From NCBI RefSeq assembly GCF_009720675.1, contig NZ_WNJO01000003.1:124001-188000 (forward strand): DNA of 64,000 bases, given 5' to 3'. Under the pieces are notes generated by a model, which worked only from the letters and a program-made list of their open reading frames with translations, was not told the DNA's origin and made no database searches. The translations under genes were made by a program, and so were the position numbers. This document shows, one piece after another, positions 1 to 64,000 of the stretch (within the stretch, counting starts at the first letter, position 1; each line of letters starts with the position of its first letter). The stretch is from Secundilactobacillus folii. Lineage in GTDB: Bacteria > Bacillota > Bacilli > Lactobacillales > Lactobacillaceae.

Positions 1-409
1 TAATCTGATTCAGTGCCAGCGCACCCGTCCAGCTTTGAAAACCAAACCAAACGATGGCTGGCACCCCGCGCAGAAGACTGGCAAGCTTGGCACCTTGCTG
101 CCCGAACGATAATCTCAGTTGAATCACGTACGGTGCTCCCGTTTGATAACCGAAACGATCATTGAAGGTAAAAATCAACGAAATCAACGAAATGGCAATT
201 ATTGCAGCAGTCATCGTCTGCATCAGGTTCAACGTTGCAGCACCAGCCACGACAATCGAAGAGCCTAAGGTAATGTTGCCAATGTTGAAGCCATCACCCA
301 GCCACATCGCCGCGTAAGCAAGCGTACCAACATGCCGTGTGTCAGTGGTCAACGGCCGTAAATCAGCGGCAACGTTATCCCACCTATCATTGCTGATGGA
401 TGGTGTCAT
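1..409 (-). CDS. NCS1-family nucleobase/pyrimidine permease (N-terminal part, cut by window edge)
   Basis: The reverse strand reads from an ATG at 409-407 to the window edge without a stop (about 136 residues). The product starts MTPSISNDRWDNVAADLRPL and continues with TM1 features typical of the nucleobase:cation symporter-1 family: a WLGDGFNIGNI stretch, then hydrophobic segments and FNDRFGYQTGAPYV. NCS1 members carry allantoin, cytosine, hydantoin or, as CytX/PnuT-like THI-box members do, thiamine pyrimidine precursors. The start overlaps the stop of the upstream amidohydrolase (ATGA), so the two are translationally coupled and share the TPP riboswitch upstream. On sequence alone the closest annotation is allantoin permease; the riboswitch argues for a thiamine-related pyrimidine. 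The substrate is therefore inferred. Confidence 0.85.
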   Translation of the reverse strand, partial: MTPSISNDRWDNVAADLRPLTTDTRHVGTLAYAAMWLGDGFNIGNITLGSSIVVAGAATLNLMQTMTAAIIAISLISLIFTFNDRFGYQTGAPYVIQLRLSFGQQGAKLASLLRGVPAIVWFGFQSWTGALALNQI

Positions 410-1797
410 AACGTTGCCTCCGTTCGCAGGTCGTTCGTTAAGAATTTACCAGTTGGCTCTTTACTGAACGGTCGTCCCAGTTCAAAAATCGTTTGGCCAC
501 GTAAGAGGGTTCGCGTTACTCGACTGTGAATCGTCCGGCCAACGTAAGCAGACAGTTTATTTTTATAGAATAGATCCTCATTACGTAACGTATAACTAGC
601 GTTAGGGTCCAGCAAAACAAAGTCCGCATCTTTACCAACCGTGAGTTGCCCCTTCTGTGTCAGGCCGAATAGTTCCGCAGGACGTTGGGCTGTCAAATGC
701 ACAAACTGGGTGACGGATAACTTGCCGGATTTTACCCCCACATCGTAAAACAAGTCCACGTTATTCTGTGCCCCACTGATACCACCCCAGACTTCGAAAA
801 TATTATTGTGAGGGTCAGCCTTCATTGCTGCTGGTGCAGGTGAGTGGTCAGAGGTCACAATATCCACGTGACCAGCTTGGACTTCGTGCCAGAGGTCGGC
901 CTGGATCTCAGGTGACCTCAGTACAGGCGCACACTTAGCTAGCGGCCCAATGCGCTTAAAATCAGCTGTCGTCAGGGTCAAATAGTGGACACAGGTTTCA
1001 CAGGTCACGTCCTGTCCTGCCTGGCGCGCTCTTTGAACCTCTCGGACTGCTGCCCCAGTTGATAGGTGAACAAAGTGCAGTTTGCAGCCGGTCTGTTTAG
1101 CAATATACAGAGCTCTTCTTACTGCTTCGACCTCCACCATTGGCGGTCGAGAATCAATGTAGGCTTGAATGTCAGTATGACCCTGTGCAATTTCTGCTTC
1201 GGCTAGTCGATCCGTTAACACCGCATTCTCTGCATGCAAGGATAGTCGCAGCCCAGTCTTAGCAGTGGCTTGCATCCCCCAGTAGAGATCATAATCGTCC
1301 ACGTTATGAAAATCACCAGGCGTGTCCGTCCCAGCCGTTGCCATAAAAGCTTTAAATCCCGCTGCCCCAGTAGCTGCCATCGCTTCTATTTCAGCCTGAT
1401 TCCCCGGTACCAAGCCACCATACAGTGCGAAATCAACATACGATTTACCCGAGGCAATTTGGCGATGACGGTTGAATTCAGCAGCTGTCGTGCGCGCTGG
1501 CAGGGCATTTAACGGCATCACCACCATACTTGTGGTGCCACCGGCCGCCAGTGCTTGGCTGCCAGTTTGGTAATCTTCCCAGTCGCTGCGCCCCGGCTCG
1601 TTGATGTGGACGTGGGCATCCACCATACCAGGCAGTACCAGTTGCCCCTTGGCATCAATCGTTGTTACCGCAGTTAAGCCGTGATTTAACAGGTTCCCGA
1701 TGGCAGCAATTCTGCCATTCTCAATTGCCAGCTCACCTTTAACGACGCTTGTCGGGGTGACAATTGCAGCATTTTTAATAACGGTCGCTACTTGCAT
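406..1797 (-). CDS. allB: Allantoinase/dihydropyrimidinase-type amidohydrolase under TPP riboswitch control
   Basis: A 463-residue cyclic amidohydrolase. Zinc ligands are visible in DAHVHINEPGRSDWED, a likely carboxylated lysine in GFKAFMATAG, and further metal/active-site motifs in LSLHAENA, HFVHLSTG and IVTSDHSPAP, in the order expected for allantoinase/dihydroorotase. The family opens cyclic amide rings in the cytosol. The reading frame stays open upstream to 1851, but that extension crosses an intrinsic terminator; the ATG at 1797-1795 has a good GGAGG 7 nt upstream and is the real start. It is followed by an NCS1 permease with a 4-bp overlap. A TPP riboswitch precedes it, unexpected for allantoin breakdown, so the substrate may be a thiamine degradation product or pyrimidine precursor. 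AllB is the family call, not proof of substrate. Confidence 0.85.
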   Translation of the reverse strand: MQVATVIKNAAIVTPTSVVKGELAIENGRIAAIGNLLNHGLTAVTTIDAKGQLVLPGMVDAHVHINEPGRSDWEDYQTGSQALAAGGTTSMVVMPLNALPARTTAAEFNRHRQIASGKSYVDFALYGGLVPGNQAEIEAMAATGAAGFKAFMATAGTDTPGDFHNVDDYDLYWGMQATAKTGLRLSLHAENAVLTDRLAEAEIAQGHTDIQAYIDSRPPMVEVEAVRRALYIAKQTGCKLHFVHLSTGAAVREVQRARQAGQDVTCETCVHYLTLTTADFKRIGPLAKCAPVLRSPEIQADLWHEVQAGHVDIVTSDHSPAPAAMKADPHNNIFEVWGGISGAQNNVDLFYDVGVKSGKLSVTQFVHLTAQRPAELFGLTQKGQLTVGKDADFVLLDPNASYTLRNEDLFYKNKLSAYVGRTIHSRVTRTLLRGQTIFELGRPFSKEPTGKFLTNDLRTEATL

Positions 1798-1835
1798 TTG
1801 ATTTCCTCCAGACACATTGGGGGCTGGAAATTGCG

Positions 1836-1871
1836 CAAATAAAAAGTCCATCTGAATAACTCAAATGGACT
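1836..1871 (-). terminator. Intrinsic terminator of the TPP riboswitch
   Basis: On the minus strand an 11-bp stem (AGTCCATTTGA paired with TCAGATGGACT, one wobble) with loop GTTAT is followed by TTTTTATTT. It lies between the aptamer and the ribosome site of the amidohydrolase, as expected for transcriptional OFF control when TPP is bound. Confidence 0.85.
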
Positions 1872-1966
1872 GGTAGTCTCTCGACTAATGGCGCTCCCTA
1901 CGGCAGTACGAACTGCATCAGGTTATTTGGGTATCTCTCAGCTATCGCTAGCACCCCAGACCACAA
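1872..1966 (-). promoter_or_regulatory. TPP riboswitch (THI box)
   Basis: The minus strand carries the conserved THI-box blocks in order: GGGGTGC, GCTGAGAGATACCC, then AACCTGATGCAGTT, GTACTGCCGTAGGGA. These match the two arms of the TPP aptamer (the CUGAGA and ACCUGAU-CAG blocks plus GUAGGGA closing strand). It sits between a strong promoter and an intrinsic terminator. It should repress the amidohydrolase and NCS1 permease when thiamine pyrophosphate is plentiful. Confidence 0.93.
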
Positions 1967-1982
1967 TGTTTTATTGTCTATT

Positions 1983-2011
1983 ATTAAATACAATTTGGTA
2001 GATGATGTCAA
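1983..2011 (-). promoter_or_regulatory. Sigma-A promoter of the riboswitch operon
   Basis: On the minus strand, TTGACA (2011-2006), a 17-bp spacer and TTTAAT (1988-1983) precede the TPP aptamer by about 20 nt. Confidence 0.75.
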
Positions 2012-2084
2012 GCACCACTCATGAATCCGTGGCGAATCGAGAGCTCATTCACTGAAAAAATCAGTTTACCGATCATTAACAGCA

Positions 2085-3563
2085 TTAACTAACTGCCACA
2101 ACCTTAGCGACCTTTTCCAACTTCACCTGAACAATTTTCTTTCTTAAATTATCCCAGTTTGACATTTGTAGTGGATCCGACCAGGTCACTTGCGGAATAT
2201 CTCGAATACCAGCCACGAAGATATCCGACAGATAAATATCAACGTTACTGCTCAGATGATCAGCAAAAACGATGCCACCACCAAGGTTAACGCGAATCAT
2301 CTGTGAAAAATAGTCCTTTGGAATTTCATTTTGAACAAAGTCCACACAGATCGTCACTTTATCTTGCATTAAACGGCTAGGAATACTGTCGATCAGCACC
2401 CGCAGATAAAAATTGGTTAAGTCAGTTTGACAACCATTTGCCAAATTGAGTTTAAAAATCGCCGTTGCTGTTCGGACTAGGTCTTTAGCCAGTAGTGTCA
2501 GTCCCGGAAAGTTGCGGGTCAGATGCTGACCATCTCTGCTTTTGACTTTATACATCTGATTAAAGTCAAAAACTAGAAATGAGTTGCTCATCTTTGCCAA
2601 ATGCAAGGCAATTTGATGCCGCAATTGCTCTGAAAATTGATCCTGACTTAAGACTGGTGTGTTCGCCAGTACGCGTTCAAATTGCTGCGTAGCGTTAACA
2701 AACTGTTTTTCAAAAGTGTTGGCGACTTTCACCGGCGCGTGCTGGACGATCTCTTCACTGGCCATGAATAAAAGTAGAAAACCAACTTCAGAATCAATAT
2801 CGGCTGATTCCGCATGTGGTACATTTTTAAGGTAGTAGTTCTTTAAGAATGGTAGTCTGCTATCAGGCTGTAATTTGGCTAAATGACGAATATTAACAAA
2901 ATGGCGGCCTTGTAATCGTTTGTACTGAATCTGAAAGAACATCCGCAACTTTAACTGTTGACCCGGTGTGAGTGAAAGTTTAAAAGTCATGGTGATAAAA
3001 TTACAGAATTTAGCAGTTTCAGTATTAATATCTGGAAATGGATTCTCAATGCCATTAAAGAAATGAGCGTAAATATTGGTCAGCTGAACTCGCTTACGCA
3101 GTTCAGGATGAACATTTAGAACTGGTGACTTAGTAGGCTGTTGATTGTCATTCAAAATTGGATCCATTTCAGCTCGAATTGCATAGTATCTTGACTGACT
3201 CAAGTAGTGTTCTTTAAGAAACTGCTGACGGGTCTCACCCTGTCGATCGACGTATTCATATTGAAAAATCTGGAATCGAAGCGAGCGTTTCAGGTATTTC
3301 AGCTGAATGGCTTGCAACAGACTAAAACTAAGGTTGTCACCGACTAACTCATTGTCTTCAAAAACCAGTCGACAACTGGTTTCTTTAAATTGATTTAGGT
3401 CTTCAATTAAACTATTTAGCAACTTATTCAAGCGATATCGCGTTAACCCCAAGTCATCTAATAGCCGTTTTATACTAACTCTCCTAGCTCGACTATGATC
3501 TAACTTCAGCAATATCTGCATTTTCACCCGATCGTCCTTCTCCAAAAACGTAAAATATTCCAT
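2085..3563 (-). CDS. Mga/AtxA-like helix-turn-helix transcriptional regulator
   Basis: About 492 residues. The N-terminus (MEYFTFLEKDDRVKMQILLK) is followed by a helix-turn-helix region (SIKRLLDDLGLTRYRLNKLL, residues ~31-50) of the Mga-type HTH fold, then a long alpha-helical region without enzyme motifs. Lactobacilli carry many such stand-alone Mga-like proteins, which usually regulate nearby surface or metabolic genes; no PTS-regulated residues could be assigned by eye. The start at 3563 is chosen because GGGGGAG lies 6 nt upstream; the frame is open ten codons further. Its target is unknown. It is divergent from the TetR gene at 3843, but the 280-bp gap makes shared regulation only a possibility. 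Confidence 0.75.
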   Translation of the reverse strand: MEYFTFLEKDDRVKMQILLKLDHSRARRVSIKRLLDDLGLTRYRLNKLLNSLIEDLNQFKETSCRLVFEDNELVGDNLSFSLLQAIQLKYLKRSLRFQIFQYEYVDRQGETRQQFLKEHYLSQSRYYAIRAEMDPILNDNQQPTKSPVLNVHPELRKRVQLTNIYAHFFNGIENPFPDINTETAKFCNFITMTFKLSLTPGQQLKLRMFFQIQYKRLQGRHFVNIRHLAKLQPDSRLPFLKNYYLKNVPHAESADIDSEVGFLLLFMASEEIVQHAPVKVANTFEKQFVNATQQFERVLANTPVLSQDQFSEQLRHQIALHLAKMSNSFLVFDFNQMYKVKSRDGQHLTRNFPGLTLLAKDLVRTATAIFKLNLANGCQTDLTNFYLRVLIDSIPSRLMQDKVTICVDFVQNEIPKDYFSQMIRVNLGGGIVFADHLSSNVDIYLSDIFVAGIRDIPQVTWSDPLQMSNWDNLRKKIVQVKLEKVAKVVAVS

Positions 3564-3686
3564 TGTGGCTCCCCCTATTTCACTGTAAAACAAAACGCCG
3601 GAATCCCAACATTCGGCATTTATATTTTTCTCTGCGTAGCTTCTCCCAAAAAGCTAGTAAAAATAACTCCAACAACGATATTCTTG

Positions 3687-3714
3687 TTGTTTTTAATCCC
3701 AAATACAATATAAT
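3687..3714 (+). promoter_or_regulatory. Possible promoter of the TetR gene at 3843
   Basis: TTGTTT (3687-3692), 16-bp spacer, TATAAT (3709-3714). This leaves an untranslated leader of about 120 nt, in which only a GGGGGG ribosome site was recognised. Confidence 0.5.
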
Positions 3715-3842
3715 GGAACTATGGAAACTCCACAATGTGCAATTGAAGTAAACCTATTCATTAATCAACAGATAAACCAACATTGTCCAGTTTTTAAGGG
3801 AGAGTAAATGGGCGATAACTCCACTACCCAGGGGGGTTAAGT

Positions 3843-4430
3843 ATGGGAGCTAAAAAGAGTAATCGACCAGACCGAAGAACTATTAGAACCCAGCACCAAT
3901 TAAAGGAAACCTTTATTAAGATTTTAGGAGAAAAATCAATTGATAAAGTGACCGTCGCGGAACTCACTAGAGCTTGCGATATTGGGCGAGGAACTTTTTA
4001 CATCCACTATAAGGATGTCTACGATCTGTATGATTCAATTGTGAGTGATAACATTGAGAATCTCACGGCAATTTTTAATCAGTATTATCCTCACGATCAA
4101 GATAATAACTTTGCACCACTTGCAGAGCATTTTGTGCATTACATCGTTGAAAACAAGCCGGTCTTTGAAGTTATGACCAATCATGGAAGCGATATCAAAG
4201 TCTTAAATCAGATTTGTGACTTGTTAATTCGTCACATTATTAATATTGAACACGATGATCCAGCTAATATGAAACAGATGGCAATCATCCAGTTTGCGGC
4301 CTATGGCATGATCGGTGTAATCGTTGATTGGCTAGTCAACAAGCCTAATGCTAGGATGGAAGATTTGATTCAAGTAATCACGACCAGTGTTGGTACGTTG
4401 AGAAGCATGTGTTTATCAGCTAAAGATTAG
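3843..4430 (+). CDS. TetR/AcrR family regulator
   Basis: 195 residues. The DNA-binding domain is clear: FIKILGEKSIDKVTVAELTR, then RGTFYIHYKDVYDLYDSI, the usual TetR HTH ending in the Y/F-Y-x-H-F/Y motif (residues ~20-65). The C-terminal ligand-binding part is all-helical and of the type found in many lactobacillus TetR proteins (TetR_C). The ATG follows GGGGGG at about 6 nt. It ends just before a strong inverted repeat at 4473. The adjacent alpha/beta hydrolase remnant may once have been its target. The ligand is unknown. Confidence 0.85.
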   Translation: MGAKKSNRPDRRTIRTQHQLKETFIKILGEKSIDKVTVAELTRACDIGRGTFYIHYKDVYDLYDSIVSDNIENLTAIFNQYYPHDQDNNFAPLAEHFVHYIVENKPVFEVMTNHGSDIKVLNQICDLLIRHIINIEHDDPANMKQMAIIQFAAYGMIGVIVDWLVNKPNARMEDLIQVITTSVGTLRSMCLSAKD

Positions 4431-4472
4431 GCTGTGTTGATAGGATCAAGATACTGTAATATGAGTTTCCAG

Positions 4473-4519
4473 AAAGCTGGCTGACAGAAATCTTTTGATT
4501 TTCTGTCAGCCAGCTTTTT
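4473..4519 (+). terminator. Intrinsic terminator after the TetR gene
   Basis: An 18-bp perfect stem (AAAGCTGGCTGACAGAAA and its complement) with an 8-nt loop ends in TTTTT. It could act on both strands because the left arm starts AGAAAG. Confidence 0.8.
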
Positions 4520-4527
4520 GAAACACC

Positions 4528-4790
4528 AATTAATCAATATTCACCTTGAAAAAAAGCGTAATATTCTTCACTGCATTGTTCATCTGGAACTCAGAATCGT
4601 AATAATCAAAGTGATTGCATTTGCCCAAACCAATTCTTTAGGTCCTTGAACTGCCTCGTAAAGTACCTTGACATTTTCTGGAAATGCATCACCGTCAGAA
4701 TGAACTACGATTGACCGTAATGCGAATAATCAAACGCCAAACTAACAAATTCTAAGCCGTTCATTTATTTTTGATCACTAAAAACAAGAT
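4528..4790 (-). pseudogene. Alpha/beta hydrolase remnant with internal deletion and frameshift
   Basis: No open frame survives, but the minus strand keeps two recognisable pieces. The first reads LEFVSLAFDYSHYGQS (around 4770-4720), the strand-beta region of dienelactone-hydrolase-like proteins, and ends in TAG. The second, in another frame, reads RSIVVHSDGDAFPENVKVLY and EAVQGPKELVWAN, then after a 1-nt shift NHFDYYDSEFQMNNAVKNI, the C-terminal Asp/His region of the same family. The middle with the nucleophile elbow is gone. Inference: a hydrolase gene decayed by internal deletion plus small indels. Confidence 0.65.
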
Positions 4791-4901
4791 CAAAGTTCCT
4801 TCTATGAGTAATCAAGAAAGTTTCTCCTCCAAAAATCACCAAAAAAATGACCTCATAGTGAAGGCCAGTTTAAGTTAGACGTCAAGTCGGTCATCTCTAG
4901 A

Positions 4902-4955
4902 TAATAAAAAAGCCCCCCACCACCCAGACAGAATCTGAGTAGTGGGGAGCCTCTT
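4902..4955 (-). terminator. Terminator of the giant adhesin gene
   Basis: Minus-strand hairpin GCTCCCCACTAC...GTGGTGGGGGGC followed by TTTTTTATTAT, about 55 nt past the stop codon. Confidence 0.8.
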
Positions 4956-5008
4956 TCGTTTAAACACTGAGGGAGAGTTTTTAAACGGGAGATAACTGTA
5001 ACTAAATT

Positions 5009-8000
5009 TTACAGTTGCTTACGACGCTTTTCTGCACCAGCTAAGCCAAGCAGTCCTAGAACACCGCCTAACAAGCCAAGTGTTGCGACGCCATCAGCAG
5101 ATTGTTCGTTCGTTTGTGGCAAATCAGCTTTCTTGGCTGCTTCACTCTTCGACGAAGTCATAACCTTGGTACCATTTGCGGCACTCTTGTCACTAGCAGT
5201 GTTGCCACCGTTTGACGTAGCTTGTGCTGCTACTTCACCTCCTTTACCACTATTAGCAGTCGCACCAGTGGTCGTGGAGCCAGTCGTAGTACCAGTGGTA
5301 CTAGTTGAGGTATCGTTGCCGCCGCCACCATTAGTATTGGTGTTGGTGTTCGTGTTCGTATTGGTCGTGGAGATGCCGCCACCAGGATTGGTAGTGGTGT
5401 TGTTAGTAGTGCTGCCACCTGGGTTGGTGTTACCACCAGGATTGGTATTGCCGCCTGGGTTAGTGTTACCACCTGGGTTGGTGTTACCACCAGGATTGGT
5501 ATTGCCGCCTGGGTTAGTGTTACCACCTGGGTTAGTGTTACCACCTGGGTTGGTGTTGCCACCTGGGTTGGTGTTGCCACCTGGGTTAGTGTTACCACCT
5601 GGGTTGGTATTGCCGCCTGGGTTAGTGTTACCACCATTGGTCTTATCGCTGTAATTTACAGTGACACTGCCACCACCAGGAAGTGTGAAGGTAACCGTGT
5701 TGCCATCAGCATTAACGGTGTACTTAGTGCCATCAGAAGCGGTTCCTGTAGCACCCGGCTTCAAGTTCTTCACTTGTGTGCCATCTGGCAAGGTTAAGGT
5801 AACTGTACCGTCACCGTTTTGAGTAACCGTGTAGTTCCCAGTTGGTGTTTGAGTCGTGGTGCTTGTACCACCCTTGTCACCGTTGACGTTAACATTCACG
5901 TTAACAGTCACACTGTTACTGTTGGTTGAACCCTTCGATGGATCCATTGTGAAGGTCGTGCCATCTGGCGTAGTAAAGGTAACTGTGCCATCTGGGTTGA
6001 TCACGTACTTCGTACCATCTGGCAAAGTACCCTTGTCACCTGGCTTACCTGTTTGGGTACCACCTGGCGTAGTAAAGGTAATCGTACCATCTGGGTTCTT
6101 AACAACCGTGACAGTGGTGTTCTTACCATCTTTACCAGGGATAACAACAACTGTGCTTTGTCCACCATTACCTTCTTGACTGCCATTACCATAGTAGTTG
6201 TTAGTAATGTAAACATTGTTGCCAGTAGTTGAACCCTTGGAAGGATCAATCGTGGTGGTTGAGCCATCAGGATTAGTGATGGTCAAAGTGCCATCAGGGT
6301 TAACCGTGTATTTACCGCCATTCGGCAAGGTTCCCGTATCACCCGGCTTGACAGTCTTTGCGCCATCAGGGAGGACAAGTGTGTAAGTGCCGTCAGGATT
6401 CTGGGTGTAGGTAATCGTTGCGCTCTTACCATCGCTGCCAGCAGGCAATACAATCGTGGTCGTCTTCGAACCATCAGTCCCATAGTAGTTGTTGATGGTC
6501 GTGTTACCACTGTTCGTATTGTTATTATTGCCGCCACCATTGTTCGTTGTGCTTGAAGCACCCTTGCTTGGGTCAATGGTGAAGTGTGCACCGGTTGGCG
6601 TGGTGATCGTGATCGTGCCATCTGGGTTAACAACGTAGGTTGCACCATTTGGTAACGAACCAGTATCACCTGGTTTAACGGTTTGAGTTGAGCCATCTGG
6701 CATGGTCAAAGTAATCGTGCCATCTGGGTTCTTCGTAACCTTGACTAGGATACCACCGTTACCGTCCTTGTTAGTAACAAAGACAACGGTTGTTTCACCA
6801 GTTGCAGGGTTCGTGTTGCCTGAACCGCCATTGTTGTTGATGTTGATCTCGTGGTTAGTCCCATCCTTTGGATCAACAGTGAAGGTTGAACCATCAGGAT
6901 TGGTGAAGGTGATCGTGCCATCTGGGTTAACAACGTAAGTGGTGCCATTTGGCAAGGTACCCTTGTCACCTGGTTTAACTTCCTTAGTTGTGCCATCTGG
7001 CATGTGGAGGATGACGCTGCCGTCACCAGTCTTTTCAACGGTGATAATTGACGTAGCACCGTCCTTGCCATCAGCACCCTTTTGACCAGGGAGAACAATC
7101 ACTGTGGTCTTGCTGTCACTAGCAGTTGGTTGACCAGAATCCTTGTTAGGGTCAACGGTGTAACTGTTGCCCTTAGCATCGGTAAAGGTGATCGTACCAT
7201 CTGGGTTAACAACGAAGCTACCACCAGCTGGGTTCGTGTGACTTGAAGTGTCGCCTGGTTTAACGGTTTCAGTCGTGCCATCTGGGAAGTGGAAGGTTAA
7301 TGAACCATCGTTGTTCTTAGTGACCGTGATGCCACCGTTTTGACCAGGGATGTTAATGATAATTGGTTGAACAGTCGTGGTCGTTGAACCGCCATTATTG
7401 GTAGTCCCCTTGCCGCCATTTTCCAATGACTTCAAGTTTGAGTTAGGGTCCCGAGGGTTAGTACCATTCAATAATTCTTGGAGGTCTGAATCGCCATCAC
7501 CATCGGTATCTTTGCTATCTGGGTTAGTACCAAGGATTTCTTCTAGATAATCAGGAATGCCATCACCATCAGTATCCTTGGCGCTGTTACCAGTACTCGT
7601 GCTGCCGTTGCCGTTGTTGTTGATCGTAATTTCGTGGGTTGTCCCAGCATCTGGATCAATCGTGTAAGTCTTACCATTTGGATCCGTAAAGGTAATCGTA
7701 CCATCAGGGTTGACGACGTATGATCCGCCACCATTTGGTAAGGTTCCTTTATCACCAGGCTTAACCGTCTTGGTTGTGCCGTCTGGCATGTGGATAATGA
7801 TGCTACCATCAGGAGTCTTTTCAACCGTGATGATTTGATCAGGTGCATCCTTGCCATCAGTACCATTTTGCCCAGGAATTACAAGTACAGTTGTCTTGCT
7901 CTCTGGGTTAGTGGCTTGACCGGTTTCCTTTGATGGATCAACGGTGTAAGTCTTACCGTTCTTGTCAATAAAGGTGATCGTGCCATCTGGGTTAATGACG

Positions 8001-11000
8001 AATGAACCGCCATCAGAGGTAGGATGACTCGAGTTATCACCAGGTTTAACAGTTTCAGAAGTGCCATCTGGGAAATGCAGGATGAATGATCCGTCATCAC
8101 CCTTGGTAATGGTGACACCGTCTTGGTCTGAACCTGGCAAGTTAACGATGATCGGTTGACTCTCGGTACCAGTTGTCCCGTTCGTACCAGTAGTTGCACC
8201 ATTGCCATCGACATTAATGATAATTGTGTTGCCCTTGCCATCAGAACCGTTATTCATCGTCTTGTGATTTGAATTAGGATCCCGAGGGTTAGTACCGTTC
8301 AGAATTTCTTGCAGGTCAGTGTCACCGTCACCATCCGTATCAACGGAGTCAGGGTTCGTACCGATCTTAATTTCAAAGCTATCTGGAATCCCATCACCAT
8401 CAGTATCAACTGGTGTTGCTGTGGTACCAGTGGTGCCGCCATTGTTAACTGTAATCGTGGTTGAAGCACCCTTGCTTGGATCAGTAGTAAAGGTCTTGCC
8501 ATCTGGTGTGGTGAAGGTAATGGTCCCATCTGGGTTAACCACGTACTTCGTCCCATCAGGTAAGCTGCCAGTATCACCTGGTTTAACCGTCTTGGTTGTG
8601 CCGTCTGGCATGTGCAAGATGATATCGCCACTTGGTGTCTTTTCAATCAATAAGGTCTGATCAGCACCGTTAGTCCCGTTAGCACCATCTTTACCAGGAA
8701 TCGTGATGTAGGTAACCAAACTGTTTGGTTGCGTTGTACCAGTCGACTTGTTGTTCGGGTCGATGGTGTAACTGTTACCATCACTGTCAGTAAAGGTGAT
8801 CGTGCCATCTGGGTTGACCTTGAAGTGGGTGCCATCTGAGGTTGTGTGGTCGGTGTTGTCACCTGGCTTGATCGTTTGAGTTGAGCCATCTGGGAAGTGG
8901 AAGGTCAAGCTGCCATCAGCACCACGGTCAACCGTAATCCCTGAATCCTTGCCACTCTGACCTGGTAAGACGATAGTGATCGGTTTGTTGCTATCACTAG
9001 TGCCACCCTTGTCAGTCGAGGTTGAACCACCAGGATTAGTGTTACCATTGGTGTTCGTGTTAGTGTTCGTCACGTTAATGGTGATTGGTTGACCAGCATT
9101 CTTACCAATCTCTTTAGGATCAATGGTCTGTGTGTGACCATCTTTATCAGTAAAGGTGATCGTGCCATCTGGATTGATCACAAATGAACCGTTTGAATTA
9201 GTTGACGGATTACCCTTAGTCAACGTCTCAGTGTGCCCATCTGGATAGGTAATGGTGTATGTCCCATCGCCGTTGTCTACCAGTGTGACTTGAACAGCTG
9301 GGTTCTTAGTCTGTGACTGCGTATAGTACATTACGTCAATGTTACCGCCACCAGAAGGAATGTTGTAGCTCTTCAGTTGGTTGGCATTCGGCTTGTACCA
9401 AGTGTTGCCGGCCGCATCCTTATAAGTTGCTGCTAAACCACTTGCGTCAACATCGTCACCTGGCTTACCAGTTAAGTTAGAACTTGTTGAACCAGCCAGT
9501 ACATTACCGCTGTCGTCTACGGCATCGATGGTGTAAGTGACGTTGTTAGCACTTGTTGAAGGGTTGGTTGTCTGACTGCCACCGTTAGCATAAACAACCT
9601 TAACAATACCACCCAATGCATCCAAAGTCTTTTGATTTGGAACCTTCCTAGTCGAAACATCAGGTTTGTTCCAGGTAGTGGTCGTTACAGTCCCATCAGG
9701 ATTGTTAACAGTGGTAGTGTATTGGTCGTTTAAACCAGTTGTATCCAAAGCGGATCCTGGATTACCAGTCTTCCCACTAACAGTTCCCAAAACGTTTCCA
9801 GCTGAATCAACAGCTTCTACAGAATAAGTAATACCAGTAGGAGTCGTTTGACCAGCAAGCGTAATTTTGGCTGCTTTTGGTGCAACAACATTATAGGTAG
9901 CATTAGCTTTCGCTGCAGCATCTTTAACAGCGTTTGCTAGCAGAGTTTCACCAGTAGAACTCAAGGCATACGTATTATCTGCGTTGACCGTAAAGTCATC
10001 GGAAGTAAATGTCGGCATAGCAATACCAGAAACACCGGTCTTATCAGCATCAGAATCAGTTGAACTAGGAGTAATAGTTAAAAGACCTGAACCGCCAGGA
10101 TTGGCTGTAAGATAATCATTAAGAACGTCTTGGGCAGTTTTTTCAGTGGCTGTCCCCGTCAAATCTTTCAGCGTGGCAGTACCAATCACGGTATTTGTGG
10201 TAGTGGTTGTACCTGGAGTATTAGTAATCGCTCCACCTAGCTGGATAATTGATTGATCAACATCATACTGTGATGCATTAGGATTAGCCAGCAGGTTCTT
10301 AGCACGGGTTACTTGGTCAGCGGTACCTTTATTAGTACCATTCACAAGGTCTTGTAATTGCGATTTATCAACATTTTGATAAGCAATCGTTGTTGATGAG
10401 TCCATGCTTTGCTTGAAAAGAACCGTGTTAGTTGCAATGTTTTCACCAACAAATTGACCTGCAGCGGCACCATCCGCCTTCAAGTCTGGGTCAGTCCAAG
10501 TAATTGGGAAGGCCGCATTAATTGTCGAACCACCAAGAGTACCTGAAATAGCTTCACCAATTGCACTGCCACCGACGTTAGTAACGCCAGAAACGGCATC
10601 AGTCAGAGCCTTCACGATTGGATCAGCAACGCCTTTAGCTGCAACATTTAAAGCAGTTTTAAGTGCTCCTGTAGTTAAACTACCAAGTCCACTTGAGTTC
10701 TCAGCAGTTAAGACATCAATCGGTGCCTTACCATCATATTGTTGCGTATCTGGAGAATCTACACCTTGAATATAATGGAACGTGTTGGTCCCGGCAAATA
10801 CACCTTCGATACCATCTTGAATACCAGTGATCCAACCGTTAATGTAATCCTTAAGCATGTTACCAATAGTTGTGGCGACATTCGCATTAGTAACGGCTTG
10901 ATAAACGGTTTGTGTAACAGTCTTAGTAGCAGTTGGGTTATCAGATGTTGGTGCTGGAATAGTGGTTTGTTGTGAGGTGCTTGTAACCGGAACAAGTACT

Positions 11001-12553
11001 GTCGCTGCAACACCACCAGCCATCAAAGTTTTACCGAAATTATTTAATTCAGTAATTTCATCCTGAACGTTTTGCAGAGATGCTTTATAGACATTATCAA
11101 AGTTGTCATGATGCATGCCTACTAAACCAGCAGCGCTTGTTACAGCTGATATAACTGAACCTGCATCGCCAACCAAGGAATTACCAGCACCACCGGCCCA
11201 GGTGCTCAATTGATTAATAGCATCGGTAACCGTTTTAACAACGCCACCAACGGTTGCATTAGCATTCAACGAAACCGTTTCAACGGCCATGTTATTAAGC
11301 TGTGTACCAACCGTGTATTTATCTTTATCACTGCCAATGGTACCGTAATCAGAATCCACAATTCGGAATTGTTCATGGGTCCCTTTGTCGCCATTGTCAG
11401 TATCAACGTCTTCAATCGTAATACCAACCGGCGTCTGTTCAATGACGCGCCACGTACCCACTTTAAGTGAGGAAGCTAAATCAGATGGCACAGAGAATGA
11501 AGCACCGTTTGTACTGTTCCCAACAAGTGAAGCTTGAACAACTGCAGGAGCTGAACCATTGGCGTAAATAACTGCATAACGTGTAGTCGCTTTAGTTGGG
11601 TCAGTCTTAGCAGCGACGACGTCCAATTGATCTGAACTGATGGCATCCTGGTCATTAAGTTGATCAGCGGTCCCAGCCTTCGCCTTAGTGTTTGGATAAA
11701 CACTATCAAAGTTCATGTCCATGTTGTCGTTCTTCGCATCATTACCATTTGTATTTGGTGATGAGAAGTTTGTACTATCGGTACCATCGGTCTTAGGCGC
11801 ATTATTCGTATCTGGCGCTGTCTTTGCACCATCGTAAACAGTAGCATAACTTGTGTCAGGGTTGGCGGCATCCCCACGCTTCTGCGAAGCATTAGCGGTG
11901 TTGATTAAACCGTCAGCACTCTTAGAGTCACCTAATTGTGCAGTGGCACTATTGTTAGCTTGAGCTTTATTTCCACCACCAAATAACTGACCATTCACAA
12001 GAGCATTCGAAGTATCTGTCGATGCATTAGCTCCATCTGGTGTGTTGATTGGTTGAGTAGTCGTCGTATCACTAATAGTCGGTACGCTGGTCTGAGTAGT
12101 TGTCGTAGTGGCCTTGGTGATATCACCTGGCTGAGCCTTTGCCTGATCATTAGTGCTACCAGAATTAGGTGTACCTGAATTACCATCAGTAGGCGCAGCA
12201 GTCGGTGCAGCTTGAGCTGGCGTAGCAGCCTTAGCTGATGTGTCAGTAGTTGCAGCTGGCGTAGCAGCCTTAGTTGTCGAAGCAGTAGTTGGCGTCGTAG
12301 CAACTGGCGCAGCGGTTGTTTGTGACTTGGCTGCTGCTCCCTGCACAGCAGTCGTTGTCGGTTCGTTGTTAGTTTCCTTAGCTGATGCAGAAGCTGGTGT
12401 ACTAATCAGCGCAGCACCAATTGAGAAAGTCGCGATCCCGGCAAAGAGCCAAAAACGTCCTGCCTTATACATCCGGTAGTGTAGCTTAGATGATTCATTC
12501 TCTAAAGCTAACTTCCGGTTCTGTTTGGAAAGATTTTTAGAACCTCGTCCCAT
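5009..12553 (-). CDS. Giant repetitive LPxTG cell-surface adhesin with KxYKxGKxW signal peptide
   Basis: About 2,514 residues, sortase-anchored to the wall. Residues 26-35 (YRMYKAGRFW) form the KxYKxGKxW-type signal. After a Thr/Ala/Pro-rich linker comes a non-repetitive region to about residue 900, then two MucBP-like segments (TYTIDAVDDSGNVLAG type), then eleven modules each containing a VxNPDGTITFT-xxDGxxYTxDP core, alternating with HMPDGTTKTVKPGD hairpins. Two thrombospondin-3-like calcium segments (DTDGDGIPD...NGTNPRDPNSN) lie near residues 1380-1430 and 1655-1705. Twelve NPGGNT hexapeptides at ~2308-2380 form a wall-spanning stalk. LPQTNE, a hydrophobic helix and KRRKQL end the protein. 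The start at 12553 has GGGAGG 9 nt upstream; the frame is open 23 codons further. A role in adhesion or aggregation is inferred; the ligand is unknown. Confidence 0.9.
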   Translation of the reverse strand: MGRGSKNLSKQNRKLALENESSKLHYRMYKAGRFWLFAGIATFSIGAALISTPASASAKETNNEPTTTAVQGAAAKSQTTAAPVATTPTTASTTKAATPAATTDTSAKAATPAQAAPTAAPTDGNSGTPNSGSTNDQAKAQPGDITKATTTTTQTSVPTISDTTTTQPINTPDGANASTDTSNALVNGQLFGGGNKAQANNSATAQLGDSKSADGLINTANASQKRGDAANPDTSYATVYDGAKTAPDTNNAPKTDGTDSTNFSSPNTNGNDAKNDNMDMNFDSVYPNTKAKAGTADQLNDQDAISSDQLDVVAAKTDPTKATTRYAVIYANGSAPAVVQASLVGNSTNGASFSVPSDLASSLKVGTWRVIEQTPVGITIEDVDTDNGDKGTHEQFRIVDSDYGTIGSDKDKYTVGTQLNNMAVETVSLNANATVGGVVKTVTDAINQLSTWAGGAGNSLVGDAGSVISAVTSAAGLVGMHHDNFDNVYKASLQNVQDEITELNNFGKTLMAGGVAATVLVPVTSTSQQTTIPAPTSDNPTATKTVTQTVYQAVTNANVATTIGNMLKDYINGWITGIQDGIEGVFAGTNTFHYIQGVDSPDTQQYDGKAPIDVLTAENSSGLGSLTTGALKTALNVAAKGVADPIVKALTDAVSGVTNVGGSAIGEAISGTLGGSTINAAFPITWTDPDLKADGAAAGQFVGENIATNTVLFKQSMDSSTTIAYQNVDKSQLQDLVNGTNKGTADQVTRAKNLLANPNASQYDVDQSIIQLGGAITNTPGTTTTTNTVIGTATLKDLTGTATEKTAQDVLNDYLTANPGGSGLLTITPSSTDSDADKTGVSGIAMPTFTSDDFTVNADNTYALSSTGETLLANAVKDAAAKANATYNVVAPKAAKITLAGQTTPTGITYSVEAVDSAGNVLGTVSGKTGNPGSALDTTGLNDQYTTTVNNPDGTVTTTTWNKPDVSTRKVPNQKTLDALGGIVKVVYANGGSQTTNPSTSANNVTYTIDAVDDSGNVLAGSTSSNLTGKPGDDVDASGLAATYKDAAGNTWYKPNANQLKSYNIPSGGGNIDVMYYTQSQTKNPAVQVTLVDNGDGTYTITYPDGHTETLTKGNPSTNSNGSFVINPDGTITFTDKDGHTQTIDPKEIGKNAGQPITINVTNTNTNTNGNTNPGGSTSTDKGGTSDSNKPITIVLPGQSGKDSGITVDRGADGSLTFHFPDGSTQTIKPGDNTDHTTSDGTHFKVNPDGTITFTDSDGNSYTIDPNNKSTGTTQPNSLVTYITIPGKDGANGTNGADQTLLIEKTPSGDIILHMPDGTTKTVKPGDTGSLPDGTKYVVNPDGTITFTTPDGKTFTTDPSKGASTTITVNNGGTTGTTATPVDTDGDGIPDSFEIKIGTNPDSVDTDGDGDTDLQEILNGTNPRDPNSNHKTMNNGSDGKGNTIIINVDGNGATTGTNGTTGTESQPIIVNLPGSDQDGVTITKGDDGSFILHFPDGTSETVKPGDNSSHPTSDGGSFVINPDGTITFIDKNGKTYTVDPSKETGQATNPESKTTVLVIPGQNGTDGKDAPDQIITVEKTPDGSIIIHMPDGTTKTVKPGDKGTLPNGGGSYVVNPDGTITFTDPNGKTYTIDPDAGTTHEITINNNGNGSTSTGNSAKDTDGDGIPDYLEEILGTNPDSKDTDGDGDSDLQELLNGTNPRDPNSNLKSLENGGKGTTNNGGSTTTTVQPIIINIPGQNGGITVTKNNDGSLTFHFPDGTTETVKPGDTSSHTNPAGGSFVVNPDGTITFTDAKGNSYTVDPNKDSGQPTASDSKTTVIVLPGQKGADGKDGATSIITVEKTGDGSVILHMPDGTTKEVKPGDKGTLPNGTTYVVNPDGTITFTNPDGSTFTVDPKDGTNHEININNNGGSGNTNPATGETTVVFVTNKDGNGGILVKVTKNPDGTITLTMPDGSTQTVKPGDTGSLPNGATYVVNPDGTITITTPTGAHFTIDPSKGASSTTNNGGGNNNNTNSGNTTINNYYGTDGSKTTTIVLPAGSDGKSATITYTQNPDGTYTLVLPDGAKTVKPGDTGTLPNGGKYTVNPDGTLTITNPDGSTTTIDPSKGSTTGNNVYITNNYYGNGSQEGNGGQSTVVVIPGKDGKNTTVTVVKNPDGTITFTTPGGTQTGKPGDKGTLPDGTKYVINPDGTVTFTTPDGTTFTMDPSKGSTNSNSVTVNVNVNVNGDKGGTSTTTQTPTGNYTVTQNGDGTVTLTLPDGTQVKNLKPGATGTASDGTKYTVNADGNTVTFTLPGGGSVTVNYSDKTNGGNTNPGGNTNPGGNTNPGGNTNPGGNTNPGGNTNPGGNTNPGGNTNPGGNTNPGGNTNPGGNTNPGGNTNPGGSTTNNTTTNPGGGISTTNTNTNTNTNTNGGGGNDTSTSTTGTTTGSTTTGATANSGKGGEVAAQATSNGGNTASDKSAANGTKVMTSSKSEAAKKADLPQTNEQSADGVATLGLLGGVLGLLGLAGAEKRRKQL
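5415..5630 (-). repeat. 18-bp tandem repeat, 12 copies (NPGGNT stalk)
   Basis: Twelve in-frame 18-bp units encode NPGGNT (one NPGGST) inside the giant adhesin. Copies differ only at third positions (CCACCT/CCACCA/CCGCCT variants), with a partly repeating order of variants that suggests expansion by unequal crossing-over. Copy number is likely variable between strains. Confidence 0.95.
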
Positions 12554-12685
12554 AAAAATATGCCTCCCTAAATTTGAAAATCCATAAAAAAATACAAGCA
12601 TCAATGTACCTGTGCTATGCACACCCTTACAGTATCAAAATTGCCCTCAAAAATAGCCCCATTTTCCGCGAAATATTACAGAATA

Positions 12686-12701
12686 TTGAAAGCGCTTTTT
12701 A
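12686..12701. promoter_or_regulatory. cre-like site upstream of the adhesin gene
   Basis: TTGAAAGCGCTTTTTA resembles the CcpA site WTGNAANCGNWNNCAW with two mismatches at its right end. It lies about 135 bp upstream of the adhesin start. Catabolite control is only a possibility. Confidence 0.35.
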
Positions 12702-12794
12702 AAAATTCAGGAATTATTCTGGTCGGTTCCTGATTTTTCAGAAAGTTTGGGGTAATTCCACCAAAATAGCAATTTCTTCCAAATTTAGATACAA

Positions 12795-12837
12795 AAATAA
12801 CCCAGAAACGGCCTTAATGGTCATTTCTGGGTTATTT
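12795..12837 (-). terminator. Bidirectional-looking terminator after the DUF4811 gene
   Basis: Perfect 14-bp stem AAATAACCCAGAAA and its complement around a 15-nt loop. The minus-strand copy follows the DUF4811 stop codon by about 30 nt and runs into TTTTTGT. Confidence 0.75.
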
Positions 12838-12865
12838 AATCTTCACGTGTATTTTAAAACAAAAC

Positions 12866-13588
12866 TTACTTTTGAACCGAACTGATCAATTTCTTGACTG
12901 CCTGAGTCTGGAACTGTGCTTGCAGCTGCTTTTGCAACTTCGCTTGGTCGGCTTTCGACATCGTCGGATCCTTAGTCATTGCAGCAGTCATACCCTTAGT
13001 GATAAAGGCCTTAGCCTGTTGCTTTAACTGAGCCTGGTAAGTCTTACTCTTCATTTGCTTCTGGAGGGCTTTCGACTGAGCCACACTCAATACCAGCCAG
13101 TTTTTATTGACGTACAGCTTATTAGTCCGCTTGACGTACTTGTGGTTCTCACCAGTGAAGCCAAACCAAATCTTAGCCGCATTACTCTTATACCGCCAAC
13201 GAGTGACCGTGGTTGTCATCCGCGTCGTGCCACTAGTTTTGACCACTTTGTTATGCGTGGTGCTACTAGTTTGCGTATGCGTGGTCTTCTTAGCATTAGC
13301 TGAATTTTTATAGACGTAAACTTGGTGCTTGTTTTGAGTCCCAATTGGTTGATAAATCAGCATCGACATCGACTTATTTGGGCTAACTGAATAGATATTC
13401 TTTGTAGTTGTTGTCGTGTATTGTTCCAAACCAAAATGGTTCTTCCAGTTGTCGACTGCGTAGTAGCTGGAAACGATCAGACCAATAACCGATAAAGCGG
13501 TCAACGCGAGCGACCAGCCATTATTGCTGATATAGATGAAGCAAGCAAACGATAGTACTGTGAAAACTCCGATGGCAATTAAAATCAT
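12866..13588 (-). CDS. DUF4811 domain membrane protein, partner of MFS exporter
   Basis: 240 residues. Two hydrophobic helices at the N-terminus (ILIAIGVFTVLSFACFIYIS and SLALTALSVIGLIVSSYYAV) are followed by a beta-rich part (YSVSPNKSMSMLIYQPIGTQ, HQVYVYKN) and a Lys/Gln-rich helical tail. This is the layout of DUF4811 proteins, which in lactobacilli usually follow a multidrug MFS gene. Its start overlaps the MFS stop by 4 bp (ATGA), so the pair is translationally coupled. An accessory role to the exporter is likely; the biochemical function is not known. Confidence 0.8.
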   Translation of the reverse strand: MILIAIGVFTVLSFACFIYISNNGWSLALTALSVIGLIVSSYYAVDNWKNHFGLEQYTTTTTKNIYSVSPNKSMSMLIYQPIGTQNKHQVYVYKNSANAKKTTHTQTSSTTHNKVVKTSGTTRMTTTVTRWRYKSNAAKIWFGFTGENHKYVKRTNKLYVNKNWLVLSVAQSKALQKQMKSKTYQAQLKQQAKAFITKGMTAAMTKDPTMSKADQAKLQKQLQAQFQTQAVKKLISSVQK

Positions 13589-15063
13589 TTCTCTTCACCT
13601 CCATCAGCAACTGGGTAGTCACTAGCACTTCCTCGATTCTTCATGAAGAAGGCGGTGATCAATGCCAGAACACAGAAGATGGTAGCAATAATGAAGGCAG
13701 CATGATAACCACTCAACGTTGCATTGATTGCTTGATCCTTATATGACAGTGGATTGGTCTTCAACAGACTCTTGCCTGGCATATTGTTGTTTGTGACGTT
13801 GGTCAAGATACTGATCAAAACGGCGGTCCCAACGGAACTGGCAATTTGCCGCTGCGTGTTATTGACGGCGGTCCCATGACCAATCAGGTTAACTGGCAAG
13901 GCGTTCATACCAACAGTGGTTGAAGGCATCATAGCCATCGCGATCCCAAACATCCGTACGGCATACAGCACAACGATATAAGCAGTTGGCGTATCCTTAG
14001 TAATGAAGATAAATGGAATTGAACCAAGGGTCAGTAATAACATCCCCATGATGGACAGCCGTTTAGCACCGAAGCGGTCGACAGCACGACCGGTGATCGG
14101 GCTCATAACCCCCATCATTAACGCCCCGAACAGTAACGTAAGTCCGGAATCGAAGGCCGACATCCCCTTAACGATTTGCAGGTAGAGTGGAATAACCATT
14201 TCAACACCAACCATGGCCATCATTGACACGGAACTCAAAATAGCTGAGATCGTGAACGGAATTGAACGGTAAACGCGCATTTCCAAGAATGGGTGTTTCA
14301 TCTTTAATTGACGCCATACGAATAGCGCAACAAAAATGACACCAACGATTAGGAAGCCGATAACTGTGGCACTGCCCCAGCCGTCGTTACCCACACTGGA
14401 GAAGCCATAAAGAACACTACCAAAGCCAATCGTAGAAAGGATGACGGAGAGAACATCGATACCCTTCTTATTAGTAGGAAGAACTGGATGCATCCAGATA
14501 AAGCTGGCAACCAAAACGAGTGCCATGATAGGAATGATCATCCCGAACAAATCACGCCAACTAAAGTTATCAATGACCCACCCAGAAAGTGTTGGGCCAA
14601 TGGCAGGTGCCAGACCAATAACGATTCCGGCAACCCCCATGGCAGTCCCACGACGTTCCGGCGGGAAAATTGAAAGCATGATCGTTTGCAGCAGTGGCTG
14701 GGTAATCCCAACACCAACACCTTGAATCAAACGACCAGTAAGTAAGACACTAAAATTCGGTGCAATATAGGCAACGACAGTCCCGATGAAGAAAATCGCC
14801 ATTGCTGAAATGTATAACCACTTCGTATTAAAACGAGTACTCAACCATGCACTAACAGGGATCATGATCCCATTAACCAGCATGAAGCCGGTAGTTAACC
14901 ATTGAACGGTCGCCGTTGATATGTTGAACGCGTTCATGATGGTTGGAAATGCAGTGGCAAGAATCGTTTGATTAAGCACTGTACAGAAAGTCCCAACAAG
15001 CAAGATGATGATCATCATCGTCCTGCTGTAGTGCTTTCCGTTCATATCAACCGCTTTGTTCAC
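13585..15063 (-). CDS. DHA2-type (EmrB/QacA-like) multidrug efflux MFS transporter
   Basis: 492 residues with about 14 predicted membrane helices. Family signatures: QTILATAFPTIMNAF (motif D1), TTGFMLVNGIMIPVSAWLS, LTGRLIQGVGVGITQPLLQ, and the antiporter motif C-like stretch GIVIGLAPAIGPTLSGWVID. These place it with drug:H+ antiporters of the DHA2 family. The start is GTG at 15063, with AGAGGG 9 nt upstream. It is divergent from a MerR regulator, and its -35 box lies inside the palindrome shared with that gene. Export of a drug or bile-like compound is inferred. Confidence 0.9.
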   Translation of the reverse strand: MNKAVDMNGKHYSRTMMIIILLVGTFCTVLNQTILATAFPTIMNAFNISTATVQWLTTGFMLVNGIMIPVSAWLSTRFNTKWLYISAMAIFFIGTVVAYIAPNFSVLLTGRLIQGVGVGITQPLLQTIMLSIFPPERRGTAMGVAGIVIGLAPAIGPTLSGWVIDNFSWRDLFGMIIPIMALVLVASFIWMHPVLPTNKKGIDVLSVILSTIGFGSVLYGFSSVGNDGWGSATVIGFLIVGVIFVALFVWRQLKMKHPFLEMRVYRSIPFTISAILSSVSMMAMVGVEMVIPLYLQIVKGMSAFDSGLTLLFGALMMGVMSPITGRAVDRFGAKRLSIMGMLLLTLGSIPFIFITKDTPTAYIVVLYAVRMFGIAMAMMPSTTVGMNALPVNLIGHGTAVNNTQRQIASSVGTAVLISILTNVTNNNMPGKSLLKTNPLSYKDQAINATLSGYHAAFIIATIFCVLALITAFFMKNRGSASDYPVADGGEEK

Positions 15064-15112
15064 GAATTAAAACCCTCTTTTTTTAGATTTCTTTTTTAAA
15101 CGACTGAAGACA

Positions 15113-15141
15113 ACTATAATAACGTTTAAGTTATTTGTCAA
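15113..15141 (-). promoter_or_regulatory. Promoter of the MFS-DUF4811 operon
   Basis: Minus strand: TTGACA (15141-15136), 17-bp spacer, TATAGT (15118-15113). The -35 box lies in the left arm of the operator palindrome. Confidence 0.8.
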
Positions 15142-15155
15142 CTATCTTGACAAAT
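15133..15155. promoter_or_regulatory. Palindromic operator between MFS and MerR genes
   Basis: Perfect inverted repeat ATTTGTCAA-CTATC-TTGACAAAT. Each 9-bp arm contains the -35 box of one of the two divergent promoters, so one bound dimer would control both. The MerR-like protein encoded at 15286 is the obvious candidate. Confidence 0.7.
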
Positions 15156-15174
15156 TTATTTCATAATATATACT
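15147..15174 (+). promoter_or_regulatory. Promoter of the MerR regulator gene
   Basis: TTGACA (15147-15152), 16-bp spacer, TATACT (15169-15174). The -35 box is the right arm of the shared palindrome. Confidence 0.7.
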
Positions 15175-15285
15175 GGTCCTTATGAAATCGGCTAAGGCTG
15201 TAATTAAATATAACAACTCGAAACCTATTAGATAGGCAAAAGAAAACCGTTACAATTAATTTTTAATGAGAGAAGAGGCAACGTT

Positions 15286-15726
15286 TTGAACACTGAAGAA
15301 CATGAACAGCTCTCTGAGTTCACACAGGGTATGGAATGGCACTTAGGGATCGGGGACGTTTCTGCGGCGACTGGCGTCTCACAGAGCCAACTGAGGTACT
15401 GGGAACAAAAGGGTTACATTAGTAGTGAGAAAGAACACGGCCAAAACCGCAAATACACGTATGCTATGCTGGTTCGAGTCTTTATGATTCGAAACGCTAT
15501 GCAGGAGGGTTTTACACTCGCTGCTGCTGCTAAACGGGCGAACCAACATAAAGAAACCATGAACTTGTTGAAGAAAGCCATGATCGACCGTTTCCAAGGG
15601 ATCGACGAAATCGATGGTTGCAAGGCAATCGACATGGGTTATGTGAATCAACACCAGACTGAACGACTATACCTGGTTCTCAAAGAAGACGGCACCGATA
15701 TTAAACTGGTACCAACTTCAAAGTAA
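15286..15726 (+). CDS. MerR family transcriptional regulator
   Basis: 146 residues with a TTG start at 15286, preceded by AGAGG. A MerR-type winged HTH is clear: IGDVSAATGVSQSQLRYWEQ, KGYISSEKEHGQNRKYTYA, then MIRNAMQEGFTLAAAAKRA (residues ~20-85). The C-terminal part is short and has no metal-binding cysteine cluster, so a stress or drug sensor is more likely than a metal sensor. It is divergent from the MFS exporter and very probably regulates it and itself through the palindrome at 15133. Confidence 0.88.
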   Translation: MNTEEHEQLSEFTQGMEWHLGIGDVSAATGVSQSQLRYWEQKGYISSEKEHGQNRKYTYAMLVRVFMIRNAMQEGFTLAAAAKRANQHKETMNLLKKAMIDRFQGIDEIDGCKAIDMGYVNQHQTERLYLVLKEDGTDIKLVPTSK

Positions 15727-15735
15727 CGTGAGTCT

Positions 15736-15784
15736 TAAAAAAGCCCAACCACTAGTCCAGAACGCTGGTGGTTGGGCTTTTTTG
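15736..15784. terminator. Bidirectional terminator between MerR and DUF4097 genes
   Basis: AAAAAAGCCCAACCAC and its complement flank a loop and end in TTTTTT; it serves the converging genes on both strands. Confidence 0.85.
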
Positions 15785-15785
15785 A

Positions 15786-16724
15786 TTATCTTGTGACGGT
15801 AATGTCACCATCGGAACTTGTTAATTGATACCTAGCTGGTGCTTGCCGACCATAGTGGTAGCGAGAAATACCATAAACGTTGACGTCCCCATCTGAAGAA
15901 TAAGTTGAAATGGTATTCGACTGTTTCTTCGGAATTTTAGCATCAATATCGCCCTCATCAGTTTTGACTTTGAAAAATCGGCGAACTAATTGATCTTTGA
16001 AGGAAACATCACCTTCCGAGTTGGTAATTTTAACGTCCCGCCAACGATTATGATCAAGGATCACGTCACCGCTGCCTGATTGAATGTGGCTGTTTGCCCG
16101 GTTGATTTGACTATTTCGAACCGTCAAATTACCTTCCGTATCTACGTTGAGACCTTGCCCCAAATTGGCGTGTTCCAAAGTCAGGTCACCGTATGAATGT
16201 GCAGCCACGACTAGCTTTTTAGCAATGGAGGCGTCCACCAACCGCAGATTACCATCACCACTATTAGTCACCCGTTGGAACTTTAAATGGTCGGCAACAA
16301 CATTAGCGGCACCAGAAAGATTCAGACGTTTGATTTGCGTCGACTTAGGTACGGTAATAACGACTGCATCAGAGTGGTGAGCCGTGCTGAACTGACCAAG
16401 AAAATCATGATCGTAGGGGTGATTTGTCACCGTTAGCTGGTGACCCGAGACCTGAGTATGGATCCCAGCACTTTGACTAGCGTGGACGACCACCCTAGCA
16501 GTTGAACCCCGGCGAATCGTAACGGCGCCAAAGTCTCGGAATGCTTGTCCCTTGATATTCACAGTATCCACTTTGCTGATTGATTGGCTCTGACTGACCG
16601 GGTCATCAATTTTCAAACCATCGTGCCAATAAATTGGCCTTAAACCTCCCTTACCCAAGCCAATTGCCAGCATGACACCGCCAATGACAAAGATAATGAG
16701 GCCCGCAAAAAAGGTCTTTTTCAT
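15786..16724 (-). CDS. DUF4097 beta-repeat envelope protein (LiaG-like)
   Basis: 312 residues. One N-terminal membrane anchor (FFAGLIIFVIGGVMLAIGLG) is followed by a repeating beta-strand pattern with recurrent SGDGNL, SGSGDVIL, NSEGDVSF, TDEGDIDA and SSDGDITV turns, the hallmark of the DUF4097 right-handed beta-helix-like fold. Its start overlaps the stop of the DUF1700 gene by 4 bp. Such PadR-DUF1700-DUF4097 sets are common in Firmicutes and are linked to cell-envelope stress responses; the molecular role is unknown. It probably faces outward. Confidence 0.85.
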   Translation of the reverse strand: MKKTFFAGLIIFVIGGVMLAIGLGKGGLRPIYWHDGLKIDDPVSQSQSISKVDTVNIKGQAFRDFGAVTIRRGSTARVVVHASQSAGIHTQVSGHQLTVTNHPYDHDFLGQFSTAHHSDAVVITVPKSTQIKRLNLSGAANVVADHLKFQRVTNSGDGNLRLVDASIAKKLVVAAHSYGDLTLEHANLGQGLNVDTEGNLTVRNSQINRANSHIQSGSGDVILDHNRWRDVKITNSEGDVSFKDQLVRRFFKVKTDEGDIDAKIPKKQSNTISTYSSDGDVNVYGISRYHYGRQAPARYQLTSSDGDITVTR

Positions 16725-17347
16725 TTTCGATCCCGCCTTTCTTCTGCTCGGTTTCGCCGCGATAATTTACCGTATAACCAACGGCTGAAGCTTAGAACAA
16801 CGTGGACTAGGCCTCGAATGAGCCAGTTAAAGAAGGGAATCATAGCAATAAAGATACCCACAACTGCTAAGCCGCCGCCGAAATAAACTAATCCGGTACT
16901 CAAAGATTGACCGATCACACCAATGCCCGCAAATAAAGCCACGAGGCCGCCAATCAATACACCAATAACGGTTGCTACAATGGCCAAAATGAGACTAAAC
17001 ACCCCGATTAACACACCAAAAAGTAAGGCCACTGCACCAATTGCTAGTGGGATCGTGACTGGTGTCGAAAGGATACCCAGAATGATCAGCCAAATTGTTC
17101 TAACCGAGCCTGGTTTGTGATGGGATGAACTGCTATTTCTGATTGGTGAATCTAATAAACGAATCGAATAATCTGCGAGTACTTTACGAGCCAAGTGCTT
17201 TGGCGAACCCAACTCATTGACTGCAGAATCATAGGTTTCAAACCCACCATCCTGCAAATATTCACTGTAAAAGTTCACGACTTCCTCGCGCTCTTCAGCA
17301 CTTAGTTGCCCCAGATAAGCCTTGAACTCTGAGATATATTTATCCAT
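16721..17347 (-). CDS. DUF1700 (HAAS) membrane protein
   Basis: About 208 residues. The N-terminal HAAS-like helical segment (MDKYISEFKAYLGQLSAEER, EVVNFYSEYLQDGG, LGSPKHLARKVLADY) is followed by several hydrophobic helices. It follows the PadR gene with a short overlap and precedes the DUF4097 gene with an ATGA overlap. DUF1700 proteins act as membrane partners in PadR-controlled envelope-stress operons. ATG at 17347 is preferred over the one at 17359, which leaves no spacing behind the AGGGG ribosome site; the choice is not certain. Confidence 0.8.
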   Translation of the reverse strand: MDKYISEFKAYLGQLSAEEREEVVNFYSEYLQDGGFETYDSAVNELGSPKHLARKVLADYSIRLLDSPIRNSSSSHHKPGSVRTIWLIILGILSTPVTIPLAIGAVALLFGVLIGVFSLILAIVATVIGVLIGGLVALFAGIGVIGQSLSTGLVYFGGGLAVVGIFIAMIPFFNWLIRGLVHVVLSFSRWLYGKLSRRNRAEERRDRK

Positions 17348-17660
17348 TTTGCTTGCCATCCCCTAACATTGAATCGATCCCCTGCCTGAAAGTTTGCCAT
17401 TCTTCTTGAATCGTTTTTAATCGCGTTCGACCATCCGGTGTAATTTGATAGTAACGGCGGTTCCGGCCTTGATATGGCTCATCGTAAGTCGTTAACCAAC
17501 CGTTTTTCTTTAAGCGTCGCAGCACCGGATACATCGTCGACTCGGAAACTGAAATCACTTGCTGAACACGCTGGGTCAGTGCATAACCGTAATAATCCTG
17601 CTGTGATAAGATTGCGAGCACACTGCCATCCAGTAATTCAGAACTGACTTGAATCGCCAC
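17340..17660 (-). CDS. PadR family transcriptional regulator
   Basis: 106 residues, GTG start at 17660 with GGGAGG 8 nt upstream. The whole protein is a PadR winged helix: LLDGSVLAILSQQDYYGYAL, SESTMYPVLRRLKKNGWLT, RNRRYYQITPDGRTRL. It is the first gene of the PadR-DUF1700-DUF4097 operon and probably represses it. A dyad at 17679-17699 just upstream of the ribosome site is a candidate operator. Confidence 0.9.
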   Translation of the reverse strand: MAIQVSSELLDGSVLAILSQQDYYGYALTQRVQQVISVSESTMYPVLRRLKKNGWLTTYDEPYQGRNRRYYQITPDGRTRLKTIQEEWQTFRQGIDSMLGDGKQNG

Positions 17661-17678
17661 CTAGCTTACCTCCCTATA

Positions 17679-17699
17679 ATATTATATATCGTATAATAT
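17679..17699. promoter_or_regulatory. Candidate PadR operator
   Basis: Inverted repeat ATATTATA-TATCG-TATAATAT immediately upstream of the padR ribosome site, overlapping a possible -10 region. Classical PadR sites are ATGT-N8-ACAT, so this is position-based inference. Confidence 0.4.
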
Positions 17700-17761
17700 G
17701 ATTACAGATGTAGTGTATTCGATTTGTGATTAATTGTCAAATAGAAGTTCAAAAATCGATA

Positions 17762-17803
17762 TAATAAAAAGCTGTTCGTTCGCTTGAAAAGGAACGAACA
17801 GCT
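17762..17803 (-). terminator. Orphan intrinsic terminator on the minus strand
   Basis: Stem AGCTGTTCGTTC and its complement around a 10-nt loop; the minus strand continues TTTTTATTATAT. No gene ends here on the minus strand, so it may stop read-through into padR or end an unrecognised transcript. Confidence 0.6.
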
Positions 17804-17819
17804 CTCGATTTGTTCAAAA

Positions 17820-18140
17820 TATCACCTATTGATAAAGCTTTAACAAACATATCTGTAATCAATTTGACCTTTAAATTAAGTAGAGATTGATTTTTTAAAA
17901 TGTCATCGGTTCCTGTCACGCATTTAGGACTTTATTCACACTTTGAATCCGTTCCACGGTTGATGGTGACGTTGGCTGTATCGTGTTAGGCCCGTGCGTC
18001 TTTTAAGTTCCCATTCAAATATGTGATTTCGCTTGTAACGGCTCAATTTTGACGCTTGTTTACCCATTGTAATCCTTATTTAATGGTTATATAATATTGG
18101 TATATTTAAGGGTTTAAAAGGGTCAAAAGGAAGATTTATT
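17820..18140. other. Gene-free stretch before the secreted protein gene
   Basis: No convincing coding sequence. The minus strand has one 39-codon open stretch with a basic product (contains HIFEWELKRRTGLTRYSQ) ending at TGA near 17945, without start signals or recognised relatives. The plus-strand end holds a TATAATATT box near 18091-18099 that could serve the gene at 18157. Confidence 0.4.
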
Positions 18141-18156
18141 TAGGGGGAATATCGAA

Positions 18157-19164
18157 ATGCTCAAACAGACGATTAAAAAACTGGCTTTAATTACCCTTAG
18201 CACTGGTTTATTTGGTGCTAGTGGTCTCGTAGCTAATCCCAATTATTCGGTTACGGCTGCTGCCAAAACTAAAGCCGCGAAAGTCTTAAACTATCAGAGT
18301 ATTAAGCACGTTCACGTTCACGTTAGCAAAGGCGCGATCTATTCTAGTGCCAAGCTGACCCGGGTTGCTCATTATGCCAAAAACTACTCGCATACTACGT
18401 TTACTACCACTAATCAAGCCAAAGTAAAGAATGCCAATGGCAAAGTCGCGGTCTATCAGTACATCAAGGCGGGGTCCGTTCACGGCTGGATTTGGCACAG
18501 CTACGTTAAAAACGGAAATGCTCCAGCTAAGACAGCTACTCCGGCTGTTCAAAAGACCAGCAGCAAAGCTAAGCTGGCCAACCCCAAGACCTTCAATCAG
18601 CTTTGGGAAAAGAAGTACATTGTGGACAACAAGTATAACTTAGCTGAATATTCAGTTCATTCTAAGATTTCAGCTGGTATGACTGCTGCTTTAAGAAAGA
18701 TTGGGGTCAAGGTAACGTCTTACTGGCACATTGACCGTCATGGTAATACTTGGAATTATATGACTAACGGCCATCGGATTTATACAGGCGGTACTGCTAA
18801 AGGCAGTGTTGAAGTTATTCCAGGTATCCGGTCCTTAAATGATAACTTTACGAATAATACTAAGCATTGGAAGCTCTACTTTGTTTCGGGTAATGGTTAC
18901 TTCCCTAAGGAGAATTCTTCCTTGTACTATGAAGATGACAAAGGGAATCCAATTCCAGTTGCTAACGCTAAGAAGGGTTATACACATTTGGACAGTTTAG
19001 GGGCTGACCCTGCAATGTATTCGGTTACTCATATTAAGGGTGTATCCGGTTCATCTAGTGACGCTACCTTAGTTAGTAAGAAGCATAAGATTATGATTAA
19101 TTTCCCAGCTATTTCAGTACAAAATGAACCAAATTGGAACCTTAATTTTCGGGACCAAAAGTAA
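18157..19164 (+). CDS. Secreted protein with GW/SH3-like module and unknown C-terminal domain
   Basis: 335 residues. Signal peptide with hydrophobic core LALITLSTGLFGASGLVA and likely cleavage after SVTAAA. Residues ~45-125 form the SH3/GW-like wall-binding module common in lactobacilli (VSKGAIYSSAKLTRVAHYAK ... SVHGWIWHSYVKNG). The remainder (~150-335) has no recognised motif; it is rich in Lys, Tyr and Gly. The ATG has GGGGGA at about 7 nt. It is monocistronic and ends in a terminator. Likely non-covalently bound to the cell wall; function unknown. Confidence 0.8.
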   Translation: MLKQTIKKLALITLSTGLFGASGLVANPNYSVTAAAKTKAAKVLNYQSIKHVHVHVSKGAIYSSAKLTRVAHYAKNYSHTTFTTTNQAKVKNANGKVAVYQYIKAGSVHGWIWHSYVKNGNAPAKTATPAVQKTSSKAKLANPKTFNQLWEKKYIVDNKYNLAEYSVHSKISAGMTAALRKIGVKVTSYWHIDRHGNTWNYMTNGHRIYTGGTAKGSVEVIPGIRSLNDNFTNNTKHWKLYFVSGNGYFPKENSSLYYEDDKGNPIPVANAKKGYTHLDSLGADPAMYSVTHIKGVSGSSSDATLVSKKHKIMINFPAISVQNEPNWNLNFRDQK

Positions 19165-19177
19165 ATTATCTAGTTTT

Positions 19178-19207
19178 AAGAACACCTTTCAAGGTGTTCT
19201 TTTTTTA
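19178..19207 (+). terminator. Intrinsic terminator
   Basis: AAGAACACCTT-TC-AAGGTGTTCTT followed by TTTTT, 14 nt after the stop of the preceding gene. Confidence 0.85.
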
Positions 19208-19383
19208 TCGGCTTAACCAACTTGAAGCCGTTTCGCCGTTCTTCTATACTATAACCAGTAATTAGTCGCGCCCGCAAATGACTAATTCACCTACCTTAAC
19301 CATTTTTGGAGGTGCTAAAAAGTGTTGTTTATGGATAATATTTTGATATTATCGTCAACTAAACAAAAAGTGAGGTGTGATAC

Positions 19384-20919
19384 TTGAAAAAAGAAACTAT
19401 AAGTCGCCGGCTCTTTGCCAGTGCTTTATTAGCCTTTGGTGGTTTAATCGGTGGCGGTACGGCCTTAGTGGACAGTAGTAAAGTTGTCCACGCGGATACC
19501 TCTAAGTTGACTAGTGTCTCGACTGCCGCTGGTAAGAAATACGTTAAACCTGGAACGGTGGCTGGGACTTCAACGGTCAATCCGAATTCAATCTGGGATT
19601 TTTCCTATAGTGGTAAGAGTGCCTCAGCTATTTTTAAATATGGTAGTAAAGCTGGCTTAGACTTTAAAGTTACTACCCACCAGCCAGGGCATCATCTTCA
19701 AAACCTATCGATGAGTACTGGAAATGACGCAGGAATTGTGGCTATGACTTGGTCTGGTAACCCTTCAAAGCTAAAAGGTAAAAAACCTTACGCGGTTTAT
19801 CAAACAAAAACCTTAATGCCTAACGGTAAAAAAATGGCTATCAAACTAGAAGTTGATGCTTCTGGCTCGCACTATAAGCCATATACAACTAAATCGGTTG
19901 CCATTTCATTCCGGTATGATAAAATTGGCTTCCTAGAATCTGGGTTTACCCAAGTACCAGTCCGCTATATTGTCGGCTATATTAATAGTGGCAAGTTCAA
20001 GGCGTTAAGCGCGTCGTCCGCCAAACCAATGTCTGGGTTTTACTTTACCATTCAAGATTTGGATGAATTACAATCAGCTTATTTACCATCATCGGAATAT
20101 GGTAAAATTGCTAACATTTCAACTTGGTCTAATTCCAATTTACGGGCCGACCGTGAAGATGGTGGCTTTAAGGTCATGGACCCTGACGATGTCCAAGCTT
20201 CGGATTCGTTTCCTAATAAGACTCGTAACTGGGTAACCTTTGTGACTAACAGCAGTGCCCTAAGTAGTAATGGGATCGAAGTGGTCTTTGGTCGTAATTA
20301 TGCCCAAGTTTGGAGCGAAGCAGGAAAGAATACGCCTAATGCCGGGGTTGGCACGACCTGGCCGAGTAATTTAAACGGTAATGAATTATTCGACTTTGCG
20401 CATTACCTACCGTTTACCGTTGAGCAAAATGCCCCTGCCAAGTGGGTTGCTAATGGTTCCAAAGCCGGCATTGAAGCCCAGAATAAAAATGACAACTATG
20501 ATAAGAAGAAACTCGACTCGAAACAACCTAATATCAAAACGTCTACGGGGAAAACTGGCTATCAAAACACCTTAACGAAATTAAGCCAAGCTTACCATTA
20601 CGATATTTTATTCTCGGTACCACCGCAGACCGTTGCTGGCGGCAAGCAACCGACTGATATTAGTTCATTTACCTTTAATGATACGTTGCCAAAGGGTTTA
20701 AAAGCCACCACCGTAACCATTTATGATCAAACTACGGGTAAATCAATTGCTACTAGTAGTATAGCCTCTAGTTCTTCGGCGCGTTTCAAACGGCCCAAGA
20801 TCAGTGACCAAAAGATTTCGGTCGAAGCCAATGTCAAAGCTTCATCGTTGTATGACCATCAATACATAGCAAAAATTTCGACGCTAAGCTATCAGCAGAG
20901 AAATATCATTTACAACTGA
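19384..20919 (+). CDS. Secreted isopeptide-domain surface protein lacking its anchor (probably truncated)
   Basis: 511 residues with a TTG start at 19384 behind GAGGTG. The signal peptide (RRLFASALLAFGGLIGGGTA ... VVHADT) is clear. The middle resembles the N-terminal head of lactobacillus isopeptide-forming adhesins, and residues ~400-500 look like a fimbrial isopeptide domain (YHYDILFSVPPQTV, FNDTLPKGLKATTVTIYD). The frame then ends abruptly with SYQQRNIIYN, followed directly by a terminator; relatives normally continue to further domains and an LPxTG anchor. Either a secreted short form or a 3' truncation. Confidence 0.75.
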   Translation: MKKETISRRLFASALLAFGGLIGGGTALVDSSKVVHADTSKLTSVSTAAGKKYVKPGTVAGTSTVNPNSIWDFSYSGKSASAIFKYGSKAGLDFKVTTHQPGHHLQNLSMSTGNDAGIVAMTWSGNPSKLKGKKPYAVYQTKTLMPNGKKMAIKLEVDASGSHYKPYTTKSVAISFRYDKIGFLESGFTQVPVRYIVGYINSGKFKALSASSAKPMSGFYFTIQDLDELQSAYLPSSEYGKIANISTWSNSNLRADREDGGFKVMDPDDVQASDSFPNKTRNWVTFVTNSSALSSNGIEVVFGRNYAQVWSEAGKNTPNAGVGTTWPSNLNGNELFDFAHYLPFTVEQNAPAKWVANGSKAGIEAQNKNDNYDKKKLDSKQPNIKTSTGKTGYQNTLTKLSQAYHYDILFSVPPQTVAGGKQPTDISSFTFNDTLPKGLKATTVTIYDQTTGKSIATSSIASSSSARFKRPKISDQKISVEANVKASSLYDHQYIAKISTLSYQQRNIIYN

Positions 20920-20924
20920 CTTGA

Positions 20925-20959
20925 AAAAAGGTAGAACCCAATGGAGTCCTACCTTTTTT
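20925..20959 (+). terminator. Intrinsic terminator
   Basis: AAAAAGGTAG and its complement CTACCTTTTT around a 14-nt loop, 6 nt after the stop codon at 20919. Confidence 0.75.
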
Positions 20960-21071
20960 ATTTATTTAGTTCTATTAAACCTATCACGATAAATATAATA
21001 ATGAACCTGGTCGGAATACCACTCCTGTTTACTCCGGTCATATCTTTTTTGAGTTTATTGACTTTCAAAGA

Positions 21072-21531
21072 CTAAACCAGCGGCGCTATTTTTTCAAAGG
21101 CTTCTCGATTAATTAAATAGTATTTTTCATTAATTCCTTTTAAGTTCTGAGACTTAAAAAAACGCTTAATTTTATGTAGTTGAACAGCATACTTTTCAAT
21201 ATCTTTCGTTAAATATTTAGCAATATAGCTACCCCGACGCCCCACATCAACTTTATCAATTTTTTCAATAAAAAGATAACCGTTTTGCCAGAGCTTAGTT
21301 AACTTTGCCACTGGTATATAGGGAAAATCAAATAAAATTAAATGGTAATGAATTCGCTTCGAAACTGGTTGGATTTCCCAACTAGCTAAATATTTTAATT
21401 TCCCTTGAAAATCATAACTAAGATACCTACGAAGTCGATTAATAAACAACCAAAACAAGTGATTGGCTTTTTTTATTTTCCTCATGCGTTAAAATTAAAG
21501 TTTCCCATATTCGTTCCCAGTGCCATTTCAT
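21072..21531 (-). pseudogene. Rolling-circle Rep (REP_ORF2-G2P type, HUH) fragment, frameshifted
   Basis: The open part is 137 residues. RIHYHLILFDFPYIP carries the HxH of HUH endonucleases, LTKLWQNGYLFIEKIDKV and GSYIAKYLTKD match the later conserved blocks, and the Tyr-Lys pair of YIAKYLTK is the nicking motif region. Upstream, in another frame from 21531, the strand reads WETLILTHEEN, equivalent to the family's VTLTFxxN block. Removing one A from the run at 21470-21476 joins both frames. The N-terminal half of the protein is missing. A remnant of a plasmid, phage or integrative element. Confidence 0.75.
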
Positions 21532-21537
21532 TTTAAA

Positions 21538-21553
21538 ATGAAAGCGCTATAAT
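21538..21553 (+). promoter_or_regulatory. cre-like site overlapping the -10 box of the first PNPOx-fold gene
   Basis: ATGAAAGCGCTATAAT differs from the CcpA consensus WTGNAANCGNWNNCAW at one position and its last six bases are a perfect -10 box. The same 16 bases recur before the paralogue at 24985. A palindrome CATTTTAAAATG abuts it on the left. Confidence 0.55.
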
Positions 21554-21583
21554 TGAGGTACTAAATAATTGGAGGCTATCGCT

Positions 21584-22006
21584 ATGTCAACAAAAGATAC
21601 TTACAACAATGTTCTTGAAAAGGCAGCAAACTTGGAAGTTGCTACCGAAACTGTTTCTGGTCACGTGCCGAACGTTCGGACAGTGAACTACGTTTATTTC
21701 CCAAATGAATCTGCTAACACCATTTACTTTATCACGTCAAAAGATGCTAATAAGGTCAAAGAAATTACCGCTAACAACCAAGTTTCCTTTACCACTTCAC
21801 CATCGGAAGCCGGCACTGTTCGCGTTACCGGCGCAACAGCTACGGATGCCAATGACAAGAAAGATGAGATCTTCACCGAAATGACGAAGCGCTACTCTGA
21901 TTTCCAAATGGACGATCAAAAAGCTCGCGACGGCATGCAGGCATATGGACTGACCTTCACAGAAGCTGAAGTTATCGGCGCTGATGGTGGCAAAGTAGAG
22001 TTTTAA
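21584..22006 (+). CDS. Pyridoxamine-5'-phosphate-oxidase-like flavin-fold protein (copy 1)
   Basis: 140 residues. The split-barrel pattern of the PNPOx-like family is visible: VATETVSGHVPNVRTVNYVY, ANTIYFITSKDANKVKEITA, NNQVSFTTSPSEAGTVRVTG, then a helical segment and LTFTEAEVIG. Members bind FMN or F420 and reduce or detoxify small molecules; the Lactobacillus proteins are uncharacterised. The ATG at 21584 lies 9 nt after GGAGG; the frame is open five codons further. A second copy sits at 24985 with the same length and the same promoter element. Confidence 0.8.
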   Translation: MSTKDTYNNVLEKAANLEVATETVSGHVPNVRTVNYVYFPNESANTIYFITSKDANKVKEITANNQVSFTTSPSEAGTVRVTGATATDANDKKDEIFTEMTKRYSDFQMDDQKARDGMQAYGLTFTEAEVIGADGGKVEF

Positions 22007-22084
22007 TTTGAATCACACAAACTGAGTATGATCACTTCAGTTTAATCATGGCACCGAATGATCAATTTCGCTGCTATGTAGTTA

Positions 22085-22118
22085 GAGTTGATGGGCAATT
22101 GCCTGTCAGCTCTTTTTT
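22085..22118 (+). terminator. Intrinsic terminator
   Basis: A 12-bp stem with wobble pairs (GAGTTGATGGGC / GCCTGTCAGCTC, loop AATT) followed by TTTTTT. Confidence 0.75.
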
Positions 22119-22202
22119 AATTCTAGAATAGGCACACAATCTGGGCATCAGACTGTCGCATATTTTGCCCTTCCATTCCAGAAGTCAAAGGCGGGATGGT
22201 GT

Positions 22203-22258
22203 GTAAATTAAAAGAAGCAACCAGCTTCCCACCAAATGGGAAACCGATTGCTTCTTCA
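22203..22258 (-). terminator. Terminator of the 824-aa surface protein gene
   Basis: Minus strand: AAGAAGCAA...TTTCCCATTTGGTGGGAA...TTGCTTCTT then TTAATTT, 30 nt after the stop at 22287. Confidence 0.7.
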
Positions 22259-22286
22259 AATTAGAACTAAATTCAATTACAGTCTG

Positions 22287-24695
22287 TTAGTCTTCTTTAC
22301 GAGATTTGCGCGCAAGTCCAAAGACGCTCAAAGCACTTAGAAGTGCCAATCCGATCACTGAAGAAGTTGCAGTTTGAGTATCACTAGTTTGCGGTAACTT
22401 AGTCGCCTGGGAGGTACTCTTTTGTCCGTTGACAGCAGTGCCATTGTTGCTGGCCTCACTAACGGCTTTGACATTTGCCGTGGCATTGCTGGTCGAAGTC
22501 GTCACACCGTTTTGACCATTTGTCACATTAATCGCTGAACCGCCATTAGTAGTCGTTGTTGTCCCGCCACCATTATTGGCGTTCGTCGACCCAGTGCTTT
22601 GACCACCATTCGTAGTCGTCGCATCACCACTGTTATCAGTAGTCGTACCGCCGCTCGTGTTGGTGTTAGTATTCGTACTGCCGCCATTGTTAGTAGTCCC
22701 GCCGGTAGTTGTATTATTATCGGTCGAACTGCCAGTTGAACCACCGTTATTTGGCGTTGCGTTCTTTGTGTAAAGAACCGTGTAGGTCAAATTCTGGCCG
22801 GTCAGTGAAGCACTCGCAGCTGGAACCTGTGTGATTTCAGCAGTATAGCCAGCTTCAGCGGGAACTGCCACGGCATCGTAACCGTTCAACGGTACGTAAA
22901 CACTGGCACCAGTTAAACCATCTGTAACAATATCATAACTGACCGTTTGAACGATTGGAGCATTGCTGTTGATCGTCCCATCCGTATTAACAAAGCTGAT
23001 CGTTCGGGTCGCATGAACGGTGTTCTTAGTAAATGATGAGTGAAGGTGGAAGGTAACCGTCTTCGCAATTGTACTGCCATCATATGGAATCGAGTAAGTA
23101 ACTGAGAAGTCACCGGCTTTTTTGAATACATAGGTGCCATTTTGCAATTGGTTCAGCACACCGTTCGGGTCGTTAACCGTTGCAGTGGCATCAGAAGGTG
23201 CAAAGTCCAGGGCAGCTAATGGATCAAACTGTTCGTCCACCGAACCGGTAATGTTTTGATCCTCAGTTCGAATTGCTGACGCAACCGTCACTTGACCAGG
23301 AACATCATTGATTAAGAAGATGTACATGCCAGCTGACTGACCATCAACCGTACCCAATTGATCGTCAAGCGCTGCGTATCCGCTATTAACTAAAGCGGCT
23401 TGGACTGCTTTAACCGGAACCGCTATGAGGGCATTTGTGTATATCTTAGTATTGCTTGCATTCTCATTTGAATTAAAGTCGAAATTACTGTAGTTTGAAT
23501 CAACGGTATTCTTAACTAATATCTGGGAAGGATCAATACTGTGAACCAACGTCTGAATCGCTTCCGGTGCCAAAGAACCGTCACTCATTACGGCCTTGAC
23601 ATCATTAGTCAGATCAAACGAGATCGGCGTCGCAATATAAAGTGATGGAATGTTAACGGCAGTACCTAAATCGCCACCAGCTTGAGTGTAAGCAAAGATT
23701 CCAACGTTCAATGCGTTAAGTGCTTGAGGATCAGAATTGAGCGGATAGTCAGCATTCAATTTGAATGGCAGACTAACTGTAAACGTTGTCCCAGCAGCTA
23801 AATTGCCCGTGAATTGGAGTCCTTTAACCTGCTCCAAAGTGACTGAACTATTGCTATCATATGGCAGGTATTGGCCATCAACAGTTGCGAAGCCCACCGA
23901 GATACCGCTTGGTAGCGCATTAATAATATCTTGGAAACTCGTTTTGCTTGAGTCCAGAACAATGTACCGCTGATCAGTCGTGACGTCATAAGGTAAGACA
24001 AAAGCAGTATTTTCCCAAGCCGAATTCTTCTGGTCATTATTTGAAACCGTGAGCGTATAGTTGAGGCCGTTAAATTCAGTAGTGTCAAGAATCTGTCTAG
24101 TCCCGGTTACTTGACCGTTATTATCTGCTGTCGCAATCGTGACTGAATCCGTTGAACCCTTTGGAACCGTTGAAACCGTGGCTGTGGTTGTCGGATTAAC
24201 AACCGATTCTGGATCGACTTGAGTCTTAGTCTGAACCGCTGTTTTATTCGTGGTTGCCGCATTGGCTGCATTGACCGAATTCTGAGCAGTAGTTGCCGTA
24301 GTGTTAGAGTCAGTCTGATCTGTCGCCTCTGCAGTCGCTGCATTAGCTGGCGTTGCCGTTGTAGTATCGGTTGCGGCGCTGGTCGCTTCCTGTGGTGCTT
24401 GACTAGCAGTTGAACTATTCGCAGTCGTATCATTAGTAGCAGCATCGCTCGTCTGGGTCGTAGTCGACGTCGTGTTGACGTTGGTTGCTGCCGCTGACGT
24501 TGCTTGTGGCGCCCCGCTTTGCGTGTTGGCGGCTGGTGCCAGCTGCTGTGTAGTTTCCGTGGTTGTCGACGTATCCGCTTTTGCTTCAGTCCCCAATTGA
24601 CCAATACCGATTCCTAAAGTGACCACCGTAATGACAGCAAACATCCACTTACTACCTGCCTTATACATCTTATAGTGAAGCTTCTCCTCGTCCAT
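22287..24695 (-). CDS. LPxTG-anchored surface protein with KxYKxGKxW signal peptide
   Basis: About 802 residues. MDEEKLHYKMYKAGSKWMFA is a KxYKxGKxW-type signal, nearly the same as in the giant adhesin, suggesting the same export route. A Thr/Ala/Gln-rich linker (~40-190) leads to a globular part without recognised motif, then a MucBP-like segment (ATRTISFVNTDGTINSN ... LTYTVLYTKN, ~600-690), a Thr/Asn/Gly-rich wall-spanning stretch, LPQTSD, a hydrophobic helix and KSRKED. The start at 24695 follows GGAGG by 7 nt; the open frame extends 22 codons further. An adhesion role is inferred. Confidence 0.88.
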   Translation of the reverse strand: MDEEKLHYKMYKAGSKWMFAVITVVTLGIGIGQLGTEAKADTSTTTETTQQLAPAANTQSGAPQATSAAATNVNTTSTTTQTSDAATNDTTANSSTASQAPQEATSAATDTTTATPANAATAEATDQTDSNTTATTAQNSVNAANAATTNKTAVQTKTQVDPESVVNPTTTATVSTVPKGSTDSVTIATADNNGQVTGTRQILDTTEFNGLNYTLTVSNNDQKNSAWENTAFVLPYDVTTDQRYIVLDSSKTSFQDIINALPSGISVGFATVDGQYLPYDSNSSVTLEQVKGLQFTGNLAAGTTFTVSLPFKLNADYPLNSDPQALNALNVGIFAYTQAGGDLGTAVNIPSLYIATPISFDLTNDVKAVMSDGSLAPEAIQTLVHSIDPSQILVKNTVDSNYSNFDFNSNENASNTKIYTNALIAVPVKAVQAALVNSGYAALDDQLGTVDGQSAGMYIFLINDVPGQVTVASAIRTEDQNITGSVDEQFDPLAALDFAPSDATATVNDPNGVLNQLQNGTYVFKKAGDFSVTYSIPYDGSTIAKTVTFHLHSSFTKNTVHATRTISFVNTDGTINSNAPIVQTVSYDIVTDGLTGASVYVPLNGYDAVAVPAEAGYTAEITQVPAASASLTGQNLTYTVLYTKNATPNNGGSTGSSTDNNTTTGGTTNNGGSTNTNTNTSGGTTTDNSGDATTTNGGQSTGSTNANNGGGTTTTTNGGSAINVTNGQNGVTTSTSNATANVKAVSEASNNGTAVNGQKSTSQATKLPQTSDTQTATSSVIGLALLSALSVFGLARKSRKED

Positions 24696-24938
24696 AACTA
24701 TTCCTCCAATATGGTCTTCATCCCAAGATAATGAACAACTCCTGAATCTCTGTGTATCCACTTTTATAATATCATAGTTTATATATTGTTGAACAAATAA
24801 TTTCGTTATGTATCTATGATTATTTGCTTAGATTTCCTAAGCTGTGCTGCATTTGCACAAAAACAGAAAAGGGTCCATGGGCAACTCAAAGTGAAGATAC
24901 TATCGCAAATCTGTGAAAAACGACCCTGCCATTCTAAA

Positions 24939-24954
24939 ATGAAAGCGCTATAAT
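24939..24954 (+). promoter_or_regulatory. cre-like site overlapping the -10 box of the second PNPOx-fold gene
   Basis: Same ATGAAAGCGCTATAAT as at 21538, again with the -10 TATAAT as its right half and followed by TTGAG and a GGAGG. Confidence 0.55.
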
Positions 24955-24984
24955 TGAGTTGTCAACAATTGGAGGCGCCTAATA

Positions 24985-25407
24985 ATGACCACTAAAGAAA
25001 CCTATGAATATGTCCTTGAACATGCTGCTGGACTGGAACTTGCGACCGAAACACTTGCTGGTCACACGCCCAACGTGCGAACCGTGTTCTTTGTTTACTT
25101 TCCTGAAGAATCGGAAAACACCATTTACTTCACGACAGCTCGCGAAACTAACAAAGTTAAGGAAATCACCGCAAACGCTAACGTATCCTTTACGACCGCA
25201 CCGATTGAAGCCGGTACCGTCCGCGTGACCGGTGCCAAAGCTAAACGTGTGAACGACAAAAAGCCGGAAATCTTTGCCGCACTGGATAAAAAATGTGATA
25301 GTTTTAAACATTTAGATCAAGTTGCTCGTGACGATATGAACGCTTATGCCCTGACCTATTCTGAAGCTGAAGTGTTCTCGGATGGGACGGAACATCTGCA
25401 TTTCTAA
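24985..25407 (+). CDS. Pyridoxamine-5'-phosphate-oxidase-like flavin-fold protein (copy 2)
   Basis: 140 residues, aligning end to end with the protein at 21584 (shared LATETLAGHTPNVRTV, ENTIYFTTARETNKVKEITA, NVSFTTAPIEAGTVRVTG). It has the same fold and presumably the same cofactor. ATG follows GGAGG by 9 nt. The two copies flank the LPxTG gene and keep the same promoter sequence, so they arose by duplication that included the regulatory region. Substrate unknown. Confidence 0.82.
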   Translation: MTTKETYEYVLEHAAGLELATETLAGHTPNVRTVFFVYFPEESENTIYFTTARETNKVKEITANANVSFTTAPIEAGTVRVTGAKAKRVNDKKPEIFAALDKKCDSFKHLDQVARDDMNAYALTYSEAEVFSDGTEHLHF

Positions 25408-25423
25408 ATCAATTACTGAACCT

Positions 25424-25461
25424 AAAAATAGGTATCTGCAAACCGCAGATACCTATTTTTT
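25424..25461. terminator. Bidirectional terminator between PNPOx copy 2 and argD
   Basis: Perfect 16-bp stem AAAAATAGGTATCTGC and complement around AAACC; ends in T-runs on both strands. Confidence 0.9.
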
Positions 25462-26611
25462 ACTTCTCACTTAACGTTTCGTAAATCGTCTGTAAACCGC
25501 TACTTAGGTCATCTTCACTCATCACTAACGGTGGCAGCAACCGCAACGTGTTACCCACTGCAGATAGTGTCAGTAAGCCCTTTTTTTGTAGCTCCTGGAT
25601 CACACTGTTCACTGGTACGGCTTCTGCTAGATGGATACCCACCATGAAGCCCTTGCCACTGACAGATTTGACGGCATCCAGGCTGTCGAATTTATTCAAA
25701 GTATCCCAAATTACTGCTGACTTTGTCTGAACCTGCTCTAGGAAGGACGGCGTCAGCTGGGTTAAAACGGCCTCCGCAGCCGCCATCGTCAGCGGATTCC
25801 CAGCAAAAGTCGAGCCGTGGGAACCGGGACCGAATGCGGCACCCAATTTGGACTTACCAATCATCGCACCCACCGGTAAGCCGTTTGCAAGCGCCTTTGC
25901 AGAGGTCACAATGTCTGGATCAAGCCCAAAACCTTGGTAGGCAAACTTATAACCGGTTCGGCCAATGCCCGTTTGCACCTCATCAATAATTAGCAGCGTG
26001 TGCGTGGCCTGACACTTATCTTGGACTTTATGCAGCCAATCTTGGTCACCAACAATCACGCCACCTTCACCTTGGATCACTTCCAAAATGACGGCTGCCA
26101 AGTCATCGGTAATGGCAGCTAACGACGCGTCATCGTTATAATCGGCAAAACTAATATCCGGTACTAACGGTGCGTACCCCGCTTGCACGCCTGGATTGCC
26201 GGTCATGGACATCGAGCCGTAAGTCCGGCCGTGAAAGGAATGGTGAAACGAAAGGACTTGCGTCTTGCCAGTCGCTTTACGCGCCAGCTTCAACGCGGCC
26301 TCGTTGGCTTCAGTCCCTGAATTAGCAAAAAAGACCATCTTGTCTTCATCCCCCACTAACAGTGAGGCGACTGATTCTTGTAAATGGTTCTCATACAGGT
26401 TAGAAATGTGCCACAGCTTGGTAAGCTGCACCTGAACGGCATTTTGAACCTTCGTATTCTGATAACCCAGGCTGCAAACGCCGATACCAGACGTAAAATC
26501 AAGGTAATCCTGCCCGTTATTGTCAGTAATCACGACCCCGTTGCCCGAAATTGGCTCGAAAGGAAAGCGTTCGTAGGTTGGAAATACATGCGTCATGCTC
26601 ATATTAGTCAT
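25460..26611 (-). CDS. argD: Acetylornithine aminotransferase
   Basis: 383 residues. Converts N-acetylglutamate semialdehyde to N-acetylornithine with PLP. Class-III aminotransferase motifs: FANSGTEANEAALKLARKAT, SFHHSFHGRTYGSMSMTG, IIDEVQTGIGRTG, and the PLP lysine in VTSAKALANGLPVGAMIG. Last gene of argCJBD. It overlaps argB by 8 bp, with the argB end GGGGGTC serving as ribosome site; the second or third Met (residues 4 or 6) would give better spacing, so the exact start is open. Confidence 0.95.
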   Translation of the reverse strand: MTNMSMTHVFPTYERFPFEPISGNGVVITDNNGQDYLDFTSGIGVCSLGYQNTKVQNAVQVQLTKLWHISNLYENHLQESVASLLVGDEDKMVFFANSGTEANEAALKLARKATGKTQVLSFHHSFHGRTYGSMSMTGNPGVQAGYAPLVPDISFADYNDDASLAAITDDLAAVILEVIQGEGGVIVGDQDWLHKVQDKCQATHTLLIIDEVQTGIGRTGYKFAYQGFGLDPDIVTSAKALANGLPVGAMIGKSKLGAAFGPGSHGSTFAGNPLTMAAAEAVLTQLTPSFLEQVQTKSAVIWDTLNKFDSLDAVKSVSGKGFMVGIHLAEAVPVNSVIQELQKKGLLTLSAVGNTLRLLPPLVMSEDDLSSGLQTIYETLSEK

Positions 26612-27347
26612 TGACCCCCATTTTTAAAATTGTTCCTGGATGCGTCAGCTGATCGGTGATGCGCACCGCTTGAACGCCGGCGTGCACCGCTTTTACGGCG
26701 GCTGACAACTTGGGCTGCATCCCCGCTGAAATAACGTTGTCAGCAATCAACTGCGAAACGTCTTGCGGAATCAGGGCAGAAATGACTTCGCCACCCTTTA
26801 AAACGCCGGGAACGTCGGTGAGTAAGTACAGTTGGCTAGCTTTCAGCAACCGAGCCACATCAGCGGCAGCCGTATCAGCGTTCACGTTCAGCCACTCGCC
26901 GGCTTTGGTCAGCGCTAACGGTGATAGTACACCGATCTGATCAGCCAGGATCTTCGACAGAATCAGTTCGTTGACCCCGATGATATTGCCGACATAGCCG
27001 TATTTTTCTTGGTCAATATAATTACCGGTCAGCAACTGCTGGTCAGCGGCATTCAGTCCAATGGCTGGTAATCCTGCATCCGCCAGCCGCTTCAATAACG
27101 CCGGCTGGGCGTCTCCCAGCAGGACCATTTTCGTCAGTGCCAGTGTAGCAGCGTCCGTAACTCGAATCCCGTGCTGCTTATTAGTCGGAATTCCCAGTTG
27201 CGTAGCGAGCTTAGAAATTTGCGGGCCGCCACCATGGATCAGCAGCACCTTTTTGCCGGCCTGACGCCATTGTCGTAGTTGCTCAAAGAATTCGTGATTC
27301 AGTTGTGAAATGGCGTTGCCGCCAATTTTGACGATGATGAGATTCAT
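26604..27347 (-). CDS. argB: Acetylglutamate kinase
   Basis: About 247 residues. Phosphorylates N-acetylglutamate with ATP. The amino-acid-kinase fold is visible: IVKIGGNAIS, LLIHGGGPQISKLA, LGIPTNKQHGIRVTD, GLNAADQQLLTG, LNVNADTAAADVARLL and LYLLTDVPGVL. The start at 27347 has GGGAG 8 nt upstream and yields the usual N-terminus MNLIIVKIGG; the ATG six codons earlier has no ribosome site. It lies between argJ and argD. Confidence 0.95.
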   Translation of the reverse strand: MNLIIVKIGGNAISQLNHEFFEQLRQWRQAGKKVLLIHGGGPQISKLATQLGIPTNKQHGIRVTDAATLALTKMVLLGDAQPALLKRLADAGLPAIGLNAADQQLLTGNYIDQEKYGYVGNIIGVNELILSKILADQIGVLSPLALTKAGEWLNVNADTAAADVARLLKASQLYLLTDVPGVLKGGEVISALIPQDVSQLIADNVISAGMQPKLSAAVKAVHAGVQAVRITDQLTHPGTILKMGVND

Positions 27348-27368
27348 GATGACCGCTCCCTTCATATT

Positions 27369-28574
27369 TTATGTGTGATAACTCGCGTTAATCTTGACGT
27401 AGTTATAGGTGAGATCGCAACCCCAGGCTTGGCCGGTGGCATCACCAGCGTGGAGGTCAACGTCAATGACGACTTTATCGGCACCCATCTTTTGCGATGC
27501 CGCCTGTTCATCAAATGGCACTGCTACGCTATCGGCAACCATCGGCACATCGTTGACCATGATTGCCACGTGTTCAGTATCAACGTGAGCAGTCGTGTTG
27601 CCAACGGTGGCAATGATTCGACCCCAGTTAGGGTCTTGGCCAAAGACTGCGGCTTTGACGAGGTTCGACCCCACGATTGCCTTGGCAACCTCTTGGCCTT
27701 CCATTTCATTAAGCGCACCACTAACGTTGCACTCGACCAGCTTTGTAGCCCCTTCACCGTCAGCTGCAATCTGCTTAGCAAGCTCACCTAAAACGGTATG
27801 TAATCCGGTGTTAAAGGCCTCGTAATCAGCATCGTCAACGCTGGTTAGTTCCGGCGTATCCGCTTTACCATTTGCCATCACAACGACCATGTCATTGGTA
27901 GAGGTATCCCCATCCACCGTAATTTGGTTGAACGTGGTGTCAACGTTTTGACTCAGCATCTGCTGCAGAAAATCACCATCCACGGCTGCATCGGTGGTCA
28001 CAAAGCCCAGCATGGTCGCCATCTTGGGATGAATCATACCAGAACCCTTTGCGAACCCCGTAATGGTTACCTTTTTACCAGCCATTTCTAATTGGACGCA
28101 GGCGTGTTTCGGTTGCTTATCAGTCGTCATTACCGCCCGGGTCACGTTATCGCCGTGGTGGGGGCTGAGCTGTGCAATGCCCTGTTTGATCTTATCCATT
28201 GGCAGAAAAGCGCCAATTAAGCCCGTTGATGCAACCCCGACTAGTGATGGGTCAAGCTGCAGCTTATCAGTAACCAATTGCTGTTCCTCGTGGGCATCCG
28301 CTTCACCTTGTGCGCCAGTGCAGGAGTTAGCAATCGCACTGTTCATGACGACCGCTTGCAGTTGATGGTCCTGATTGATCATCGTTTTAGTCAGCTTAGT
28401 TGGTGCAGCTTGAAACTGATTCGTCGTGTACGTCCCAGCTGCATTTGCCGGCACCTCAGAGACTAGGTAACCAAAGTCTAATTTATCGCTGACGCCGATT
28501 CCTAGTTTAATACCATCATTGTAATATCCATTGGGCCACGTAAAGGCCACTTTTTTAATTTGATTTTTGATCAT
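27369..28574 (-). CDS. argJ: Bifunctional ornithine acetyltransferase / N-acetylglutamate synthase
   Basis: About 401 residues. Transfers the acetyl group of N-acetylornithine to glutamate, making the acetyl cycle; possible acetyl-CoA use too. The self-cleavage site is seen in DGEGATKLVECNV (cleavage Ala|Thr, the Thr becoming the nucleophile), and STGLIGAFLPMDK, KGSGMIHPKMATML and DPNWGRI are family signatures. The start chosen at 28574 lies 9 nt after GGAAGG; ATG at 28580 is an alternative. An ArgJ in the operon fits the absence of a separate argE/argA here. Confidence 0.95.
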   Translation of the reverse strand: MIKNQIKKVAFTWPNGYYNDGIKLGIGVSDKLDFGYLVSEVPANAAGTYTTNQFQAAPTKLTKTMINQDHQLQAVVMNSAIANSCTGAQGEADAHEEQQLVTDKLQLDPSLVGVASTGLIGAFLPMDKIKQGIAQLSPHHGDNVTRAVMTTDKQPKHACVQLEMAGKKVTITGFAKGSGMIHPKMATMLGFVTTDAAVDGDFLQQMLSQNVDTTFNQITVDGDTSTNDMVVVMANGKADTPELTSVDDADYEAFNTGLHTVLGELAKQIAADGEGATKLVECNVSGALNEMEGQEVAKAIVGSNLVKAAVFGQDPNWGRIIATVGNTTAHVDTEHVAIMVNDVPMVADSVAVPFDEQAASQKMGADKVVIDVDLHAGDATGQAWGCDLTYNYVKINASYHT

Positions 28575-28590
28575 AAGCATTGTCCTTCCT

Positions 28591-29628
28591 CTATACAAAT
28601 GCAGGTAGTGTGGGCAGACCCACTTTTTCGTCGATGTTAAATAAATGATTGAAGTTTTGAACCGCCTGTCCGGCAGCCCCCTTCATCAGGTTGTCGATCA
28701 CGCTGATTACCATGACGGTTTGCGTAACCGGGTTAAACACCACGCCAATGTCGCAATTGTTGGTGCCGACGACTTCTTTTAGATCTGGGGTTTGACCATC
28801 CAACACGTTAACAAACGGCGCATCCGCGTAATCATCATTGAACGCCTTCATTAATTTAGTCTGGGTGACTCCAGGCTTGACCTTCGCGTAAATACTAGCC
28901 ATGAGCCCGGTGGTCAACGGTAAAAGCGTGGTGCTAAACTGAATCGCCTGTACCTCGTCATTCCATTTTTGCAGCTGCGCCACGATCTCTGGAATATGTT
29001 TGTGAGTGTTAATGCCGTACAACTGTAAGTTATCGCTGGCTTCCGTAAAGTGGGTGATCTCAGTGAGCTTTTTGCCAGCTCCTGAAGTCCCAGACTTGGC
29101 ATCGACCACGATGGAATCGGGATCGATCAGGTCGGCTTGAACCATCGGCGCTAATCCCAATAAAGTGGCCGTAGCGTAACAACCAGGGTTAGCAATGTAG
29201 TTACTGGTCTCTTGCGGAAAGTCCGCCAAACTGTAGCTGGCCTTTTGTAAATGCTCAGCTGGTGCTGACGGCTTGTGGTACCACTTTTCGTACTCGGCCG
29301 GATCGGTTAGCCGATAATCGCCGGATAAGTCGATCACCGGAAAGTCGGCATCGATGAAATCGCCAGCCAGCTGACTGCTGACCCCAGCCGATGTCGCAAA
29401 AAACACCGCCGCGTTATCCATCATGATCTGTGCCGAATCGAATTTTTGAATTGGCACGTGCTGACCGTGAAACCCAGGAACTAGTTCGTCGAGATAGCGG
29501 ACTGTACCGTCTTCCCCTTCATTTACATGTCCATACAAGTTGATTTGATCAATTTCCGGGTGGTTGGCAAGCAGTGTATAGAGCACTGTGCCGCTATATC
29601 CGGTCACACCTACAATCGCAACGTCCAT
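28591..29628 (-). CDS. argC: N-acetyl-gamma-glutamyl-phosphate reductase
   Basis: About 345 residues. NADPH-dependent reduction of N-acetylglutamyl phosphate. VAIVGVTGYSGTVLYTLL is the dinucleotide-binding loop, IANPGCYATATLLGLAP carries the catalytic Cys, and SGTSGAGKKLTEITHF and HKHIPEI are further conserved blocks. ATG at 29628 is 6 nt after GAGGTGA; a GTG three codons earlier is less likely. First gene of argCJBD, behind a promoter with an ArgR-like site. Confidence 0.95.
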   Translation of the reverse strand: MDVAIVGVTGYSGTVLYTLLANHPEIDQINLYGHVNEGEDGTVRYLDELVPGFHGQHVPIQKFDSAQIMMDNAAVFFATSAGVSSQLAGDFIDADFPVIDLSGDYRLTDPAEYEKWYHKPSAPAEHLQKASYSLADFPQETSNYIANPGCYATATLLGLAPMVQADLIDPDSIVVDAKSGTSGAGKKLTEITHFTEASDNLQLYGINTHKHIPEIVAQLQKWNDEVQAIQFSTTLLPLTTGLMASIYAKVKPGVTQTKLMKAFNDDYADAPFVNVLDGQTPDLKEVVGTNNCDIGVVFNPVTQTVMVISVIDNLMKGAAGQAVQNFNHLFNIDEKVGLPTLPAFV

Positions 29629-29676
29629 TGGTTTCACCTCACAAAATAAATTAGTTATCTTTTTCGTATGCGTCTT

Positions 29677-29705
29677 ACTATAATCTCATATTCAATAAAA
29701 TGCAA
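29677..29705 (-). promoter_or_regulatory. Promoter of argCJBD
   Basis: Minus strand: TTGCAT (29705-29700), 17-bp spacer, TATAGT (29682-29677). Confidence 0.65.
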
Positions 29706-29707
29706 TA
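29688..29707. promoter_or_regulatory. Candidate ArgR operator (ARG box)
   Basis: TATTCAATAAAATGCAATA resembles the Firmicute ARG box (ATGAATAAAAATTCAAG type) and lies between and over the -35/-10 elements of the arg promoter, where a repressor would act. AT-rich, partly similar sequences lie further upstream at 29745-29795. Confidence 0.5.
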
Positions 29708-29874
29708 TTTTTTAGTGAATTTATCAAATTAGCTTGTTTTTATGTATAATAAATCCATTTATACGCCATATATACATTTATTTTTGAATAATATTAACAC
29801 AGGGTATTAAAAAATGAGGAGAACTAATAGCAGACTGAATGAGGGCGGGTGCTGGGCTTTCCGCTGTGGAATCA

Positions 29875-29916
29875 AAAAAGCTGACTAGCAGAAAATTAAT
29901 TTCTACTAGCCAGCTA
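29875..29916 (-). terminator. Terminator of the HrtAB-like ABC operon
   Basis: Minus strand: AGCTGGCTAGTAGAAA-TTAA-TTTTCTGCTAGTCAGCT then TTTTTT, about 30 nt past the stop. Confidence 0.85.
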
Positions 29917-29942
29917 TGCAGCAGCCACGCCAAACCACTAAA

Positions 29943-30614
29943 TTAGACCGGTCGCATCCGTCCGTCCAAGATCTCATATTGGTGATCGGCAAACTCCGAC
30001 AACCGTTGATCATGGGTCACGATCACAATCGCTTTCCCCTTTTCATGGGCGAAGTTGGCCATAATTTTGCCGACTTCTTTCACCCGAGCCGTATCCAGTG
30101 CGGCCGTGGGTTCATCCGCTAAGATAATCTCTGGATCAGGATAGATAGCACGCGCAATTGCGACCCGTTGATTTTGGCCGCCCGAGAGCTGACTGGGGTA
30201 TTTGGTCATCAAATTATCAATTTGCAGATCCTTCAAGATTTGATTGAAGCGTTCTTTTTCAATGTGATTTTTCTTGACGAAAATATCAACTAACTTAAAC
30301 TGATCCTGCACGGTCAGGTAGGGTACCAAACTGTAGGTTTGCAGCACAAAGCCAATCTTGGACAGCCGAATCGCCTCCTGCTGTCGTCTAGTTTCAGAGG
30401 TGAAAGGACTGCCATTGATCAGAACTTCGCCAGAACTTGGTGATTGCAAGCCCCCCGCAATGGTCAAAAAGGTACTTTTCCCGGATCCCGAGGGTCCAAT
30501 GACCAGGTCGACCTCGCCAGTTTGCGCTTTAAAATTAATGTCGTGAAGCACTTTGACATAGCTTGTACCACTACCGAAATCCTTGCTGACGCCATTTAAC
30601 GTAATTGCTTCCAT
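29943..30614 (-). CDS. ABC transporter ATP-binding protein (LolD/MacB type, HrtA-like)
   Basis: 223 residues. Walker [11 protein letters not shown]-loop region IGFVLQTYSLVPYLTV, signature [15 protein letters not shown], Walker B EIILADEPTAALD, and the switch His in VIVTHDQR. It pairs with the FtsX-like permease three bases upstream. Such two-component exporters (HrtAB, DevAC-like) move hydrophobic or toxic compounds such as haem, or peptides, out of the membrane. Confidence 0.9.
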   Translation of the reverse strand: MEAITLNGVSKDFGSGTSYVKVLHDINFKAQTGEVDLVIGPSGSGKSTFLTIAGGLQSPSSGEVLINGSPFTSETRRQQEAIRLSKIGFVLQTYSLVPYLTVQDQFKLVDIFVKKNHIEKERFNQILKDLQIDNLMTKYPSQLSGGQNQRVAIARAIYPDPEIILADEPTAALDTARVKEVGKIMANFAHEKGKAIVIVTHDQRLSEFADHQYEILDGRMRPV

Positions 30615-30617
30615 AGT

Positions 30618-31676
30618 CTACCCTCCTATCACCGTCACCGGATCAATTGTAATAATTCTGCGAACCGGAATTAGTGCCGCCAAGACGGAGATGATAATTA
30701 ACCCCGCGCTGACTGCCAGTAAGACCGGTATATCAAAGTAAATTGGTACGCCAAGCGGTAATAATTTACCAGTGCCCCAAGTGATCACGCCACTAATGAC
30801 TAAGCCAATGACCACGATCAGTAACGATTGATAGACGGTGGCCTTCACCAGCATTGACGATGGGATACCCTGAGCTCGCAGTACCGCGTAGTTCGGCAAT
30901 TTCTGCATCGTCAGAATATATAGGAAGACTGCGATCACAACTAACGAAATCGCCATCAGAAAACCGATCATAAACCCAAAAGTCATGTTTTGCGCCGAGT
31001 AGCCCGGTAGTTTGTTGACGAGCTGGCTCTTAGTGTATTTTTTAACCGCCTTATGCTTATAGGTTGGCGAACCAGCCTTATTCATGACAGCACTGCCGAT
31101 AATTTGATTTCCTCGGTAGCCCTTCAAAGCCTTCCAGGTCGATAAACTCCCATAGATCACCGGTGCCACGTTTAACCGCTGATCATGCAGAAAACCAACA
31201 ATTTGAAACTTGGTATTGTCCGAGTTAAGGACGACCCGATCCTTGAGCCGATACCCGTCATCCTTAAATTTATCATCCACTACAATCTGGTTGGTCTTGG
31301 TTGGCAAATGCCCACTGGTCGTTTTCAATTCCTGGTAAATAAACTGCGATTTAGATAGCCCAATGAACCGCGCTGACTCGTTTTGACGGTTTGACTCCTT
31401 AGCAATCACCGCCATCTGACCAATCAAAGCCTGACTTTTATTTAAATGACCAACATCATCCTTTTGCAGGATGGACTGATCCAAGCTGATATTGGCATCC
31501 CGGTTCATTAACACCGTTTTTGGCTCCCACGAATCAATCGCCAAGGTATTTTGGCGGGCCAACCCAATGGCCAAACTGGTTAAAACGTAGATCAAGTAGC
31601 CGATCAGAACGATCATCGCAATAATCAGTCCGTAACGGAACTTTTCGTGTTGCATCTCTTTCACTGCTAAAAACAT
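30618..31676 (-). CDS. ABC transporter permease, FtsX/DevC family (HrtB-like)
   Basis: 352 residues with the MacB-like arrangement: helix 1 near the N-terminus (GLIIAMIVLIGYLIYVLTSL), a ~200-residue extracytoplasmic domain, then three helices (GFLMAISLVVIAVFLYILTM, SLLIVVIGLVISGVITWG, ILLAVSAGLIIISVLAALIP-like). MFLAVKEMQHEKFRYGLII and the following LARQNTLAIDSW resemble the start of HrtB haem-efflux permeases. HrtB assignment is by similarity seen by eye; haem was not proven. Operon with the ATPase gene, spacing 3 bp. Confidence 0.8.
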   Translation of the reverse strand: MFLAVKEMQHEKFRYGLIIAMIVLIGYLIYVLTSLAIGLARQNTLAIDSWEPKTVLMNRDANISLDQSILQKDDVGHLNKSQALIGQMAVIAKESNRQNESARFIGLSKSQFIYQELKTTSGHLPTKTNQIVVDDKFKDDGYRLKDRVVLNSDNTKFQIVGFLHDQRLNVAPVIYGSLSTWKALKGYRGNQIIGSAVMNKAGSPTYKHKAVKKYTKSQLVNKLPGYSAQNMTFGFMIGFLMAISLVVIAVFLYILTMQKLPNYAVLRAQGIPSSMLVKATVYQSLLIVVIGLVISGVITWGTGKLLPLGVPIYFDIPVLLAVSAGLIIISVLAALIPVRRIITIDPVTVIGG

Positions 31677-31868
31677 CGTGCCGCCCTCTTTCTCACTTTG
31701 TTACTGAATGTGATTATAGTATCATTATTTGAAGGGAAAAGCATGTTTAATTTATCATGTGATAAATGAATTTAACACTGTCACCTTTTTGCAATATTCA
31801 TTTTTTAGACACGAGCTTGACTTAAACCCTAGTTAAAGTTCTAAACTGAACCTGAAGGAGTGAATAAC

Positions 31869-32432
31869 ATGGCAACAGAACTAGAAAAACTAAAGGCCGG
31901 TGACTGGTACTGCTTCACCAACGAAGAAGTCGCCGCACGGAAAGCTAGAGCAGCCAAATTATGTCAGGAATTTAACGCCATTTCAGCAACGGAACCCGAA
32001 AAACAAACTGCTAAAATGGAAGAAATCCTGGGCTCATATGGCGACAACCTCTCCGTTCAAGCCAACTTTAACTGTGATTACGGCAAGAACATTCATGTGG
32101 GACACGACTTCTTAAGTAATTATAACCTGATTATTTTAGATATTGCTCCAGTTAACATTGGTAATCATGTCATGATCGGTCCAAATGTGGGCATCTATAC
32201 GGTCAACCACCCCATGACAGCAGCTGGTAGACGACAGTACCTCGCAAAGGCAAGTCCCGTCAATATTGGCAACGACGTATGGATCGGCGGCAGTGTCACT
32301 ATTTTGCCCGGCGTGACGATCGGTAACAACGTGGTCATTGGAGCTGGTGCGGTAGTCACCAAGGATATAGCGGATAATACCGTGGTCGCAGGTGTCCCTG
32401 CAAAGCCCATCAAATCGTTAAAAGCGGAATAA
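31869..32432 (+). CDS. Sugar O-acetyltransferase (LacA/Maa type, left-handed beta-helix)
   Basis: 187 residues. N-terminal maltose acetyltransferase helix pair (LEKLKAGDWYCFTNEEVAAR) then hexapeptide repeats typical of the LbH fold, with the family blocks NFNCDYGKNIHVG, GNHVMIGPNVGIYTVNHP (catalytic His in VNHP), VWIGGSVTILPGVTIGNNV and GAGAVVTKDIADNTV. Acetylates a galactoside/maltose-type sugar with acetyl-CoA in the cytosol, usually for detoxification. ATG at 31869 is 8 nt after GAAGGAG; the open frame starts with GTG three codons before. Confidence 0.93.
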   Translation: MATELEKLKAGDWYCFTNEEVAARKARAAKLCQEFNAISATEPEKQTAKMEEILGSYGDNLSVQANFNCDYGKNIHVGHDFLSNYNLIILDIAPVNIGNHVMIGPNVGIYTVNHPMTAAGRRQYLAKASPVNIGNDVWIGGSVTILPGVTIGNNVVIGAGAVVTKDIADNTVVAGVPAKPIKSLKAE

Positions 32433-32487
32433 AAGCCGTGCGACAACTGGTGAAGAATGACACATGATATAGAAATTCTGTTATACT

Positions 32488-32499
32488 GTATTTAAATAC
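32488..32499. promoter_or_regulatory. Perfect palindrome upstream of the XRE/Rgg-like gene
   Basis: GTATTTAAATAC directly follows a TATACT -10 box (32482-32487) and precedes the start codon by 20 nt. Candidate autoregulatory site. Confidence 0.4.
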
Positions 32500-32519
32500 T
32501 AAATACGGGATGATTGGAT

Positions 32520-33368
32520 ATGAATATTGAACGTTTTATCAAGGCGCGCAAGGCCATGGGACTGTCTCAGGCTGAACTCTGCGACGGCATCTGTACCCAG
32601 GCGACCTTGAGTAAATTTGAAAATTCCGGTAAGGCACCTGCGATTCGCATTCTGACACAGCTTTGTGCCCGTTTAAACTTGACGCTAGATGACGTCTTCC
32701 CAGTCAATCCTCCCGCACAATCACAGGCCAATCAACTGTTAGATCAGGCGGAATTCAAACTGATTACCAGCGAATATGAAAGTGCTTCGAATGATCTGGA
32801 CCAAGTCAATTTCGATGACTTGTCTAACACTGGGCAGATGCAGTACTACTTTGTTAAGGGTTATTTATCAGCTTTGCTGGAAAAGCCAATTGCTGATTCA
32901 CTGTACTACTTCAACTTGATCTTAAACGATTTAGATGATACGCACAGTACCATTTTTACTCAATTGGCCTACACTGGCAGTGGTATTGCTTACAGCCATA
33001 ACCATGAAAACCAGAAGAGTGAATTCTTCTTCCAAAAGGTATTTGACGGCCTGCATACCTTGCCATTAACCGATAATAAAGCGATTTGGCGCGCTTTGAA
33101 CATGGTGTTTTATACCGCCGAGTATTTCGCTCACGTGGAGGACTATAAGACTAGCGATTCATTGCTACAGTACGGCTACGAGATTTGCGCCAATAATCAC
33201 GTCACGTTTTATTCTGCCAGGATCTGCTTCCGTATGGCACAAAACGCCATTGCAGAGAGCAAGACTCACGACGAGGTGACGGAATTACTGGACGATGCCA
33301 AGGCCTTTGCCCGCATCAATAATAACCAGATACTATTGAAGCGAATTGAACAAACTACGCTCCAATAG
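32520..33368 (+). CDS. XRE-family regulator with TPR-like C-terminal domain (Rgg/GadR/MutR-like)
   Basis: About 282 residues. N-terminal HTH_3 domain (RFIKARKAMGLSQAELCDG, TLSKFENSGKAPAIRILTQL, residues ~5-60), then an all-helical region that looks like TPR repeats. This layout is that of Rgg/PlcR-like proteins, which often respond to short peptides. The ATG at 32520 is 9 nt after GGGA; a TTG two codons earlier is possible. No companion short peptide gene was seen next to it. Target unknown. Confidence 0.8.
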   Translation: MNIERFIKARKAMGLSQAELCDGICTQATLSKFENSGKAPAIRILTQLCARLNLTLDDVFPVNPPAQSQANQLLDQAEFKLITSEYESASNDLDQVNFDDLSNTGQMQYYFVKGYLSALLEKPIADSLYYFNLILNDLDDTHSTIFTQLAYTGSGIAYSHNHENQKSEFFFQKVFDGLHTLPLTDNKAIWRALNMVFYTAEYFAHVEDYKTSDSLLQYGYEICANNHVTFYSARICFRMAQNAIAESKTHDEVTELLDDAKAFARINNNQILLKRIEQTTLQ

Positions 33369-33378
33369 TAAAAATACA

Positions 33379-33420
33379 CAAAGGGCAACCACTTCTCTTT
33401 CATTGAAGTGGTTGCCCTTT
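33379..33420 (+). terminator. Terminator after the XRE/Rgg-like gene
   Basis: AAAGGGCAACCACTTC-TCTTTCATT-GAAGTGGTTGCCCTTT followed by TGG; stem 16 bp. Confidence 0.75.
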
Positions 33421-33550
33421 TGGTTCGAAATATACTGTTTCATACGTGCTAATTTGATTGGAAATCATTCTGGATCTGGATTGCATTTGAGTTTTAGGGT
33501 GATTTAACTTGTTGTGCTGGGCAAAGACTGGCTTGTAAAGAGGAGTCTAG

Positions 33551-34128
33551 ATTGCCGTAACGTGCTGCGCAAGGCAAAGACCTATCTATAAGGGGGCTTC
33601 GATATCATTCACGGTAAAGCCCACCGTAAATAATATCAGAGGTCCGTGGTCTTTACTTTTATATTGCCGTAACGTGCTGCGAAAAACAGGGACTTGCACC
33701 TAAGCCCACTCTGACATAATTCACGGCAAAGCCCGCCGTAAATTCTGTCAGAGGTTCGTGGTCTTGACTTTTATATTGCCGTAACGTGCTGCGCAAGGCA
33801 AAGACCTATGTATAAGGGGGCTTCGATATCATTCACGGTAAAGCCCACCGTAAATAATATCAGAGGTCCGTGGTCTTGACTTTTATATTGCCGTAACGTG
33901 CTGCGAAAAACAGGGACTTGCACCTAAGCCCACTCTGACATAATTCACGGCAAAGCCCGCCGCAAATTCTGTCAGAGGTTCGTGGTCTTGACTTTTATAT
34001 TGCCGTAACGTGCTGCGCAAGGCAAAGACCTATGTGTAAGGGGGCTTCGATATCATTCACGGTAAAGCCCACCGTAAATAATATCGAAGCCCCCTTACAC
34101 GCCGGTCTTTAAACGCCTTGCTCCGCAC
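33551..34128. repeat. Array of five 112-bp hairpin repeats (A-B-A-B-A')
   Basis: ATTGCCGTAACGTGCTGCG occurs at 33551, 33663, 33775, 33887 and 33999, exactly 112 bp apart. Two unit types alternate. Type A holds GGGGGCTTCGATATCATT and an ACGGT-AAAGCCC-ACCGT hairpin; type B holds ACTCTGACATAATTCACGGC paired with GCCGTAAATTCTGTCAGAGG. The fifth unit ends differently: its right half completes a 103-nt near-perfect palindrome (34018-34120), CAAGGC..GTGTAAGGGGGC..GCCCCCTTACAC..GCCTTG, ending 12 nt from the usp stop codon. The array has no ORF. A single related element lies at 59457-59560. Units may have grown by tandem duplication of a palindromic element; function unknown, but the last copy could terminate usp transcription. 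Confidence 0.95.
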
Positions 34129-34131
34129 TCA

Positions 34132-34593
34132 TTACTTTACTATAATCGCCGACACCTTTGCTTCTCTCATAATCGTGCCTGCAACGTGCCCGATTCTCAA
34201 ATTTCCAAATCGTCTATGCGACCCCAACAGAATGAGATCCGGTTGGAAATCCGGAATTATTTCTTCCAAAATCACTCGCTCCGGTTTTCCTTCACCAATC
34301 AGCGGCTGCACATCCTTAACCCCGAACGCCCTTGCCTTGCTGACATACGTGTTCAAATCATGATAAATGTCATCTCGCCGCTGCTTCACAACATCCGGTG
34401 ACAACGACTGGAAGATATTCATATCACCCGTCTCCAGTACCGACACAATGCCCAACGGTAAATTGAACGTTCTTGCCAACGTACATGCATAGTTAAACGC
34501 CTTTCGCGATGACTCATCATCGTCATCATCCACCGCCAACAACAGTTTCTTATAACTCATTTCTTCAACTTCAAAATCATCTTCGGTTAACAT
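34132..34593 (-). CDS. Universal stress protein (UspA family)
   Basis: 153 residues. The Usp fold is recognisable: KLLLAVDDDDDESSRKAFNY (strand 1 and ATP-binding Asp region) and a C-terminal ILLGSHRRFGNLRIGHVAGT that corresponds to the G-x2-G-x9-G(S/T) nucleotide loop, though with Arg-Arg in place of the usual Gly pattern, so ATP binding is uncertain. ATG at 34593 has GGAGG 6 nt upstream. Single gene, ending against the hairpin array. Confidence 0.88.
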   Translation of the reverse strand: MLTEDDFEVEEMSYKKLLLAVDDDDDESSRKAFNYACTLARTFNLPLGIVSVLETGDMNIFQSLSPDVVKQRRDDIYHDLNTYVSKARAFGVKDVQPLIGEGKPERVILEEIIPDFQPDLILLGSHRRFGNLRIGHVAGTIMREAKVSAIIVK

Positions 34594-34718
34594 CCTTTGC
34601 CTCCTAGTCTATCACTCAAATTTTCTTTCCCACAGACAACTATACCATGGAAGTAGTAGAACAGGAAGATATTTTAGGTTAACCAAATAATTTATTTTTA
34701 AAATTCCAACTATTTTGT

Positions 34719-35369
34719 TTAGTTCAATACCGACTTGGCAATCGCGTACGCTGTATTGGCCTGCTGCGTCTTCACACTTGAGACCTGCTTATTATTCTGC
34801 CACGTGATTTGGTTTGCTGGTACTTCTTGGGCAGTCGAATACACGGTTACCGCACCCTTATCAACCTTTTGATTAGTAATCTGTTGCTGTTTCAACTGAT
34901 TATCAACCTGGGAAGCCAGCGTTGTTGGCGCCGTTCTCAACGTTTGCGTGGTATCCGTCACCGTCGTCACTGACCAGTTACCCTTTTTCCAGGTCACATA
35001 GATGTGCCCCATGACACCCTGTTCCTTTGCCTGAGTGCCATCTTTTAGTTTAACCGTTTCACCACTGTGATCCTGTGCGCCAATTTTAGCCGCTGCTTTT
35101 GCGTCTGTACTGCTGGTCGTCTTATTAAACGTTGCCGTGTTGCCAGTTTGTCCTGCTTGACGATACGTTACTTTGGCGTTTTTGACCGTTCCACTGAGCT
35201 TGTCAACCGTGGCCGTTTGAGCTGACGTTTTTACCTTGGTCGGGACTGAAAGTGCTGATGCAGTGGGCGTTGAATCACCATGAACACTGACCAGCCTGCC
35301 ACCTGCCAAGGTCACTAGTAATAGTCCAGCAATGGCACCACTCGTGAGCCATAATCTTTTCTTCTTCAT
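34719..35369 (-). CDS. Secreted protein of unknown function
   Basis: About 216 residues. An N-terminal signal peptide or anchor (KKKRLWLTSGAIAGLLLVTL) precedes a Thr/Gln/Lys-rich body with no motif recognised; no lipobox and no LPxTG. ATG at 35369 is 8 nt after GGAG. It is the third gene of an operon with a GH25 lysozyme and an NlpC/P60 peptidase, 13 bp after the lysozyme stop, which suggests a role at the cell wall. Confidence 0.6.
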   Translation of the reverse strand: MKKKRLWLTSGAIAGLLLVTLAGGRLVSVHGDSTPTASALSVPTKVKTSAQTATVDKLSGTVKNAKVTYRQAGQTGNTATFNKTTSSTDAKAAAKIGAQDHSGETVKLKDGTQAKEQGVMGHIYVTWKKGNWSVTTVTDTTQTLRTAPTTLASQVDNQLKQQQITNQKVDKGAVTVYSTAQEVPANQITWQNNKQVSSVKTQQANTAYAIAKSVLN

Positions 35370-35382
35370 GTGTTGCTCTCCT

Positions 35383-36498
35383 TTACTTCGTCGCATTCGC
35401 GTTCACGTAACCGATCCAGGTATTACCATCATATAATGAGTAATAAACGGTGCCGTTACCAGCGGTATAGTAGTACTTTGCAGTATAGGATCTGCCCTTC
35501 AAAGCAGTGGTGGTGCGATTGGCTTTGGTAAACATCAAGCTGTTCCAAATGTTATAACCACCCTTTTTCAGGGTGACTGTTGCGCCATCCGCCTTAGCCG
35601 TCATCGTCTTCATGGCATTTTTATTGACGTAACCGACCCACTTGCCAGACTTGTTATAAAGTGAGTAATAAGTCCGGCCGTTATAGTGGTCATAGTAGTA
35701 TTTAGCCGTATAATCCGTTCCCTTTTTGGTGGTGCCCTTTTGATTTGAAAATCCTAAGCTGCCCCAGATGGTATAGCCAGCTTTTGAAGCTGTGACCGTT
35801 TTATTATACGAAATTGCCCGTGAGGATAAGAACCAACTGGTATCCTTACTGTGCTTCTTACTTGCGTCCACATTTTCAGCAATCGCTGATGCGTACCAGT
35901 CATCCGTGTACTGCCAGAGAACGTGGCTCATACTAGGTTCAGTCGACTGATAAGCAGCCAGCCAGTAACCGTCATATTTCTTCATTGCAGTCGCTGCGTA
36001 TTCATTAGCAAAACTCTGATACGAGTAGAACAGAATGCGACGGTGCGGTGCTTTTGCACGTAGCTCACTGTACCAAGCAGCGGTGGCGCTGTTAGTGGTG
36101 CCACTAGTTACAGTTTGGTCCTCATAATCGTTAACGTAAAAGCTGGCTGAAGGCGCTCTAGTGTACAGATCATTAGCTTCAGTCTTAGCATCCGAGGTAC
36201 TACTGTACTGACTAAAGGAATAAACCCCGTATTTTAACCCATACTCCTTGCACAGTGCCACGTTATGGGCGAAGTCCTTATCCTTATAGTCACTGCCGTA
36301 CTGAACCCGTAGAATAACAAACGGCACCGTTTTCTTTAAGTTCTTAACCTGGGTCGCTGTAAATGCACCTTGCCACTCCGATAAGTCAGGAATTGATGTT
36401 CCGACCGCGGCGTGTGCCACTGTGTGGGTGACGCCGACAAGACCGAAACAGGCGAACGCAGCCACCAGGCATTTCACACCCATTTTTTTCAAATTCAT
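35383..36498 (-). CDS. GH25 lysozyme with two GW/SH3-like repeats
   Basis: 371 residues. Signal peptide (CLVAAFACFGLVGVTHTVAHA). The GH25 muramidase domain (~35-225) shows SIPDLSEWQGAFTA, VPFVILRVQYGSDYKD, YGVYSFSQYSS, SFYVNDYEDQTV (catalytic Asp/Glu pair) and VLWQYTDDW. It cleaves the MurNAc-GlcNAc bond. Two C-terminal repeats (~245-305 and ~308-370) share YTIWGSLGFSN/YNIWNSLMFTK and KYYYDHYNGRTYYSLYN-like blocks and should bind the wall. Operon with the NlpC/P60 gene upstream. Confidence 0.9.
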   Translation of the reverse strand: MNLKKMGVKCLVAAFACFGLVGVTHTVAHAAVGTSIPDLSEWQGAFTATQVKNLKKTVPFVILRVQYGSDYKDKDFAHNVALCKEYGLKYGVYSFSQYSSTSDAKTEANDLYTRAPSASFYVNDYEDQTVTSGTTNSATAAWYSELRAKAPHRRILFYSYQSFANEYAATAMKKYDGYWLAAYQSTEPSMSHVLWQYTDDWYASAIAENVDASKKHSKDTSWFLSSRAISYNKTVTASKAGYTIWGSLGFSNQKGTTKKGTDYTAKYYYDHYNGRTYYSLYNKSGKWVGYVNKNAMKTMTAKADGATVTLKKGGYNIWNSLMFTKANRTTTALKGRSYTAKYYYTAGNGTVYYSLYDGNTWIGYVNANATK

Positions 36499-36513
36499 TT
36501 TAGCTGCTCCTTC

Positions 36514-37248
36514 CTACGACAACGTCATTGGACGCGCGTAGCCTTCCAAGTGCCACCACGGTGCCGAAATTGCTTCCGTGATCACGCCGTAATTCTGCGC
36601 ATCGATCATTTTGCCATTGCTCACCACGATGCCGACGTGCGACACGTTAGACTTGCTGGAACCAAAGAACGCCAGATCGCCATCCTTGATCTTACTGCTG
36701 CTGACGTGCGCATACTGGTTATACTGAGCTTGCGCCGTTCGCGGCAGCGTCTTATCGGCCGCATTCTTATAAACGTACGTTGTGAGTCCTGAACAGTCAA
36801 ATGAACTCGGACCGTTACCACCCCATGAATAGGGCTTCCCAAGTTCTTTCTTAGCCGTGCCGATCACCGTTGCAGCAGTCGCACCGGCTTTCAGGTACCC
36901 ATGCCAGATCCAGCCATGCGCCGTGTTGCCCTTGTTAGTAACATAGTAGTAAAGATATGTAACGCCAGACCGCTTAAGAGACATCTTCTTAGTGGCTTCC
37001 CACGTGGTATTCGGGTAGTTCGTCAACGAATGCGTCTTCTTGCTGAAGACTACTGAGCTGCCACTCACGCTGAGATTATATGTCGCCCCTTTTGTTGACT
37101 TCCGAACGTAGGTCTTCGCTGTCATATTGCTTTGACTGACCAAGGTTGAATCCGCCGCTTGTGCCTGAATACTAGTAGTAAATAATAGGCAAATTGCAAA
37201 CCCCAATGTCATCAATAACCATTTACTGATCCTTCCTCGATGAACCAT
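36514..37248 (-). CDS. NlpC/P60 cell-wall endopeptidase with SH3-like module
   Basis: 244 residues. Signal peptide (WLLMTLGFAICLLFTTSIQA), a GW/SH3-like module (~45-115, ending TAHGWIWHGYLKAG) and an NlpC/P60 domain (~125-240): GKPYSWGGNGPSSFDCSGLT with the catalytic Cys, then SHVGIVVSNGKMIDAQ with the catalytic His. It cleaves peptide cross-links or D-Glu-diamino-acid bonds of peptidoglycan. First gene of a three-gene wall operon. Confidence 0.92.
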   Translation of the reverse strand: MVHRGRISKWLLMTLGFAICLLFTTSIQAQAADSTLVSQSNMTAKTYVRKSTKGATYNLSVSGSSVVFSKKTHSLTNYPNTTWEATKKMSLKRSGVTYLYYYVTNKGNTAHGWIWHGYLKAGATAATVIGTAKKELGKPYSWGGNGPSSFDCSGLTTYVYKNAADKTLPRTAQAQYNQYAHVSSSKIKDGDLAFFGSSKSNVSHVGIVVSNGKMIDAQNYGVITEAISAPWWHLEGYARPMTLS

Positions 37249-37698
37249 ATCAACACTTCCTTATCTGATTTCACTATCCAGTTTATGGTGACAATATAAC
37301 GTAACGGTTACATTCGACTATCATAATAGTTAACAAAAGTTTTCACGAAACATTTGTGCAACATTCCTGTTATTTAAATACCGTATAAATCCCGTTAAAT
37401 CAGTGATTTAACGGGATTTAATTTAACAATTAACTATTTCTGTTGTGCTGATTGTGAAGAAGTGATTGAATTAATTCTGCAATGACACGATGTGCTCAGG
37501 TATTTTAAAGCTAATGGATTCGGTTCATTAAACAACAAAATGTGCCTATTCGACTAACGGAAAAAACTGACCGTTAGTTGAATAGGCACTGGGCGTTTTT
37601 CATTTGAAATTAGAATGCTTGTATTTAACTTCCCTATTCACAATCCAAAAAGTCTAGACTCTTGATTCACTCCCGAAACGACTATATTGCGCCGTTCT
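37249..37698. other. Intergenic stretch with two strong inverted repeats
   Basis: No gene seen. 37387-37419 is a perfect 15-bp stem (AAATCCCGTTAAATC, loop AGT). 37542-37589 is a 19-bp stem with one wobble (GTGCCTATTCGACTAACGG) around AAAAAACTGA; on the minus strand it is followed by ATTTTGTT and may end transcription of the amidohydrolase gene at 37699. The first one has no T-run. Confidence 0.6.
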
Positions 37699-38889
37699 TT
37701 AGAATTCTCGTTCACCTCCAAGGTAAACTTGTTTGTCTTCTTGCTGAACATTTTTAACATCGGCAAGCGGATCCTTGCTTAAGACCTGAAAGTCAGCTTG
37801 TTTACCAACCTCCAAGGTCCCATATTTGTCCGCAACATTACACAAGGCAGCAGAGTTAAGACTTGAACATTGATAAGCCTGTGCTGGTGTCATGCCTACC
37901 TTAGTCGTCAGAAGCTCGAATTCGCGTGGCGTCATATCAAAACCGTTGAATGGCGTACCAGCGTCGGTGCCACACGTGAATTTAACTCCCATCTTAAAGG
38001 CCCGCTTAAAGTTTCGATAGGTATCTTCGAGTGCATCCTCACATTTTTTGACTTCCCAATCAGGTAGCACACCCTTCCCATAAGCCGGAATCGTCCACTC
38101 AGCAATCAGGGTTGGCGTTAGATAAGTACCCTGATCAAGCATCTGCCGCGCTTCTTGTTCCGTGACATAAAAGCCGTGCTCAATAGAATCCACACCAGCA
38201 TCCAAAGCATTTTGGATTCCTGGATTGCCTTCCGCATGAGAAGCCACTTTCAATCCCTTATGATGCGCTTCGACGACACCGGTATGCATCTCTTCAACAG
38301 ATAGCTGTGGATCGGCCATGAAGTCGCCGGGCGTCATGACGCCACCAGTTGCCATCATCTTAACAACATCAACGCCATTTTTTAGTGCTGTCCGAACACC
38401 TTTACGCATTTCATCCGGTGAATCCACAGCCCAGCCGCCATGAGGGGAATCCCCGTGACCCCCAGTCATTGAAAATGCCCGACCAGATGCTTGGAAGTGC
38501 GGTGTCCGTGGCAGTAAACCCTTCTTTTGCATCCGCTTTAGCTTCACGTCAACATCGTAATCAGTTCCCAACTGACGGGCGAATGTGACGCCAGATTTCA
38601 ATAATTTTTGCAAATTTTGGTATGCCCAGACTGCTGATTCTGCCTCTGAATCACCAAAACTACCATCAAACGAATCAGGATCGATTGTCACGTGAGTGTG
38701 GACGTTGAGAAACCCTGGCATCACGTACTGTCCGTTTAAATCAACAGTCTCCTTGCTATCTGGATGTTTGCCAGTTCCTCTGGCCGTTAGCGCACCAGTC
38801 TCAGTATCAACCGTGAACCATGCGTTGGCGTCGTTAGTATCTCCCGTACCATCAAAAAGTGAAAAATTGTAGAATGTTTTTTCAGTCAT
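37699..38889 (-). CDS. Amidohydrolase (imidazolonepropionase-like / Xaa-amino-acid dipeptidase-like)
   Basis: 396 residues. Binuclear amidohydrolase motifs: PGFLNVHTHV (metal HxH), GVDVVKMMATGGVMTPGD with the carboxylated Lys, LKVASHAEGNPG and DSIEHGFYVTE (His ligands), and FTCGTDAGTPF (metal Asp). This pattern fits the COG1228 group, which includes prolidase/Xaa-Arg dipeptidases and organophosphate-type lactonases. It lies 93 bp after a peptide-binding lipoprotein gene under a T-box, which supports a dipeptidase role. GGAGG lies 10 nt before the ATG. Substrate inferred. Confidence 0.8.
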   Translation of the reverse strand: MTEKTFYNFSLFDGTGDTNDANAWFTVDTETGALTARGTGKHPDSKETVDLNGQYVMPGFLNVHTHVTIDPDSFDGSFGDSEAESAVWAYQNLQKLLKSGVTFARQLGTDYDVDVKLKRMQKKGLLPRTPHFQASGRAFSMTGGHGDSPHGGWAVDSPDEMRKGVRTALKNGVDVVKMMATGGVMTPGDFMADPQLSVEEMHTGVVEAHHKGLKVASHAEGNPGIQNALDAGVDSIEHGFYVTEQEARQMLDQGTYLTPTLIAEWTIPAYGKGVLPDWEVKKCEDALEDTYRNFKRAFKMGVKFTCGTDAGTPFNGFDMTPREFELLTTKVGMTPAQAYQCSSLNSAALCNVADKYGTLEVGKQADFQVLSKDPLADVKNVQQEDKQVYLGGEREF

Positions 38890-38982
38890 GTTTCAAATGC
38901 CTCCATTATTTTGTGTATGATTGCTATTTTTCGCGCGCAGTCAGTGCGCGATCCAAAGCTAAGCAAGATTGCCGTTTAGCTC

Positions 38983-40587
38983 CTATTTCCAGTATGCGTA
39001 CTGATACTGAGCTTCATTTAAGAGTGAGTAGCTAAGTCCGCCGACTTTATCACTGACCAATTTAGCTTCAGACGGCTGATACAATGGTACTAAGCCCTTA
39101 ACAGCCATTAGTCGCTTATTGGCTGCCACTAGTCCGTCATAACGAGCCTGACCAGATTTAGCATTAGCATCGTTCAGCAATTTGTTGAATTGATTATCGT
39201 TCCAACCGGTAAAGTTAACGGTGTTGCCCTTAGCGGCTAAGCTTAAGAAATCCGAAGCGTCGGGCCAGTTTGTGCTCCACCCGGTTAAGTTGATTTCAAA
39301 GTTACCAGCAAAATCACGTGCAACGTGTTGTGCATGTGGGATGGATGTCACGGTGACCTTCGCACCCTTAAAGTACTTTTGCATATTGGACTGGATATAG
39401 GTGCCCACGTGCTTGTCTTCATCCGTATCATCCGTCAGTAAATTCAAGGTTGCACTCGACTTACCCGTTTCCTTCAAATACTTGTTCCAGTAGTCCTTGG
39501 CCTTTGCTAAATCGTATGGCAAGAGGTTGCCAGTTTCGGTTGCCATATCTTTGCCGTTGCTTGGATCTTTTTGATCCCCTTTTGGCACCATGCTCATGGC
39601 AGGTTTAGAGCCATCCTGTAACACTTGCTTCGTTAATGTACCACGGTCTACCACGTACGAAACTGCTTGACGTAGATTTTCCGAGTTAGTAGCTGACTTT
39701 TTATTATTAAAATACAGGTACTGTAGACGACCAGTTAAGTGGGTCTGCAAATCCTTGTTATTAGCATTTGCACGAACATATTGTCCGGTAATCGTGGTTT
39801 CTTGAACCTTATTGCTCTTAAAGAGGTCAGCAGCCGTATTTTGATCCTTCGTCACGGTGACATCGACCTTATTAATTTTGACGGCTTTTGCATTCCAGTA
39901 ATGCGGATTCTTGTCGTACGACCAGGTAGAATTGCTACCGGTCCACCCAACCAGTTTGTAGGGACCATTAGTCATGGTCTTCTCAGCACTAGTCCCATAT
40001 TGCTGTCCGTACTTTTCAACAAATTTTTGATCCAGCGGCATGTATTTATCAGCTAACAGACTATTAAAATACGGGACTGTTTTGCTCAAATTCACTTGTA
40101 ATTTATACTTGCCAAGTGCCTTAACGCCTAACTTATCGGGTGACATTTTACCGGCTTGAATCTTGTCGTAGTTGACCAGTGAATCAAAAATATTAGCATA
40201 TTGTGCTTTCGTCTTCGGGTCAACCTGTCTCTGGAAAGAATAAACAAAGTCCTGGGCAGTGACAGGATCACCATTGGCCCACTTGGCATTGTGCCGTAAA
40301 TTAAACGTATATGTTTTGCCGTTATTGGTAGGCGCAACAACTTTTGTAGCTACGCCTGGTACAACTTTGTTATCCTTGCTATATGTATATAAACCCTGCA
40401 TGGTTTGATAAATCAAACTTCCACTGTTTGTGTCAGTAGCCTTATTAGGATCAGCCGTTGCCGGCTCACTTGGTAACGTCACATTCAGCGTTTTATCAGT
40501 TGAAGAAGCTTTTGAGCTTGAACAACCTGCCAATGCTAATCCTGCTAAAACGACACCTAAACTTGTTACTAATAATCGTCTCCTCAT
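38983..40587 (-). CDS. Oligopeptide-binding lipoprotein (OppA family, SBP_bac_5)
   Basis: About 534 residues. Lipobox LAGLALAGCSSS gives a membrane-tethered lipoprotein. The SBP family 5 signature is YTFNLRHNAKWANGDPVTAQDFVYSFQR; NEAQYQYAYWK ends the protein. It captures peptides outside the cell; no permease or ATPase genes are adjacent, so it would share a transporter encoded elsewhere. ATG at 40587 lies 9 nt after GGAGG; an ATG seven codons earlier is unlikely. A T-box leader controls it, so it responds to starvation for one amino acid. Confidence 0.92.
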   Translation of the reverse strand: MRRRLLVTSLGVVLAGLALAGCSSSKASSTDKTLNVTLPSEPATADPNKATDTNSGSLIYQTMQGLYTYSKDNKVVPGVATKVVAPTNNGKTYTFNLRHNAKWANGDPVTAQDFVYSFQRQVDPKTKAQYANIFDSLVNYDKIQAGKMSPDKLGVKALGKYKLQVNLSKTVPYFNSLLADKYMPLDQKFVEKYGQQYGTSAEKTMTNGPYKLVGWTGSNSTWSYDKNPHYWNAKAVKINKVDVTVTKDQNTAADLFKSNKVQETTITGQYVRANANNKDLQTHLTGRLQYLYFNNKKSATNSENLRQAVSYVVDRGTLTKQVLQDGSKPAMSMVPKGDQKDPSNGKDMATETGNLLPYDLAKAKDYWNKYLKETGKSSATLNLLTDDTDEDKHVGTYIQSNMQKYFKGAKVTVTSIPHAQHVARDFAGNFEINLTGWSTNWPDASDFLSLAAKGNTVNFTGWNDNQFNKLLNDANAKSGQARYDGLVAANKRLMAVKGLVPLYQPSEAKLVSDKVGGLSYSLLNEAQYQYAYWK

Positions 40588-40622
40588 GAACAATATCCTC
40601 CTAGTCATCAGTTAATTAGAAA

Positions 40623-40955
40623 TTAAAAAGCGCCCCTTAGAGAAATTCTCTAAAGGGCGCTTTATCTGCACGGTACCACCTTTATTTTGCTGCAATTGCA
40701 GCCTTATATGAACGGTGATCCTCCTAGAAAACGTTGTTCTCAGGCTAGGATCCTGGGTAAGCGTTCGAATCACGATTCATTGCAATGCTAACGGATGCCA
40801 CCGGTGAGACTTACTATTTTCAGCCCACTGCTCAGAAGGGATCTTCCCGCATGTCTCTCCGATCCGCTCTCACTAATCCGGACTCGCTGACGGTTCCACA
40901 AACGGTACTAACTTCCTCAACGCATTTTCTAATTTTCTAATCAACTGTTAATGTT
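40623..40955 (-). promoter_or_regulatory. T-box leader of the peptide-binding protein gene
   Basis: Minus strand: Stem I region (around GGAGAGACATGCGG ... TTCTGAGCAG), the T-box core AAAGGTGGTACCGTGC near 40684-40669, then the terminator AAGCGCCCTTTAGAGAA...TTCTCTAAGGGGCGCTT with TTTTT (40663-40625). Uncharged tRNA would stabilise the antiterminator. The specifier codon could not be assigned with confidence by eye. Confidence 0.9.
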
Positions 40956-40959
40956 TATT

Positions 40960-40988
40960 AGTGTAGACATTGTTTTTTGTATTGTCAA
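40960..40988 (-). promoter_or_regulatory. Promoter of the T-box/OppA operon
   Basis: Minus strand: TTGACA (40988-40983), 17-bp spacer, TACACT (40965-40960). Confidence 0.75.
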
Positions 40989-41132
40989 CAGCAAATTTGG
41001 GGATGATGAAAAATTCTGAGTGGATTTTGAGACCTTGAAGCAACTGTATTTTACGACAATTGACTGCAAAATCCGGGATAAAACGCGCCAGACACAAGCC
41101 TCAGGAACCCACATCAATAACGGCCATTCACC

Positions 41133-42551
41133 TTAAATGGTGATTTGACACAGCACCATTAAAACAACCGTAATGGCGGCACCACTAAATATTAAGGCGG
41201 TGGCGGACCACTCCAACCGGTTCAGGTAACGGCCAGTGTCACGCTTGAGCGTCACTGCGTAGAGAATAATACCCGGTACGTAAACCACTAGGCAAATGAA
41301 CAGGTACTGCAAGCCAGCTAAGGAGATGGCAAAAACTTGGAACAGCAAGGCGCCGATCCCGATCCAAAGCTGCAGCCGGTTACCCTTAACATCACGGTGT
41401 TGCCAGGAGTATTTGACCTGATAAGCAGCCACAATGATATAACACACCACAATCGAAGCGGTACAGAGGCTGTAGGCGAATTCATAAGCTTTCTGCGCGA
41501 AAATTAAAATCACCATGAACGCCTGAACCATGCAGGCAGTCGTCATCAGCGCCAGCGTTGGTACCCCATGCTTATTCTTTTTAGCAAACTGTTTGGGCAG
41601 CAACCCCTGCTCAGCCATTAAGCCCATGGTTTCCGCCGGCAGCATCGTCCACGACAGCCAGGCACCCAGAATTGAAATAAATAGGCCAATACTAATAAAG
41701 GCTCCGCCCCAACTACCCACCATCTGCTCAAAGATGTAGACCATTGCTGGGTGAGGCATCTCGGCTAGCTGGACACGCGTCAAATAGCCGTATGGCAAGA
41801 TCGATGCTAGGACGTAAACCAGCAGTAAACAAGCCACCCCAATCAGTGTCGCGCGCCCAGCAGTTTTACGCGTCTTCGCCCGGGCTGAGAGCACCGTTGC
41901 GCCTTCAATACCAACGAAGACCCACATCATGATCATCAAACTGTTTCGCACCTGCGGCCAAACCCCACCGACAGTGACTGAATGGCGCATGTTGCCCCAA
42001 AATTGAGCGGTAAATACATTGCCCTTGAATAAAACGATCCCAATCACAATGAAGGTAAAAATCGGAATCAACTTACAGATTGTAATAACCGTATTCATCA
42101 ACGCCGCGGATTCCATGCCGTGATTAACTAACATCGTTAATGACCAGGCAATCATGCTGGCCACCAAAATTGAAACCGGACTATTCCCGCGCTTAAAAAT
42201 GGGGAAGAAGTAGCCAAGTGTACTCATGCAAACCGTAGCAAACGCCACGTTACCCAACCAAGCCGACATCCAGTACCCCCAGCCGCTGATAAAGCCCACA
42301 AATGAACCAAATCCGGCCTTTCCATAGGCAAAAATACCCTCGAGGTCAGATCGTTTGGTCAGTAAATTATTGAAGCAGGCGGCAAGCATTAAAATGCCAA
42401 TGCCAACAATGAGCCAGGAGATGATGGCAGCTCCAGGTGAAGCAGCAATCGCCAAATCACTGCTCATAGCGAAGATTCCTGAGCCAATAGCGGTGGTGAC
42501 AACGAGTGCAACCAATGAAAAACCGTTGATTTTACGCGATTGAGTTGTCAT
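41133..42551 (-). CDS. APC-family basic amino acid antiporter (ArcD/LysI-like)
   Basis: 472 residues with about 12 membrane helices. LVALVVTTAIGSGIFAMSSD is the GSGIF substrate motif of helix 1, and GIFAYGKAGFGSFVGFISGW, GYWMSAWLGNVAFATV and MWVFVGIEGATVLSARAKTR are characteristic of the arginine/ornithine and lysine antiporter branch. Such proteins exchange an amino acid for its metabolic product, e.g. arginine for ornithine or a decarboxylation product. No deiminase or decarboxylase gene is next to it. Substrate inferred from the family. Confidence 0.88.
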   Translation of the reverse strand: MTTQSRKINGFSLVALVVTTAIGSGIFAMSSDLAIAASPGAAIISWLIVGIGILMLAACFNNLLTKRSDLEGIFAYGKAGFGSFVGFISGWGYWMSAWLGNVAFATVCMSTLGYFFPIFKRGNSPVSILVASMIAWSLTMLVNHGMESAALMNTVITICKLIPIFTFIVIGIVLFKGNVFTAQFWGNMRHSVTVGGVWPQVRNSLMIMMWVFVGIEGATVLSARAKTRKTAGRATLIGVACLLLVYVLASILPYGYLTRVQLAEMPHPAMVYIFEQMVGSWGGAFISIGLFISILGAWLSWTMLPAETMGLMAEQGLLPKQFAKKNKHGVPTLALMTTACMVQAFMVILIFAQKAYEFAYSLCTASIVVCYIIVAAYQVKYSWQHRDVKGNRLQLWIGIGALLFQVFAISLAGLQYLFICLVVYVPGIILYAVTLKRDTGRYLNRLEWSATALIFSGAAITVVLMVLCQITI

Positions 42552-42975
42552 CGAATTTCCCTCATTTCATGGACGGAAAGCACATGCATACCTATACAAC
42601 CGCCCTTTTTCTTTTCTTTCAGTGTAACTAATAAAGGTTAACAAACTTCGAGGGAAATGTGAAAACTTTTCTATTATTTTTAAGTTAATATTTATAACTG
42701 TGTGACCGTGTATTATTCATTATGTATACAGTCATTATGACCAAAAGGGACAATGCCGATAAAGTGAGCAACGGTTTGGCGAACTTTAAAAAACAGCCAG
42801 CTGCGCAATGCAAATTTTACTGACTCTAATTGTGCTCGCGCTTGTGCCAGCTCTGACTGTTCTTTGACTTCACACAAGTTGCAACAAAGTTGAAACGCAC
42901 TGCGATTTTTCCCGTGTAGGCTTTGCCTTGTAATCGCGATTACCTAAAATAAAAAATTAAAGTGAGGTTTTAAAC
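42552..42975. other. Intergenic stretch between antiporter and decayed phosphoesterase
   Basis: No gene recognised. GTATTATTCATTATGTATAC (42709-42728) is an imperfect dyad upstream of the antiporter gene and could be an operator. The rest is ordinary sequence ending in GTGAGG for the downstream reading frame. Confidence 0.4.
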
Positions 42976-44379
42976 ATGCAAATTGATGTATCAAACACAC
43001 CAAGTATGTACACCATTACAGTATCAGGTAGTTTTACCTTTGACCGTACCTGCGGTGTTCGTAACGATCCAAATATGGCTACTGCAACCGTAGCCGACTA
43101 TACTGCTGGTCAAATCGTCAACTATAATTCAAAAGTTTATAATGATGGCCATTTTTGGGCTCCTTATATTTCAGCTTCTGACGTTCGTCGCTATGTTGAC
43201 TACGCCAACACCACTACCGGGGAATTTTTCGGTACAGATACTAACAGCACCGAGCCTGTTGTACCTGTTGATGATACCGGTAAACATTTACCTATTCATG
43301 AACTGTCACCATATAACTACGATTGCGTTGACGACGCTCGAACCGATGTTAAGGATTGGGAAAAGCTTTCACCATCGAGGACGTTGATCCGCAAGTTTTG
43401 CCAAGTCCGACTACTGATGAAATAACCCAAATGAAAAATCTTGCGGAACAAATAGAAGCAACCACAGATCCAGATAGTGTTCCCATTGCAAACTTTGCAG
43501 ATACTCATTTTGATAGTTGGAAAACGCTATCAACTGTTCTAGTTTTGCGAAGTTTACAGCTAATGAGCTATTATTCCACCAACTATGGTGTTGATTTAAT
43601 GGTTCACGGAGGTGATTTAAACGACGGCACACGCAAGTGCGTATGTTCGTTCGTACCAAAACATTAAAAATGCCAATGCAACTGTGACTAACACTAATGC
43701 GCCCGTATGGACTACGGCTTCATTAAAGCATCGTGCGGGAACCATGAGAAATTATGGCACGCAAGTCGAGCAGTATTATGCAGCGCATATTCGTAAGAGT
43801 AATGGCAAAGCATACGTTTACTACAAGTTCCGTATTGGTAAAAAAACGGGTTGGGTATGGCATGGCTATTTGAAGCCTTTTACCTCGGGTACAACAGCTC
43901 CAACTACTGGAACGACTGGTACCAGCACAAATAGCGGGACAGATTTGGTACCTGTAGCCAATGCCAACTGGAATAAGATCGGGGCTACCGGAGTTTTTGC
44001 CGCCGATTCTACTTTAATGCAAATGTTCCCTAACACAACATTTAGTAAGTATCTTTACTCTGCTGTACAAGGATATAACAACATGGACGATGGTGTGGAT
44101 CGTCCTAATTACTTCGATACGAGTTGGAGTAATACAATGAAGAGTAAACTAGGCGTTCAAAGCACGGCCAAGCCGGTTTACATTTATGCATCTGTTAGTG
44201 AACCAGAACCCTTCACGAAAGCTAATATTGAAGCGGCTTTAACAAAAGCTGGATATGACGCGAATGCTCGAGCCAAGTTTAGTGGTTGGTACATCGGTGG
44301 TAGTATTGAACCCGATAGTTGGGCCGATGAGGGTGCTTATGGTGGAATGACGACAATCGTTTTGGTTCCACAGAGTTAA
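42976..44379 (+). pseudogene. Secreted metallophosphoesterase with SH3 modules, broken by frameshifts and internal deletion
   Basis: Three frames make one former gene. Frame 1 (42976-43364) gives an SH3b-like wall module (YTITVSGSFTFDRTCGVRND). At 43361 one A is missing; adding it yields DWEKAFTIED and continues in the next frame with FADTHFDSWKTLSTVLV and YGVDLMVHGGDLNDG, the GGDxxD core of calcineurin-like phosphoesterases. At about 43625-43640 the frame changes again, directly into SYQNIKNANATVTNTNAPV and a GW-like module ending GKKTGWVWHGYLKP, then an unrecognised C-terminus to 44379. Most of the catalytic domain (the GNHD and later His blocks) is absent. The last part is still open as 231 residues. 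Confidence 0.75.
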
Positions 44380-44399
44380 ATATTCAATAATTAATATGA

Positions 44400-44454
44400 C
44401 TGTACACTTTTGAGTGTTGATAGACAAAATCTATCAACACTCAAAAGTGTACAG
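44400..44454. repeat. Perfect 25-bp inverted repeat
   Basis: CTGTACACTTTTGAGTGTTG-type arms of 25 bp match perfectly around the loop CAAAA. There is no T-run, and a typical terminator follows 4 bp later, so it is not needed for termination. Confidence 0.9.
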
Positions 44455-44458
44455 CCCC

Positions 44459-44495
44459 AAAAAAGAGCTCTGACACAAATGGTCAGAGCTCTTTT
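44459..44495. terminator. Bidirectional terminator
   Basis: AAAAAGAGCTCTGAC-ACAAATG-GTCAGAGCTCTTTTT between convergent transcription units. Confidence 0.9.
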
Positions 44496-44502
44496 TAAGT
44501 TT

Positions 44503-45108
44503 TTACTTTAAGTTTAATTTTAAATTCTTATAATGGCCCACCATAAAGAGCGTGATAGTTGTTTGACCAAGCCGATTCGTGGCGGTCTTAGAGTGCGCAA
44601 GCAATTGGAACCCTTCGTCCTCGCCAGGTGCTAAGCCTGCTTTGCTAAATAATATTGGACTCTTACTCGTACTCTCTGAGAATGTATAACCAGCTGAAGT
44701 TGAATCCTGGATTCGCAGGACATACTTTTTAGTAATCACATTCATGTTAGTTGCGCCCCAAACGTTGTTAGTCGGAGCATTATCGTAGTTGTAGACATGT
44801 CCAGTTATTTTAATCCATGTTTGATAGCGTGAAACTTTTGGAGATACATGGAAAACATATAAGTGATACAGCTGAATTTTCCCATTTTTTACTCCGCCAG
44901 TAGAAGTGTCTCCTACGTCAAGATTACTGTTATAGAAGGTTTTATTTAATGTATATTTCTGATAGCTAATCACTTTATGACGATAGGTTTTTGTCCCATT
45001 ACTTCCAAAGTAGCTAAATGAACTAGCATGAGCATTAACAGTTGAAATTGTTGTAGAGCCCAACATCAATGCAAATACTGCAAGACAAATTTTTAACCAT
45101 TTTTTCAT
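44503..45108 (-). CDS. Small secreted protein of unknown function
   Basis: 201 residues. Signal peptide LKICLAVFALMLGSTTISTV with cleavage near NAHA-SS. The mature part is rich in Tyr, Thr, Asn and Ser and looks beta-rich (ISYQKYTLNKTFYNSNLDVG, IQLYHLYVFHVSPKVSRYQT). No known domain was recognised. AAGGAAG precedes the ATG by 7 nt. It belongs with the other small secreted proteins of this window. Confidence 0.7.
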   Translation of the reverse strand: MKKWLKICLAVFALMLGSTTISTVNAHASSFSYFGSNGTKTYRHKVISYQKYTLNKTFYNSNLDVGDTSTGGVKNGKIQLYHLYVFHVSPKVSRYQTWIKITGHVYNYDNAPTNNVWGATNMNVITKKYVLRIQDSTSAGYTFSESTSKSPILFSKAGLAPGEDEGFQLLAHSKTATNRLGQTTITLFMVGHYKNLKLNLK

Positions 45109-45229
45109 AGTGGTTCTTCCTTAAAGTTTAAAATTCACTTGAATTATAACCTAGAACCCGTTTTTCAAAGTTGTCTGGTAGCGCTCATTGAAGACTATTT
45201 AAGGAGTCTCCCACTTTCCAAAACTACAA

Positions 45230-46204
45230 TTAATTCACTTTAATATACCCAATTCGATGATTATACCAAATTTGATTGAAATGCTGATTCGTCTGTTGAA
45301 CCTGCAACTGGTCATTTACTTCATCAGTCTCAATCCCTGTCAGCTGGTCAATGATGACGTACTGCTCGCCTTGATGCAACGTGGCAATCGGTTCTGCATG
45401 TGGTTGCGTGGATCCCAGCAGCGTAGTGTCCTGTTTGACAGTATAAATCTCAGCGAGCACCCCGATTGCAGCTTTCTGTTGGAGATTATTTAACCACGCC
45501 AACTGCCCATTAAAATCAATGCCAACCCAGTCACCACGCACCTGCACACACACAAATTGCTGACCAAAGCTGACCCGGTGGTAAAGACTCGGCAACGCAA
45601 CCGCAGAATCACTGTCAATCAAGTGACTAGTGACCTCAGGTTGAGTATGCAAATCGGCATAGCCCGCCGTAATTTGAACGGCACGCCCGACTTCAATGGG
45701 TTCTTCAGCAGGTGGCAAGACCCCTAACCGACTAAATAAATCCGCCCAGTCAAAATACCAGCCGGGATCTTGGTGCATTTGTAAGGACGCCGCTCGAGTT
45801 GGCGCCGGCACGTTATCATGGCCAAGAATGTGAGCCCGGTCTAGCGGAATGTGATAGCACGTGGCCCATGCTTGAATTTGAGCCACCAAAGCACTCATCA
45901 TTGCTGGTGTGAAACTCTCAGGTTGCGCGACAAAGGCTTCCTGTTCAATGCCTAAGGAGCGACAATTCAAATCCCAATTACCGGCGTGCCAAGCAACATC
46001 GTGTGGCGCCACCATCTGCGTTCGTAAACCATCCGACTGGCGCAGGACTACGTGAGCACTCACCTGATGAGGTTCTTGAAAGCGAGCGATGGTCTCGCCG
46101 TAACTGAGTTCAGTCGCGTGGATAACGATGTAATGTATGTTTACATCGGCTGGCCTCTTAGCAGGCGTATAGTTCCCCTTCATTGCTGAGATCTGATTAA
46201 TCAT
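45230..46204 (-). CDS. N-acetylmuramoyl-L-alanine amidase (Amidase_2) with C-terminal SH3-like part
   Basis: 324 residues. Zinc amidase core (~20-150): YIVIHATE with the first His, SAHVVLRQSDG, HDVAWHAGNWDLNCRSLGIE, ILGHDNVPAPTRA and HQDPGWYFDW. It would cleave the MurNAc-L-Ala bond. The C-terminal ~150 residues contain two SH3-like strands sets (AVQITAGYADLHTQPEV; GVLAEIYTVKQDTTLLG). No signal peptide is visible in it, so export is unclear; the partner gene upstream has a membrane anchor. Start overlaps the upstream stop by 4 bp (ATGA). Confidence 0.88.
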   Translation of the reverse strand: MINQISAMKGNYTPAKRPADVNIHYIVIHATELSYGETIARFQEPHQVSAHVVLRQSDGLRTQMVAPHDVAWHAGNWDLNCRSLGIEQEAFVAQPESFTPAMMSALVAQIQAWATCYHIPLDRAHILGHDNVPAPTRAASLQMHQDPGWYFDWADLFSRLGVLPPAEEPIEVGRAVQITAGYADLHTQPEVTSHLIDSDSAVALPSLYHRVSFGQQFVCVQVRGDWVGIDFNGQLAWLNNLQQKAAIGVLAEIYTVKQDTTLLGSTQPHAEPIATLHQGEQYVIIDQLTGIETDEVNDQLQVQQTNQHFNQIWYNHRIGYIKVN

Positions 46205-47703
46205 TTTGGATCCAGCGAAATTTTACCGACCAGCGTTGAAGCCGCCAATCGAGCGACATAAACGGTGATCATGGTGGCGTTAGGGTGGGCTTTTTGAATC
46301 TGCTCAACATCCAGCTTGATGCGACCCTGGTCATCCACATCGGCATAGTCAAAATGCTGCTGAGCCGTCGTTTCAGTTGTCTTCCCTTCATCTAGAGTGT
46401 AGGCGATGGTGGTAGTATGCGCGCCAAACGGGTCATCTTGATGAATCATATCAGGTGTCACCGCATAGTTGCGATCACGCATTCGAATTTGAAATGCAGT
46501 GTGCGTGTCGTTTGGAATTAATTCCACTGCCACACGGTGCGGCTGCATCAAACGTTCGTACCCAGCATAATTGGCCCCAATGATGTAAGCCAGCCGTGAA
46601 TGCCAAGCTTCACTGAACTGTTCTAATCGGTACAGCCGTTTTGCGCTGTCATCGGTGGCTGCGTATGAATCATTCACGGCCACATAATCGACACCATCCA
46701 GTTTTGTGAACCCTGTCACAAGTAAGAGATGTCCCTGGGTGTCACCAGGTGCATTTTCCACGTACGGTAAATCACCATTTTCCGGATTTTTAGTATATTG
46801 CACACTCACGCCAACCGGATAGCCATCGCTGATTTGTTGCCGAAGGCCGTCCAAATCAGTGTACGCCGTATAGGCATGGTAGCCTAAGCTACCTGCTAAA
46901 GCCGTACTGAATGACCAGTTACCAAACCCGCCATAGGCCTCATCTAAGTTTCGCAACGCGGCTTCTTCCGGTAAGATATCGGCATTTTGTCGGTTAACAG
47001 CCATCGAAACCGTGGTGGGACTGCAAATTCCAGGTGCTAATTTAGGATCACGAATTTCCTGCGAATAAGCTGGCGTGGCAATTACTCGGTCAACGTCAGT
47101 GCTATGCCGGTCGACCATGAGATCACGCTTGAGCGGCTTCACACTGGCGGCCACCAATTTCAAAACGGGCGTCTGCCGTGGATCGCTGGTGTGTAAATGA
47201 ACCCGCAGCTGTGCTTTAGTTGCATTCCCCTTTTTAACCTGCAGCGTATCCGTATTGATTGCTGCTAAGGTATCATCGACGTCTTGAGTCACGCTGGAGC
47301 TCAGGGCAGTGGTTGACCACAGACCCCAACTATGCCAGTTTGACCAGTAGCCATCAACATTGACCCGAGCTTCGACTTCCACTGATGTCCCAATTGGTGT
47401 CAGGGCGTTCCACGATGCCACAAGTGAATGAAACTGCGGCAGATCAAACGCTGGCGTGGTCAGACTGCCTTCGGACACGTAAGCATCGCCATGCTGCTTC
47501 AGAACCAGGGCTGTTGAATCAGCTGCGGCTACGGTTAGGTGATCGGTAAACTCGCCCAGATCGATGGCTGAGAAATCGTCGAAGACCTTTGTGTTTGGTT
47601 TTACTCTTGGTGCTAGCGCATGGGTATTGCGTTGGTAGTAAAGTGCTGCTAACCCAGCAGCTAAACCAATCATTGTCCCTAAAAGAAATTTAGATCGTTT
47701 CAC
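46201..47703 (-). CDS. Membrane-anchored peptidase C39-like protein
   Basis: 500 residues, GTG start at 47703 behind GGGGA. N-terminal hydrophobic segment FLLGTMIGLAAGLAALYYQR acts as signal or anchor. A ~170-residue beta domain precedes the Peptidase_C39_2 domain (~210-385): APGICSPTTVSMAVN with the catalytic Cys, TQGHLLLVTGF with the His and YVAVNDSYA with the Asn/Asp. This family cleaves Gly-rich leader or wall peptides; some are bacteriocin-like or surface proteases. Translationally coupled to the amidase gene. Confidence 0.82.
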   Translation of the reverse strand: MKRSKFLLGTMIGLAAGLAALYYQRNTHALAPRVKPNTKVFDDFSAIDLGEFTDHLTVAAADSTALVLKQHGDAYVSEGSLTTPAFDLPQFHSLVASWNALTPIGTSVEVEARVNVDGYWSNWHSWGLWSTTALSSSVTQDVDDTLAAINTDTLQVKKGNATKAQLRVHLHTSDPRQTPVLKLVAASVKPLKRDLMVDRHSTDVDRVIATPAYSQEIRDPKLAPGICSPTTVSMAVNRQNADILPEEAALRNLDEAYGGFGNWSFSTALAGSLGYHAYTAYTDLDGLRQQISDGYPVGVSVQYTKNPENGDLPYVENAPGDTQGHLLLVTGFTKLDGVDYVAVNDSYAATDDSAKRLYRLEQFSEAWHSRLAYIIGANYAGYERLMQPHRVAVELIPNDTHTAFQIRMRDRNYAVTPDMIHQDDPFGAHTTTIAYTLDEGKTTETTAQQHFDYADVDDQGRIKLDVEQIQKAHPNATMITVYVARLAASTLVGKISLDPK

Positions 47704-48085
47704 TGTTTTGTCCCCACTTTGAATTTAAAGTTTACTCATTATTTACTGTTTTAGAAAAGAATTTGTACAAAGTATAACATATTGTCTGCTAACGGTGGCC
47801 ACTATTTAACGCACTTAACTATTCGGGGAGTCAATTAGTATTTGGTAGCCCCTATGTGGCACACCATAACCATAATAATTTTTGCCGGCTCTCGTTGCAT
47901 GTGAATGATGGCTATTGGGGAAAAAATTACAAATTCTTAACTCTTAGGATCTTTATTTGTCATCAACGTTTTCATTTTGCTGTTTGATGGCTTTACTGAC
48001 TATGTTTACTCATCAATTAAAGTTCCAAAACGAGAACAATGTTACGTAACCACGATGTGACCTTTATGAAATTAGGCGGGTATCC

Positions 48086-48139
48086 TTAAAAATATTTCTT
48101 TGCATAGCTTAGAACCTCACCCCTTTCAGCAGTCGTCAT
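48086..48139 (-). other. Short open stretch, 17 codons (possible remnant)
   Basis: Reads MTTAERGEVLSYAKKYF and stops. It begins 3 nt after the stop of the 35-codon ORF on the same strand but in another frame. AAAGGGGTGAGG lies inside it. Likely part of the same decayed or frameshifted small gene; function unknown. Confidence 0.2.
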
Positions 48140-48141
48140 AG

Positions 48142-48249
48142 TTACCACGTTGATTCAGCATCATTGGTATCAGGCTTTTGCATCTGCAGCTCATCTATCA
48201 AGAATAGCTCAGCAGTTGTAAAATTCTGTTTCTGTGTAATCGTCTTCAT
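48142..48249 (-). CDS. Possible small protein of 35 residues (or gene fragment)
   Basis: Starts MKTITQKQNFTTAELFLIDE and ends ...DTNDAESTW. A TTG two codons upstream would have GAGG at about 10 nt; the ATG itself has no close ribosome site. It lies in a gene-free 600-bp stretch between the C39 peptidase gene and the small secreted proteins. Composition is protein-like, but no family was recognised, and it may continue into the 17-codon stretch through a frameshift. Confidence 0.3.
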   Translation of the reverse strand: MKTITQKQNFTTAELFLIDELQMQKPDTNDAESTW

Positions 48250-48339
48250 AAGCAATCTTTTTTTGCCTCATAACCTGGAAATATTTGGTTAACAGAACTA
48301 TGATTGAATTATCAAATAATCTATTTGGGAGGCATCACA

Positions 48340-48801
48340 TTGAACAACAAGTTATTTAGGGGAACTTTAGCTGTTGCAGTCGGTTTAACTATGCTAGGCG
48401 GAAGTGCTGTTCCTGCTAATGCTGCCAGCTGGCATAAAGGAACACCCACAGATGTTCGTGGCTGGTGGCATACTAAAGCTAAGAAATCGCACGATTATGG
48501 TTCAAAATATCATTATTACTATGAATATTTTCATATCACAAAATATAGGATCACAGATACCTATATTCAATCGGATTCCTACCCAGTTACATATCTTAAA
48601 TACAGAAAAGCAAAGGATTTTCCTCGATACTATACGATACGTGGTAGGGTAAAAGGCATGGAAGGTAAATTTAGCTATGATTTTCAACGTATATCTTCTA
48701 AACATATGACACTTTGGTCTAAGACTGGACCAACTCTAGGCACTGCGTTGTATAAATTTAGTGGTAAAATTTCTAAACACGTTTACTATCCTTACCCTTA
48801 A
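48340..48801 (+). CDS. Small secreted protein, paralogue A
   Basis: About 153 residues with a TTG start at 48340, 7 nt after GGGAGG. Signal peptide LFRGTLAVAVGLTMLGGSAV ending ANA-ASWHKGTP. The mature part is rich in Tyr, Lys, His and Ser; no domain recognised. Its leader (about 60 bp before the start) and first ~45 residues are nearly the same as those of the gene at 49518, marking a duplication whose mature regions diverged. Confidence 0.75.
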   Translation: MNNKLFRGTLAVAVGLTMLGGSAVPANAASWHKGTPTDVRGWWHTKAKKSHDYGSKYHYYYEYFHITKYRITDTYIQSDSYPVTYLKYRKAKDFPRYYTIRGRVKGMEGKFSYDFQRISSKHMTLWSKTGPTLGTALYKFSGKISKHVYYPYP

Positions 48802-48958
48802 AAACAGCTCTTCCAATATGGCATTCTTTAGATGTAATTAAATGGTATAACCACAACAAACTAAAAGTTACTGGTAACCGCCTAATAGAATATCTTTACA
48901 GATCATAATTTAATATTATTACAGCTATATGGTAGTAAAACTCGGAGGTAAATAAACA

Positions 48959-49399
48959 TTGAAAAAATGGATCAGGACACTAATTACATTAGCGTTAGCG
49001 TTAGCCGTATTCGCTATTGTGCCAACGGTTGCCAGCGCTAAAAATTATTATTCAATGCCTAGAGGTTTTCGTGGCACTTGGTATGGCAATCACAAAATAG
49101 TTAAGGTTGGCAAGAAGGGCTATACTATATCAAAGTATGGAAATTATAGTGCTTTCCCACATTTTGCAGCTTCTCGGGTACACCATGGTTGGTGGGTTGT
49201 CGGAATCAATCACACAGACGCTGCAAGCTATCTGAAACGGACAACACAGAAGGTTCATGGCCATAACAGGGTGGTTTTAGATCATTTTATGCTTAGAATT
49301 CCTGATAAAGCACCCTATCATGTGGAAGGATTTGCTCGCTACAAGTCTATGAAAAACTACTCGATTAAGAGCACCATTTCATATTTACCATGGTACTAA
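48959..49399 (+). CDS. Small secreted protein
   Basis: 146 residues, TTG start at 48959 with CGGAGG 10 nt upstream. Signal peptide IRTLITLALALAVFAIVPTV ending ASA-KNYYS. Mature part is basic and aromatic (YYSMPRGFRGTWYGNHKIVK; HHGWWVVGINHTDAASYLK). FRGTWYG resembles the opening of other lactobacillus small secreted wall proteins. Function unknown; lies between two paralogues of a second type. Confidence 0.72.
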   Translation: MKKWIRTLITLALALAVFAIVPTVASAKNYYSMPRGFRGTWYGNHKIVKVGKKGYTISKYGNYSAFPHFAASRVHHGWWVVGINHTDAASYLKRTTQKVHGHNRVVLDHFMLRIPDKAPYHVEGFARYKSMKNYSIKSTISYLPWY

Positions 49400-49517
49400 T
49401 GATTTTTATGGGACTCCCAGCATATATTGGCGTCCCTTTTCAACTTTATAACCTGAAAATGTTTGGTTAACAGAACTTTGATTGAATTTTCAAATAATCT
49501 ATTTGGGAGAAATCATA

Positions 49518-49925
49518 ATGATGAACAAGTTATTTAGAGGAAGCTTGGCACTTGCAGTTGGTCTAACTCTAATGGGAGGAAGTTCGGTTTACGCCAACGC
49601 CGCCAGCTGGCATAGAGGCACGCCTGCAGCATTACGTAGCAAATACAAGAGTCGTCCAAAGGGCGTACATAAAAACTACGTGCGTTTATATATTCGGAAG
49701 TATTCGGCACCCTTTTACGGGTTTCAAAATGGATTAGGATCTTCAATGCAGGGCATAGCCATGTATGCAAGCTATGAGAAATTAAGCCCCCATTTGTACA
49801 AAATTAATGGTATGGATAAAAGTAATACGGTTAATCAGACAATGAAGGTTTACAAGAAAGGGGCAAAAATTAAGTTCACATTTTTCCGATCTTTTAAGGG
49901 TCAGGCATGGTTATATAGATATTAA
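49518..49925 (+). CDS. Small secreted protein, paralogue B
   Basis: About 135 residues. ATG at 49518 lies 8 nt after GGGAG. Signal peptide LFRGSLALAVGLTLMGGSSV ending ANA-ASWHRGTP, matching paralogue A. The mature region is shorter, basic and Tyr/Ser-rich, with little similarity to A beyond the first residues. Function unknown. Confidence 0.72.
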   Translation: MMNKLFRGSLALAVGLTLMGGSSVYANAASWHRGTPAALRSKYKSRPKGVHKNYVRLYIRKYSAPFYGFQNGLGSSMQGIAMYASYEKLSPHLYKINGMDKSNTVNQTMKVYKKGAKIKFTFFRSFKGQAWLYRY

Positions 49926-49958
49926 TTATCTCTAAGTCAGAATAGTAAGGCGCTAAAA

Positions 49959-50342
49959 ATGAATGATAACAAACATATTTGCCCCTATTGTGGCATGACA
50001 TTCCCCTAAGACTCGAAATTCTGTCCCGCTTGTGGCCAAAAGATAGCTATAGCCAATTTCAGAAATTACACCAGTAATAGTCAAAATGCCTCAGACTGGC
50101 AAAATGGAAACACTAGAATGACCCGGAATGCTGATCTTTACAAAGAAGACGCGATTGAAGATAAGGGAAAAAGATATCCTTGGTTGGGACACATATTCTT
50201 CTTACCAAGCCGAAAATTTTGGCCGTTATTTTGTTTAATAATGCTAGTTGAATTCTTTCTCTTTAACAACACTGTCTGTTTCTTAATTGGTTTGGCCTTA
50301 GGCGTTTTTCGAGGTATAGCTAACAACATTAAAGACTCATAG
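49959..50342 (+). pseudogene. Zinc-ribbon membrane protein interrupted by a stop codon
   Basis: From ATG 49959 the frame gives NKHICPYCGMTFP, then TAA at 50007-50009, and goes on in the same frame DSKFCPACGQKIAIANF and further to a hydrophobic C-terminal part (FWPLFCLIMLVEFFLFN, VCFLIGLALGVFRGIAN) ending at 50342. Two CPxCG knuckles separated by a normal spacing, with the stop exactly between them, show one zinc-ribbon gene with a nonsense mutation. A shorter product from ATG 50118 (74 residues) is still possible. Confidence 0.75.
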
Positions 50343-50409
50343 AAAGTGCATGCACCGATGAAAAGCCATAGAAAATTTAGACTATTTCATATTTAATTTT
50401 GAACGGCTA

Positions 50410-50448
50410 TGGCCTGATTCCTATACACACGGAATCAGACCATTTTTT
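50410..50448 (+). terminator. Intrinsic terminator
   Basis: TGGCCTGATTCC-TATACACAC-GGAATCAGACCA followed by TTTTTT. Confidence 0.8.
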
Positions 50449-50608
50449 CATAGAAATTCTTTTATAAATGAACTGATCAGTATAGTTTTATCTCCTTAAC
50501 ATCATCATAAAAGTTAAAAAGAATCCTGAGAAGTACTCTTTGCTTGAAACACATTTACCCTGAAAAGTTCGTTTGGAGCTGATGAAAAATGTCCCCCTGC
50601 CCATTGCC

Positions 50609-51163
50609 TCAACGACTAGGATTAATTATTCTCTCTAGTGTTTTCACGATGTTTTCCTGTCTGCTTAGAGAAAATGGCTCATTGGTACGGATATAATAGT
50701 TGATAATTTTAAGGGTAATCGTTGCAATAATATCAATGGTGAGTGGGTCTTTGGAAATATGGTATTTATTTAAATTTTCAGATACCACCTGCAGAAATTG
50801 GGCTTCAAAATCGAGACTATTTGAATGAATGCTTTCTAACGCTAGGATAGTCTTTTTTAGTTTTTGATTATCAATTATCGAACTTAGCAATCCTTGTAAG
50901 TGCAAATCGAGGTGGCCCGCCAGAATGTCTTGATTATTTTCTAGGCGGGTCTGTATGAGTTGCGCATATTGATTTAAAAATTTCTGGGTTAGATACGCAG
51001 CCAAGGCTGTTTTATTATGAAAATGATCATAAAAAGTCTTCGGGTTAATTCGCGCTTCAGCGGCAATTTGACGGACTGTTACTTTGGAAAAGCCTTCCGT
51101 CAAAGTGAGATCAATAAACGCATTTTCAATTGAACTTAATGTGCGTTGAGTTCTTAAATCCAT
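50609..51163 (-). CDS. TetR/AcrR family regulator
   Basis: 184 residues. HTH: SSIENAFIDLTLTEGFSKVT, VRQIAAEARINPKTFYDHFH (residues ~10-50). The C-terminal part is helical and unassigned. ATG at 51163 is 6 nt after GGAGGGAG; the frame is open 12 codons upstream. Divergent from the AttH/CrtC-like gene at 51474, which it probably represses; two dyads lie in the gap (51205-51218 and 51287-51306). Confidence 0.85.
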   Translation of the reverse strand: MDLRTQRTLSSIENAFIDLTLTEGFSKVTVRQIAAEARINPKTFYDHFHNKTALAAYLTQKFLNQYAQLIQTRLENNQDILAGHLDLHLQGLLSSIIDNQKLKKTILALESIHSNSLDFEAQFLQVVSENLNKYHISKDPLTIDIIATITLKIINYYIRTNEPFSLSRQENIVKTLERIINPSR

Positions 51164-51204
51164 GAATATCTCCCTCCAAGAAAAGTAAATCTTAAGCATA
51201 ATAT

Positions 51205-51218
51205 GTTACATAAGTAAC
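51205..51218. promoter_or_regulatory. Candidate TetR operator 1
   Basis: GTTAC-ATAA-GTAAC, about 40 bp upstream of the TetR start. Confidence 0.45.
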
Positions 51219-51286
51219 TATTATGTGGTGATTACTTATTGATGTCTAGCTTAATACTACATATGATTGGCTTGTAATGAAAGTAA

Positions 51287-51306
51287 TACATTAGCAAACT
51301 AACGTA
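51287..51306. promoter_or_regulatory. Candidate TetR operator 2
   Basis: TACATTAG-CAAA-CTAACGTA, one mismatch, midway between the divergent TetR and lipocalin genes. The remainder of this 310-bp gap holds nothing further that I recognise. Confidence 0.4.
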
Positions 51307-51473
51307 ATAGTGCACGGTTCTCAGAGATTCAAATAAAAAGGGTCTCAAAACGAACAAAAATCACCGAGAAACAGACACACTTGAAAACATGGGTGTTAGT
51401 ATTCCAACTAAAAAAGTCAGAATGCTGGGCGTTACTTGACGACAATTAGCATAAAACTCGAGGAGGAAATAAA

Positions 51474-52598
51474 ATGAAACAAGGACGAATTATGGACCAA
51501 CCCGCAGATTACAAAAAATTAGGTATTAACCCAGATAAAATCGAAACCTGGGAAGACGGTCGAAGAGACAATAATCAACCTGGTCATGCTGAAATCTGGT
51601 ACCTAGACTGTAGTTTTGATGATCAATCAACGCTGGTGTTAGGTTTTAGGCCAAAATCTGTTGATCATGTAGACACCACTGAAGAGAATCCTAACGTGGC
51701 CATTAATTACACTGCTCCAGATGGCACTCCACTTTACGATTACCGGCTGTACGATGCCGCGGAGACTTACACCAGTATAAAAGATGCTAACTTGAAGTGG
51801 GGACCCAGCACATTAGTCGGCAAAGACTGGCAAGAATACGATGTTCACATCGAACCCGAAGCAGATCAGGAAATTGTTATGGAAGGTAAAAAATCAGTTA
51901 AACATAAAACGGCTGTTGATCTGCATTTTGATGCCCAAGTCAAACCATTTCGACCTGGTACTGGCTATATCACTTTTGGTGAAAATGACAAATTTTACTA
52001 TAATTTTATCTGCATCACCAAATTAACGGTATCTGGAAAAATCACTGTCTATGGCGAGGAGAAAAAAGTTTCCGGCTCGGCTTACTATAATCATCAGTGG
52101 TTCAACATTAGCCCAGTTAATGCTTTTCATCACTGGATCTGGGGACGGCAGAATATTGGCAAATACAATGTTTTAATTTACGACATGGTAGGTGCTGATC
52201 GATTTGGTAAGCCGGAAATTCCGTTAATGACCATTGACGATAATAACGGCCAAAGAGTCTTCGAAAATACCAGTGCCGCCAATACCCAAGTTGAGTTTTT
52301 AGAAACGTATTTACAGGAAAGCACAAATAAACAGGTTCCTAAGGAAATCCGTTATACATTTAACCAGGACGATATTAAAGTGGTATATACGATTAGCGCC
52401 CCTAAAGAGATCAATATCATTGATATTTATGGACTGGCTCCTAAAGCAGCCCAAGAACAATTTGATAAATTGAAAATGCAGCCGACCTATACCCGTTATC
52501 TAGCCTCAACTGAACTTAAAATCATTAAGCCAGGACACACTGAAACGGTTAATGGGTCAATGCTGTACGAGATGAATTTCCCAGCTAAGTCTTTATAA
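51474..52598 (+). CDS. AttH/CrtC-like lipocalin-fold protein
   Basis: 374 residues. Two beta-barrel halves typical of the AttH/hydroxyneurosporene-synthase (CrtC) fold: GHAEIWYLDCSFDDQSTLVL and ...GKITVYGEEKKVSGSAYYNH, then QWFNISPVNAFHHWIWGRQN with the conserved YxxHQW and W-x-W block, and YNVLIYDMVGADRFGK. CrtC adds water to carotenoid double bonds; relatives include hydratases, isomerases and Diels-Alder-type enzymes on hydrophobic substrates. No carotenoid genes are nearby, so the substrate is open (fatty acid or plant terpenoid are possible). No signal peptide. It forms a unit with the gene at 52627. Confidence 0.75.
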   Translation: MKQGRIMDQPADYKKLGINPDKIETWEDGRRDNNQPGHAEIWYLDCSFDDQSTLVLGFRPKSVDHVDTTEENPNVAINYTAPDGTPLYDYRLYDAAETYTSIKDANLKWGPSTLVGKDWQEYDVHIEPEADQEIVMEGKKSVKHKTAVDLHFDAQVKPFRPGTGYITFGENDKFYYNFICITKLTVSGKITVYGEEKKVSGSAYYNHQWFNISPVNAFHHWIWGRQNIGKYNVLIYDMVGADRFGKPEIPLMTIDDNNGQRVFENTSAANTQVEFLETYLQESTNKQVPKEIRYTFNQDDIKVVYTISAPKEINIIDIYGLAPKAAQEQFDKLKMQPTYTRYLASTELKIIKPGHTETVNGSMLYEMNFPAKSL

Positions 52599-52626
52599 AG
52601 TACTATTTCTTAAGGAGAGATCACCA

Positions 52627-53058
52627 ATGGATAAAAAATTTTCAGAGGAGTTAAACGAAGGCCTTCAAAGTGAAAAGAAACTTGATAAGCGGGATGCTCA
52701 CGTTGATATGATGCGTGTTCGCATTCCAAAAAAGGACTTCAAGAAGGCTAGAAAACTGGCTGGTGAAATTTTAGAATATCAGCAGGAACACCATGAACTA
52801 TATGCCTATGATCATACACAAGTTTATGTCACAGACTCGACAGATTATCCTGACGATAATGTCTGGATGTTTATTGATCAATATTCAAATAGAGAAGATT
52901 ATCTTGAATCACTAGTTAATGCCGCAAAGAGTGATCCGCAAAGCACCAAAAACAGGTCGGATTTCTATGCAATGCTGACTAAGGGTCAAACACCTAAACA
53001 TGAGACTTGGACCGTTTTACCCGAATTAGTGGTCGATTATAGTAACCAGCAAAAGTAA
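52627..53058 (+). CDS. Dimeric alpha/beta-barrel-like protein of unknown function
   Basis: 143 residues. The pattern VDMMRVRIPKKDFKKARKLA ... DNVWMFIDQYSNREDYLESL, ending ETWTVLPELVVDYS, is reminiscent of ferredoxin-like dimeric barrels (EthD/ABM types), but this is by pattern only. AAGGAG lies 8 nt before the ATG. Only 28 bp separate it from the AttH/CrtC-like gene, so the two probably act together in one pathway controlled by the divergent TetR. Confidence 0.6.
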   Translation: MDKKFSEELNEGLQSEKKLDKRDAHVDMMRVRIPKKDFKKARKLAGEILEYQQEHHELYAYDHTQVYVTDSTDYPDDNVWMFIDQYSNREDYLESLVNAAKSDPQSTKNRSDFYAMLTKGQTPKHETWTVLPELVVDYSNQQK

Positions 53059-53139
53059 AAATACCAACTCAGCGGTGCCGCCACTAATCAGTCAAATCAC
53101 AAGCCAGTAAATTTTTCTAATCTTTTTCACATTTAAGTG

Positions 53140-53168
53140 TTGACAGAGTGAAATACAGGGTGTAGATT
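53140..53168 (+). promoter_or_regulatory. Promoter of the T-box leader
   Basis: TTGACA (53140-53145), 17-bp spacer, TAGATT (53163-53168). Confidence 0.7.
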
Positions 53169-53169
53169 A

Positions 53170-53467
53170 GTGTCAATCATTAAATTCAGATGAAAAGCGT
53201 TGACGAGAAACATCAACCTCGATTCAGATATAGAGAGTTGCCGGGTGGTGAAAGGCAATGATGAACGGGCGCGATGATCATCTCTGAGCTGTGTGTCAAA
53301 ACGGCTAAGCCGAAGTAGAACACATTGGGTGCACCCATTATCGTGCCAAGCGTATCGCAGCAATGCCGTACGTGAGAGGTAATTTCAATTTTGAAATTAT
53401 AAACTAAGGTGGTACCACGTGAAAGCGTCCTTAAATCGCAAGCAGTTTGCGATTAAGGACGCTTTTT
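53170..53467 (+). promoter_or_regulatory. T-box leader upstream of a hydratase-like gene
   Basis: Stem I distal part AGAGAGTTGCCGGGTGGTGA and ATCTCTGAGCTG (53231-53293), the T-box core AAGGTGGTACCACG (53406-53419), and terminator AAAGCGTCCTTAAATCGC...GCGATTAAGGACGCTTTTT (53422-53466). ATC just before TCTGAG is a possible specifier (Ile), but this is a guess. It should respond to uncharged tRNA. Confidence 0.92.
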
Positions 53468-53513
53468 CGTTTTCTGAATTTAAAAAATTAGACATTTAAG
53501 GTGGTGAGGGCAA

Positions 53514-53642
53514 TTGGAAGTTAACATTAAGGACTCAGATGACGGTCAGATTAAGATTTCACACATAACAGTCTTTTCAAGCGTAAATGAAGTGCAATTT
53601 CTCATTGAACCCACCAATAACGGGCGGGTCACACATAGCTAG
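53514..53642 (+). CDS. Possible short leader ORF, 42 residues
   Basis: TTG start at 53514, 9 nt after AAGGTGG; product begins MEVNIKDSDDGQIKISHITV and stops at TAG 53640. It directly follows the T-box terminator and precedes the CACATA repeats and the hydratase gene. No family recognised. It may be a regulatory leader peptide, a truncated gene, or chance. Confidence 0.35.
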   Translation: MEVNIKDSDDGQIKISHITVFSSVNEVQFLIEPTNNGRVTHS

Positions 53643-53771
53643 TTTCAGATTCTTAACACATATTGTTCCAACTGAATTTACACATAGTTTTCTCACATAG
53701 TTTTTCACATACCGTGTCAACACATAGTTACAACACATATTGTTTCATCACATAGCAACACCAATCACATA
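53562..53771 (+). repeat. Cluster of CACATA repeats before the hydratase gene
   Basis: CACATA occurs at 53562, 53632, 53657, 53681, 53694, 53706, 53721, 53734, 53749 and 53766, all on the same strand. The last seven are spaced 12-17 bp (13, 12, 15, 13, 15, 17), several as CACATAGTT. The cluster runs to 20 bp before the GGAGG of the hydratase gene. Resembles degenerate direct repeats or iterons; function unknown. Confidence 0.9.
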
Positions 53772-53798
53772 TCAAACATAATTTTGGAGGCTTCGCCC

Positions 53799-54614
53799 AT
53801 GAGTGAACAAGTATTAAGTAAACAAGCGTTATCAGACAAAGAAGCAAAATTAGCCCAGGCACTATTTGATGCCTACACCAGTCACAAACCGCTAAAAGAA
53901 GACGATTTCAAGGGTTACGTAGATACCGAAGATGCGGCTTATCGTGTTCAACGGCAACTAACGGCGGATAAGAAAGAAACAGTTGGTGGCTATAAGGTTT
54001 CTCTAACTAGCAAGCAGACGCAAGACATGTTCGATTCTGACAGCCCGCTATATGGTGCTCAAGTTAAGAGTCATTTCGTGACATCACCACATACGGTGGA
54101 AGCCAGCGACGTTATGGATCCGCTGGCCGAAGTTGAAATGATGTTTTGTGCCAAAGAGGATCTATCGGCCAACGACTCGCTAGAAGATCTATGGCATAAA
54201 ACAACCGTTGCGCCGGCCGTTGAAGTACCCGACTCAAGGTTCAGTGACTGGTTCCCAAGCCTATCCAAATACATGGTGATGGCCGATGCAGCCGTTGGTG
54301 GCTACGTCGTTTACGGCGAAGGACTAGATGCCGATAAGCTATTCGAATCACCTGAGGACCTGGCAACTGTTAAATGTGAGCTCTTCCACGATGGTAAGAA
54401 ACTAAAGGATGGCGCGGCAACTGAAGTACTAGGAAACCCGCTAAACTCGCTACAATGGCTAGTTAAGAAACTAGATAGTCAAGGAATGCCACTCCGCAAG
54501 GGACAACGCGTTTCAGCAGGAACCTTCCTCCTACCAGAATCACTCACTAAGGGTGATTGGAAGGCCACCTTTGACAAGGGCATGGGAGCAGTTCTCTTGC
54601 ACGTTAACCGGTAA
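53799..54614 (+). CDS. FAH-fold hydratase/decarboxylase (2-keto-4-pentenoate hydratase-like)
   Basis: 271 residues. EVEMMFCAKEDLSANDSLED carries the ExE metal ligands of the fumarylacetoacetase/MhpD fold; VAPAVEVPDSRFSDWFPSLS, VMADAAVGGYVVYGEG, EVLGNPLNSLQWLVKKL and LRKGQRVSAGTFLLPESLTK are the family blocks in order. Members hydrate 2-hydroxypenta-2,4-dienoate or decarboxylate 4-oxalocrotonate; no aromatic meta-cleavage genes are nearby, so the substrate here is unknown. ATG at 53799 is 8 nt after GGAGG. A T-box and CACATA repeats precede it, linking it to amino-acid status. Codon use is notably rich in CTA. Confidence 0.85.
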   Translation: MSEQVLSKQALSDKEAKLAQALFDAYTSHKPLKEDDFKGYVDTEDAAYRVQRQLTADKKETVGGYKVSLTSKQTQDMFDSDSPLYGAQVKSHFVTSPHTVEASDVMDPLAEVEMMFCAKEDLSANDSLEDLWHKTTVAPAVEVPDSRFSDWFPSLSKYMVMADAAVGGYVVYGEGLDADKLFESPEDLATVKCELFHDGKKLKDGAATEVLGNPLNSLQWLVKKLDSQGMPLRKGQRVSAGTFLLPESLTKGDWKATFDKGMGAVLLHVNR

Positions 54615-54685
54615 CCTTATAACCCTCCTGTTGATTCATAGTCAATCATTTCATCTACTCACTAATCATACGATCCACACATGCC

Positions 54686-54721
54686 AAAACAGCAGCCTGA
54701 TTTTCAGGGCTGCTGTTTTTG
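54686..54721 (+). terminator. Intrinsic terminator
   Basis: AAAACAGCAGCC-TGATTTTCA-GGGCTGCTGTTTTT, about 70 nt after the hydratase stop. Confidence 0.85.
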
Positions 54722-54755
54722 TATCTCATAAACCTTACACTTGAATCGATCGATA

Positions 54756-55457
54756 TCACTGGAAAAAGGCAATCACGAGAAGTGCGATGGCGGCCGCAAA
54801 CTGCACGAAATCAAGCCAGAAATGGGTCATGATATTTTGCCAAATATTATTGGTATAGTAGTAAATCAAGGCCAGCACCCCACCGGCAAACATGTATGGC
54901 ACCATTTGAATCACCTGGCCATGGAAGTTGTTCCAGTGCATGAGGCCAAAGGCAACTGACGAAATCAGTAACATTGCTAAGGTCAACGCTGCGTGTCGAC
55001 CCTTGAACTGATAGAACAAAACGTGACGAAAGACGATTTCTTCAGTAAACGGCGATAGCAACACGACGATACTGTTAAACGCGACGGCCCCCGCTGCTTG
55101 AACACTCAACAGGGCGCTTGGTTTTGTCATTGCAGCAATGTGGAGGACGTTAGCCATCACTAGGCGAACCAGCGCAATGACGCTGAATAAGACCAGTACG
55201 CCGCAGAGATTCAGTAGGGTATTTCGCAGCCAATGTTTTCGATACGCTGGCCAATCACGCCTTAAGACATCGCGATAAAGATACATGGTCATCAAGAAAA
55301 CAATCAGCCCCAGGCCAACATAGATCAGTGACTGGGTCCATTTTGTCTGACCGGAATGGATCAATATCGCTATCAGTCCCATCTCAATTGGCAGCAGCAG
55401 TATCGCCACCACTGATTTGACTAGGTCGATTTTTAAAGGATACTTTGAAGTCATCAC
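54756..55457 (-). CDS. CPBP intramembrane metalloprotease family protein
   Basis: 233 residues, about seven membrane helices. The ABI/CPBP motif is seen in SPFTEEIVFRHVLFYQF (EExxxR), followed by AFGLMHWNNFHGQ with a conserved His and IMTHFWLDFVQF with the third motif. In lactobacilli such proteins often protect against self-made bacteriocins or process membrane peptides; no bacteriocin gene is nearby. GTG at 55457 (AAGGGA 7 nt upstream) or the adjacent ATG is the start. Confidence 0.88.
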   Translation of the reverse strand: MMTSKYPLKIDLVKSVVAILLLPIEMGLIAILIHSGQTKWTQSLIYVGLGLIVFLMTMYLYRDVLRRDWPAYRKHWLRNTLLNLCGVLVLFSVIALVRLVMANVLHIAAMTKPSALLSVQAAGAVAFNSIVVLLSPFTEEIVFRHVLFYQFKGRHAALTLAMLLISSVAFGLMHWNNFHGQVIQMVPYMFAGGVLALIYYYTNNIWQNIMTHFWLDFVQFAAAIALLVIAFFQ

Positions 55458-55627
55458 ACTTTCGTCCCTTCCTGTTTTGGCCTTATTATCATACCAGTTC
55501 AGGCTTAAAATGCCTAGTCAATGGCCCTTGAAGTCCCCCCTATTACGGCGTTTTAAAGGACTAATGACTGGGTCTGTTGATAGAAACGACTTGATTGTCA
55601 AAACGGTCCGTTATTGAACGACTTGAA

Positions 55628-55674
55628 ACCAAAAAACAGCAGCCGGGCCCAAATCGGGTCACCAGACTGCTGTC
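55628..55674 (-). terminator. Terminator of the aminotransferase gene
   Basis: Minus strand: ACAGCAGTCTGG...CCCGGCTGCTGT then TTTTTTGG. Confidence 0.75.
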
Positions 55675-55697
55675 AATTGTTTAATTGTTATGCTCAT

Positions 55698-56867
55698 TTA
55701 AAATAAATTGAGCTTGGCAATTCGCTCACAAGCTTCGGTGAACCGCGGTTCATCAATCAGTAAGCCGACGCGAACGTATCCTTCACCGCTCTTGCCAAAA
55801 CCAACTCCAGGTGCTACCGCAACGGCAGCCTTATCCAGCAACAAATCTGCAAACTGCTCACTGGTATACCCCTTTGGTACCGGCATCCAGGCATAGAACG
55901 CCCCACCAGATGGATAAGGTTCCCAACCGATCTTTCGGGCGGCAGCGTAAAATTGATCACGTCGCTTTTGATACAGTGCTACCAGTGATCTGACTGTTGA
56001 CTGGTCACTCTCCAAAGCAGTGATTGAGGCCTCCTGGATAGCTGGGAAGACCGAAACAAACAGGTGGTCTTGAATCAAGTTGATTGCTTCAATCATATCA
56101 GCATTACCAACTGCGAAACCAATGCGCCAGCCAGCCATGTTGTAGGATTTTGACATCGTGTAAAATTCAATTCCGACGTCCTTGGCGCCAGGAGTTTGTA
56201 AGAAGCTGACCGGGCGCTTGCCATCAAAACCAATTGCGCCATAGGCAAAGTCCTGCACAACACCAATCTGATGTTCGTTTGCAAACTTAACGGTTTGTTC
56301 GTAAAATTCCGGCGTTGCAACTGCTCCAGTTGGATTGTTTGGGTAGTTCAGATACATGAGCTTCGCCTGGTCGACCACTTGCGGATCTAAGTCGTCATAG
56401 TCAGGTAAAAAGTGGTTTTCAGCTTTCAACGACATTAATCGTAATTTAACCTGAGCCAGTGCGACACCCGATAAATAATCGGGATACCCGGGATCAGGTA
56501 ACAGCATGGTGTCACCTGGGTTCAGTAACGCAAAGGGTAACTCCACCAACCCAATTTTCGAGCCGCCTAAGATTGCGACTTCTTTTTCAGGATCCAATTT
56601 AACGCCGTATTCACGCGCGTAAAAATCAGCAACGGCCTGCTTTAGACGTGGCATCCCCCTAAATTGAGAATACTTATGATTCTCTGGATCAGCCGTCGCT
56701 TTTTGCATTGCCTGAACAATGTAGTCGGGTGTTGGCTGATCAGGGTTACCCTGCCCCAAGTTGATAACATCCGCGCCGCTAGCAATCTTAGCGTTCACCT
56801 TGGCAACCAAGGTTGCAAAAAACTGTTTTGGTAAGTGCTGTAAAACATTCGATTCGTCAAACTTCAA
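55698..56867 (-). CDS. PLP-dependent class I aminotransferase
   Basis: 389 residues. INLGQGNPDQPTPDYIVQAM, YSQFRGMPRLKQAVADFY, LPDPGYPDYLSG, LNYPNNPTGAVATPEFYEQT and the PLP lysine in YTMSKSYNMAGWRIGFAVG. It belongs to the broad aspartate/aromatic/branched-chain group (PatA/YugH-like); the exact amino donor cannot be read from sequence. The ATG at 56888 is within 7 codons, but GGAGG lies inside that segment 8 nt before a TTG at 56867, so TTG is the likely start. Single gene. Confidence 0.88.
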   Translation of the reverse strand: MKFDESNVLQHLPKQFFATLVAKVNAKIASGADVINLGQGNPDQPTPDYIVQAMQKATADPENHKYSQFRGMPRLKQAVADFYAREYGVKLDPEKEVAILGGSKIGLVELPFALLNPGDTMLLPDPGYPDYLSGVALAQVKLRLMSLKAENHFLPDYDDLDPQVVDQAKLMYLNYPNNPTGAVATPEFYEQTVKFANEHQIGVVQDFAYGAIGFDGKRPVSFLQTPGAKDVGIEFYTMSKSYNMAGWRIGFAVGNADMIEAINLIQDHLFVSVFPAIQEASITALESDQSTVRSLVALYQKRRDQFYAAARKIGWEPYPSGGAFYAWMPVPKGYTSEQFADLLLDKAAVAVAPGVGFGKSGEGYVRVGLLIDEPRFTEACERIAKLNLF

Positions 56868-57164
56868 GCTGTCTTCCTCCTTGAACATCGATGTGTCAGA
56901 AATAGTTGCCTAAGCAACTTCGCCACATTAATATGTAAGTCTTATTAGAATTCAATTAAAACACAATTTGAACGGCAATTCAAACTGAGGCCTTAACTAG
57001 ACCATTACATAGTTGTCCAAGTGTCAGATAGTGATAATATTTATTGATAACCTGAATATTAATCAAATCAACAATAACCTTTAAAATGCAATTATTTACC
57101 ATAGAAACGGTATTTATAAAATACACTGTATCATTCACTCGTGAATGAATAGTCAATGCTATTT
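56868..57164. other. AT-rich intergenic stretch before the amino-acid ABC operon
   Basis: A 71-codon minus-strand frame (57195-56980) is AT-driven and lacks a ribosome site. ATTCAC-TC-GTGAAT near 57133-57146 is a small dyad upstream of the promoter. Nothing else recognised. Confidence 0.45.
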
Positions 57165-57194
57165 TTGAACTGGATTTAAAATTAAGACTATACA
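57165..57194 (+). promoter_or_regulatory. Promoter of the amino-acid ABC operon
   Basis: TTGAAC (57165-57170), 18-bp spacer, TATACA (57189-57194). Confidence 0.6.
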
Positions 57195-57230
57195 TTCGCT
57201 GATAATACTGTTATCATATTCTCATAATCA

Positions 57231-57251
57231 CATGTTAGATTTCGTAACATG
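57231..57251. promoter_or_regulatory. Palindrome in the leader of the amino-acid ABC operon
   Basis: CATGTTA-GATTTCG-TAACATG lies between the promoter and ribosome site; candidate operator or leader hairpin. Confidence 0.45.
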
Positions 57252-57273
57252 ACACATGAGGGGGATCAGTTAT

Positions 57274-58713
57274 ATGAAACGCAAGTTTGCTTCATTGTTT
57301 GCCGGTTTTGTCATGCTGGCAGCTATGGTTTTTGCCCTGAGCGCTGGTATCACGCCAGCCAAGGCTGAAACGACTTACCAAATTGGAACGGACGTCACGT
57401 TCCCGCCATTTGAATTTGCCAACAAACATGATAAATATGTCGGCATTGATATTGAACTTTTGAAGGCGATTGCTAAGGATCAGGGCTTCAAGGTCAATAT
57501 TAAGCCAACCAGTTTTAACGGTGCTGTCCAAGCCGTTCAGTCTGGCCAGTTGGACGGGATGATTGCCGGCATGTCAATTACTAAGGAACGGGAAGCAACT
57601 TTTGATTTCTCTAAACCCTACTTCACGTCCGGAGTCGTTATGGCAGTCACACCCAATTCAAAAACCACGAGTCTTAAGGATTTAAGGGGCAAAAAAGTGG
57701 CTGTAAAAACCGGGACATCAGGAGCCGACTACGCAAAGTCGATTCAGAAAAAGTATGGCTTCCACATCGTCACCTTTGATGAATCCAATGATATGTACCA
57801 AGATGTTATCACTGGGAATTCGGCCGCTTGTTTCGAAGATTCTCCTGTGATGCGGTACGCGGTCAGACAAGGAACCAAACTAAAGATCGTGACCAAGCCG
57901 GTGGAAAATGGCCCCTATGGCTTTGCCGTCAAAAAAGGGCACAACCAAAAACTTCTGCGGATGTTCAATAAGGGACTAGCTGATATGAAAGCAAACGGTG
58001 AATACGCTCGCATTACGAGAAAATACCTCGGCGCGAAAGGCAGTTCAGATACTTCTTCCGACCGGACATTTTGGGGACTGATCAAACAAAACCGCTCAGC
58101 CTTGCTTGGTGGGTTTGAAGAAACCGTTTGGCTGACAATTGTTGCGATCTTCTTCGCCACTGTATTTGGCGTGATCGTTGGTTTACTGGGTGTGGTACCA
58201 AATAAGTTTTTCAACGGCCTTTCAACCACGTTAATTTACATCTTCCGTGGCCTGCCTCTGCTGGTCTTGGCCCTGTTCATCTACACTGGTATTCCAAGTT
58301 TAACGAACCAAAAAATCCCTGCCTTTGTTGCGGGCACCATCACTTTGATGTTTAATGAAGGAGCGTACATTGCCGCGTTTGTTAAGGGCGGCATCAACGC
58401 GGTGAACATCGGTCAAATGGAAGCTGCTCGAAGTCTAGGGCTGCCATTTGGGAAAGCCATGCGACGGGTCATCCTACCACAGGGGATTCGAATTATGATT
58501 CCATCGTTTATTAATCAATTCATCATCACCCTTAAAGATACGTCGATTCTGTCGATCATCGGCATTCTTGAACTGACCCAAACCGGGAAGATCATCATCG
58601 CCAGAAATCTGGAAGGGTTCAAAGTCTGGACGATCATTGCCGTCATTTACCTCGTGGTCATTACGTTGCTGACATGGTTGTCTAATTGGGTTCAAAGGAG
58701 GGTTCGGCTGTGA
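57274..58713 (+). CDS. Polar amino acid ABC transporter: fused substrate-binding and permease protein (GlnP-like)
   Basis: 479 residues. Signal peptide ([20 protein letters not shown]), SBP family 3 domain (~30-255: [39 protein letters not shown]) and an inner-membrane permease domain (~280-480) with the EAA loop [20 protein letters not shown]. Fusion of both parts is known for glutamine/glutamate/asparagine importers of lactic acid bacteria (GlnP). Start ATG at 57274, 7 nt after GAGGGGG. Its stop overlaps the GTG of the ATPase gene (GTGA). Confidence 0.93.
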
Positions 58714-59447
58714 CAGCAAAAGTTAAAGTAACCAATTTAGTGAAAACGTTTGGCAATAATGAGGTGCTGAAAGGCATTAATCTGGAGGTTCAAAATAATG
58801 AAGTGGTCGTGGTGATTGGGCCTTCTGGTTCCGGCAAAAGTACCCTGCTGCGGACGCTGAACAAGTTGGAAGCACCAACTAGTGGTGATATTATCATTGA
58901 TGGGATGAATATTGCCGATCCAAAAACCGATATTAACAAAGTTCGCGAAAATATTGGGATGGTGTTTCAGCATTTCAACTTATTTAATAACCTATCGGTG
59001 AGTGAAAACATTATGCTGGCGCCGGTGGAACTGAAAAAAGAGGATAAGCAGGCGGCCGCGGAGCATGCAAAACGTCTGTTAAAAACGGTTGGGCTCGAAT
59101 CGAAATTTGACGCGACTGTGCAGTCCCTGTCAGGGGGGCAACAACAACGGGTAGCTATTGCCAGAGCGTTAGCAATGGATCCGGATGTGATGTTATTTGA
59201 TGAGCCAACGTCGGCGCTAGATCCAGAGATGGTTGGTGATGTGCTGGCGGTTATGAAGAACTTGGCAAAGCAGGGAATGACGATGATCGTTGTGACCCAT
59301 GAAATGGGCTTTGCAAAGGAAGTGGCGGATCGCGTGGTGTTTGTGGATGACGGCAATATCCAGGAACAGGGAACGCCGGATGAGATGTTCAATCATCCGA
59401 AGAATCCGAGGCTGCAGGATTTTCTGGATAAGGTGCTAAATGTCTAG
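58710..59447 (+). CDS. glnQ: Polar amino acid ABC transporter ATP-binding protein
   Basis: 245 residues, GTG start at 58710, 8 nt after GGAGG. Walker [20 protein letters not shown]-loop [15 protein letters not shown], signature [16 protein letters not shown], Walker [16 protein letters not shown] and the His switch [16 protein letters not shown], all typical of the GlnQ branch. It powers the fused permease encoded just upstream. The palindromic element at 59457 follows ten bases after its stop and could serve as its terminator or 3' stabiliser. Confidence 0.95.
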
Positions 59448-59570
59448 AGCGCGAAACAAGGCGGGTTTGAGGCCGGCGTGTAAGGGGACTCTGGCAGAAT
59501 TGACGGTGGTCTATGCCGGCAATTTTGCCAGAGTCCCCTTACACATAGGTCTCGGCCTTGTGCAGCGCAT
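59447..59570. repeat. Solitary copy of the palindromic hairpin element
   Basis: CAAGGC (59457) to GCCTTG (59560), 104 bp. Inside, GTGTAAGGGGACTCTGGCA pairs with TGCCAGAGTCCCCTTACAC, with an AATT..CGG / CCG..AATT apical part. The unpaired joints match those of the fifth unit at 34018-34120 in reverse orientation: ACCTAT on one arm, GCCGGC on the other. Same element, different apex. Confidence 0.93.
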
Positions 59571-59596
59571 TTCAGCTACAGAGATTTAAGATAACC

Positions 59597-59636
59597 AACT
59601 AGCGGGTAGATTCGTCAACAAATCTACCCGCTAGTT
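59597..59636 (+). terminator. Intrinsic terminator-like hairpin
   Basis: AACTAGCGGGTAGATT-CGTCAACA-AATCTACCCGCTAGTT followed by TTCC; 16-bp stem. Confidence 0.7.
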
Positions 59637-59757
59637 TTCCGTTTCCAACATGCCGAATGCTTGTTGTCCCAGCCGAATCCGGCTATACTAAAGAAAATTT
59701 TAAGCGCTTTTATTCCGCTAAACTTAATTTACAAACCAACCAACGGAGGCTACTGCC

Positions 59758-61035
59758 ATGAAAGAGACCGAAAAGTTACAAGTCGTCCAGTCGTTGATCA
59801 ATATACAATCAGTTAATGGCAGCGAAACACCAGTTGCCGATTATTTAATTCGGCTATTAGGCAATCATGGTATCAAAGCACAACGAATCGAAGAATTTCC
59901 GGGTCGCTTTGGTTTTGTCGCTGAAATTGGTGATGGTCAGCACCCTAAATTAGGGTTAAGTGGTCATCTGGATACCGTCGCGCCTGGTAAGCTCGACAGC
60001 TGGACGTCACCCCCGTTTGAAGCCACCATTCGTAACCGCAGAATTTTCGGTCGTGGCGCTGCCGACATGAAGGGTGGCCTAGCTGCAATGGTGATCACGA
60101 TGATTGAACTGTCTGAACAGCAGCTACCGGTCCACGGTACTCTCCGGTTAATGGCCACTGTCTCGGAAGAATTAACGGAATCCGGTGCTCACTTTCTGGC
60201 GGAACACGGTTACGGTGATGATTTAGACGCCTTTATTTTTGGGGAACCGACTGGTGTTGCTCTCAACGACATTGATGCCTACTTTAACAGTGGCGGCGCT
60301 AAGATTGACCCACAACAACTGGTTGACGTTCAAAATCGGATCTTAGACAGTCAGGCTCCTGAACAGCATTTTCTCGTCACCGCTCACAAAGGGTGGATGA
60401 CTTATACGGTTTCCGCCCAAGGTAAGTCTGCCCACAGTTCAATGCCGAAAATGGGAGTTAACGCGATCGATGCCTTAGTGAGCTACTACGTTGCTGAACA
60501 GGAACTTTATGATAACCTACATGAAATCGATTCTCAGCTGGGAGCCACCGTCTATTCACCAGATATTATTCAGGGTGGCCACCAGGTTAATAGCGTGCCA
60601 GACACTGCTTTCGAGCAGGTAAAAGTCCGTACAATTCCGGAACTGCCAAATGATGATCTGATTATGCGTCTGCAACAGCTGATTGACGAACTGAACCTGA
60701 ATTCCGGCGTTGACCTTACCCTAACAGTTAACCAAAGTGAGCCACCGGTTATTAATCCCGGGCGAACCAACATTGTGACAGAGCTCCAGTTGGCCGCAGC
60801 CAAAAACCTTTCTGAACCTTGTACACTCCCCATTATCGGTGTTTCACTTGGGACCGACGCTTCGGAATTTCGGCGTTTCAATCCCACAGCGGATATGATT
60901 ATCTTAGGTCCGGGAAATACCAGTGCACATCAAGCTGATGAATACCTAGAAATGAGTTCTTATTTTGACTTCATCCACCTTTACGAACAGGCCGCAAATG
61001 CATTTTTAAGTGACCCGAACAACCACAGCAGTTGA
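59758..61035 (+). CDS. M20 family metallopeptidase (ArgE/DapE type)
   Basis: 425 residues. LGLSGHLDTVAPGKLDSW (metal His), GRGAADMKGGLAAMVITMIE (bridging Asp), ATVSEELTESGAHFL (catalytic and metal Glu), FIFGEPTG and a C-terminal His in GNTSAHQADEYLE. This is the ArgE/DapE family, deacylating N-acyl amino acids such as N-acetylornithine or N-succinyl-diaminopimelate, or di/tripeptides. Since the arg operon here has argJ, an ArgE role is not needed. It is slightly longer than typical DapE (~375-410). ATG at 59758 is 8 nt after GGAGG. Single gene. Confidence 0.9.
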   Translation: MKETEKLQVVQSLINIQSVNGSETPVADYLIRLLGNHGIKAQRIEEFPGRFGFVAEIGDGQHPKLGLSGHLDTVAPGKLDSWTSPPFEATIRNRRIFGRGAADMKGGLAAMVITMIELSEQQLPVHGTLRLMATVSEELTESGAHFLAEHGYGDDLDAFIFGEPTGVALNDIDAYFNSGGAKIDPQQLVDVQNRILDSQAPEQHFLVTAHKGWMTYTVSAQGKSAHSSMPKMGVNAIDALVSYYVAEQELYDNLHEIDSQLGATVYSPDIIQGGHQVNSVPDTAFEQVKVRTIPELPNDDLIMRLQQLIDELNLNSGVDLTLTVNQSEPPVINPGRTNIVTELQLAAAKNLSEPCTLPIIGVSLGTDASEFRRFNPTADMIILGPGNTSAHQADEYLEMSSYFDFIHLYEQAANAFLSDPNNHSS

Positions 61036-61039
61036 TCTA

Positions 61040-61085
61040 AAAAAACCTAGCAGCACAACCATTGGGATGTGCTACTAGGCTTTTT
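61040..61085. terminator. Bidirectional terminator
   Basis: AAAAACCTAGCAGCACA and GTGCTACTAGGCTTTTT between convergent genes. Confidence 0.85.
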
Positions 61086-61107
61086 AACGTGGTTTTCACT
61101 ATGGCAC

Positions 61108-61485
61108 TTATTTCGATGCCGCAACAGTTTCAGGATGGTCTAAAATTTCAACATTAGTGTCGATTACACCAGTATTCGTCTTGAGAGTGATCAACCCCAA
61201 CTTGCTTAAATCGAGCTTGGGTGCCTCATCGATGAAGTAATTATCGGCGTAACTCTTGATTAGCACCTTACCCATTGGGCTATCAAGTGCTTCATCAAAA
61301 ATCGAGTCGTCGACGCTTTCCTGATCAACAACTAAGAACCGGAAACTGACGTCCAGTGAGCAAACCCCTACCTTGGAGTATGCACCAACACCATCATCGA
61401 AATCTAAGATCAACTGATCACTGTCTGTAGTCATATGCTTCTTAAGCCGTTCGATGACTTCATTGCTCATTTTAAGTGTGGTCAT
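61108..61485 (-). CDS. HesB/YneR-like iron-sulfur cluster biosynthesis family protein
   Basis: 125 residues. MSNEVIERLKKH, LILDFDDGVGAYSKVGVCSL and DNYFIDEAPKLDLSKLGLIT fit the HesB-like FeS_biosyn family as found in lactobacilli, which keeps only one Cys of the usual three, so cluster transfer is doubtful. ATG at 61485 is 8 nt after GGAGG; the open frame extends seven codons further. Single gene convergent with the M20 peptidase gene. Confidence 0.82.
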   Translation of the reverse strand: MTTLKMSNEVIERLKKHMTTDSDQLILDFDDGVGAYSKVGVCSLDVSFRFLVVDQESVDDSIFDEALDSPMGKVLIKSYADNYFIDEAPKLDLSKLGLITLKTNTGVIDTNVEILDHPETVAASK

Positions 61486-61626
61486 TTTAATTACCTCCAA
61501 TTTCATTTACAAGTCACATTGTGCCACTAATTTGTTAAATACACAAATAGATTGCACACAATCTTTTTAGATTTAAACGCTTCAACTACGCTATAATCAA
61601 AGAAAAGACTTTCGGGAGGCATCACA

Positions 61627-62469
61627 TTGAAATTTTCTGTTCTGGGCCCGGCTGGTACGTTTGCCGATGCCGCCGCTCACGCTTATCTCTTAGCCCATCC
61701 CATTAACAACGTTGAAATTGATTATCACGCGACCTTTGACCAAGTTTACCAGGCCGTTGAACCTGATGGCATCGGTCTGCTGCCATTAGAGAATCAACTG
61801 GACGGTTTCGTTTTGGCAACCCTGCAACGACTCCAAGTCGCGGACGTGACTGAAATTGGCGAAGTTACCGTTCCCGTTAACTTCGGCCTAGCTGGTAGGG
61901 TCAACCGATTAGCTGATATCAAACGTATTTTTGTGCAGTTTAAGACTGAAGGACAATGTCAAAAACTGCTTTCTCAGTTGCCAGACGCTCAGATCATCAC
62001 GACTTCCAGCAACATGATTTCGGTCTCAAAGTTACGGCACGGTGTTGATGGCGATGCCGCCATCATCCCTCAATCACAGCTGGCAGTCCAAGCGTTTCCC
62101 TTTAAGCTCGACAACGTCGCTGATCAAGACAATAACGCCACCCGGTTTATTGTCTTCAAAAAACAACCGGCCACGCTGACGATGCCAGCCCGACCGGTTG
62201 AAGATGCTACTGCTATGTTTAAGTTTCCGTTGTTCGTCACGCCACCAACTGAGGAACCAGGCGTGCTGCACCAGATCCTGACCTATCCCACGGATGCACA
62301 CCTGAATCTGGTGACCATTATGTCATTGCCGACGCGCCAGAAAATCGGCATTTACTCGTTTTACATTGAAATCTCTGGCACTTTTGCGCAACGTCAGGTA
62401 CTGTTTGAAACGCTGAACCAGATGGCGCAAGTCTATACCTTGCATCCGCTAGGCTTCTATGCCGTTTGA
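61627..62469 (+). CDS. pheA: Prephenate dehydratase
   Basis: 280 residues, TTG start at 61627 with GGGAGG 7 nt upstream. Forms phenylpyruvate from prephenate. SVLGPAGTFADAAAHAYL opens the PDT domain; NNATRFIVFKK holds the T-R-F catalytic motif. GLLPLENQLDGFVLATL replaces the usual P-x-E-N-S-x-E-G block, so Ser to Gln and Glu to Asp at conserved places. The C-terminal ~80 residues are ACT-like but lack the clear GALxxxL and ESRP phenylalanine-binding blocks. Activity is likely but not certain. Its last 13 bp overlap the 3' end of the opposite gene. Confidence 0.82.
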   Translation: MKFSVLGPAGTFADAAAHAYLLAHPINNVEIDYHATFDQVYQAVEPDGIGLLPLENQLDGFVLATLQRLQVADVTEIGEVTVPVNFGLAGRVNRLADIKRIFVQFKTEGQCQKLLSQLPDAQIITTSSNMISVSKLRHGVDGDAAIIPQSQLAVQAFPFKLDNVADQDNNATRFIVFKKQPATLTMPARPVEDATAMFKFPLFVTPPTEEPGVLHQILTYPTDAHLNLVTIMSLPTRQKIGIYSFYIEISGTFAQRQVLFETLNQMAQVYTLHPLGFYAV

Positions 62470-63488
62470 GCATTAGTTGTCGTAGTGGTCTTAGCTTTTG
62501 ATTGATTTGCAATTTTAGCCTTTTCAGCTTCACGTGCCTTCTTCTGGTTAGCGCGGTGATATTCGGCCAAATGAACAAGGTTAGTCAAGAAGATATGTGT
62601 CTTCGCTTCGTAGTTGTGCTCACGGCCAAGCTGAGCTATGTAGCCGTTAATGTAATCAACTTCAGTCGGGCGGTCATGGATCATATCCTGATACATTGAA
62701 GGATAGTGAAGCGGCATATCGATTCGGGTATTAATATCCAAGGCGTGCATCTCTTCGTCACGCGTTGAAACTAAGGTGATCCCAGCACGCTCGCAAATAT
62801 CATAGGCTTCATCGATCAGTTGACGACCGAGGTCGTAGGCCTTTGGAAAGTTACCGAATTCGCCCATTTGAATTTCAAATAGTGTACACAGGGTATTAAT
62901 AACTGAATTAAAGATTACCTTTGTCATGAGGGTACCGCGGAAGTTCGTGGTCAACGTTGGGTTCATGTTGGCCTTCTTAAGTTCATCGAAAAGCTGGTGA
63001 GTCATTTCATCGGGCTTTTCAGTGAGGTTTGCCATGTTCATTTTACCAGCACCTGCTTTACCCATGAAATCAACGTCGCCAGGGCCGTTCAAAACGGTGG
63101 CAATCAACGCGGTACCAGCAATGATTTTATCATCGGCAAAGTATTGCTGCAGCTTCTCAATGTGGCCCATCCCGTTCATACAGGTAAATGCATATTGACG
63201 GTCATTGAAAAAGTGTTCGCAGCGTTTAAGAAAACCAGCCAACTGCATTTGCTTTGTGAAGAAGATCAAAATATCCGGGTCACCCTTATAGGATTCTGGC
63301 GTCTCAAGCTTGATCGGTGTTAAATGTCGATCTTGATGGTCACGTGATACGTAGACCCCGCCCTGTTCGCGGATCTTGTCAATGTGTGGCTGCCAAGTAT
63401 CGATAAACGTAACGTCATTACCAGCTTCCTGAAGAAGAATCCCATATCGTAGACCCATTGCTCCTGCACCAATCATTGCAAATTTCAT
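62457..63488 (-). CDS. Ketopantoate reductase family protein (PanE/ApbA-like)
   Basis: 343 residues. N-terminal Rossmann motif KFAMIGAGAMGLRYGILLQE, middle block IFFTKQMQLAGFLKRC and YAFTCMNGMGHIEKLQQYF (family Lys/Asn region), and C-terminal NFRGTLMTKVIFNSVINTLC and RPTEVDYINGYIAQLGREHN with the catalytic Lys and Glu-Asn region. The basic tail is about 30 residues longer than typical PanE. In lactic acid bacteria PanE homologues also reduce branched-chain 2-keto acids. T-box control favours an amino-acid-linked role over pantothenate. Start 63488: GGAG lies 10 nt upstream. Confidence 0.9.
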   Translation of the reverse strand: MKFAMIGAGAMGLRYGILLQEAGNDVTFIDTWQPHIDKIREQGGVYVSRDHQDRHLTPIKLETPESYKGDPDILIFFTKQMQLAGFLKRCEHFFNDRQYAFTCMNGMGHIEKLQQYFADDKIIAGTALIATVLNGPGDVDFMGKAGAGKMNMANLTEKPDEMTHQLFDELKKANMNPTLTTNFRGTLMTKVIFNSVINTLCTLFEIQMGEFGNFPKAYDLGRQLIDEAYDICERAGITLVSTRDEEMHALDINTRIDMPLHYPSMYQDMIHDRPTEVDYINGYIAQLGREHNYEAKTHIFLTNLVHLAEYHRANQKKAREAEKAKIANQSKAKTTTTTNAQTA

Positions 63489-63523
63489 TAAAATCACACT
63501 CCATAATATTATTATTTGATGAG

Positions 63524-63800
63524 AAAAAGCGCCCCTGAACAAGTTCATCACTTGATCAAGGGCGCTTGATGCGCTGTACCACCTTAATTCGCAATCGCCT
63601 TCACAGACGTTGCCTTTCGCGTACGGTCCCGGGACGATACGCTAGTCCAGTAAGGCGGACACACCGTGAACACTCAACAATCGCATTCACTGCTCGAAGG
63701 TTACTTTCACTGCTGGCCTAGCCACCCTTTCACACTCAACAGGGCTCACTTGGGATCCGCCAACGGCTACTCTCCTTGTCGTTGCATTTGCTTTTCTCAT
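63524..63800 (-). promoter_or_regulatory. T-box leader of the ketopantoate-reductase-like gene
   Basis: Minus strand: Stem I region AAGGAGAGTAGCCGTTGG ... CCTTCGAGCAG, T-box core TTAAGGTGGTACAGCGC (63585-63569), and terminator AAGCGCCCTTGATCAAG..CTTGTTCAGGGGCGCTT then TTTCTC. The specifier is not assigned; ACC before TTCGAG is one candidate. Confidence 0.92.
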
Positions 63801-63819
63801 CATTTGTTAATGTGGTTTT

Positions 63820-63848
63820 AATATAAACCCGGTTTACAGATCCGTCAA
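63820..63848 (-). promoter_or_regulatory. Promoter of the T-box/PanE-like gene
   Basis: Minus strand: TTGACG (63848-63843), 17-bp spacer, TATATT (63825-63820). Confidence 0.75.
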
Positions 63849-63942
63849 GCCTTTTTTGTGACTTTTTTTAAAGAGTGCAGGACAGGCATTTGAATTTCAT
63901 AACCCTTAAGCTGTTAAATTCCCCTTCAAAATAATCACCGCG

Positions 63943-64000
63943 TCATATATCATGATGCTTCTTTAAGTACCACATCAAGGCAATTATCGGGACAACAGAA
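63943..64000 (-). CDS. C-terminal end of an unidentified membrane protein (cut by window edge)
   Basis: The minus strand enters from the right edge in an open frame SVVPIIALMWYLKKHHDI and stops at TGA 63945-63943. A hydrophobic stretch followed by basic residues suggests the end of a membrane protein. Too short to name. Confidence 0.4.
   Translation of the reverse strand, partial: SVVPIIALMWYLKKHHDI

Follow-up and report, generated by a model that had tools for sequence, protein, structure and literature searches.

At one edge of the window, the whole 64,000-nucleotide stretch of the Secundilactobacillus folii genome (G000) analyzed here, a TPP riboswitch lies upstream of two minus-strand genes, one for an allantoinase-like protein (AllB) and one for an NCS1-family permease. 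The aptamer (THI box, 1968-1877) matches the Rfam TPP model RF00059 over its entire length (model positions 1-105) with 59.5 bits, above the gathering score of 54.3 (E 3.8e-9), and is one of seven TPP aptamers in this 2.68-Mb genome; the model search that an earlier note on this DNA had called for thus bears out the THI box that it had placed ahead of the pair. The same note had described a complete promoter-aptamer-terminator unit. The intrinsic terminator that would form the expression platform (1871-1845, minus strand; a 12-pair stem, AGTCCATTTGAGTTATTCAGATGGACT, followed by TTTTT) sits between the aptamer and allB and is the sole one in 1700-2300 (mean of shuffles, 0.4), and the leader folds 3.3 standard deviations better than shuffles. 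The promoter is less secure: TTGACA (2011-2006) and TTTAAT (1988-1983), separated by a 17-nt spacer, form a promoter-like pair (2011-1983, minus strand) with 11 of 12 consensus letters that is plausible by eye, but a stricter consensus scan of 1700-2300 reported no promoter. A terminator-like hairpin with a T-run also follows the aptamer in the leaders of all seven TPP-controlled allB genes found in this work, as counted by a script without a chance control. Judged from sequence, it is a TPP riboswitch that governs the AllB and NCS1 genes, which would tie both to thiamine metabolism.

The most likely start of allB is the ATG at 1797, preceded by the Shine-Dalgarno sequence GGAGGAAA (CDS 1797-406, minus strand, 463 aa); an alternative ATG at 1851, from the list of open reading frames, lies where the stem region of the terminator ends. 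Scored as the longer frame (1851-406), AllB scores 539.4 bits with TIGR03178, the equivalog model for allantoinase (cut-off 357.85), and is high on PRK06189 (540 of 631) and PRK08044 (508 of 688), under both of these allantoinase cut-offs. Its nearest solved structures are the allantoinases 8hfd (425 bits) and 3e74 (421 bits), the best hydantoinase giving 276. The motifs HxH, Lys, His, His and Asp, which we take to form the metal site, are kept in all seven TPP-controlled AllB proteins and in four puc-type ones. An identity as hydantoinase or dihydropyrimidinase was rejected, AllB being under the D-hydantoinase cut-off (303 bits against 393), over the allantoinase one, and closest to allantoinase structures. 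Moreover, among AllB genes not preceded by a riboswitch, its closest relatives (66-74% identity, four genomes) are placed in allantoin-catabolic clusters together with AllC and a PucG-like aminotransferase. The warning in the earlier note that family names would mislead is therefore not upheld, and we infer from the family and from the catabolic relatives that AllB opens allantoin to allantoate.

The NCS1 gene overlaps allB by 4 nt and runs past the window edge (2-409, minus strand), so that the window holds only the N-terminal 136 aa, which reach the PF02133 cut-off, of a 447-aa protein (L008:11066-12409). The full-length permease is nearest to NCS1/allantoin permease models, yet under their cut-offs (TIGR00800, 175.9 of 353.1; PRK11375, 133.5 of 620), as is the permease of an allantoin cluster in another genome (G081; 165 and 127, respectively); the nearest solved structure is the hydantoin permease Mhp1. 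By family and by its catabolic relatives, it would import allantoin. A role as the HMP transporter CytX was rejected (TIGR02358, 31 bits against a cut-off of 309.85), and a separate TPP-controlled CytX-ThiW operon is found in this genome. The operon probably comprises allB and the NCS1 gene only; the next same-strand ORF of at least 120 aa (L008:10226-10981) begins 84 nt further on and is unrelated by reading.

The pair had been interpreted in the earlier note as a salvage route, in which the AllB-like enzyme would cleave a ring in a product of thiamine breakdown or in a pyrimidine, the NCS1 permease importing the substrate. TPP control of the pair is as expected for salvage, NCS1 transporters such as CytX are found in TPP regulons, and in S. 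folii CytX-ThiW, TenA and what we take to be YlmB-like and YkoEDC-like operons stand under TPP aptamers. However, the scores of AllB on the allantoinase and hydantoinase/dihydropyrimidinase models, the position of its closest relatives in allantoin clusters, the 31 bits of the permease on CytX (cut-off 310) and the occurrence of TPP-controlled AllB in our sample only alongside thiG-linked AllC (7/7) make salvage quite unlikely. A biosynthetic reading, in which allantoin would give rise to a substrate of ThiG, accounts better for these observations.

The functional unit appears to include a second TPP-controlled operon of S. folii, thiSFG-AllC, which lies outside the window on a different contig (L013) and in which an AllC gene is located directly 3' of thiS-thiF-thiG. 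Among 201 Lactobacillaceae genomes, 64 have a ThiG match at E<=1e-3; 45 of them, whose strongest matches (E of 1.6e-8 or weaker) were partial and to proteins other than ThiG, were dropped, leaving 19 with true ThiG. The protein is homologous to solved ThiG (2htm, 237 bits; 1xm3, 200 bits), and the Lys that is presumably the active-site residue is aligned. A TPP riboswitch lies 5' of the thiSFG operon in all 19 (G136 included), and an AllC-like gene is found inside the operon in 18; in the remaining genome (G113), ThiO over its cut-off stands at the place of AllC. None of the other 18, S. folii included, has ThiO over its cut-off, and ThiH is over its own in none of the 19. Counting against the proposal, a generic FAD oxidase that might in principle oxidize glycine is present in 11 of the 19 genomes (105-156 bits; ThiO cut-off, 250.8), and two (G081 and G108) code for a protein resembling ThiH, with 282 bits against a cut-off of 380.

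In another family of the Lactobacillales, the sole ThiG genome among 76 (G422) has the order TPP riboswitch, hydroxyacid dehydrogenase, AllC, DctA-like transporter, thiS, thiF and thiG, and a second thiSFG preceded by a C-terminal fragment of AllB. The AllC of this TPP-controlled thi operon would represent a separately acquired, independent case. At class level, 151 genomes were sampled, of which 108 have ThiG at E<=1e-40, with 30 thiG loci among the matches listed, one of them that of S. folii; AllC was absent from the ~1.5-kb flanks of the other 29, and ThiO was recognized in three with a single ThiO query. Because of the 30 loci listed, the short flanks and the recovery of ThiO in three with one query, this survey is weak evidence.

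Among solved structures, the thi-linked AllC is nearest to the allantoate amidohydrolase 1z2l, with 392 bits, no profile of any other kind exceeding 289, and AllC linked to thiG is over the cut-off of the broad family TIGR01879 (354.5 of 204). The S. folii protein is under the curated cut-offs (TIGR03176, 344 of 597.75; NF006768, 381 of 532), which counts against the proposal; the one AllC tested from a catabolic cluster in the same family (G081) is also under them (338 and 391), and that of G422, close to E. coli-type AllC, reaches 485 and 511. In trees, thi-linked AllC groups with catabolic AllC, and its linkage to thiG takes four changes, at least three of them forced by well-supported branches, a pattern that points to more than one recruitment of AllC to TPP-controlled thiSFG operons. 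Two AllC sequences, that of G180 because its ORF start is unclear and that of G126 because of an in-frame stop, were excluded from the alignments A1 and A2 and from the trees, and L101, L102, L103 and L120, apparently from the same organisms as G088, G081, G109 and G126, were kept out of the trees; the first tree left out 26 of 80 loci (far relatives among L136-L178), and for the second, 18 unlabelled rows were taken out together with the long row cat_G081other, and a row for G422 was put in.

Ureidoglycolate amidohydrolase belongs to the same family as AllC, and the enzyme might act on another glyoxylate-level ureido acid, for example on ureidoglycolate, to give hydroxyglycine and then 2-iminoacetate, an oxidation level that would also suit ThiG; AllB would then supply allantoate indirectly or serve another end. 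We consider this unlikely, though not negligible, since the solved allantoate amidohydrolase is much closer to AllC (392 against 257 bits), AllB under like control would produce allantoate, and AllE, which would make ureidoglycolate, is found in none of the 20 ThiG genomes. The titles listed in a literature search included none on the residues by which allantoate and ureidoglycolate hydrolases differ. It is extremely improbable that AllC is an M20-type, carboxypeptidase-like enzyme that processes ThiS, with the TPP-controlled AllB a separate matter. M20 peptidases are distantly related to AllC, and in the six Secundilactobacillus ThiG genomes an additional Arg closes the C-terminus of ThiS (GGGR); the remaining 14 of the 20 genomes, however, encode a ThiS that ends in GGG, and 13 of them still have AllC. 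Moreover, the AllC of G422 is close to the E. coli type (511 of 532 bits on NF006768), and the link to AllB would be left unexplained. An AllC that acts on allantoate thus remains our preferred reading.

TPP-controlled allB-NCS1 pairs occur in seven genomes, all of which also have thiG-AllC (hypergeometric 1.3e-8, uncorrected for kinship), although the seven come from two genera, which counts against the proposal; a single clade for TPP-controlled allB is not rejected (p-AU 0.285; alignment of 15 rows, final tree of 14). The flanks of the eight other AllB loci are devoid of a TPP aptamer, as are seven of these when rescanned over ~11-14 kb, and the seven carry PucG-like or AllE-like genes. The earlier note would have taken its reading as refuted if homologous pairs consistently lay beside allantoate genes without a THI box; this is so for four of 11 close pairs and not for the other seven. 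The PucG-like aminotransferase is absent from the seven TPP-allB genomes and AllE from all ThiG genomes, so that neither of these two known ways of consuming ureidoglycine is available there. A role of TPP limited to regulating the ordinary use of allantoin as a nitrogen source, the linkage of AllC to thiG being incidental, would fit the origin of AllB, AllC and the permease in catabolic families. Nevertheless, the lack of an aptamer at the other AllB loci (0/8), the presence of PucG-like or AllE-like genes at the seven non-TPP loci and not in the seven TPP-allB genomes, and the independent origins of the thiG linkage render it very improbable.

We therefore return to a biosynthetic role for allantoin, and propose, with a probability of roughly 0.68, that the AllB/NCS1 pair forms the entry point of a route by which allantoin feeds synthesis of the vitamin B1 thiazole; the TPP switch probably controls genes for allantoin uptake and ring opening because allantoin supplies a missing building block of the thiazole half of the vitamin. 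At low TPP, as the anatomy of the leader suggests, the riboswitch would allow transcription through the terminator. Allantoin would be taken up by the NCS1 permease and converted by AllB to allantoate, from which the dedicated AllC, encoded in the TPP-controlled thiSFG operon, would form ureidoglycine. Loss of urea would then give 2-iminoacetate (dehydroglycine), for condensation by ThiG with ThiS-thiocarboxylate and DXP. AllB and AllC would thus replace ThiO, a glycine oxidase that uses O2, or ThiH, a radical-SAM tyrosine lyase. In the literature, ureidoglycine is described as unstable, decaying to glyoxylate, ammonia and urea, and dehydroglycine as the compound passed from ThiH to ThiG, with hydrolysis to glyoxylate. 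Possibly, ureidoglycine passes via 2-iminoacetate, which ThiG would catch before its hydrolysis to glyoxylate.

At the threshold used, nine genomes, half of those with AllC, lack allB, and allantoate import there is an assumption that counts against the proposal. In all nine a transporter, DctA/GltP-like or MFS, adjoins AllC, as compared with four of nine genomes with allB (p 0.015), and it presumably imports allantoate itself; the thiSFG-AllC locus of Lentilactobacillus farraginis (L104) lacks a DctA-like gene directly behind, a further point against. ThiG also needs DXP. Dxs is over the TIGR00204 cut-off in none of the 19 ThiG genomes, and its N-domain, PF13292, has no match over its length in 20; in seven of these, short stretches of the domain (42-69 of 274 positions, with 20.5-39.6 bits at individual places) are counted as over the low Pfam cut-off of 21.2, some only with neighbours in frame, and three control genomes give 250-265 bits. 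The pathway as drawn therefore has a second gap.

In a wider formulation that we hold to be fairly probable, some lactic acid bacteria turn purine waste into thiazole, AllC being a third source of 2-iminoacetate beside ThiO and ThiH, recruited repeatedly and fed by a TPP-controlled allantoinase and ureide transporters, with DXP obtained without Dxs. Such a route would answer a gap already pointed out in the literature. Searches mostly outside subscription papers and excluding preprints found no paper pairing "TPP riboswitch" with "allantoinase" and, among the matches listed, no title that presents allantoate or AllC as supplying the thiazole. The proposal links purine degradation to vitamin synthesis in the Lactobacillales in a concrete, testable manner, and it would change predicted B1 phenotypes, thiazole prototrophy becoming dependent on allantoin or allantoate. 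Riboswitch targets can also reveal roles of enzymes whose family name suggests catabolism.

The CytX, YlmB, TenA and ThiW branches of the TPP regulon, which recover HMP, thiazole and products of thiamine breakdown, share regulator and genome with the AllB/NCS1 pair, but the pair would supply de novo thiazole synthesis. Allantoin catabolism proceeds through AllB, AllC, AllE and AllD in E. coli and through the puc genes in Bacillus. Its first two enzymes and the permease family are in common with the present system, and such clusters occur in other Lactobacillaceae; here, in contrast, the genes are TPP-controlled and split over two operons, one of them thiSFG, and the seven TPP-allB genomes have neither PucG-like nor AllE genes. 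ThiH likewise supplies 2-iminoacetate to ThiG, whereas the AllC route would do without radical chemistry, in line with the absence of ThiH over its cut-off from all 19 genomes. ThiO, as described for TPP-controlled thi operons, for example of a Paenibacillus (PMC5627462), and as found here in G113, also feeds 2-iminoacetate to ThiG from a gene adjoining thiG; AllC, however, is an unrelated metal hydrolase that involves neither oxidation nor O2, and its substrate would be allantoate rather than glycine.

The TPP riboswitch that the earlier note had placed ahead of the allantoinase-like gene and its permease partner is borne out by the Rfam TPP model, which matches at 1968-1877 (minus strand) with 59.5 bits against a gathering threshold of 54.3, and an intrinsic terminator follows downstream (1871-1845, minus strand). 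A Shine-Dalgarno sequence and allB (ATG at 1797, stop at 406, minus strand) lie 3′ of the terminator. The gene for the NCS1-family permease overlaps allB by 4 nt and leaves the window on the same strand (447 aa in the full genome); counting ORFs of 120 aa or more, the following one on this strand begins 84 nt past the permease and is apparently unrelated. On its other side the riboswitch adjoins a gene for a regulator with weak likeness to AcpB/EbpR/MafR (2085-3593, minus strand; 70 bits, cut-off 130). The window also holds a gene for a predicted surface protein of 2537 aa (5009-12622, minus strand), which has extended low-complexity regions (NPGGNT repeats) and terminates in an LPxTG-like sequence, and two T-box leaders (53191-53435, plus strand, 101 bits; 40929-40650, minus strand, 98 bits).

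AllB scores 539.4 bits on the allantoinase equivalog, above the cut-off of 357.85, and 303 bits on the D-hydantoinase model, below its cut-off of 393. The nearest solved chains are allantoinases, and the metal-site motifs, whose residues we take to have their usual roles, are retained. The permease does best on the general NCS1 and allantoin-permease models, below cut-off on both, CytX being remote; its closest solved relative is Mhp1, a hydantoin permease. Because the closest kin of AllB sit in allantoin-degrading clusters, its substrate is most likely allantoin. Across 201 genomes of one family (Lactobacillaceae, judged by its named members), AllB was found at E<=1e-60 in 14 genomes (15 matches), with 61-100% identity in 11 and 46-47% in three; a second copy in genome G081 shows 37%. 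The earlier note had set a THI-box setting against an allantoin-gene setting for such loci, and the count upholds the former only in part: a TPP aptamer lies upstream of 7 of the 15 matches (the source genome, G000, and G139, G115, G162, G185, G180 and G109), and seven aptamer-free loci sit in allantoin clusters. Four of the latter (66-74% identity; G081, G108, G122 and G032) have as neighbours AllC, a PucR-like regulator and a class V aminotransferase that reads as PucG-like and whose NCBIfam matches are transaminases below cut-off; the three at 46-47% neighbour AllC together with, by reading, AllE, AllD and FdrA genes. Wider scans around these seven clusters gave no TPP aptamer. A terminator-like hairpin follows the aptamer in all seven TPP-allB leaders. 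The permease gene is followed by an ORF of the opposite strand in four loci and by an apparently unrelated one of the same strand in G000, G185 and G109. In G109 this ORF is by reading a pyruvate-oxidase-like gene (contig stretch L087:2486-4345), which was not seen behind the G180 pair.

A second TPP-controlled operon carries an AllC. Nineteen of the 201 genomes have true ThiG (E<1e-90). In 18 of them the thiS-thiF-thiG operon includes an AllC-like gene, which follows thiG immediately in 15 and comes behind an MFS gene in the other three (G126, G073 and G136). In the nineteenth, G113, ThiO (over cut-off) takes the place of AllC. All 19 operons have an aptamer ahead of them, farther upstream in G136 than in the others; in G137 two stand in tandem (L030:292-383 and 479-567). 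Interrupted genes in G126 (AllC, MFS), G073 (MFS), G136 (ThiG) and G108 (symporter) may stem from either decay or assembly. ThiS (L013:5853-6053 in G000, and orthologues) ends in GGGR in the six Secundilactobacillus ThiG genomes; in the 14 further genomes tested it ends in GGG. ThiF may therefore act only once the extra Arg has been taken off. In the AllC tree, the Secundilactobacillus pentosiphilus protein groups with those of G162, G139 and G115, and those of G073 and G136 group with the catabolic AllC of G032, outside the main thi clade (100/100).

The two operons go together: all seven TPP-allB genomes are among the 18 with thiG-AllC (hypergeometric 1.3e-8, overstated because the genomes are related, five belonging to one genus and two to another). 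In the nine of the 18 without allB at E<=1e-60, a transporter always adjoins AllC (six DctA/GltP-like, three MFS); a DctA-like gene is found in four of the nine with allB, that of G108 being split in two pieces (one-sided p 0.015). Four named loci stand outside this tally: a DctA-like gene lies behind AllC in L105 and L106 and is absent there in L104 (Lentilactobacillus farraginis), and the L100 sequence stops 188 nt past AllC. Such a distribution would be expected if these bacteria require allantoate and obtain it by import or by conversion of allantoin.

AllB would convert allantoin to allantoate, and AllC would convert allantoate to ureidoglycine, CO2 and NH3; were ureidoglycine to lose urea first, 2-iminoacetate would result, which PMC9046217 gives as the ThiG substrate. 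Ureidoglycine is described as unstable, yielding glyoxylate, ammonia and urea (PMC4016543). Water hydrolyses iminoacetate to glyoxylate (PMC9046217); the close thiG-AllC linkage, with a 4-nt overlap of the two genes in G000, accordingly fits a local hand-over from AllC to ThiG, though channelling as such would be a guess. We retain as a rival that AllC acts on ureidoglycolate, the logic being otherwise the same. As to other sources of 2-iminoacetate for ThiG, ThiO passes its cut-off in G113 alone among the 19 ThiG genomes, and ThiH in none. Against these absences count a generic FAD oxidase in 11 of the 19 (105-156 bits, cut-off 250.8) and a ThiH-like protein of 477 aa in G081 and G108 (282 of 380 bits). 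The latter may be HydG, of which dehydroglycine is also a product (PMC9046217). Of the 26 genomes searched for a PucG-like gene, five have one, each of which also has a catabolic cluster; G081 and G108 are among these five, and the seven TPP-allB genomes are not. AllE was found in none of 20 ThiG genomes. Ureidoglycine in those seven is therefore without these two outlets.

ThiG also requires DXP, and Dxs and ThiG exclude each other within the sample: Dxs passes its cut-off in 16 of the 201 genomes, none with ThiG. The full Dxs N-domain was found in none of the 20 ThiG genomes and in all three positive controls; seven of the 20 have short, incomplete matches in other open reading frames, which are probably transketolase-like. 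The ThiO genome gave no Dxs either, and DXP supply is therefore a gap separate from the AllC question, which leaves the route incomplete as drawn.

Among 295 sampled Lactobacillales genomes, ThiG (E<=1e-40) occurs in four, one of which, G422, is not of the Lactobacillaceae and is, among 76 genomes of its family, the only one with ThiG. In G422 a TPP aptamer (55.0 bits) heads one run of genes, for a 2-hydroxyacid dehydrogenase, AllC (511 bits on the allantoate deiminase model, cut-off 532), a DctA-like protein, ThiS, ThiF and ThiG. In the tree this AllC falls with the E. coli-type catabolic proteins (G199, G053 and G182), apart from the Lactobacillaceae thi-operon AllC, and thiG linkage of AllC requires four changes overall, at least three of them forced by well-supported branches (gains and losses pooled). 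The dehydrogenase (L182:1893-2852; D-2-hydroxyacid type, phosphoglycerate dehydrogenase/glyoxylate reductase-like, below cut-offs) might reduce spilled glyoxylate. A C-terminal AllB fragment (91 aa; L183:8612-8887; 92 bits, allantoinase PRK08044) lies just before a second thiS-thiF-thiG, with no TPP aptamer within the stretch scanned and, by reading, a nadC-like gene alongside. The thi-operon AllC alignment, run against 84,980 species genomes, gave at least 80 loci. Among the matches listed, thiSFG lies upstream in the seven best (49-61% identity) and in one at 39% (Fructobacillus), all Lactobacillaceae; the next 13 listed (L107-L119, 37-41%) are from Bacillaceae and Paenibacillaceae and one Clostridium, with AllB within flanks of about 6 kb in 11.

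The source genome (2.68 Mb, 58 contigs) has seven TPP aptamers. Besides the allB pair, their targets are TenA; a YkoEDC-like transporter (YkoE, YkoD and YkoC by reading); CytX-ThiW; ThiM-ThiD-ThiE (all by reading, this being a second ThiE); a YlmB-like amidohydrolase with a second YkoE-like protein (L014:5696-7554); and thiS-thiF-thiG with AllC. TenA, CytX, ThiW, ThiF, the broad AllC family and the ThiE beside the thi operon pass NCBIfam cut-offs. The amidohydrolase, which we take to be YlmB, passes PRK08596, titled acetylornithine deacetylase; the YkoE-like protein beside it has no NCBIfam match. No NCBIfam model named ThiG matched the G000 protein, which is identified by its match to solved ThiG structures. 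Among the articles covered, our literature search found no paper joining a TPP riboswitch or thiazole synthesis with allantoinase or AllC. In 89 gut genomes, PMC6593275 describes a B1 pathway complete except for iminoglycine synthase, and that missing enzyme is a question already open in print there.
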